In this document: piece by piece, positions 1 through 27,828 of the stretch
How positions within the stretch are numbered: the first letter of the stretch is position 1
Layout: each line of letters opens with the position of its first letter
From: a virus
Direction: 5' to 3' (one strand)
IMG/VR virus record: IMGVR_UViG_3300006802_000425
Span: 1 to 27,828 of that record
Length of the DNA stretch: 27,828 nt
Program-made: the position numbers and the translations under genes
The notes under the pieces: generated by a model
Told to the model about the DNA's origin: nothing
Databases searched by the model: none
Seen by the model: only the letters and a program-made list of their open reading frames with translations

Positions 1-55
1 AAAAAAAGCCCCTATATAGAGAAACACACTGTTTTAGTTTAGTCTATATAGGGGC
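1..55 (-). terminator. Rho-independent terminator, 13-bp stem
   Basis: On the minus strand GCCCCTATATAGA (complement of 43-55) pairs perfectly with TCTATATAGGGGC (complement of 8-20) around a 22-nt loop, and is followed by seven Ts (1-7). It ends leftward transcription after the fibre operon and after the promoter at 163-190. Confidence 0.9.
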
Positions 56-156
56 CAATATACTACTTCAAGGAATCCAATGGAAACCCCTAGCGGACAC
101 TAGGGGGAAACCATTTGACAGAGTTTTTTTATGTAAAGCATGAGGAACTTTACATA
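1..156 (-). ncRNA. Candidate small RNA or attenuated leader
   Basis: A transcript from the promoter at 163-190 would start near 155-158 and run about 150 nt to the terminator, without any credible ORF. It would contain a 5' hairpin (ATGTAAAG pairing with CTTTACAT, 131-155), a second hairpin (CCCCTAG pairing with CTAGGGG, 87-106) and the 13-bp terminator stem. It may be a regulatory RNA, or a leader whose terminator is bypassed to express genes left of the window. Confidence 0.5.
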
Positions 157-162
157 ATAATA

Positions 163-190
163 ATTATACACGATTATACTAGTTTGTCAA
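163..190 (-). promoter_or_regulatory. Full-consensus sigma70-type promoter
   Basis: On the minus strand TTGACA (185-190) is separated by 16 nt (169-184) from TATAAT (163-168). Both hexamers are perfect matches. A second TATAAT (173-178) lies in the spacer. The promoter points left, away from all genes in the window, and the sequence after it contains no gene down to the terminator. Confidence 0.8.
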
Positions 191-195
191 GTGTT

Positions 196-450
196 TTAGG
201 CAAAAAATATTCCTAATAATGTTGCCGCCAAACCTCCAAGTGCTAACAACATAAGTTGGAAAATTCTTTCATCTAACTTAGAGAAGCCACTATGAAACTC
301 TTCTTTGGTTTCTTTTAGATCAGATTTCAATTCACTAACATCATCTGCAAGATGCGCTAAATGATTATCTCTAATAGTGCGAACTTCAAAATTCAAGTCA
401 TCTAACAGTTGTTGATAGTGATCCATTTGTCTCTGTGGCTTCTGTGGCAT
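196..450 (-). CDS. Coiled-coil protein with C-terminal membrane helix (XhlA-like)
   Basis: The 84-residue protein has a long amphipathic coiled coil (about 10-62, HLADDVSELKSDLKETKEEF) and a single C-terminal transmembrane helix (64-84, FQLMLLALGGLAATLLGIFF). This matches the arrangement of XhlA-type haemolysin/holin accessory proteins. It would sit in the inner membrane with the coiled coil in the cytoplasm and could help in lysis or in membrane anchoring late in infection. No endolysin is visible in the window; it may lie beyond the left edge. It is the last gene of the fibre operon. Confidence 0.65.
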   Translation of the reverse strand: MPQKPQRQMDHYQQLLDDLNFEVRTIRDNHLAHLADDVSELKSDLKETKEEFHSGFSKLDERIFQLMLLALGGLAATLLGIFFA

Positions 451-452
451 GA

Positions 453-494
453 CTAGTATCCTTTCTTTTTCTTCTTTTTCTTATGTGCCGGCAT
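453..494 (-). CDS. Possible 13-codon lysine peptide ORF
   Basis: One base after the previous stop an ATG opens MPAHKKKKKKKGY, stop TAG, ending 2 bp before the next start. AAAGGAAAATAAC gives a weak ribosome-binding site. Its A-rich tract ending GAAAGGATAC also supplies the ribosome-binding site of the next gene, so the ORF could be incidental to that element. Compact placement favours translation, but this is uncertain. Confidence 0.35.
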   Translation of the reverse strand: MPAHKKKKKKKGY

Positions 495-495
495 G

Positions 496-630
496 TTATT
501 TTCCTTTTGGTTTCTTTTTGTAGCCACTTGCATAAATTGCGCGGCCTTGTGCTTCTGCTTGCTTTTTGGTTGGATAAGTTTTGCCACTTGATCCCCACTT
601 ATACCCACCTTTAACTTTTTTTACTGGCAT
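496..630 (-). CDS. Short basic conserved-type phage protein (44 aa)
   Basis: This 44-residue ORF begins MPVKKVKGGYKWGSSGKTYP and continues TKKQAEAQGRAIYASGYKKK. Small proteins with the KVKGGYKWG...GK.Y.TK..A..Q..AIYASGYKK pattern recur in many phages as I recall; their function is unknown, but the pattern supports a real gene. GGAGAAAATA precedes the ATG, and it overlaps the upstream gene by 20 bp. Lys and Gly dominate, giving a high predicted charge. Confidence 0.75.
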   Translation of the reverse strand: MPVKKVKGGYKWGSSGKTYPTKKQAEAQGRAIYASGYKKKPKGK

Positions 631-802
631 TATTTTCTCCAAGTAATTCTCTTAAGTGACTGTAATCCCAAACTAATTCTGCTTGCTCAGTTTCATACTC
701 TTCTAGATCACATTGGTTTTGCCAAGCAAGTTCATCCCAAGTAAGTTTTGCTATGGCGCGGTCTACGGAATTTTTAATGTCTGACCAATGTATTATTTTC
801 AT
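611..802 (-). CDS. Hypothetical small acidic protein
   Basis: The start at 802 (63 residues, MKIIHWSDIKNSVDRAIAKL) is preferred over an upstream ATG at 826 because GGAGAATAAT immediately precedes it and it then abuts the upstream stop at 804. The rest is helical and acidic with several Trp (TWDELAWQNQCDLEEYETEQ). Tryptophans spaced along an acidic helix are often protein-binding. Not recognised; possibly a fibre-assembly or lysis accessory. Confidence 0.6.
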   Translation of the reverse strand: MKIIHWSDIKNSVDRAIAKLTWDELAWQNQCDLEEYETEQAELVWDYSHLRELLGENNASKKS

Positions 803-803
803 A

Positions 804-1004
804 TTATTCTCCAGTGTATGCTCCATCTACTAATGGTCTAATTTCCCAATGGTCACCAAACCAAACTTGCACTTCACTATAATGATCTTCTACAGGCATG
901 GGTTCAACTTCAGTATATCCACACTGATCATCATCATTCACTGTTCTTGTGCTACCCCAATATTGTCCTGACGATAGCAAATATCTATGATAAAAAGTTT
1001 CCAT
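804..1004 (-). CDS. Hypothetical acidic protein after the adhesin
   Basis: The 66-residue protein is acidic and aromatic-rich (YLLSSGQYWGSTRTVNDDDQ, then VQVWFGDHWEIRPLVDG). It overlaps the propeller stop by one base (TAATG), so it is translated in coupling with it. It has no membrane segment. It may be a fibre-associated or assembly protein; nothing identifies it. Confidence 0.6.
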   Translation of the reverse strand: METFYHRYLLSSGQYWGSTRTVNDDDQCGYTEVEPMPVEDHYSEVQVWFGDHWEIRPLVDGAYTGE

Positions 1005-2158
1005 TATCTATCCCTATTAAAATATCCTGTCCAACTATATGCACCTACAGTTGAAGACGTTGAACCAGTGCCGTCTACTGTAATAACTACAGCATGCCTG
1101 TTTGATGTTGCGTTTGGCATTTGCACCATTAAGTTGCCTTGATTCAAGCAACCCCATTTATTCTGACCACTGGGCATAATAGTAGTTGGGTTAGTGGTTA
1201 TAGTATTAGTATCTACATCAATCCACATGCCTGTTGACCATGGACCGCAATACACATTACCATCTGGACCCATCGTGGCTCCCATTACTTTTGTGCCAGT
1301 GCCTAAACTAGTCATTGTGTTTGCTGATGGATCTAGTGTATATACTGTGCTAGTTCCATGTCCAGTCATATATAAATTACCATTCTTAGCATTGGTAATA
1401 CCTTGACTTGTTTGTGCTCCAAATGTAAAGCCATAAGTTTGCACTTCTGCTGTGTCAGTATCAGGATCAATAATTAATACGCTTCTGTTATTACTTGGTC
1501 CACCTGTATTATAAGGTGCGGCATATAATTTGTCATCTTCAATTGATCTTACACCACTAACCCATTTAGCCCCATTAGTGCCTAAGGTACCTAATCCTAA
1601 ACTGCTGGTTGTAGCAGTGTTTGATGCAACATTATAAACAAGAGCGACATTAGGTGTGCCAAGAGCATACAATTTATCATCTGCAGACATGCCTAATTCA
1701 TAAGCAGGATTACTAAATGTTAATCCCCAGTTCTGTAATTCAAAACTGTTAGTATCTGGATCAAATATCATAACACTGTCCATATTGTATGGCCACCAAT
1801 AAATTCTATTGTCAGACCCTAAGTTACCTGCGACAAATCGTATTGATCCTGTTAATGTTAAGCCTGATGAAATCTCTTGACTACTACCAGTAACAGGATC
1901 AAATTCCAATATATTATTTGTTGCTTTTGAACCAGGTGCACCATATACCTTACCATTAGGATGAGCAACAAACCCAGCGTATGCTAAACCTATACTCCAA
2001 ATACTGCTACCTATATCATAAGTTGTGTAACTGCGACTACCAGTTAAATCCCAAGTGCTAACAACAGGTGAAATATCTGCGCCAGTGAGATCCTGCCAAT
2101 CAGGCGGCTCTGGCACCACATACTGACCTAAAAATCCACCTCTAGCAGCAAACGGCAT
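1004..2158 (-). CDS. Beta-propeller distal adhesin
   Basis: The 384-residue protein shows six or seven repeats of about 45-50 residues with the pattern (D/N)-G/D-K-(V/I/L)-Y followed by a hydrophobic strand and F/I-D-P-x-T. Examples: NGKVYGAP...LEFDPVT (68-90), DNRIYWWP...MIFDPDT (116-136), DDKLYALG (160-167), DDKLYAAP...IIDPDTD (208-235), NGNLYMTG...TLDPSA (259-279), DGNVYCGP...DVDTN (299-318). This is the layout of Kelch/NHL/SMP-30-like beta-propellers. Coming after the long fibre with a TAATG junction, it is a likely receptor-binding tip or fibre-bound adhesin. No enzymatic residues were identified. Confidence 0.75.
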   Translation of the reverse strand: MPFAARGGFLGQYVVPEPPDWQDLTGADISPVVSTWDLTGSRSYTTYDIGSSIWSIGLAYAGFVAHPNGKVYGAPGSKATNNILEFDPVTGSSQEISSGLTLTGSIRFVAGNLGSDNRIYWWPYNMDSVMIFDPDTNSFELQNWGLTFSNPAYELGMSADDKLYALGTPNVALVYNVASNTATTSSLGLGTLGTNGAKWVSGVRSIEDDKLYAAPYNTGGPSNNRSVLIIDPDTDTAEVQTYGFTFGAQTSQGITNAKNGNLYMTGHGTSTVYTLDPSANTMTSLGTGTKVMGATMGPDGNVYCGPWSTGMWIDVDTNTITTNPTTIMPSGQNKWGCLNQGNLMVQMPNATSNRHAVVITVDGTGSTSSTVGAYSWTGYFNRDR

Positions 2159-5100
2159 TATGCGTATCCTGTGCTTAATGTTGAATAGTATGTGCTACCA
2201 TCGTAGAACACACTTATGATATCAATATCCCCAGTATTTGTGCTTAATGTTTTACTAGCACCAGCAAATTTCATACTGCTTGTTAGTGTGCCAGTTGTAG
2301 CACCTTGTGTAATAATAATTGTAGCACTTGTGCCAGCAACAGCATTGGTTAAACTGTTAATAGTTAAACCACCACCTGTTGTAACTTGGAATATAGTGCC
2401 TGTGCTTACATCTAAGTTAGCAGCAATATCACCACTTAGTGTGCCTAAACTGACCACAGTCTCGTTAAATTTTGTTAATGAAACATTACTTGCACTAAAA
2501 TTACCAGTATAAGCACCAATAGCAGTGTTTGCTAGATCAGTAAATTTAGATGTAACACCAACATTGTTTGAATCACCTATTATGATATTGCCTTGATTAA
2601 CATTGTAAATGTCATTAGATCTCGAGGCACCGGCCACATTAATTGTGTTGCTGTTTGTTACAGTTGCTATTTTTTGAACAAGATTGCCTTCACCAGTTGG
2701 TCTGGTTTCTGTGAATGTGCCTGAGCCATTAACATACAATGAAGCACCTATGGTAAATCCATGTGAACTAAAGTTCATTTTACCACTGATAACCACTTCA
2801 CCTGTTTCATTAGGAGCAATGTTGTTTTTAACAACACCAAAGCCTGGCATTAATGATGCATTGCCGCTGTCTGCTAACACAACATCTGGTGTATCACCAT
2901 GGTTATTACCATTTAGTGCAACAATATCACCTTTGTTTAATGTGCCACCTGATGCGTTCCATATCTCAGCCTGAATAGCACCATTAATATCGCCATCAAA
3001 TCGTGTAGTAGCAATTATGTAATTGGCTTGAATATTGCCAGTTGCAGTAATGTTGCCTGATTCAAAACTAACAATATTAACATCATCTTCTTTAAGTTCA
3101 AGCGTGTCACTGGTTTCACTTAGTTCAAAACTATACTTCTTAGGTGTGTGGCTTGGAGTAATATCATACTCTAGAAGTGGACACGGAAATGGCAATGGTG
3201 TGGCTGTTGTTAATCCTCTACCCACCCAACTTGTTCCTGTTACTGTGGCCCAAGTTAGCGGAGTAGTTAATCCACTGTCCTCAAATACACCATAATATAC
3301 TTGGTTAGTGAAAGTTCTTCCTCTCTTTAGATATCCAATATTACTATTATTGGTCCAAGTAACTAAGTCTTGCGTAAGACCATAACCTGTTCCAACGAAA
3401 TAAACTGGTGTTGCATCAGCAAGAGGTTGATTACCTAAATAATTTATACCAATAACAACCGTATCAGCATCTTCTGCGATCTGACCATATGTGCCACTTG
3501 CAACGTATTGCCAGCCCCAATCAGGTAGTCTTGCTTTTGATCCTACACGGCGGTCTAATTCAATAACCATATCACCAACAACAGGTTGAGCATTACCGCC
3601 ATTATGACCGCCATTAGTAACAGTTAAACGGCTACCACTGTCAACACTCACATTAGCACTGTTCATTTCTACCCAAGTGCGTTTGGTTTCACTAGTCCAG
3701 TTACCTCTTGTGCCTTTACCTTGAACATTCATGAAATTTTCAGCAACAGGACCTATAATAACAGGTTTGCGTGTTTCACCTGAAGGTTTATTAGAACCTA
3801 AATATAATCCACCATCTTCATAAGTTAAGAAAGTATCACGAACAAATTTATTAGCCGCATTTACAGTATCAGGTCGGCTATTAGCAACAAAAGACATATT
3901 TGTTTTGCCACCGAAACCACCATCAGTCCAATCTTCACCTGCGGATACTGATATATAAGCACTTGGTATTAGTTCACCACCAGGTAAAGAACCACCACCA
4001 TAACTGGTCCAACCAATCTTACCTAATTCTTGATTGTCTCTTGCATACCAACCTGTGCTTGGTTCATTTAGATTACCATTATAACTTCTAAATAATAATT
4101 CTGCAGCACCATAATCTAGACTGTTTTCCTGGCGTGTTAAATCAGTAAAATTACCAATTTGTAGTCTTGGAATGAATGAATTTTGGCTACCTGATGATGC
4201 TGAGGTTATTGTTCCAAAGTCATCAGCATATGGTGTAATACCATCATAACCTAAACTAATACCAAAACCTGAATAACCATTATCAAACATTTGAGTTGTT
4301 GTTAGTGTGTTAGCACCTATAACCAATCCATCTTTAATACCAAAGTAAGTATTTTCACTGCTTATTAAACTAACTTTACCTTGTGTATAATGAGCATATG
4401 ATCTAAATTTAGACGCACTCATATCTAAACTATAATCACTGCTACTACCCACAGTGTAAGTGAAGTCGCCTGCTACAGGACCACTTATTGGATAAGCATA
4501 CACATTAGTTGAAAGCATTTTACAAGGACCAACACTTGCACGACTACGAGCACCACCATACACATCATATTCACTTAAAATACCAACTAAGAATCCAGTA
4601 TCAGTATCACGCATTGTGTTCATGAAGAAACTGTTGTTACCATCTAAATTATTATTAGCCTGTGTGCTGCTAAATTCAAAGTCACTGGTTGCTGGATTAT
4701 TCATTGTAACAGTTAAATTACCTGTATCAATTGATGTAATATATGTTCCAGCAGGGAATGGAGTTTGTGTTCCTTCTGTGCCACCATCACCTAATGTAAA
4801 ACTGTTGTAAAAACCACCTAATGCTCTTGTATGATACATTGGTGCCATACCTGGAACAATTTCATTAATTAATGTAGCAATATTGCCAGTGCCAACAATT
4901 GGTTTAGTCCAGAATAAAGGTGGTGTTGTAGAGTTAGCAACATATCTGTATTCTTCCATACCTGTTAATTGAATTGTAGCACTACCACTTACAACATTAC
5001 CTGTAAAACATAGTGCATTTACATCACTGGTGCCTGAGTATGTTATAAGTCTTGTAGAAGTAAGTTGGTTAAAACTACTTGAAGGTTGTGCTTTTGTATA

Positions 5101-7560
5101 ACCATAACCGCCTGTCATATTAAGCACATCAGTTGCTGTTTGATCTGCACCTAACGCTTCAGTAAATGTAAAGCCACCAACACCATCACCAAGTGATATT
5201 TTGTTTAGACTTTCTGCCTGCACACTGTTAACATTAGCAAGTGCGTTAGCAAGACTGATTACACCACTGTTAACAAGAATATTTTCACTGCCCACAACAT
5301 AGTCATCAATTGCAGTGTTTGCACGATCAGTTGTGAAATATAAGTTAGAACCTTCAGTTAAGTCTGATGTTGTTTTAGTTGTTAACCAAGTATCACTAGC
5401 ACTGTTTGCTCTATCAGTAGTGTAATAAAGATTTGTATTACCTTCTGCTAAGTCATCTGTGGTATTAAGTGCTAAGTTAGCAGTAGCAGAGATATTACTT
5501 AATCCGCCGCCATCACCACTAAAGTATGTGGCTGTTATATTACCCGCTGTGTTGATATCACCTTGATACCCACCAATAGCACTATTAGCACGGTCGGTTG
5601 TGAAGTATAAGTTAGAACCTTCAGTTAGATCTGATGTTGTTTTAGTTGTTAACCAAACATCACTTGCACTATTAGCACGATCAGTAGTAAAGTATAAGTT
5701 ATCACCCTCATCAATATCAGTTGTAGTTAAACTTTCACTAATAATTCCATTAGCAAAATTGATATTGCCACTGCCACTAACATATGTTTCAATAGCAGTG
5801 TTTGCTCTGTCAGTTGTAAACCAAACATTACCAGTGCCTTCTGTTAAGTCATCTGTTGTATAAGCAGTGCTACCAGCAACAGCAATATTAGCACCACCAA
5901 AACTTAGAACACCACCAGCGGCTGATATAGCAGTGTCATCTAAATAAATTGAAGTGCCGCTTAGATATAAGTCTTTCCAACGATTGTTAGCATCGCCAAG
6001 TGTGTATACACTATTTGCACTGGGCAGTATATTTCCGCCTACAGTTAAATCATTTGAACTAATGTAAGCCATTACTTCAGCATTGGTTAAGTGTCCTGGT
6101 ATATTGCTTAATCCACCGCCATCACCACTAAAGTATGCGGCTGTTATATTACCCGCTGTGTTGATATCACCTTGATATGCACCAATAGCAGTATTTGCTC
6201 TATCAGTAGTGTAGTAAAGATTTACATTACCTTCAGTGATTTCATCTGTACTACTAATTGCCGCACTAATATTTGACCAACTTACAATACCATTAGCATC
6301 TGTTAATAATATTTGATTATTAGACCCTCTGACATTAGGTAGAATAAAATTTTCATTAGCATTCACATTACCAATACTAACATTTCCATTTACATCAACA
6401 CTGAATATTTCATATCCAGTGTTTAATGCATCAACAGTGCCTAACCATTTAATTCTAAATTTAGAACCGGTACCATAATTTATGAAAGGTCTTAGATTAA
6501 CTACAACGTTAGCATCGTCACCTACAACAAAATGTTGACTTGGTGCCCCACCATCAAATATATGAGATAATATTTCAAAGTTGGCAGATCCATCGGCATC
6601 ACCATCTATTTTAACCCTAACGCCTGACTCACTATATATTGATAATGGGTTACTATCGCCCAATTTAAGAATTTGAGGTATATCACTACTATCTGTAAAT
6701 ATTAATGTGCCTAGACTTGTGATATTACCTGATACGGTATGATCTGTATTTAGATATGTTGTAATAGCAGTATTAGCACGATCTGTAGTATAATAAAGAT
6801 TTACATTACCTTCTGCTAAGTCATCTGTGGTTTTTCCTACAAATGGATCATAAGCATCAAAACTAACTAAACTACCAAAATAAGTTGTACCATCATAGAT
6901 AATATTTAATATTGTTTCACTATTAGCGGTTTGAGTTAAATTAGTAACAGCGCCTACGAATTCCCAATCTACCCATTCTAGATAATATGTAACAGTATCA
7001 ATATCGTGATTACCTGTTACATCTTGTGTTAGAATTAAAGTTATTGTTTCACCAGCACTGATATCATTAATGTCTAGTTTTGTAATATTACTAGTAAGAG
7101 TAAGTTTTTGTGTTTTACCATTACCAATATCTAATGATACATTACCACTTACACTACCAGCATCATAATAAGTTTCTAAATTTAATTCTGTTGTATCAAT
7201 TCCAATCTCACCAGTTATGCTATTATATGTGATTGGACTTGCATTTGATATTGTAGTTCTTATATCTGCTGTGCTTACACCAGTATATTGTATTATACCA
7301 TTTGAAGTTGGGCTATTATCATATGCTAATGATCCATACCCACTTTCATTTGAAACACTTATTTTAGTTCTTACTTCTGCATTACCTACACTGCCTATTT
7401 GTGATACAGTAATATTAGAAATTGTTGAACTTACATTGATATTGCTTTGAGTCGTGCTAACATTAGTGACCCAAACATTGCCTTCACTTACTGTTATATT
7501 AGAAGTTGTTGTTGCGACATTTATTGCTGTATTAGCAACATTAACATTTACATTGGCCAT
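2158..7560 (-). CDS. Giant tail fibre protein (1800 aa)
   Basis: This is the largest gene, Asn-, Thr-, Gly- and Ser-rich and low in Lys, Cys and Met, as in extended trimeric fibres. The N-terminus is a low-complexity strand (NVNVANTAINVATTTSNITV) that probably attaches to the tip. From about residue 243 to 750 it holds seven copies of a unit of the form T.DL.EG.NLYYTTDRAN.A, a repeat known from many phage fibres. Between them are GDGGGLSNI-type segments. The middle and C-terminal parts carry non-repeated beta-rich domains, probably the receptor-binding head. The C-terminal 280 residues contain GTLNKGDIVALNGNNHGDTP, followed by repeat-like LANTAIGAYTGN. No catalytic (depolymerase) motif was recognised. 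Its stop overlaps the next start (TAATG). Confidence 0.8.
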   Translation of the reverse strand: MANVNVNVANTAINVATTTSNITVSEGNVWVTNVSTTQSNINVSSTISNITVSQIGSVGNAEVRTKISVSNESGYGSLAYDNSPTSNGIIQYTGVSTADIRTTISNASPITYNSITGEIGIDTTELNLETYYDAGSVSGNVSLDIGNGKTQKLTLTSNITKLDINDISAGETITLILTQDVTGNHDIDTVTYYLEWVDWEFVGAVTNLTQTANSETILNIIYDGTTYFGSLVSFDAYDPFVGKTTDDLAEGNVNLYYTTDRANTAITTYLNTDHTVSGNITSLGTLIFTDSSDIPQILKLGDSNPLSIYSESGVRVKIDGDADGSANFEILSHIFDGGAPSQHFVVGDDANVVVNLRPFINYGTGSKFRIKWLGTVDALNTGYEIFSVDVNGNVSIGNVNANENFILPNVRGSNNQILLTDANGIVSWSNISAAISSTDEITEGNVNLYYTTDRANTAIGAYQGDINTAGNITAAYFSGDGGGLSNIPGHLTNAEVMAYISSNDLTVGGNILPSANSVYTLGDANNRWKDLYLSGTSIYLDDTAISAAGGVLSFGGANIAVAGSTAYTTDDLTEGTGNVWFTTDRANTAIETYVSGSGNINFANGIISESLTTTDIDEGDNLYFTTDRANSASDVWLTTKTTSDLTEGSNLYFTTDRANSAIGGYQGDINTAGNITATYFSGDGGGLSNISATANLALNTTDDLAEGNTNLYYTTDRANSASDTWLTTKTTSDLTEGSNLYFTTDRANTAIDDYVVGSENILVNSGVISLANALANVNSVQAESLNKISLGDGVGGFTFTEALGADQTATDVLNMTGGYGYTKAQPSSSFNQLTSTRLITYSGTSDVNALCFTGNVVSGSATIQLTGMEEYRYVANSTTPPLFWTKPIVGTGNIATLINEIVPGMAPMYHTRALGGFYNSFTLGDGGTEGTQTPFPAGTYITSIDTGNLTVTMNNPATSDFEFSSTQANNNLDGNNSFFMNTMRDTDTGFLVGILSEYDVYGGARSRASVGPCKMLSTNVYAYPISGPVAGDFTYTVGSSSDYSLDMSASKFRSYAHYTQGKVSLISSENTYFGIKDGLVIGANTLTTTQMFDNGYSGFGISLGYDGITPYADDFGTITSASSGSQNSFIPRLQIGNFTDLTRQENSLDYGAAELLFRSYNGNLNEPSTGWYARDNQELGKIGWTSYGGGSLPGGELIPSAYISVSAGEDWTDGGFGGKTNMSFVANSRPDTVNAANKFVRDTFLTYEDGGLYLGSNKPSGETRKPVIIGPVAENFMNVQGKGTRGNWTSETKRTWVEMNSANVSVDSGSRLTVTNGGHNGGNAQPVVGDMVIELDRRVGSKARLPDWGWQYVASGTYGQIAEDADTVVIGINYLGNQPLADATPVYFVGTGYGLTQDLVTWTNNSNIGYLKRGRTFTNQVYYGVFEDSGLTTPLTWATVTGTSWVGRGLTTATPLPFPCPLLEYDITPSHTPKKYSFELSETSDTLELKEDDVNIVSFESGNITATGNIQANYIIATTRFDGDINGAIQAEIWNASGGTLNKGDIVALNGNNHGDTPDVVLADSGNASLMPGFGVVKNNIAPNETGEVVISGKMNFSSHGFTIGASLYVNGSGTFTETRPTGEGNLVQKIATVTNSNTINVAGASRSNDIYNVNQGNIIIGDSNNVGVTSKFTDLANTAIGAYTGNFSASNVSLTKFNETVVSLGTLSGDIAANLDVSTGTIFQVTTGGGLTINSLTNAVAGTSATIIITQGATTGTLTSSMKFAGASKTLSTNTGDIDIISVFYDGSTYYSTLSTGYA
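5312..6833 (-). repeat. Seven-copy fibre repeat region
   Basis: Seven degenerate copies of a unit around EG.NLYYTTDRAN.A are spread over this part of the fibre gene. Within it, 5492-5580 and 6101-6189 are 89-bp copies with only five differences, pointing to a recent internal duplication. Confidence 0.85.
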
Positions 7561-7573
7561 GTGTTATCTCCTA

Positions 7574-8080
7574 TTAAAGGGCTACATAGCCGCCGTTTGC
7601 TACTGTCTCCTGAGTTGGATCCCCTGTTGAAACTCCTGCTTCCCATCTTTCTATGATTGCCCAACGGTGCATATCTTTTTGTGGTACTGGAGTATCATCT
7701 GTTTCCCATTGAAAACTTAGCACAGTCATCACAACATTTGTTCTTGCGTTAGGAGTAATATTACCAGTATATCTATTTTCTGGTATAGTTAAAGTTACTA
7801 ATCCTGAACTTGCTTCAGCATTACTGATATTGCCGCTTGACACAACACCAACATTAGCAAAATAGCCAATTACATTTGTATCTGTAAAATTTGGATCACC
7901 TGATACACGATCATATGTAATTTGATCTAATACGATTGTTTGGTAATCAGCACTAAAACTATATAGTGATACATTACTGCCAAAGTTATATGTGAATGCT
8001 TTTTGACTGCGAGGAAATAGTTCAATAACTTGAACATCACTCCCGCCAATGTAATTTTGAAAAGAAAGTAGTGCTGCCAT
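7574..8080 (-). CDS. Putative virion protein preceding the long fibre
   Basis: The 168-residue protein is not recognised. It is beta-rich (DVQVIELFPRSQKAFTYNFG, then SLYSFSADYQTIVLDQITYD) with a Val/Asn-rich centre and an aromatic segment near the end (VLSFQWETDDTPVPQKDMHR, then WAIIERWEAG). It has no signal peptide. It is the first gene after a candidate promoter and is followed after 13 bp by the long fibre, suggesting a fibre-attachment or tail-tip component. AGGAGACGATTAT precedes the ATG. Confidence 0.55.
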   Translation of the reverse strand: MAALLSFQNYIGGSDVQVIELFPRSQKAFTYNFGSNVSLYSFSADYQTIVLDQITYDRVSGDPNFTDTNVIGYFANVGVVSSGNISNAEASSGLVTLTIPENRYTGNITPNARTNVVMTVLSFQWETDDTPVPQKDMHRWAIIERWEAGVSTGDPTQETVANGGYVAL

Positions 8081-8134
8081 ATAATCGTCTCCTGAAGGGG
8101 CTTATGCTAACGCTGAGGCTTTAGCATCTTATTG

Positions 8135-8147
8135 TATATTTATCTAA
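8135..8147 (-). promoter_or_regulatory. Candidate late promoter of the distal-fibre operon
   Basis: The minus strand reads TTAGATAAATATA, identical to the 13-mer upstream of the portal. It lies in an 86-bp gap, about 55 nt before the next start. A small hairpin follows (ATGCTAA pairing with TTAGCAT, 8104-8127) in the presumed 5' leader. Confidence 0.45.
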
Positions 8148-8166
8148 TAAATTTAATTAAGGGTTT

Positions 8167-9585
8167 TTATACAACAAAAGATCTCTTTTCAAATTCATAT
8201 GCTATTCTAACAATACCATCTGCTCCATTAGCACCATTATGATATGTAGTTGTAGTACCATCTGATGCATAACGCCCAGCGTGTGCTCCTTGCCCACCGT
8301 ACCCATATATTGTTGCTGCTGAAGGAGTACTTGCTCTTGTATTATTATCACCACCATTACCACCACGGGCCAAATATTCAGTAGCATAACCTGGATAATT
8401 TATCCAAACTAATTTGCCGGCGCCACCATTAGGGCCGGCCGGCAGACTTGAGGACATCCAATTTGAAGTATTATAATTACCATTACCGCCTGCCCCAGCG
8501 CCACTTCCGCCAACAGCATTAAATCTAGTTGTTGGTGCTGGATCACCTGATATAACTACAGCATTACCACCATCATATACTGTACCATCACCACCGGCAT
8601 TCAATGCTCTTTTACCATAATTGTTAAAGATATAAGCAGCAATTGTATATGAACTTGTCCGCCAGGTTGAACCATCCCAATATAGAATTGAAGGAGTATC
8701 TGTTAACCATTGGTCATATTGTGTAGGAGACGGCGGGGGTGTGGAACTTGGGCCATATGTATTAGCAGACCAACTACTAAATGTACTACTACCACCACCA
8801 CCATTTATAAATCCTGCGGTTGGAGCAATATTCCAACTACCACCTTCGCCTCCGCCGGCGGCTGAATAACCTTTAAAGGAACTAGCAGTACCATATTTTG
8901 TTAGATTATTACCGCCATTACCTATCACTATCGGATAATTTGTGGTAGTATATGATGTAGCAGAAAGATTAGCATGTGTTATAACCCCTCCGGCCCCACC
9001 GCCACCACTTTGCAAACTCCAAGTATTAAATGCTGCACCAAAAACTTCTTGGAATCTTTTACTACCACCGCCCATTCCGCCTGCACCTACTATGTAAGAA
9101 TATACAGTACCACTACCAACAGCATTTACAGTGAATGTTCCATTGCTTATAAATTCATGCTGTCTCCAACCATTGGTATCAGTAATAGTACCGCCTGTTG
9201 CTACCAACGTTGGGGCTGGAGTAATAACAATATTACTACTTGTTGATAATTCAATATTGGCTGTTGTTGTAATATTAGCATAAAATTCTACATTAGTATT
9301 ACTATAATTTGCATTAGTGACTAAAGTTTTTGTAAAAGTAGCATTACCATTACCATCTGTTACTATTGTACCTGTAATATTACCATCTGTAAAATCACTT
9401 TCTTGCACATTTATTAAATTATAATTCAATGTTACACTTGGATAATTACCAGTAATATAAAAATTAACAGTATCGGCATTTGCTACAGAAGCACTGATAG
9501 AAACATTTGGTTGAAAATGCCAATCACCACTAGTTGTTGCACCTAAAGTAACAACAGGTTTGAAGAATCCAAATCTATTACTCAT
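8167..9585 (-). CDS. Glycine-rich tail fibre protein
   Basis: The 472-residue protein has an Ig-like beta-rich N-terminal part (about 10-130, with TVNFYITGNYPSVTLNYNLI) and a linker. A long glycine-rich domain follows (AGGMGGGSKRF, SGGGGAGGVITH, NGGGGSSTFSS, GGSGAGAGGNGNY, GGNGGD) and ends GADGIVRIAYEF, the usual end of phage glycine-rich fibre domains. A proline-rich insert (SSTPPPSPTQYDQWLTDTP, then ILYWDGSTW) resembles linkers in other tail fibres. The glycine-rich domain typically forms a polyglycine-sandwich tip that binds host surface structures. Several Gly-run segments are likely recombination points. A candidate promoter follows its stop. Confidence 0.75.
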   Translation of the reverse strand: MSNRFGFFKPVVTLGATTSGDWHFQPNVSISASVANADTVNFYITGNYPSVTLNYNLINVQESDFTDGNITGTIVTDGNGNATFTKTLVTNANYSNTNVEFYANITTTANIELSTSSNIVITPAPTLVATGGTITDTNGWRQHEFISNGTFTVNAVGSGTVYSYIVGAGGMGGGSKRFQEVFGAAFNTWSLQSGGGGAGGVITHANLSATSYTTTNYPIVIGNGGNNLTKYGTASSFKGYSAAGGGEGGSWNIAPTAGFINGGGGSSTFSSWSANTYGPSSTPPPSPTQYDQWLTDTPSILYWDGSTWRTSSYTIAAYIFNNYGKRALNAGGDGTVYDGGNAVVISGDPAPTTRFNAVGGSGAGAGGNGNYNTSNWMSSSLPAGPNGGAGKLVWINYPGYATEYLARGGNGGDNNTRASTPSAATIYGYGGQGAHAGRYASDGTTTTYHNGANGADGIVRIAYEFEKRSFVV

Positions 9586-9588
9586 TGT

Positions 9589-12500
9589 TTATCCTGCCAA
9601 ATATATACACGCTATTTGTTTTACTTCACTTGCGGTGTTGAATGTAGCAGACTCTCTGGCTTTAGCAACTGTGATACTTCTCATAATATCATCTGCTTGC
9701 TTCATACCTTTACCTGCTGTGCTTGATGACACAATCAAATCACCTATCACAATATTACCATTCTCACCATTCACATTAATCTGACCTTCACCCAATGCGT
9801 TAACCACAACGGTTTTATGATCCGCCATCAAATTAGCATATTCTGGTTTTAATTGTGGCATTTTAATTGGTATTTCATTTACTATTTGTTCAACATATTC
9901 AGTCATTGGTATTGGATACCTGGTTGAATCACCAGCATATACACCTACTACACCTTTTTGATTGCTGGTATTACTAATATCAACAAGAGTTGTGGTATCA
10001 CTAATACTGCTTTTGGCAATAATTTCAACATCTACTAATATATCACCTGTACTTAATGTAGTACTGTTAGATATCACTACTTCGTGTGATCCAGTGAAAG
10101 GTAATGTTGTACCATCTACTCTTATACTGGCACCAAATTCACCAGCATAATCTTCAGTTGCTAATGTTGCCGCTCCTGGGCCTGCTTTATTATAAAAGTA
10201 TCCACCAGCAGATGTAGATGCTGCTACATTACTGAATGCTAATGTGCCTACCACACTCCAAGCATTTGATGGTTGTGACTCAGCAATAGCCCAATCTACA
10301 TTACCATATGCTGCAACACCATAATATGTATCTGCTGCACCTACAACTAATGCTGTTTCTTGTGCAGCACCAAACAAACCTGCGGCCGCACTGGATACAT
10401 TACTGAATCCTGTTACAGCACCTGGTATTCCAACAAGATTAGCACCAACACCTAAACCAAATGTTAAACCACTTGTTGTAGCAAATGTACCACTTGCTAA
10501 TCTATCTACCGCTATATTACCTGCTAATATCTTATTAGAAGTTATTGTATTAGCGGCAATTTTATCACCAGTCACAGCAAGTGCATCAAGTTTAGCTGTT
10601 GTGACAGCAAGAGCATCAAGTTTAGCGGTTGTGACAGCAAGTGAATCAAGTTTAGCAGTTGTTACAGCAAGTGCATCAAGTTTAGCAGTTGTGACTTGAA
10701 GCGCACCTATTTTATCTGCGGTAATAGCGTTAGCAATAATTTTATCTGATGTTACACTGTTAGTTTGTAGTTTAGGTGTGCTAATACTGTTATTGGCAAT
10801 ATCAGTTTCTGTAATTGGCAATATCGCGGCATTAGCAAGTTCTAATTCTATATTAGCAACATCATCAGTTATTATGCTAACATTTGTTTCTATGTTACTA
10901 ATATCAGCATAGATAGCATCAACATTGGCAGTAATATTAGCAAATTCTTCTTGTGCTATAAGATCAGGAATGTCAATCATTCTTGCGAGGATTACTCCAT
11001 TAGCAAATCCTCTTACTGAAGAATTTGCTATTGCACGATCTTTAATAACTGCTGTTTCATAATTGTTTTTACTATTTGGCACACCGTTTGGTAATGGTGG
11101 TGATTTTTGCAATACAATTTCATGATCGTATATTGCGTCATCATATTCTAATAGTATTAGTTTTGCTGTTAGTGTGCCATCCTGACCTTCTTGTTCATCT
11201 ATTCGTACTACTCTAAACAGATCCGCATCATATCCATACACGGCATTGGTTAGTTTAACAATATCACCAACATCACACTGTAATGCACTATAATCTGCTA
11301 CAAAAGTGATCACTGTACCAAAACGACTTTGGCGTAAATCTATATTAGCCAAGTTCTTAACGCGGCTGTTATCATTTACTAAGTCATAGCGTACTGTGAG
11401 TTTATTATCAGGCTCATTAGGATTGCGTGATCCACTTGGTATGCTGATATGAACCACATCTGTTTGGTCTTTTTGATTGTATTGCGGATGTTCTGCTTCT
11501 ATAGTATTATATAAACTGTATAACTCTGTTGAAGTGATATCAAACGCACTAATAATATTGTCATCATTGAATACGAATGCATTGGCTTTCTCGCCTGCTG
11601 TTGCGGCTCTATTTGGTACAAATGCAAACTTACCTATTTTAGGGTTGTATGTAAACCAAGTGGCACAACTTTGACATATTGCATCAATATTTCTTTTAAC
11701 AGATTGATATGTACTTAATATACCATCTATACGCCATTGATCCTGTGGTTGGTCGGTGTCATCCCACGGTGTATAATCAACTTGAGTATTAGCATAATCA
11801 TATACTTCTGCTAAACTTACTGTATCAAAATCTACGCCTGCTGTTAAACCAGCACCATATATGGGGTTAGTTAGATAATCATATAATACATTTGCTGGAT
11901 TATATAAGTTGTTGGCAATATCAAAACTCATTGTACCTAAACCAACTAAGTTATTACCAGCATCATAATCCATACTAACAACAGCATAGACTAAGTTTGC
12001 CATACTGGCACCATCTGTGGCTAACACAGGTGCTACTGTATTTGCGGCGACTTTATTAGTAGGTGGATATATTTGATTTACATTACTGGTTGCATTACCT
12101 GCATACACATGCACTCTTAATTTGCCAGCAATATTGCTATCAGTATTGCCATCAGCATCAGTTGCTACAGTGACACTACCGTTATTGTCAATAGTTAATA
12201 TTTCATCATTTCTATAAACTTGATTTATTGTATATGTTGGATTATTATATTGTACTTGCTCACTTAATACCAATACATATGTCATTGTTTGATTATTAGC
12301 ACTGATATTAGCGTGTGTTACAATACCTGAAGTTACAACATTACCATAAAACACTGGGATCTTATTATCTGTTGCTGGTGGCAATTGAATACGCACACCT
12401 GGATCGTTTTGTGCTTGGCTTGTTGCTCTATACGCATCAGGAGCCATACTTTTAGAAATAACTCTTGCTGTTGCTAATGCTACACCCGCACTAACAACTG

Positions 12501-12609
12501 CTACAGCAAATCCTAATCCTGTATTAATAGCGGCCGCCGCTGCCGCGGCATACCCAACTCCAGTTACAGCACCAACAATAGCAGCACCTATAGCACTAAA
12601 AATTGGCAT
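9589..12609 (-). CDS. Tail tip attachment protein (J-like)
   Basis: The 1006-residue protein is the central tail-tip and host-contact protein by size and position. It opens with an Ala/Gly-rich hydrophobic segment (AAIVGAVTGVGYAAAAAAAI). A phage-tail domain follows: YDYLTNPIYGAGLTAGVDFD matches the LLTNPxYG motif, then SVKRNIDAICQSCATWFTYN. Around 560-720 it is dominated by Asn/Asp/Ile-rich coil with tandem 10-residue units (LAVTTAKLDA, about residues 640-679) before KIAANTITSNKILAGNIAVD, the sort of triple-stranded stalk seen in J-type proteins. The C-terminal 280 residues are a glycine-rich, beta-type variable region probably contacting receptor or fibre. It lies 3 bp upstream of the fibre gene. 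Confidence 0.8.
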   Translation of the reverse strand: MPIFSAIGAAIVGAVTGVGYAAAAAAAINTGLGFAVAVVSAGVALATARVISKSMAPDAYRATSQAQNDPGVRIQLPPATDNKIPVFYGNVVTSGIVTHANISANNQTMTYVLVLSEQVQYNNPTYTINQVYRNDEILTIDNNGSVTVATDADGNTDSNIAGKLRVHVYAGNATSNVNQIYPPTNKVAANTVAPVLATDGASMANLVYAVVSMDYDAGNNLVGLGTMSFDIANNLYNPANVLYDYLTNPIYGAGLTAGVDFDTVSLAEVYDYANTQVDYTPWDDTDQPQDQWRIDGILSTYQSVKRNIDAICQSCATWFTYNPKIGKFAFVPNRAATAGEKANAFVFNDDNIISAFDITSTELYSLYNTIEAEHPQYNQKDQTDVVHISIPSGSRNPNEPDNKLTVRYDLVNDNSRVKNLANIDLRQSRFGTVITFVADYSALQCDVGDIVKLTNAVYGYDADLFRVVRIDEQEGQDGTLTAKLILLEYDDAIYDHEIVLQKSPPLPNGVPNSKNNYETAVIKDRAIANSSVRGFANGVILARMIDIPDLIAQEEFANITANVDAIYADISNIETNVSIITDDVANIELELANAAILPITETDIANNSISTPKLQTNSVTSDKIIANAITADKIGALQVTTAKLDALAVTTAKLDSLAVTTAKLDALAVTTAKLDALAVTGDKIAANTITSNKILAGNIAVDRLASGTFATTSGLTFGLGVGANLVGIPGAVTGFSNVSSAAAGLFGAAQETALVVGAADTYYGVAAYGNVDWAIAESQPSNAWSVVGTLAFSNVAASTSAGGYFYNKAGPGAATLATEDYAGEFGASIRVDGTTLPFTGSHEVVISNSTTLSTGDILVDVEIIAKSSISDTTTLVDISNTSNQKGVVGVYAGDSTRYPIPMTEYVEQIVNEIPIKMPQLKPEYANLMADHKTVVVNALGEGQINVNGENGNIVIGDLIVSSSTAGKGMKQADDIMRSITVAKARESATFNTASEVKQIACIYLAG
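10574..10693 (-). repeat. Tandem 30-bp repeats, four units, in the J-like gene
   Basis: Four consecutive 30-bp units (10574-10603, 10604-10633, 10634-10663, 10664-10693) differ at only a few positions and each encodes LAVTTAKLDA-type peptide. Degenerate units flank them. They probably lengthen a stalk and could vary in number between relatives. Confidence 0.9.
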
Positions 12610-13068
12610 CTACACACCCTCATACACATAATTTGTTTCAATAGTTCTCCAACCACGCTTTTCTAACTTTAAGTCTGGTGAATTTACCATTGTTGTGAGC
12701 ACAATTTCTTGCACGACATTTTCTTCTCGTAATCTTTTACCTATTTTTAAGTATTCTTGTAATAGTCTATAACCCATAGAGGTGTTTCTACACTCCTCTT
12801 CTACCCACCATGCTGTTTCTCGCAGTGTTACTATATGTGGCATCCAAATATCTGGAACCATATTAGCAATAAGCAATCCGCCCAATCCTTCATCAACCTC
12901 ACCAACCAACACCAAGTGACGCATCATAAAGTTGGCTAATAGTGTTTTGACACGATGTTCATCATAAATGGGCTCTTCAAAACAAGTTAATGGCGTAGCA
13001 TTAGCATAATTTTTGAGCATACGGATCAATTCATCCAAATCTTCTAATGTTGCGTGTCTTATCTGCAT
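12610..13068 (-). CDS. GNAT-like acetyltransferase domain protein in the tail operon
   Basis: From ATG at 13068 the product is 152 residues. This start is preferred over 13098 because it forms a TAATG junction with the upstream gene, the pattern at neighbouring genes. The sequence begins IRHATLEDLDELIRMLKNY, the usual GNAT first strand and helix. It continues with ETAWWVEEECRNTSMGYRLL (84-103), the region of the acetyl-CoA motif, and ends LKLEKRGWRTIETNYVYEGV, a typical final GNAT unit. The (Q/R)xxGx(G/A) pyrophosphate loop is reduced to RNTSMG, so activity is uncertain. It might modify a tail or host protein, or be a structural derivative. Confidence 0.65.
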   Translation of the reverse strand: MQIRHATLEDLDELIRMLKNYANATPLTCFEEPIYDEHRVKTLLANFMMRHLVLVGEVDEGLGGLLIANMVPDIWMPHIVTLRETAWWVEEECRNTSMGYRLLQEYLKIGKRLREENVVQEIVLTTMVNSPDLKLEKRGWRTIETNYVYEGV

Positions 13069-13709
13069 TATCTCATTTCTTCCAATACTAATTCCCAATC
13101 ACTTAATCCATTGCCAGTTGTACTACCAACACCACCGGTGGCACCCATTGGGCGTCCAAAATCAAAACTGGTATTGTGTAAATCTATAATTCTGTCAAAA
13201 CTGGTATCACCCGGATAGAACTTTTCTCTATCACTAGCACTTGTTCTTTGTCCATTAATTCTATTGTCTAACACTTTGTTAATACTTGCGGCAGTGATTG
13301 TAACAGTGTTGGTTAGTTTACCTTTAATAATATCGATATCTTCTGTGATAGTATAATTTGTTATTACACCCTTGAAGCGTTGATATCTTGTTGTAGCACG
13401 ATAGTCTTCATCAAAGAATACTCTCCATATTACTACTTCACCGCCTTTAATAGTTGCTTCTAATACGCTGTATATTACAGCATATGGAATACCACTTAGG
13501 CTAATTGATATATCACCATCATTTGCTTTTAGGTCTTCGCCCATTGCTGTAACACTTAAGAACGCACCCATTGAAGCATAAGTCACATTGCCTACAGTAA
13601 TTGGACTAAAACTTGTGCAGATATTATATGTTACAGTATCCACAGTAATGTCCATCAATATAGCATTACGCACAGTATCTTGTTGTAGTGCTGGAATATT
13701 AGTACTCAT
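13068..13709 (-). CDS. Tail-tip hub protein, DUF2163/gpL-like
   Basis: The 213-residue protein has a beta-sandwich-like N-terminal part (ILMDITVDTVTYNICTSFSP) and FFDEDYRATTRYQRFKGVIT in the middle. A C-terminal motif VLDNRINGQRTSASDREKFY then PGDTSFDRIIDL resembles the R.N..R.s...Q...PgD.gf pattern of DUF2163-type tail proteins found between tape measure and J. These proteins form part of the baseplate hub in siphoviruses. No cysteines of an iron-sulphur cluster as in lambda gpL are evident. Neighbours are linked by TAATG junctions on both sides. Confidence 0.65.
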   Translation of the reverse strand: MSTNIPALQQDTVRNAILMDITVDTVTYNICTSFSPITVGNVTYASMGAFLSVTAMGEDLKANDGDISISLSGIPYAVIYSVLEATIKGGEVVIWRVFFDEDYRATTRYQRFKGVITNYTITEDIDIIKGKLTNTVTITAASINKVLDNRINGQRTSASDREKFYPGDTSFDRIIDLHNTSFDFGRPMGATGGVGSTTGNGLSDWELVLEEMR

Positions 13710-14362
13710 TATGCAATAACCTCAATTAATTCGAATGTGCTATCATAACTTAATCTATCATATGGTACTATTGTATAACTGGGTTTATTCATCATCTTAA
13801 CTTGCCATTTAACAGTACTACCAACTAACACACCTTCACCTGTGACAGTTGTACTGGTATCTGTAATAAATGGTCTATGTATTGGTATTGTTAAATTTGC
13901 TGTTGAACTATATGATACATCTGCTGTAACGGTATATACATATCTATAGTTGTTAGCAGGTTGTATATAATCACCTGCACGGAATAGATAGCCTGATCCT
14001 GATACAGTACTGGTATTAATATATAATTCATCACCATCTGCACCTACAATAGAAATATTGTTCAATTGTATTGCAGATATATCGCCTTGATATGCTGTAA
14101 TATAATTTAAGTTTGTATTTGTATTACCAATATCAATAGTGCTGGTTGTTGTGATATCTAATCTATCTATTTCTTCTGTTAGATTTCTATTTGTGCTGTA
14201 CTTTAATCCATCGTGCATTTTAACACTGAACCTATACGGAACAGCACTGGCTATTTCAGCAGTTTTAATACGACCACTGCGGCTTATAGTTTGAGCAGCA
14301 ACTTTATTTCTTTTAATGCTTATATTTTGAGCATTATCAACTATAGTTTGTAATCCACTCAT
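13709..14362 (-). CDS. Tail-tip structural protein
   Basis: The 217-residue protein directly follows the tape measure, where distal-tail and tip-complex components are encoded. The first 60 residues contain ISIKRNKVAAQTISRSGRI and YRFSVKMHDGLKYSTNRNL. The rest is beta-rich with many Thr, Asn and Tyr (DYIQPANNYRYVYTVTADVS). It ends TIVPYDRLSYDSTFELIEVI. It has no signal peptide or membrane segment. It may play the role of lambda gpM or a distal tail protein; I do not recognise the family with certainty. It shares TAATG junctions with both neighbours. Confidence 0.65.
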   Translation of the reverse strand: MSGLQTIVDNAQNISIKRNKVAAQTISRSGRIKTAEIASAVPYRFSVKMHDGLKYSTNRNLTEEIDRLDITTTSTIDIGNTNTNLNYITAYQGDISAIQLNNISIVGADGDELYINTSTVSGSGYLFRAGDYIQPANNYRYVYTVTADVSYSSTANLTIPIHRPFITDTSTTVTGEGVLVGSTVKWQVKMMNKPSYTIVPYDRLSYDSTFELIEVIA

Positions 14363-16371
14363 TATACATATCTCCTTGAGCCGTATCTAGTTAAATTGTA
14401 TATAAATTCTGGATCCTGGGAAAGTGTTTCCTTAAAGGATCTAGAATCAATTGCATTTATATTGTATGTAACATAAGTTTGACCGCCTAACATTGCTTCT
14501 GTATCAGCAGTGCTTGTGACTCTTGCTGGCCCACTTACAATTTCTGGGCCCGACTCCCCGGCGATTCCGAACTTGCCACTTGGAATAAATCCTCCATTAG
14601 CAAAGAATCCGCTAAACAAACTGGTAATTAAACCAGCACCACCGGCTGCACTTGCAGGATTAAATAATGCTAAGAACAATTTATTTGCCTGCATCTTGAT
14701 AATTTCGGCCATTATTGACTTGAATAAATCTTTGAAACTGAGTTTTCCTGTTTCAGCAAATTTAACAAAAGCATTGCTCCAGCCATTTGTCATTTCATCA
14801 AATAATCTTTTACCATATGAAGCAGTATCATTAACTTGATCTCTTAGTGTATTAAAACCATTGGTAAATGCTTGAACAAATGGATTTACTACTGTTTCGG
14901 GTTCATCCCCGCCCGGTGTTGGTAATGGAATTGGATTATTACGCATCTTATCTAAGTTTGCTTGATATAATTCACTAAATCGATTGAAGAAGTCTGTTGC
15001 TCTTTGTTCTGCAGATATTGTACCTGATTCTCCTATGAGTGGTAAAGCATCCATCTCACCAAATAAACTTGATATTGTATCTGATAAAGCACTTCTTATA
15101 CTTTCAAAAGTAAAATCTTCAGCCTTTATTGGTTCTATTAATTGTAATGGTCCATATGCTCTTAATCCGGTAATCTTTTCTATAGTATCATTAATTTTAT
15201 TATCTAATTCAATAAGTTTGTTAACCCATTCTATTGTTTTATTAATCACGGGTTCCATTTTGTTTATGGCTAATGATACATATTTGATGATATCATCAAA
15301 TAATCCTGCTATCACTAATACTAATCCTTTACCCCTCGCTCCTAGCATCATAAAACCAATTATACCCATGGATTTGAATTCAGGTGGCAACATGTTAGCA
15401 AAACTGATTAAGTTGTTTATTGCTGTTTTTAAGAAGTTGAATATACCTTCTAGTGCAGGAGCAAATGTATCATACAATGCCGCGGCTCCTAATACTAATG
15501 TTTTAATAACATTGCCGATTGTTTCTCTAACATTGTCTAGGAATATTCCTAATCCTTCTTGATTAGTGCCTAGGCTTTCGAGTAATGTATCAAAAAATGT
15601 TTTAACACCTAATGCGCTTTCTTTGAAGAAATCACCTAATCCTAAATTGAACAATCTTGTTTTGAATACATCTAAACTATTGTTCAATTGATTCATTACA
15701 CCATCAAATGTTTGAGCATTTGCTAGTGCAGCACCGCCAAATCGTTCTTCTAATCCTTCTGTAAGTGCATTGATAATTCTTTGAGCACCTTCAGCAGTTT
15801 TACCTATATCACTGATCTGTAAGCGTGTGATTCCTAACTTTTCATTTAGGATATCATAAACTGGAATACCTCTGTCACCTAACCTTTCTAATTCTTCTAG
15901 ACCTAAACCACCAGCAGTTGTTCTGCTTACAAGTGATATGGCGGCTTCAAACGCACCTGCGGCATCTTTTGATACAGCAGCCGCATCAGCAAAAGCAGTT
16001 AATTGTTGTACAGTGGGTTCAACACCAGCACCTTTAAGTTGAATCATGCTTTCTGCAAGCATATCCATACTCATGCCAGTATTATCAGCAATAGTTCTTG
16101 CCATTTCTAATGCTTTGGTGCCTCTTTCGACACTACCAAATACAACATTTAATGAATTTTGTAGTTTTTCGAACTTAGCACCAGCGGTTGCAATACCTTG
16201 AAGGCTTTTCCCAACTGCTATTACAGCACCTGCAGCAGCCGCAAGTTTAACAAACGCACCTGTAACAGCATTTGTGGCATTGCCTACACCGCCTATAGCA
16301 GTTTTTAGATCTGATAAACCTTGTTTAGCAGCACTACTATTAAGGCCTACATTAATTTTAATATCGCTCAT
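14362..16371 (-). CDS. Tape measure protein
   Basis: The 669-residue protein sets tail length and fills the tube lumen until ejection. The N-terminal region (residues 1-110) is Ala/Gly-rich, followed by a conserved tape-measure pattern (LQNSLNVVFGSVERG, then ADNTGMSMDMLAESMIQLKG and GGLGLEELERLGDRGIPVYD). A hydrophobic region near 340-365 (GIIGFMMLGARGKGLVLVIA) could insert in the host membrane. The end has ANGGFIPSGKFGIAGESGPE, a common tape-measure terminus. Scaling from lambda (853 residues for about 135 nm) suggests a tail of roughly 105 nm. It is downstream of the chaperones and its stop overlaps the next start (TAATG). Confidence 0.92.
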   Translation of the reverse strand: MSDIKINVGLNSSAAKQGLSDLKTAIGGVGNATNAVTGAFVKLAAAAGAVIAVGKSLQGIATAGAKFEKLQNSLNVVFGSVERGTKALEMARTIADNTGMSMDMLAESMIQLKGAGVEPTVQQLTAFADAAAVSKDAAGAFEAAISLVSRTTAGGLGLEELERLGDRGIPVYDILNEKLGITRLQISDIGKTAEGAQRIINALTEGLEERFGGAALANAQTFDGVMNQLNNSLDVFKTRLFNLGLGDFFKESALGVKTFFDTLLESLGTNQEGLGIFLDNVRETIGNVIKTLVLGAAALYDTFAPALEGIFNFLKTAINNLISFANMLPPEFKSMGIIGFMMLGARGKGLVLVIAGLFDDIIKYVSLAINKMEPVINKTIEWVNKLIELDNKINDTIEKITGLRAYGPLQLIEPIKAEDFTFESIRSALSDTISSLFGEMDALPLIGESGTISAEQRATDFFNRFSELYQANLDKMRNNPIPLPTPGGDEPETVVNPFVQAFTNGFNTLRDQVNDTASYGKRLFDEMTNGWSNAFVKFAETGKLSFKDLFKSIMAEIIKMQANKLFLALFNPASAAGGAGLITSLFSGFFANGGFIPSGKFGIAGESGPEIVSGPARVTSTADTEAMLGGQTYVTYNINAIDSRSFKETLSQDPEFIYNLTRYGSRRYV

Positions 16372-16376
16372 GCTTA

Positions 16377-16862
16377 TTACCTACCTAATTCTTGTTTTAT
16401 TCTACGCAATAATTCTTTCTTAATCCATTTTTCAGTTGGCTTACTAATACCGGCTGGATTACCGCCATGGTCTCTGCGTTGTACTCCGGGCACATCAATA
16501 TAAGTTGCGTATGAGTAATCTAATGTTATTTCTTTATTTTTATATTTTGTATTGCGTCTTGCATTACCTGATACTTTACTGGTCTGTGCTTTTGCATAAA
16601 CTACAGCATCTTTTTTGACTTCTTCTAATATGTCTTCGAATCGATCAAGTTTTTTAAATGCTTTTCTAGCATTAAATTTGATAAGTTTGCGGCCGGCACC
16701 ACCAAAGAATCTAGAAACACTTCGTCCTAATGAGCCGGTCATTCTCCCTAACGATCCGGCAAGTCTAACAGCACCGGCACCTAATACTCTAGCAGTAGCG
16801 GCAACAGCGCCGGCGGCTATTCTTGCTACCCCTGCTGCTATCACTCCTACTACTTGTATCAT
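16377..16862 (-). CDS. Putative minor tail protein
   Basis: The 161-residue protein sits between the chaperones and tape measure. Residues 1-45 are an unusual Ala/Gly/Val-rich, weakly hydrophobic stretch (VVGVIAAGVARIAAGAVAAT). It is followed by basic helices (KLIKFNARKAFKKLDRFED) and a C-terminal part (SGNARRNTKYKNKEITLDY, then SYATYIDVPG) ending in a helix (TEKWIKKELLRRIKQELG). The C-terminal half recalls HK97-gp10-like tail-completion proteins, in which a tG.aR..t...v..yA.yi pattern precedes a terminal helix. The N-terminal part could be a membrane-active or tube-lumen segment. It overlaps the previous stop by 4 bp. Confidence 0.55.
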   Translation of the reverse strand: MIQVVGVIAAGVARIAAGAVAATARVLGAGAVRLAGSLGRMTGSLGRSVSRFFGGAGRKLIKFNARKAFKKLDRFEDILEEVKKDAVVYAKAQTSKVSGNARRNTKYKNKEITLDYSYATYIDVPGVQRRDHGGNPAGISKPTEKWIKKELLRRIKQELGR

Positions 16863-17074
16863 TTGCTTTTCCTTTTCTTAAATTCTTCTAGTCCTTTTTG
16901 TAAAGAGTCTGCACCATATAATTTATTTAATGCATTAATATCTTTACTATCTTTTTTATTATGATATTCTCTGATTGTAGATACAACATCAAATACCATC
17001 ATATCAAAAGTATCGGCTTCGCGTAATACTTGACTGGGTAATTTTCCATATGTTTCAGCAAGTGCATGAATCAT
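16859..17074 (-). CDS. Tail assembly chaperone, T-type domain (frameshift extension)
   Basis: From ATG at 17074 this frame encodes 71 residues beginning MIHALAETYGKLPSQVLREA, then TFDMMVFDVVSTIREYHNKK. The same frame is open upstream through VVNHPVGLHGDKTTNVIC to the GGGAAAG site at 17128-17134. It is therefore most likely translated as the C-terminal part of a G-T fusion rather than alone: reading 98 codons from 17421, then resuming at 17128, gives 187 residues. The LAETYGKLPSQVL...MMVFDV pattern fits gpT-type domains that contact the tape measure. No good ribosome-binding site was seen for independent initiation at 17074. The stop overlaps the next gene (ATGA). Confidence 0.75.
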   Translation of the reverse strand: MIHALAETYGKLPSQVLREADTFDMMVFDVVSTIREYHNKKDSKDINALNKLYGADSLQKGLEEFKKRKSK

Positions 17075-17124
17075 ACAGATTACATTTGTAGTTTTATCAC
17101 CATGTAATCCTACAGGGTGATTTA

Positions 17125-17421
17125 CTACTTTCCCAATACTTCACTTATAGCACCCATAGCAGCCACAAGAACATCAATTGGCAATGTATTTTTGCCACTT
17201 ACAATTTTATTTCCTTGTTCATCTAGTATTAGACCTTCAACCAATTTTGCAATTTCAGTAGCATTATCTTCATTGATAACACTGAGTTTTGCAAATATAT
17301 CTAATGGTTGTCTGTCGTATATATGAAGTGTGATTGCTTCACCGTATTTTGATACAATCTTTTCATCATCAATGGTGAGCGGGATGAGTTGTGGTTCTTT
17401 TGCTAAATCTTTAATATTCAT
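17125..17421 (-). CDS. Tail assembly chaperone, G-type (0-frame product)
   Basis: The 98-residue protein corresponds to lambda gpG. These chaperones coat the tape measure protein and recruit tube subunits, then leave the virion. Visible segments include LIPLTIDDEKIVSKYGEAI, TLHIYDRQPLDIFAKLSVIN and ATEIAKLVEGLILDEQG. The HIYDRQPLDIF stretch resembles tail chaperones of other siphoviruses. The frame ends TTG GGA AAG TAG, and the last seven bases before the stop are GGGAAAG, the lambda slippery sequence, so some ribosomes should continue into the downstream frame. The start overlaps the previous stop (ATGA). Confidence 0.8.
   Translation of the reverse strand: MNIKDLAKEPQLIPLTIDDEKIVSKYGEAITLHIYDRQPLDIFAKLSVINEDNATEIAKLVEGLILDEQGNKIVSGKNTLPIDVLVAAMGAISEVLGK
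17128..17134 (-). other. -1 ribosomal frameshift site GGGAAAG
   Basis: The heptamer G GGA AAG is phased correctly in the chaperone frame and directly followed by TAG. It is the same slippery heptamer used in the lambda G-T region. Slipping back one base gives GGG AAA GTA and an open frame to 16859. No obvious strong downstream stem was identified; the adjacent stop may help pausing. Confidence 0.8.
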
Positions 17422-17600
17422 TTCTTCAAATCCTCAGTTCTATCTTTTAAGTTATGAATAGCACTTAATGTAAATGCTAATCTTTTATTTGCTTTGTCTA
17501 TATCAGCGTATGCACATTTTATTTCATTCTGTGCTTTCGCTATCTCCATCTCCATCGACTTCAATATCTCTGGAATCGAGTGATTGTTCCATATCTGCAT
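17418..17600 (-). CDS. Small coiled-coil protein overlapping its upstream gene
   Basis: The 60-residue ORF is almost entirely helical with a heptad-like pattern (ILKSMEMEIAKAQNEIKCAY, then ADIDKANKRLAFTLSAIHN) and a basic end. It overlaps the 80-residue gene by 77 bp in another frame, which is long for this compact genome. The start is therefore uncertain: ATG at 17600 has AGGTAAATACTG upstream, and internal ATGs at 17555 or 17549 would shorten the overlap. Its stop overlaps the next start (ATGA). The protein-like composition and coupling favour a real gene. Confidence 0.5.
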   Translation of the reverse strand: MQIWNNHSIPEILKSMEMEIAKAQNEIKCAYADIDKANKRLAFTLSAIHNLKDRTEDLKK

Positions 17601-17766
17601 CAGTATTTACCTGTTTTTGTTTTTTTGGTTTTGCATCTGGTAATTTAATACCATGCGTTGCGGCATAATCATCAAGATTATACTCAACACCATCAACATT
17701 AATGATTCTCTTGGCTTTTGTCCAAACACCATTAGAATCATAATTTCTTAACCATTTATGTTTCAT
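17524..17766 (-). CDS. Hypothetical small tail-region protein
   Basis: The 80-residue protein is not recognised. The first half looks folded (WLRNYDSNGVWTKAKRIINV, then GVEYNLDDYAATHGIKLPDA). A basic linker follows (KPKKQKQ), then an acidic, probably disordered tail (VDGDGDSESTE). It is the first gene after the tail-tube terminator, with AAGGAGTAGAT before the ATG. Its 3' part overlaps the following ORF by 77 bp. The location in front of the tail chaperones suggests a tail-assembly accessory role, without direct evidence. Confidence 0.6.
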   Translation of the reverse strand: MKHKWLRNYDSNGVWTKAKRIINVDGVEYNLDDYAATHGIKLPDAKPKKQKQVNTDADMEQSLDSRDIEVDGDGDSESTE

Positions 17767-17777
17767 ATCTACTCCTT

Positions 17778-17808
17778 AAAATAATTGCCCCACACCATTG
17801 TGAGGCAA
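17778..17808 (-). terminator. Terminator or attenuator after the tail tube gene
   Basis: On the minus strand TTGCCTCACA (17799-17808) pairs with TGTGGGGCAA (17785-17794) as a 10-bp stem with one G-T wobble and a tetraloop ATGG, followed by TTATTTT. All downstream tail genes still need transcription from upstream, so partial termination is likely. Confidence 0.75.
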
Positions 17809-17822
17809 CTATTTACAATTGG

Positions 17823-18308
17823 TTAAAGCGTGTTCTTAGTTAGATCACCGTTTACAACGATTTCAATCGGACTCAACCAAACTGCTTGGTCGATTGAAGC
17901 ACTTGGTGCTAATCCACTAATAAATCCTTGACCGCTTAGGTAGTATCCACCACTGCCGTTTGTACCACCTTCGAACGCAACACTAAAGAATACTTCAGTT
18001 TTACTGTTTGAGGTTGTCCATAAGCCATTGGTAGCAACAGTGTTATCTGTAACACCAGCATTACCAAAGAACGCATCGTCGTCCACTAACATAGTACCAC
18101 TTACACCGTTTTCAACTACAGTAGTATAAGCACTTGATGCTGTACTATCTAAAGTTGAATATCTTACAGTGCCGGGACTGGTTGTTAATGTTATGTCCTG
18201 CATCAGCGGGACAGAAAATGTTGATGCATTATCGGGTTCGGCTAAAGTACTACTATTACCTAAGCAAAGGATCGCTTTATTACCACTTGTGACATTAATT
18301 ACTGCCAT
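17823..18308 (-). CDS. Major tail tube protein
   Basis: The 161-residue beta-rich protein resembles tail tube proteins of long flexible tails. It starts MAVINVTSGNKAILCLGNSS and has paired strands (SVPLMQDITLTTSPGTVRYS), an acidic loop (TMLVDDDAFFG), and a Gly-rich hairpin (FEGGTNGSGGYYLSGQGFIS) ending in PIEIVVNGDL, as tube proteins commonly do. It forms stacked hexamer rings around the tape measure. Position, length and a strong ribosome-binding site fit. The terminator directly downstream would raise its level relative to the chaperones and tape measure. Confidence 0.85.
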   Translation of the reverse strand: MAVINVTSGNKAILCLGNSSTLAEPDNASTFSVPLMQDITLTTSPGTVRYSTLDSTASSAYTTVVENGVSGTMLVDDDAFFGNAGVTDNTVATNGLWTTSNSKTEVFFSVAFEGGTNGSGGYYLSGQGFISGLAPSASIDQAVWLSPIEIVVNGDLTKNTL

Positions 18309-18321
18309 GTTTTTATCTCCT
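18302..18321 (-). promoter_or_regulatory. Translation initiation region of the tail tube gene (shared 20-mer)
   Basis: These 20 bases are identical to those in front of the major capsid gene (20184-20203), including AGGAGATAAAAAC and the first codons ATGGCAG. They overlap the stop of the upstream gene. Confidence 0.7.
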
Positions 18322-18715
18322 AAACATTAGTAAAATTATACTCGAAAGTATATGTTATATAATCATCCTCAATCTCACTTTCAACTGAACTTTCATTCAA
18401 TTGAGTTCCAGTGACTACGCTTTTGGCGTTGAGGATAGCCGTTATAACATTATCTATATCACTGGGTTGATTTTTAGCATCTACGGTCAGAAATGCATTA
18501 AATACATATTCATTTTGATATACATCACCTTGATCCAAGGTTCTATATAATTGAATTTTACTTTCACGCACATCATCCACATATACGGTTTTTTTATTTT
18601 TAAGGAACAGTGAATCACCTGCTACTGAGAACGGCAATTCACTGCTTACCTTATAATTCGTATAAGAAGCAATATTTGTAGTAATTCGAGTGATTAGATC
18701 AGTACGAATTGTCAT
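18320..18715 (-). CDS. Tail terminator / head-tail joining protein
   Basis: The 131-residue alpha/beta protein lies between the adaptor and tail tube genes, the usual site of the tail terminator (lambda gpU-like) or minor neck protein. The layout supports this: N-terminal helix (RTDLITRITTNIASYTN), then strands (KTVYVDDVRESKIQLYRT, EYVFNAFLTVDAK), a helix (DIDNVITAILNAK) and a final strand (DDYITYTFEYNFTNV). It would cap the tail tube and join it to the head. Start overlaps the previous stop in TAATG. The assignment rests on position and predicted fold only. Confidence 0.65.
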   Translation of the reverse strand: MTIRTDLITRITTNIASYTNYKVSSELPFSVAGDSLFLKNKKTVYVDDVRESKIQLYRTLDQGDVYQNEYVFNAFLTVDAKNQPSDIDNVITAILNAKSVVTGTQLNESSVESEIEDDYITYTFEYNFTNV

Positions 18716-19272
18716 TAACTAACCCTCACTACACTACTTCTACGACGAGTTCTTCGAACAGTAGCGAAACTGTATGCTTTTTCACCATCTTCCACAGTTC
18801 CATCCCCATCCGCATCATACCAATCAGCCATTGCGAGTAATTCATTAAAGATGTCATTGAACTTTGCTTCATAGTATCTTATCTTTTGCACTTCTTGGCT
18901 TTCCTCTGTTGAGAAGTCACCTATAAGCGGTAATAGATAATTGTACAAGCAATAATACACAGTCATGTCAGTAAAATCCTGCTTCCGAGTTTTTATCCTA
19001 TTAGGATTGAAGTCCGGAAGCAATGCAGGATTGCTTACTGATGTGCCTGTATAAGCCAAATAACCTTTCCACCACGCACTGGCTTTTATTTTGATATTAA
19101 TGCGGTTGGTGCTTTTTGTTAGCAAATCTTCGATAAAGTCTGTGGCATCAGTGAAACCACTTTCTGCTGGGACTCGTATTTCGTTCGCTTCCAATATGCG
19201 TTGATCTTTCTGCAGAACATCTGTATATTCTGCATAACTTGTAACGCTACCACCAACCGTAATAAATGCCAT
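18715..19272 (-). CDS. Head-tail adaptor protein with EF-hand-like loop
   Basis: The 185-residue protein follows the capsid gene, where the portal-bound adaptor or head-completion protein is expected. The sequence is mostly helical in the middle (FTDMTVYYCLYNYLLPLIGD, then EVQKIRYYEAKFNDIFNELLAMADW), consistent with gp6/gp15-type adaptors. Residues 153-164 (DADGDGTVEDGE) match a canonical 12-position calcium-binding EF-hand or dockerin loop, with D at 1, 3, 5, G at 6, V at 8 and E at 12. The C-terminus is basic (RRTRRRSS). Its stop shares one base with the start of the next gene (TAATG). Confidence 0.75.
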   Translation of the reverse strand: MAFITVGGSVTSYAEYTDVLQKDQRILEANEIRVPAESGFTDATDFIEDLLTKSTNRINIKIKASAWWKGYLAYTGTSVSNPALLPDFNPNRIKTRKQDFTDMTVYYCLYNYLLPLIGDFSTEESQEVQKIRYYEAKFNDIFNELLAMADWYDADGDGTVEDGEKAYSFATVRRTRRRSSVVRVS

Positions 19273-19284
19273 AATCTATTTTCC

Positions 19285-20190
19285 TTAAGCGCCTGCGTCA
19301 GGTAAGTTGTTGCTGCGGAAGAATACCGCACCGGCTGCCTGACCAATTAAGCCCTGAAGTAATGCTCTATTACCTACATCACTCAATGAACCAATGGTAT
19401 CACCACCAGCAAGAGCGATCTGCTGTTGAATTGCATATTCGAACGCAGGATCAATTACTGCTACATACTGACCACCGGCCATAGTAGGAGCATTTTGTGT
19501 GCGTAAGTTAGCAACACCTTTTGCAATCGCTGTAATGTTAGCAACAGCAGTACCTACACCTTTTGCGGATGTAACACGCTGACCGAAGCCTGCACGAAGT
19601 GCAGCAAAGCCTGCTCTTACAGTACCACGCATTTCATGTGCGTCACTATTTGGGTTGAACCACATTTTAACAGTTGGCTCACGCTTTGCAGCGTATGCTA
19701 ATGCTTCTGGGCTCATTACAAAGTTAACAACGAAATCGCTGTTTGTTCCACCTTCACCTGTATCAGTGTGAGTAGTGAAAGCAGTGTTAGCAACACCAAA
19801 ACCTTGACTGTCAACAGCAAGGGCAAGAGAACCAGCAAAGCGAGTTAATACTGCGTTGCGAACCATGTCCATACCGCCGTCTTCTAATGCTTCTTCTGTT
19901 ACGTCTGTAGCAACACCGAATTTGCTAACTGTGATGTTAGCCGCTGTTGGTACTAAGTTTGACTGATGTCCAGTACCGATGATTGATGCACCTTCTGCAA
20001 CAGAAGTTGCTTTACTCCAACTGTTAGTTAGAGGAATGCGTAATGTATCACCACTCTGACCAGAGATGGTGTAACTATTTGTGATGATCTGCTGATTGGG
20101 TAGCAATACTGCGTCCATATAGTAAGGAACTAGATCCGCTACGATGTCAGCATATAGTTGTTCAATTGAACTACTTGATGTACCTGCCAT
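19285..20190 (-). CDS. Major capsid protein (HK97-fold type)
   Basis: The 301-residue protein forms the icosahedral shell. The N-terminal helix region (SIEQLYADIVADLVPYYMDA) is followed by a beta-rich E-loop-like segment (DTLRIPLTNSWSKATSVAEG) and TVSKFGVATDVTEEALEDGG, a pattern seen in N4-gp56/P22-like capsid families. The C-terminal part has YVAVIDPAFEYAIQQQIALA, then GQAAGAVFFRSNNLP, typical of A-domain ends. The codons look more GC-rich and regular than those of the fibre genes, as expected for high expression. It lies directly after the scaffold gene and has the strongest ribosome-binding site in the operon. No decoration protein gene was seen nearby. Confidence 0.9.
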   Translation of the reverse strand: MAGTSSSSIEQLYADIVADLVPYYMDAVLLPNQQIITNSYTISGQSGDTLRIPLTNSWSKATSVAEGASIIGTGHQSNLVPTAANITVSKFGVATDVTEEALEDGGMDMVRNAVLTRFAGSLALAVDSQGFGVANTAFTTHTDTGEGGTNSDFVVNFVMSPEALAYAAKREPTVKMWFNPNSDAHEMRGTVRAGFAALRAGFGQRVTSAKGVGTAVANITAIAKGVANLRTQNAPTMAGGQYVAVIDPAFEYAIQQQIALAGGDTIGSLSDVGNRALLQGLIGQAAGAVFFRSNNLPDAGA

Positions 20191-20203
20191 GTTTTTATCT
20201 CCT
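20184..20203 (-). promoter_or_regulatory. Translation initiation region of the capsid gene (shared 20-mer)
   Basis: AGGAGATAAAAAC precedes ATGGCAG. The 20 bases are identical to 18302-18321 in front of the tail tube gene. It gives a strong ribosome-binding site with 7-8 nt spacing ahead of the two proteins needed in the highest numbers. Confidence 0.7.
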
Positions 20204-20213
20204 TTATGACAAA

Positions 20214-21065
20214 TTAATTAAATTTTGCCCTACTTTTATCCATTTGTTTTTTGACCATAGCATCAGTGATGCTTGATCTGGATAAGTTCGGTTGATACTG
20301 GCGTAAATTCATATACGCCGACCTGTATTCAGCATCGTTTAACAAACGGTTATCATCTAATGGTTTTACTTTATTAGATGATACTTCGGTTGTTGTTTCA
20401 CCATACTGTACATCAACACCTTTCTTGCCAAAGTTGAGACCTAAACTTTTGCCCACTGTTTCCACAGCACGAGCATAGTCTGGAGTTTCACCATCTGTAG
20501 TAAAGTAATCCGATCCATTGCGTATAGCAAATGTATCACCTTCTACTGCTAACATACCATCTGCTTTCATCAATTTGATTACAGCGGATCTCTGTTCTGG
20601 TGTCCAACTACCGGGCATTGCATTTTGCAAATTACCCATATGGTCTTTCAATAACAATTCAGTTCTGAGATTGTTAACTTGTGACTTTAATTCTTCAACA
20701 GTTGCTTCACGCTTCTTAACAGCATCTCTTAATGAGTTAACATTAAGACTACTGCCTTCTTCGTTTGGCGTTGTCTCTTGAAGTGTTCTAACCACACTTT
20801 TAACACTGTCGAAACTATCCACATTAAGTTCGTTTAAGAAACGACTCTCTGCTTCCTTTTTCGCATTAGCGGAAATCTTATTAACATCATCTCTGGAATA
20901 AACTCTTACTCCATCAACAAATAATTTTCCGTCTCGCATCTCAACACTGGGTGTTGTAGTTTTTTCAGATTTTGTACCAGTTGTATTGTCAACAGGTTGC
21001 GCGGAATCTGTTACCGTTCCAATATTATCGGATTGGACTGCCGTATCGAGGACTTCATCAGTCAT
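20214..21065 (-). CDS. Capsid scaffold/assembly protein
   Basis: The 283-residue protein is very hydrophilic. A disordered Thr/Ser/Asp-rich N-terminus is followed by a coiled coil at about 112-142 (AVKKREATVEELKSQVNNLR) and a basic C-terminal end (MVKKQMDKSRAKFN). This composition, and the position immediately before the major capsid gene, is typical of scaffolding proteins that template prohead assembly through their basic C-terminus and are then removed. No protease motif was seen. It is preceded by a good GGAGAAGAAGCA ribosome-binding site and an 85-bp gap after the portal with no supported feature. Confidence 0.8.
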   Translation of the reverse strand: MTDEVLDTAVQSDNIGTVTDSAQPVDNTTGTKSEKTTTPSVEMRDGKLFVDGVRVYSRDDVNKISANAKKEAESRFLNELNVDSFDSVKSVVRTLQETTPNEEGSSLNVNSLRDAVKKREATVEELKSQVNNLRTELLLKDHMGNLQNAMPGSWTPEQRSAVIKLMKADGMLAVEGDTFAIRNGSDYFTTDGETPDYARAVETVGKSLGLNFGKKGVDVQYGETTTEVSSNKVKPLDDNRLLNDAEYRSAYMNLRQYQPNLSRSSITDAMVKKQMDKSRAKFN

Positions 21066-21150
21066 TGCTTCTTCTCCTGTTTATCGCCGAAGTATGCGTA
21101 AATTGTTTTGTCTTGTGCAACTTCGCTGTTACACCCTACCTTATAACTCT

Positions 21151-22848
21151 TTATAATGAGTTTTCACTATAACTTGACTCTATCAATTGATACAGTCTTT
21201 GTTTAATAATTTCTTGTAAATCTTCTCTGAGATCACCACTCTGTAATCCCTGCATTTTTAATCTTAATTCATATTCTGCATGTGTGGCAAAAGGCATGTA
21301 TAATACGGTGCCATCATCTTCTGCATATTCGTGATAGCCTGATCCACCTAATTCAACTGCTCTTGCTTCTGCTTCTGCAACAGTTGAATATTCATCTAAT
21401 TGCGCAATACTACCGCCAAACACTTCTGTGTAGCGTGTATATGCATCAATCAGTTTGTTTAATTCGTTTAGTTCGTTTTCTACACCTTTCTTACTGTACA
21501 ATCTGTTATATGAAACAGTTAAATCTTCTGGTACAGGCATGTTCATCCAATCGAACCATATTGGCCACAATCCATGTGCTTCAACATTTTCTAATGCGGT
21601 TGCTTTCTTGCGTATGAACGCTTCTAATTTACTATCATACTGTTCGATCTGAACACCTGAGCGACTTGCACGGATAAGTTCATCACTGCGTATCATAGCA
21701 ACTTGATTCATCTTTTCTATTTTTTGTTCAACTAATTCTCTTAGTTCTCTTATACTATCTAACGGTGGTGCCACGAACTCAAATGTGTAATTGGGTTGCC
21801 CGTTGAGCGAGGATTGTACATTTATTACACTGCCTGGCTCTGCTCCTACATTGAAGTTATTTTGCTGTAATGTTTGTTCGTCGACGACAGTTACAGGATG
21901 AGCACCGTATGAAATGCTTGAATATATTTCACCGTAATCACCATATATACTTCTTTGTAATTGAGCAATATCAAAGATAGGTGTATGTCCTACACCATTA
22001 TATATTTTAGTGCTTTGATACACGGGACTTACAGGGATGTAGCCCAACTCATTCAGTTGGACAATTCTGTATAGTCCTTTTCCATCATCACCTTCGATAT
22101 ATTCTGCACCTTCTGGTAATTCCAATTCAGTGTCTTCATCAAAGGGAACGAATATTGTTTCGATTGTTTCCGGAGTATAGTATTGGAATATTTCCACTTC
22201 CGGTTCAGTTGTTGTTCTGATTACAATCTTCTTGAGTTCTAAATCACCACTTGCGGTATATCCGTATTGCCAGTTTGTGACATCTAACGGAGTATGCATG
22301 CGCCAACGAGGATATGATGCTCCCGCGGGTTTTACACAACTGATCCATACAACACCATATATGCTGGTGAATGTATCGACCTTACTCATAAATTCATTAA
22401 TTGATTCGCCTTCGCCTGTAACATCTTTAACAAATGCTTCTACTTCTGTTGTTTCAGGTAATTCTCTTACTGGCATTGTACGCCATAATATACTGTTCCA
22501 TTCTGCCACATATAAACGAGTGTATGGTAGAACGGGAACATTCTGAATTTTTTCTTGATAGAAGTTGCTGTTATATTGTGTGCCGTTATCGGCGTCACTG
22601 CGACTGTTTACAGGTTGAATAGTACTTTTATATACGGCGGTTTGTACGCCATTACTGTCGATATCATATGTATTAACTACATCGCTAGGTGTAGAATAAT
22701 CAATACTATATGCTTTAAGATAGTTACCGTTGCGGTATTCGACCCCACCGTAGAATGATTTTACTGCTAATTTCCAATCGTCTTGGTAGCGTCCATATAA
22801 ATCGTGGGTTGAAGTAATAAAGTTAAAATAATCGAACGCCTTAGCCAA
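21151..22848 (-). CDS. Portal protein
   Basis: The 565-residue length and its place, between the terminase region and scaffold/capsid genes, fit the dodecameric portal through which DNA enters and the tail attaches. The N-terminal part is rich in Tyr, Trp and charged residues (YYxx-type wing region). A helix-rich central section (SIRELRELVEQKIEKMNQVA, near residues 390-410) matches the stem/clip region of portal folds. A long helical C-terminus ends DLREDLQEIIKQRLYQLIES. The start codon is TTG: GAGGAG lies 6 nt upstream, no in-frame ATG exists before it and the first internal Met is far downstream. It is the first gene after a terminator and candidate promoter, so it heads the structural operon. 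Confidence 0.85.
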   Translation of the reverse strand: MAKAFDYFNFITSTHDLYGRYQDDWKLAVKSFYGGVEYRNGNYLKAYSIDYSTPSDVVNTYDIDSNGVQTAVYKSTIQPVNSRSDADNGTQYNSNFYQEKIQNVPVLPYTRLYVAEWNSILWRTMPVRELPETTEVEAFVKDVTGEGESINEFMSKVDTFTSIYGVVWISCVKPAGASYPRWRMHTPLDVTNWQYGYTASGDLELKKIVIRTTTEPEVEIFQYYTPETIETIFVPFDEDTELELPEGAEYIEGDDGKGLYRIVQLNELGYIPVSPVYQSTKIYNGVGHTPIFDIAQLQRSIYGDYGEIYSSISYGAHPVTVVDEQTLQQNNFNVGAEPGSVINVQSSLNGQPNYTFEFVAPPLDSIRELRELVEQKIEKMNQVAMIRSDELIRASRSGVQIEQYDSKLEAFIRKKATALENVEAHGLWPIWFDWMNMPVPEDLTVSYNRLYSKKGVENELNELNKLIDAYTRYTEVFGGSIAQLDEYSTVAEAEARAVELGGSGYHEYAEDDGTVLYMPFATHAEYELRLKMQGLQSGDLREDLQEIIKQRLYQLIESSYSENSL

Positions 22849-22887
22849 AGGTGTCTCCTCGAGGATTATGTTTATGCTGCATGCGAA

Positions 22888-22900
22888 TATATTTATCTAA
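22888..22900 (-). promoter_or_regulatory. Candidate late promoter of the head operon
   Basis: The minus strand reads TTAGATAAATATA, just downstream of the terminator and about 40 nt before the portal start. The same 13 bases occur at 8135-8147 upstream of another transcription unit. The GATAAATA core is close to the TATAAATA used by T4-type late sigma factors. Position and recurrence support a promoter; no recognisable -35 box is present. Confidence 0.5.
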
Positions 22901-22926
22901 ATTAAAAACTTTTGCTATTTTTAGTC

Positions 22927-22963
22927 ATAAAAAAGCCTCTCTAGGCTTCAATTAGAGAGGCTT
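22927..22963 (-). terminator. Rho-independent terminator before the portal operon
   Basis: On the minus strand an 11-bp perfect stem (AAGCCTCTCTA pairing with TAGAGAGGCTT; 22953-22963 with 22933-22943) and a 9-nt loop are followed by six Ts. The plus strand has no T tract, so it acts on leftward transcription. It separates the small accessory genes from the head operon. Confidence 0.9.
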
Positions 22964-23043
22964 AAAACTAAAACGGTGGGGAAGTTCCGCTTGCCCAGTG
23001 TTTTGTTTTTACACCCACACACCCTCTCACAAGTGTGTAGTAT

Positions 23044-23051
23044 TATTTATA
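23044..23051 (-). promoter_or_regulatory. TATAAATA late-promoter-like box
   Basis: The minus strand reads TATAAATA, identical to the T4 late-promoter core. It overlaps the end of the 54-aa gene. A transcript starting about 10 nt further would contain only two weak hairpins before reaching the terminator. AT-rich background makes chance occurrence quite possible. Confidence 0.3.
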
Positions 23052-23211
23052 GTGTAATTGTATCTGCAGCAGAATTGTAAACAGGTTCTGCTTGTTCCAC
23101 AGCAACACCTTTAACAACCTTATAATACTTGAGAGGGTTATACTTTTTACCCTTGCGACTTTGATTGTGTTTTTGTCTTTTCTTTTGTAATGCTTTTTGA
23201 CTTAGTGCCAT
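23047..23211 (-). CDS. Short lysine/arginine-rich protein (54 aa)
   Basis: This ORF is easily missed because of its length. It has a strong ribosome-binding site (AGGAGGCC, about 5 nt before ATG) and encodes 54 residues starting MALSQKALQKKRQKHNQSRK. The N-terminal half is strongly basic (about residues 6-34, ending in NPLKYYKVVKG). The last 20 residues are neutral to acidic. The composition suggests nucleic-acid or nucleoprotein binding, but no family was recognised. It is the last gene before the terminator at 22927-22963, so it probably closes the upstream operon. A TATAAATA box overlaps its stop codon. Confidence 0.75.
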   Translation of the reverse strand: MALSQKALQKKRQKHNQSRKGKKYNPLKYYKVVKGVAVEQAEPVYNSAADTITL

Positions 23212-23245
23212 AATGGCCTCCTATGGTTTATATGTGTACTAATTT

Positions 23246-23455
23246 TCATTTATACCCTTCATTCACAACATTCACTACATTGTGTATTTGAATGCCATAT
23301 ATTTTTGCCGCACAGTAGTCAGTATAAACTTTACTCTGTGCTATTTTGTGCTGCGCTTTCTCTATTGGATCTAGACTTTCATAGGCTTGAATATATCTAT
23401 TATATAATTCTACACCTGGGTGAGGGAATGATTCCTCACTAGAATGGTCTGACAT
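23246..23455 (-). CDS. Hypothetical small protein
   Basis: The 69-residue protein is not recognised. It is predicted mostly helical (GVELYNRYIQAYESLD, then EKAQHKIAQSKVYTDYCAAK), has a Ser/Glu-rich N-terminus and no membrane segment. Its ribosome-binding segment GAGGATTGA is also the last codons and stop of the upstream gene, so the two are translationally linked. The function cannot be inferred. Confidence 0.6.
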   Translation of the reverse strand: MSDHSSEESFPHPGVELYNRYIQAYESLDPIEKAQHKIAQSKVYTDYCAAKIYGIQIHNVVNVVNEGYK

Positions 23456-23458
23456 GAT

Positions 23459-23650
23459 TCAATCCTCCATATCTTCAAATGAGTAATCTGCTGGCTCAAT
23501 TAGTGTTTCATAGTACATAACTGGATAACGCTCACAGTGTTGTTCAATTTTTTCTTTTAACTGCGCTTCTGTTGAACCATTGAATATTACTGTTGACTGA
23601 TATACGCCATCATCCATATCATAAGTTATCTTTAGTGTCTTTGCTATCAT
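23459..23650 (-). CDS. Hypothetical acidic protein
   Basis: The 63-residue protein is not recognised. It begins with an alternating pattern typical of a beta strand pair (KTLKITYDMDDG, then YQSTVIFNG), followed by a probable amphipathic helix (EAQLKEKIEQH) and an acidic end (FEDMED). It overlaps the upstream gene by 32 bp; the start at 23650 is preferred because AGGAAACACAG precedes the ATG. It belongs to the tight run of small genes between the modification genes and the portal. Confidence 0.6.
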   Translation of the reverse strand: MIAKTLKITYDMDDGVYQSTVIFNGSTEAQLKEKIEQHCERYPVMYYETLIEPADYSFEDMED

Positions 23651-23909
23651 CTGTGTTTCCTGTGTCTCTGTGATTTACATTCTTGCGGTCACCGCCAAAT
23701 ATTCTATCCCAATTGTCGTTATACTTTTGCTGATCTACTGGGCGATATTGACTGCCTTTACCTGCGGCACTGCTTTTATATCTATGTGCTGGCTTTTCTA
23801 ATTCTTCACTAATATCTCGTGCTTGTTTAAGTGCATTATTAGTGTTGATTGTTTTTTCATTCTTTACCCATTGTGTACTGCCTTTCTCTGGTACTTTACT
23901 TTTCTGCAT
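23619..23909 (-). CDS. Small hydrophilic phage protein with GKG...RPVD...WDRIFG motif
   Basis: The protein is 96 residues, highly hydrophilic and without membrane segments. Residues 50-72 read GKGSQYRPVDQQKY followed by NDNWDRIFG. From memory, this GKG-x-x-RPV-x(n)-Y-x-x-x-[WY]-DRIFG pattern recurs in small proteins of many phages, including marine ones, whose function is not established. The C-terminus is rich in Asp, Asn and Lys and probably disordered. AGGAATAAGAT precedes the ATG at good spacing. The next gene overlaps its 3' end by 32 bp. A DNA-binding or early regulatory role is possible but not shown. Confidence 0.7.
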   Translation of the reverse strand: MQKSKVPEKGSTQWVKNEKTINTNNALKQARDISEELEKPAHRYKSSAAGKGSQYRPVDQQKYNDNWDRIFGGDRKNVNHRDTGNTDDSKDTKDNL

Positions 23910-23918
23910 ATCTTATTC

Positions 23919-24122
23919 CTATAACAGTATATTCTTTTGTTTATTGCGTGGTTCTATTTCATTACCATAACCTGATAACAATAATAATATTGCGGCAATG
24001 AGCCACCATGGTGAAATTAGTTGAAGCATACAACCCCACAGTACGCTGAGTCCTGTGAGTGTAAGCGTGTTGAATATATTTGTTTTGTGACTACTTTCTT
24101 TATTAAAGTCTGGCATCTTCAT
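23919..24122 (-). CDS. Small two-helix membrane protein
   Basis: The 67-residue protein has two adjacent hydrophobic stretches, about residues 17-36 and 38-53, separated by a short SPWW turn, with a charged N-terminus and a basic, Asn-rich C-terminus. This layout is compatible with a hairpin membrane protein such as a class II-like holin, but no lysozyme or spanin gene is adjacent and no family was recognised. The start codon lies inside the 37-bp repeat (GAGGAATAAAGAT then ATG), giving a good ribosome-binding site. Before the glycosyltransferase was inserted, this gene would have followed the methyltransferase directly. Function remains open. Confidence 0.65.
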   Translation of the reverse strand: MKMPDFNKESSHKTNIFNTLTLTGLSVLWGCMLQLISPWWLIAAILLLLSGYGNEIEPRNKQKNILL

Positions 24123-24155
24123 ATCTTTATTCCTCTATAAACCATTCTTCAGGCA
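24119..24155 (-). repeat. 37-bp direct repeat, copy 1 (glycosyltransferase 3' end)
   Basis: This is a perfect copy of 24764-24800, offset by 645 bp. It encodes the end of the glycosyltransferase (EEWFIEE, stop), the ribosome-binding segment GAGGAAT, and the true ATG start of the small membrane protein at 24122. Confidence 0.95.
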
Positions 24156-24750
24156 AAATTGCTCTTTTATCTAACATTTGTTTTTTTGCTTGTGCATATA
24201 CAGTCTTTCTGTGAGTTCTATCCTTAAACATTAAACTGCCTACATCTTGACTTTGTTCACGCAGAAATACTGTGTGCAGCATTTGCGTTCTTATACCCTG
24301 ATCATTACACTGTTTAGCCCAGTCAATATCTTCTAGAGCAAGCAATGCCTCATCTTGATAAGGTATATCTTTATTAGCGATAACATACAGTTGACTTATT
24401 TCTGTAGTATCACTCCAATGATGGACACCATCATCCCAACCTGTGCTGTTATACCTTAGTATGCCCATCTTGTGATTACTGTTTAATGTATACACACTAT
24501 TAAATACAGGATTCTTTAACCATTCACCTGTAAGATAACGATGAGGATAAAGTGTGATGTCATCATCAGCCATTATCAAGTAGGTTCTGTTTGATTCTTT
24601 GTAATCCTTAATAATCCTGTTGCGGCCCACAGCAGGTAGATAGCCTGTATTATCCCATAATACAGTTTCCCAACCCTGCGCTTGCCACCAAGCAACAGTT
24701 TTGTTTGTGATATGCGCTCTACCTTCATGTGTAAGCAAATCTATACGCAT
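24127..24750 (-). CDS. GT-A-like glycosyltransferase
   Basis: The 207-residue protein looks like a small nucleotide-sugar-dependent glycosyltransferase of the GT-A fold. A GRNRII segment (42-47) is followed by a hydrophobic strand ending in MADDDITLYP (60-69), the DxD-type metal and nucleotide-sugar site. LEDIDW (139-144) fits the acidic acceptor or catalytic-base region. The RN...DDDI pattern recalls the glycosyltransferases associated with phage DNA base hypermodification, but no TET/JBP dioxygenase or nucleotide-modifying gene is present, so a DNA, capsid or host-surface acceptor are all possible. The ATG at 24750 is fixed by an in-frame stop just upstream. It has no close Shine-Dalgarno and may rely on reinitiation from a 5-codon ORF. 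It ends LPEEWFIEE, like the preceding methyltransferase, and lies between 37-bp repeats, suggesting it was inserted as a unit. Confidence 0.65.
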   Translation of the reverse strand: MRIDLLTHEGRAHITNKTVAWWQAQGWETVLWDNTGYLPAVGRNRIIKDYKESNRTYLIMADDDITLYPHRYLTGEWLKNPVFNSVYTLNSNHKMGILRYNSTGWDDGVHHWSDTTEISQLYVIANKDIPYQDEALLALEDIDWAKQCNDQGIRTQMLHTVFLREQSQDVGSLMFKDRTHRKTVYAQAKKQMLDKRAILPEEWFIEE

Positions 24751-24763
24751 TATAATTTATTAC

Positions 24764-24800
24764 TCATATCTTTATTCCTCTATAAACCATTCTTCAGGCA
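24764..24800 (-). repeat. 37-bp direct repeat, copy 2 (methyltransferase 3' end)
   Basis: The 37 bases are identical to 24119-24155. They encode the last codons of the methyltransferase tail (EEWFIEE), its stop, the GAGGAAT ribosome-binding segment and an ATGA start. Here that ATG opens only a 5-codon ORF (MSNKL) ending in TAATG, which overlaps the glycosyltransferase start. With copy 1 it brackets the glycosyltransferase gene exactly. Confidence 0.95.
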
Positions 24801-26055
24801 GTTTGTGGCCTGCTGTATCTGTTTTCTCTTTCCAGGCTTGTATGCGTGTGTTAGCAATCTTTACATAAGCAGGGTCTAACTCACAACCTGTGAATTCACA
24901 GCCTAACTCAACTGCCGCCATACCTGTGCTTCCTGAGCCTGTGAATGGATCTAATACTTTACCGCCCTGTGGTGTGACTAACTTGATGAGATAACGCATA
25001 AGTGCTACTGGCTTAACGGTGGGGTGGTTGTTGCCTAACATAGTAGATTTACGCTTTTCTATAAATGTTTTTTTGCTTGGATCACATTTACTATGATCGT
25101 TAGTACCATTTATTGTTTTCTTACAATCATCACAGAAGGGTGTTTTACCCATTACATTTATACCGTGTGTTTCATTCTTGCCCAAGTCTTTGTTATGCTC
25201 TTCAGGTGGTGCTTCAAACCCACAGTGGCGTTCTGCTCTGCTCACTTTAGGACAATAAAAGAACTTTTGGTAGCCTTCTACTTCACCTAACACATTTGAG
25301 GGGAATCTACCTTGTTCATTGGTCGTTGTTTCACCTTGCCATTTGTTGGGATCTTGTTGATTGAACTCCAATCTGTCCATCCCGTTTGCTGGGTATGTTA
25401 GTGTTTCACTTTCAACCCTCGTAGCATCAATATTGAGTGCTCCAACACCGTGCTTTAACACATTGGCTATGGTGCTGCCTTTCATTGGCTTGCGGGCCAT
25501 CACTATGGGCTCGTGTGCTGGTTTTAGTGCTGTTTTCCAACCAGCCCATTCTGATTCTATAGGTGGTGATTTGGCATTACATAATCTATCACATTGACTT
25601 GGAGGATATGTCATATTAGCATCACATTCAATACAATAAGGAGTAGTATGATTGACACTATTCTTTACTGCTCTTGTATCTGCGTGTTTATGTTTATGAT
25701 ATGTGTATTTCTTATCCTTTCCTTCTCTTTTGTCTATGCCTTTGCCCACATCCTGTGCTTTAGGAAAGCCTGAACTATACAACCACATAAGTTGATCACG
25801 GATCTCAAATCCTACACCTTCTATGTTGGTTGCTAAGTGATGATAAGTTCTTGCGGCACTAAAGGCCAATAAGAAGCCACCTGGCTTAAGCACTCTAAAA
25901 CATTCTTGCCAAGTCTCTACTGCTCCGGTGTTCTTGTCCCATTCTTTGGCTAAGAACTCTATACCATATGGTGGGTCTGTGACAATGCTGTCAAAATGAT
26001 TGTCTGGGTAAGACTTTAATATATCTATATTGTTGCCATTTATTACTTTATACAT
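24772..26055 (-). CDS. DNA methyltransferase (DPPY type) with cysteine clusters
   Basis: This is a 427-residue site-specific DNA amino-methyltransferase of the beta class. DPPYG (residues 27-31) precedes HPTVKPVALMRYL (344-356) and the SAM-binding LDPFTGSGSTG (368-378). Middle-region segments GRFPSNVL (249-256) and FFYCPKVSRAERH (265-277) are typical of a family common in phages. Two cysteine-rich inserts are notable: C141/C144/C155/C159, and C308/C311/C324 with nearby His. They look like zinc ribbons and may belong to the target-recognition part. The N- and C-terminal catalytic blocks are intact, so the enzyme should be active. The C-terminus is LPEEWFIEE, identical to the end of the glycosyltransferase downstream. 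The recognition sequence is unknown; self-protection or epigenetic regulation are both possible. Confidence 0.9.
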   Translation of the reverse strand: MYKVINGNNIDILKSYPDNHFDSIVTDPPYGIEFLAKEWDKNTGAVETWQECFRVLKPGGFLLAFSAARTYHHLATNIEGVGFEIRDQLMWLYSSGFPKAQDVGKGIDKREGKDKKYTYHKHKHADTRAVKNSVNHTTPYCIECDANMTYPPSQCDRLCNAKSPPIESEWAGWKTALKPAHEPIVMARKPMKGSTIANVLKHGVGALNIDATRVESETLTYPANGMDRLEFNQQDPNKWQGETTTNEQGRFPSNVLGEVEGYQKFFYCPKVSRAERHCGFEAPPEEHNKDLGKNETHGINVMGKTPFCDDCKKTINGTNDHSKCDPSKKTFIEKRKSTMLGNNHPTVKPVALMRYLIKLVTPQGGKVLDPFTGSGSTGMAAVELGCEFTGCELDPAYVKIANTRIQAWKEKTDTAGHKLPEEWFIEE

Positions 26056-26071
26056 ATCTTCATATCTCCTA

Positions 26072-27319
26072 TTAAGCCCTATAAGAACCTGTATTTCTTC
26101 TTATCTGTTGTCCTACCGATTGTATATTTTGTTTAACTGGATATATTCCATTTACCATATAACCTAATGCGTCATTAAAATGTGAAAAGTCTTCAGCACC
26201 ATTCTTTTCCGGTTGGCGTGTACCCTCAATGTATGTATGCTTTTGTAAGCCTTCTATTATTTTACGACACTTAGGATCTATTGTCAAGCGTACTATGCCA
26301 TTAGCACTTTTACAAGCGGCATTTACACTTGCTATACGATCCTTTACTGCTGGATTAATTGAACCTACACGCAATTCAAATCCTGCGTTCTTTAATATGA
26401 TATGATCTGTTATGCCACCTATAGCGGAGGAACGATGTTGTGCTCCGCTTGCATCAGGAAAGCATATAATCTTTCTACCTGGATAACGCATCTGTATTTC
26501 TCGTGCCATCTCTTGTGTATCCGAACCGTATAGTGCTATTTCATCAAATATGTGTATACCTTGTTGATGTTGATATGCTACTACAGCACATAGTGGAAAA
26601 TAGTTAAAGTCCATTCCCACATACAATGGCATACGGTTGTCGTTGGGTAATTCTCTTGTTATTATGTTATGGTCGCCAAACGCATAGTAAATCTGATTCT
26701 CTAATTCTATCCACTCGGCTAGGAACTCTTGTTTGAACTCTCGCTCACCCATTGTTTGGCGTGCATTTTCTATTTCTTCTGGATCAACAATACCACCTTC
26801 GGCTGTGGTGTAAGTATGACATAACCAATCCGGATTGTTTTTATTGTTATGGAAAAGGTCCCACAACCATCCTTTTCCTTTTGGTGTTGATATGATTAGT
26901 GCTGTGCCTCGTTGGTCTGCTAGTGCTGGTCGTATTACTTCATAAAATAATTCTTCAGCACAGTCTGCGGCTTCATCTATTACGCAATGACTTATTGAGA
27001 GTCCTCTTAAACGATCTGGATTGTCAGCGGAACGCAACATTATGATTGAACCATTTACTAACTCTATTTCTAAATTACTTTCGTTTATTTTCTTTACCCA
27101 ACGCTTGTCTAATAACATATTTTTAATTGGCTTCCACATGACTTGGCGACACATACCATGAGTGGGAGCAATATATACGCAGGTCTTATTTGGATGTCTT
27201 GCGGCTTTTGCTAAACTTGCTATGCTCATATAACTTTTACCGCCGCGCCGCGCCGCTACTACACAAGCAAAGCGTTTTCCGGAATTGAGTACATATGCTT
27301 GTTGGTGGGTAAGTTTCAC
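26072..27319 (-). CDS. terL: Terminase large subunit (packaging ATPase/nuclease)
   Basis: This is the motor and nuclease that packages concatemeric DNA into the prohead through the portal. The 415-residue length is normal. The N-terminal ATPase has Walker A AARRGGKS (residues 22-29), Walker B VIDEAAD (113-119) with the catalytic Glu, and a coupling motif ISTPKG (143-148). The C-terminal RNase H-like nuclease shows acidic residues in GMDFNY (D237), FDE (D259-E260), FPDASG (D289) and HFNDALGY (D383), the expected metal-binding set. The start overlaps the upstream methyltransferase stop by 4 bp. No small terminase subunit is seen in the window; it may lie further upstream. Only 16 bp separate it from the next methyltransferase, so all are probably co-transcribed. 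Confidence 0.95.
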   Translation of the reverse strand: MKLTHQQAYVLNSGKRFACVVAARRGGKSYMSIASLAKAARHPNKTCVYIAPTHGMCRQVMWKPIKNMLLDKRWVKKINESNLEIELVNGSIIMLRSADNPDRLRGLSISHCVIDEAADCAEELFYEVIRPALADQRGTALIISTPKGKGWLWDLFHNNKNNPDWLCHTYTTAEGGIVDPEEIENARQTMGEREFKQEFLAEWIELENQIYYAFGDHNIITRELPNDNRMPLYVGMDFNYFPLCAVVAYQHQQGIHIFDEIALYGSDTQEMAREIQMRYPGRKIICFPDASGAQHRSSAIGGITDHIILKNAGFELRVGSINPAVKDRIASVNAACKSANGIVRLTIDPKCRKIIEGLQKHTYIEGTRQPEKNGAEDFSHFNDALGYMVNGIYPVKQNIQSVGQQIRRNTGSYRA

Positions 27320-27828
27320 TTTTCTTCAAACCATTGTTCTGGTAGTGGATTTAATCTACTATTAGCAAATTCCACATAATCAACATCTATATCTGTGCCT
27401 ATACCTTGGAGTCCCATACGCTGTGCTACTGCTACTGTTGTGCCTGTGCCGGCAAAAGGATCAAATACTATACCGTTCTTACAGCCGGACACTTTTATAC
27501 ATTTTTCTACAAGTGCTTCTGGAAATATAGCAGGATGTTTGTTTTTACCTTTTATTTGTTCTGTTATTTTCTTTGTGGCAAGACTTTTATATGTGTAGTG
27601 CCAGCAAGTTGTAGTTGGACGCCAAGTTTTGCCTGTTCTTCTTGCGTTCTTTTCTGGTGTCCCGGTTGCTGAATAAGGCACACCACTACCTTCTAAATCT
27701 ATATCTGTATTACCTTCTGCTGTAAAGTGGAATAAATGTTCCCATCCGTTTTGTAAATATCTTGTGCTGCTTGTGGGTGTTGAGTATCCTCTAACATATC
27801 CATCAATTTCCACTGCCTTTGCCCATAT
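27316..27828 (-). CDS. DNA methyltransferase, beta-class (N4-C/N6-A), 5' end outside window
   Basis: This is the C-terminal part of an S-adenosylmethionine-dependent DNA amino-methyltransferase. The frame stays open to the window edge (codons reading IWAKAVEIDGY), so the GTG at 27813 is probably not the true start and the catalytic DPPY motif should lie outside the window. Visible family features are a WEHLFHF segment, a KHPAIFPEALVEKCI segment (motif X-like) and the SAM-binding motif I FDPFAGTGTT followed by GTDID. DPPY preceding motif I is the order of the beta class. The stop overlaps the terminase start by 4 bp (ATGA), indicating translational coupling. The protein ends LPEQWFEEK, which resembles the ends of two other enzymes in the window. 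The target base and sequence cannot be read. It could protect phage DNA from host restriction. Confidence 0.85.
   Translation of the reverse strand: MWAKAVEIDGYVRGYSTPTSSTRYLQNGWEHLFHFTAEGNTDIDLEGSGVPYSATGTPEKNARRTGKTWRPTTTCWHYTYKSLATKKITEQIKGKNKHPAIFPEALVEKCIKVSGCKNGIVFDPFAGTGTTVAVAQRMGLQGIGTDIDVDYVEFANSRLNPLPEQWFEEK

Follow-up and report, generated by a model that had tools for sequence, protein, structure and literature searches.

How did a gene for a predicted glycosyltransferase come to lie, alone, between two identical copies of a 37-bp sequence that ends one phage gene and leads into the next? The locus belongs to a viral DNA of 27,828 nucleotides (IMG/VR record IMGVR_UViG_3300006802_000425, positions 1 to 27,828), the whole of which was analyzed and is called the window here. 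The genes at the locus, all on the minus strand, are ordered terminase large subunit (terL), DNA methyltransferase, glycosyltransferase (GT), and 67-residue membrane protein. A preliminary description of the window had proposed that the GT gene is a one-gene cassette. The features concerned are the following.

23919-24122, minus strand: gene for a small membrane protein of 67 residues, right border of a variable slot; conserved, with relatives in many contigs.
24119-24155, minus strand: repeat copy adjoining the membrane-protein gene; GT tail codons, stop codon, Shine-Dalgarno sequence (24130-24135), and ATGA, the start of the membrane-protein gene.
24127-24750, minus strand: GT-like gene of 207 residues, judged inserted from the alignment of its relatives; DDD at residues 62-64.
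24750-24767, minus strand: 5-codon open reading frame (ORF), MSNKL-stop, whose TAA shares bases with the GT start (TAATG) and which may serve as a leader for reinitiation.
24764-24800, minus strand: repeat copy adjoining the methyltransferase gene; last codons, stop codon, Shine-Dalgarno sequence (GAGGAA at 24775-24780), and ATGA.
24772-26055, minus strand: beta-class DNA methyltransferase gene, 427 residues, C terminus KLPEEWFIEE (N6_N4_Mtase, E=2.3e-33; PHROG_67, E=1.7e-69).
26056-26067, minus strand: AGATATGAAGAT, directly 5' of the methyltransferase start; the same 12-mer stands at the membrane-protein gene start.
26072-27319, minus strand: terL, left border of the variable slot (PHROG_2, E=1.2e-49; Pfam Terminase_6N).
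27316-27813, minus strand: 3' part of an upstream DNA methyltransferase gene (Pfam N6_N4_Mtase, E=1.7e-24), 268 residues in L001.

The copies at 24119-24155 and 24764-24800 are identical at 37 of 37 bases and lie 645 bp apart, start to start, as first described. With up to 3 mismatches allowed, the sequence gave 2 matches in the window and 0 in 100 shuffles, which rules out a chance origin. Read on the minus strand, either copy is TGCCTGAAGAATGGTTTATAGAGGAATAAAGATATGA, that is, (L)PEEWFIEE and a stop codon followed by AGAT and ATGA; this bears out the early reading of an EEWFIEE-stop, a ribosome-binding segment, and ATGA. The ATG of the copy at 24119-24155 starts the membrane-protein ORF at 24122, and that of the copy at 24764-24800 opens MSNKL-stop (24767-24750). 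Both copies, at equal spacing, are also present in IMG/VR contigs 3300006637_001248 (L001/L012) and 3300025635_000366 (L013), which differ from the window by 6 single-nucleotide polymorphisms (SNPs) over 4603 bp and 5 over 13547 bp, respectively. None of these SNPs lies in 23803-26213, so none falls in the repeats, the GT gene, or the methyltransferase gene. Since three assemblies with SNPs between them carry the repeat pair, the concern that it might be an assembly artifact is ruled out. A search of IMG/VR for the 27-base tail core found it only in two contigs of the same phage, and the excised, GT-less form of the 37-bp junction was not found there. The bracketed DNA holds the GT gene alone, with no transposase (ORFs and Pfam/PHROG family searches) and no inverted-repeat pair around it, and family searches found no recombinase or integrase among the genes of the region. 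The proposed absence of a transposase or integrase at the site therefore holds.

GT relatives were found in seven other contigs and are 69 to 76% identical over the aligned proteins. They align over residues 2 to 190 only (2 to 196 in L010). The relatives in L003-L010 end soon after the aligned part, without LPEEWFIEE, and have a leader of 13 to 14 residues before RIDLL (e.g., MTFADWFDVPQTGN) that is missing from the GT in the window. Because the tail is absent from all GT relatives, an origin within the GT family is ruled out. The methyltransferase and the GT, unrelated neighbors, both end in LPEEWFIEE. By these alignments, the GT gene is an inserted gene with an acquired methyltransferase C terminus; the absence of the tail in its relatives and the existence of GT-less relatives support the single-gene insertion that had been suggested.

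The GT is likely to transfer a sugar, as predicted from several lines of comparison. Its DDD at residues 62 to 64 lies inside a conserved MADDDITLY and is compatible with a DxD motif. Its scores against TAGT (PF20691, 15.5 bits) and Glyco_transf_21 (PF13506, 14.5 bits) are below the curated cutoffs of 27.5 and 21.7, respectively, and a second family search gave no family score; the likeness to TAGT, a family of TET-associated glycosyltransferases, serves as no more than a lead. The structure model is only fair (mean pLDDT of 64), with a disordered tail (pLDDT below 50). In a fold search with this model, the best matches were nucleotidyl- and galactosyltransferases of the GT-A type, at weak E values of 0.003 to 0.007. 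The GT had no match among cultured phage records and nothing beyond short partial matches among genomes.

The tail itself is at home among methyltransferases. The upstream DNA methyltransferase (27316-27813) ends in PLPEQWFEEK, overlapping the terL start, and variants occur on both methyltransferase types, including LPEQWFTTGE, LPDQWFEEE, LPAEFFEE, LPTEWFTEE, and LNTEWFEEV, among others. The distinct tail-bearing ORFs number 14 and consist of 12 DPPY methyltransferases, the GT, and one FkbM gene. Since related methyltransferases carry versions of the tail and GT relatives end before it, the alignments show transfer from methyltransferase to GT, in line with the earlier view that the repeat is the 3' end of the methyltransferase gene. 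The codons for PEEWFIEE double as a Shine-Dalgarno sequence (GAG GAA), and the following ATG comes a few bases past the stop; other phages also have tail codons (GAAGAA, GAGGAA) that stand before or overlap the next start, and nearly all tails adjoin a start codon. The broader tail pattern was met in six more contigs, without a further convincing graft. The structure model of the methyltransferase was unusable (pLDDT of 37).

The methyltransferase is mobile too, because the enzyme in L020 is 91% identical over residues 3 to 171, although terL there, which it follows, is only 41% identical. In L017, the same methyltransferase family is placed elsewhere, between p54 and portal. AGATATGAAGAT, with at most 1 mismatch, has only 2 matches in the window versus 0.30 expected, and was considered as a 12-bp repeat trace of methyltransferase insertion. 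This candidate was weakened by its being the native methyltransferase start context in L045 and L052; AGATATGAAGAT also resembles the conserved start of the membrane-protein gene.

The region between terL and the membrane-protein gene was compared across 142 nonredundant loci, a set completed with membrane-protein and portal scans. Directly abutting terL and membrane-protein genes occur in 16 contigs, which include near-duplicates, and in many others the slot holds one or two small ORFs. In L045 and L052, terL, a methyltransferase gene, and the membrane-protein gene follow one another without a GT gene, and the junction consists of tail, Shine-Dalgarno sequence, and ATGAAAATACCAGA, the layout also found in the copy at 24119-24155. 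This is the state that loss of the GT gene would restore, and the clean methyltransferase-to-membrane-protein junction foreseen in the preliminary description is thus present in related phages. Other contents are p56-GT (L008), p56-p190-GT (L007 and L128), a sulfotransferase-like gene (L032, and before the membrane-protein gene in L127 and L117), and FkbM, methyltransferase, and p56 genes (L136), next to methyltransferase plus GT in the window. The insertion of the GT gene has therefore separated genes that adjoin each other in related phages. Comparing relatives from terL to portal, as had been advised, did reveal contigs without the GT gene and other single genes in the slot, but the repeats at the junctions differ. 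No near-isogenic GT-less sister was found; the GT-less relatives with a methyltransferase are distant (terL, ~57%).

In L007, L008, and L128, the GT gene stands directly before the membrane-protein gene, without a methyltransferase and without the repeat. A GT gene with nonrepeated flanks in all related genomes had been named as an observation against a cassette; it does occur in these three, but the GT tree favors separate arrivals. Because the tree places the GT of the window outside the clade that joins the L007/L008 GTs with those of unrelated phages, with moderate support (86/83), it is likelier that the GT genes of the window and of L007, L008, and L128 arrived independently at one hotspot. 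The order of arrival in the window depends on this moderately supported tree, since these three loci have GT next to the membrane-protein gene without repeats.

A comparable event is preserved in a near-isogenic pair, L127 and L136 (IMG sample identifiers 3300006919 and 3300025818). Their left flanks are identical at 142 of 142 bases and their right flanks at 1800 of 1805, and they differ by one gene, over 581 bp. The 25-mer AAGGAGAAATAATGAAAATACCAGA, made up of the Shine-Dalgarno sequence and stop of p56 and the start of the membrane-protein gene, occurs once in L136 (1868-1892) and twice in L127, where it brackets the sulfotransferase-like gene (L127:118-723); in IMG/VR it is confined to these two. 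This pair lends weight to the idea of a one-gene cassette with a duplicated junction. Gain of the gene in L127 appears likelier than the alternative, loss in L136, because p56 adjoining the membrane-protein gene without a sulfotransferase-like gene is widespread in outgroups. The sulfotransferase-like protein starts MKIPD and the membrane protein MKIPE; part of the repeat in L127 is Shine-Dalgarno/start sequence that may already have been on the incoming gene. The C-terminal FKEK of the L127 protein is not claimed as an upstream-gene scar, as that of its relative L169 ends NIFKEQ.

Other one-gene differences have shorter repeats. The p190 indel (L007/L128 versus L008) and the sulfotransferase indel (L117 versus L149) have almost none, and a 73-residue ORF indel (L146 versus L145) is flanked on either side by ~10 bp, ATGAAAGCAA. 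Comparable insertions thus have junction repeats of about 0, 10, 25, and 37 bp, with different sequences. Their common feature is position: the last codons and stop of the upstream gene and the Shine-Dalgarno sequence and start of the downstream gene. The window and related loci contain 38 exact nontandem repeats of at least 17 bp, and in 8 of these each copy falls on the start of a same-strand ORF, against 0.28 expected. The FkbM methyltransferase gene of L136 (L136:160-981; E=6.7e-19) ends in LPEQWFIEQ and overlaps the start of a second methyltransferase gene; at its position, L120, L056, and L057 have a methyltransferase ending in LNTEWFEEV. The FkbM ending is another tail scar, carried by an unrelated enzyme.

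Further rearrangements and repeats were seen in this material. The near-identical contigs L056 and L057 differ by a replaced stretch upstream of the methyltransferases (L056:347-2065; 1719 versus 320 bp). L165 has repeats of 19 to 33 bp (CTCCTAATTAAATAATATACAACTATTATACCA...) at 5621-7400 and 7783, before several minus-strand genes and with a ACCACTATTCGTGGT palindrome; those of 30 to 33 bp were rejected as cassette ends since they resemble regulatory repeats, and all are probably operator or promoter repeats. In the window, a 20-bp repeat, AGGAGATAAAAACATGGCAG, stands at two gene starts (18302-18321 and 20184-20203; Shine-Dalgarno plus ATGGCAG), a further start-boundary repeat. In-frame repeats (LYYTTDRANTAI-like motifs) at 5290-6840 lie in an 1800-residue ORF (2158-7560), perhaps a tail-fiber-like protein with repeated units.

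We consider it probable that short-homology or illegitimate recombination brought the GT gene into a resident junction between the methyltransferase and membrane-protein genes and so duplicated the 37-bp junction. Both residents would need this stretch, which encodes the methyltransferase C terminus and stop and, in the same bases, holds the Shine-Dalgarno sequence and start of the following gene; only with the stretch duplicated would an insertion leave both intact. We infer a fairly random course of recombination at compact junctions, from which the forms with the stretch duplicated survive. The repeat would then be a record of selection for intact gene ends, and a recombinase site would not be required. 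The scar would be the methyltransferase tail joined in frame to the GT, and the tail may persist since it contains the Shine-Dalgarno sequence of the membrane-protein gene. The GT gene has no evident Shine-Dalgarno sequence near its own ATG, and the 5-codon ORF has a good one and ends in TAATG; for this reason, the GT is probably translated by reinitiation. The 5-codon ORF does exist but may not be useless, as it had been called, because its stop overlaps the GT start. A bolder proposal, that the junction upstream of the membrane-protein gene serves this phage group as a dedicated and reversible slot for exchange, its stop/Shine-Dalgarno/start sequence, borne by every incoming gene as a terminal scar, being a self-renewing homology handle for phage recombinases that swap single modification genes (GT, FkbM, sulfotransferase, DNA methyltransferase) in and out, seems to us unlikely.

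Entry could also have taken two steps: the GT would have replaced the body of a methyltransferase in a donor phage, keeping the tail, and homologous recombination inside the tail would then have joined GT and tail to the present methyltransferase. Such a state is seen in L136, whose tail-ending FkbM gene lies directly upstream of another methyltransferase gene. However, this route needs two events, no GT with tail but without an upstream methyltransferase was found, and the tail core in IMG/VR is restricted to this phage; we regard it as credible but the less likely course. In the reverse order, GT and membrane-protein gene would have been the residents, the methyltransferase would have entered upstream, and its 3' end would later have been copied onto the GT. 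The arrangement in L007, L008, and L128 and the mobility of the methyltransferase seen in L017 speak for this order, but it is improbable given the position of the window GT in the tree and the occurrence of the methyltransferase next to the membrane-protein gene without a GT, and it leaves both the loss of the GT leader and the gain of the tail unexplained. The LPE[EQ]WF tail might instead be a functional C-terminal peptide, such as a docking tag, that the GT and FkbM proteins acquired for that function, as its conservation in two methyltransferase types and its in-frame presence on two unrelated enzymes might suggest. This is very doubtful: the repeat runs on past the stop codon through noncoding bases to ATGA, the position of the codons at the next gene's Shine-Dalgarno sequence explains their retention, and the tail is disordered in the GT model, itself only fair. 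That a gene cassette recombined at the 37-bp sequence in a conservative site-specific manner, an option that had been offered beside short-homology entry and would fit a perfect repeat bracketing exactly one gene in a slot used by several single genes, is extremely improbable, because the repeats at other insertions vary in length (~0 to 37 bp) and sequence and thus have no constant core, no recombinase was found in the region by family searches, and the tail core was not found outside this phage. Short-homology or illegitimate recombination is therefore the favored part of that earlier claim.

Mosaic junctions of phage genomes are mostly too old to reveal how a gene arrived; this one is fresh enough. 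The sequence needed by the neighbors is duplicated, the newcomer is scarred, and a near-isogenic pair of the same phage group shows the site empty and filled. These features suggest that repeat length is set by the needs of the neighbors, which is testable in other phages.

The anatomy has precedents. In mycobacteriophage Island3, the adjacent genes 67 and 68 differ in their bodies and have a common 3' end of 60 bp, encoding 18 C-terminal residues; in Brujita, its close relative, there is one recombinant copy only, and the authors liken the event to boundary-sequence recombination (PMC3029335). The window likewise has neighboring genes with a common 3' end. The Island3 repeat is longer and the phages and genes are others, and, unlike that case, the present slot has received several more single genes and offers a second near-isogenic pair. 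Extra DNA in LRRHood is flanked by 29-bp direct repeats at a gene 3' end that is single copy in Cali (PMC3029335); that insert of 1.35 kb carries four genes, one of them for a repressor, whereas the one described here is one gene of ~0.6 kb. As in both cases, direct repeats at gene ends (methyltransferase and GT) flank the insert; a close relative with a single copy is seen for L127/L136, and for the window the only GT-less relatives with the methyltransferase are the distant L045 and L052. Like phage morons, the GT gene occupies a place where related phages have the two flanking genes side by side; unlike them, it shows no terminator of its own and, in a simple consensus scan of the surrounding coding strand, no promoter-like site, and its GC content (0.376) is within the range of its neighbors (0.355 to 0.41). 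Start-Associated Sequences of Cluster K mycobacteriophages and boundary sequences are short repeats at stop, Shine-Dalgarno, and start sites and possible recombination sites (PMC3203893); the present repeats also lie at gene junctions but differ from junction to junction, with no single consensus. Flexible single-gene modules are reported for cryoconite phages that are otherwise near-identical; among the known genes, orphan methyltransferases are the most common (PMC7468147). The window presents a well-resolved new example of the published anatomy of mycobacteriophages Island3/Brujita and LRRHood/Cali.
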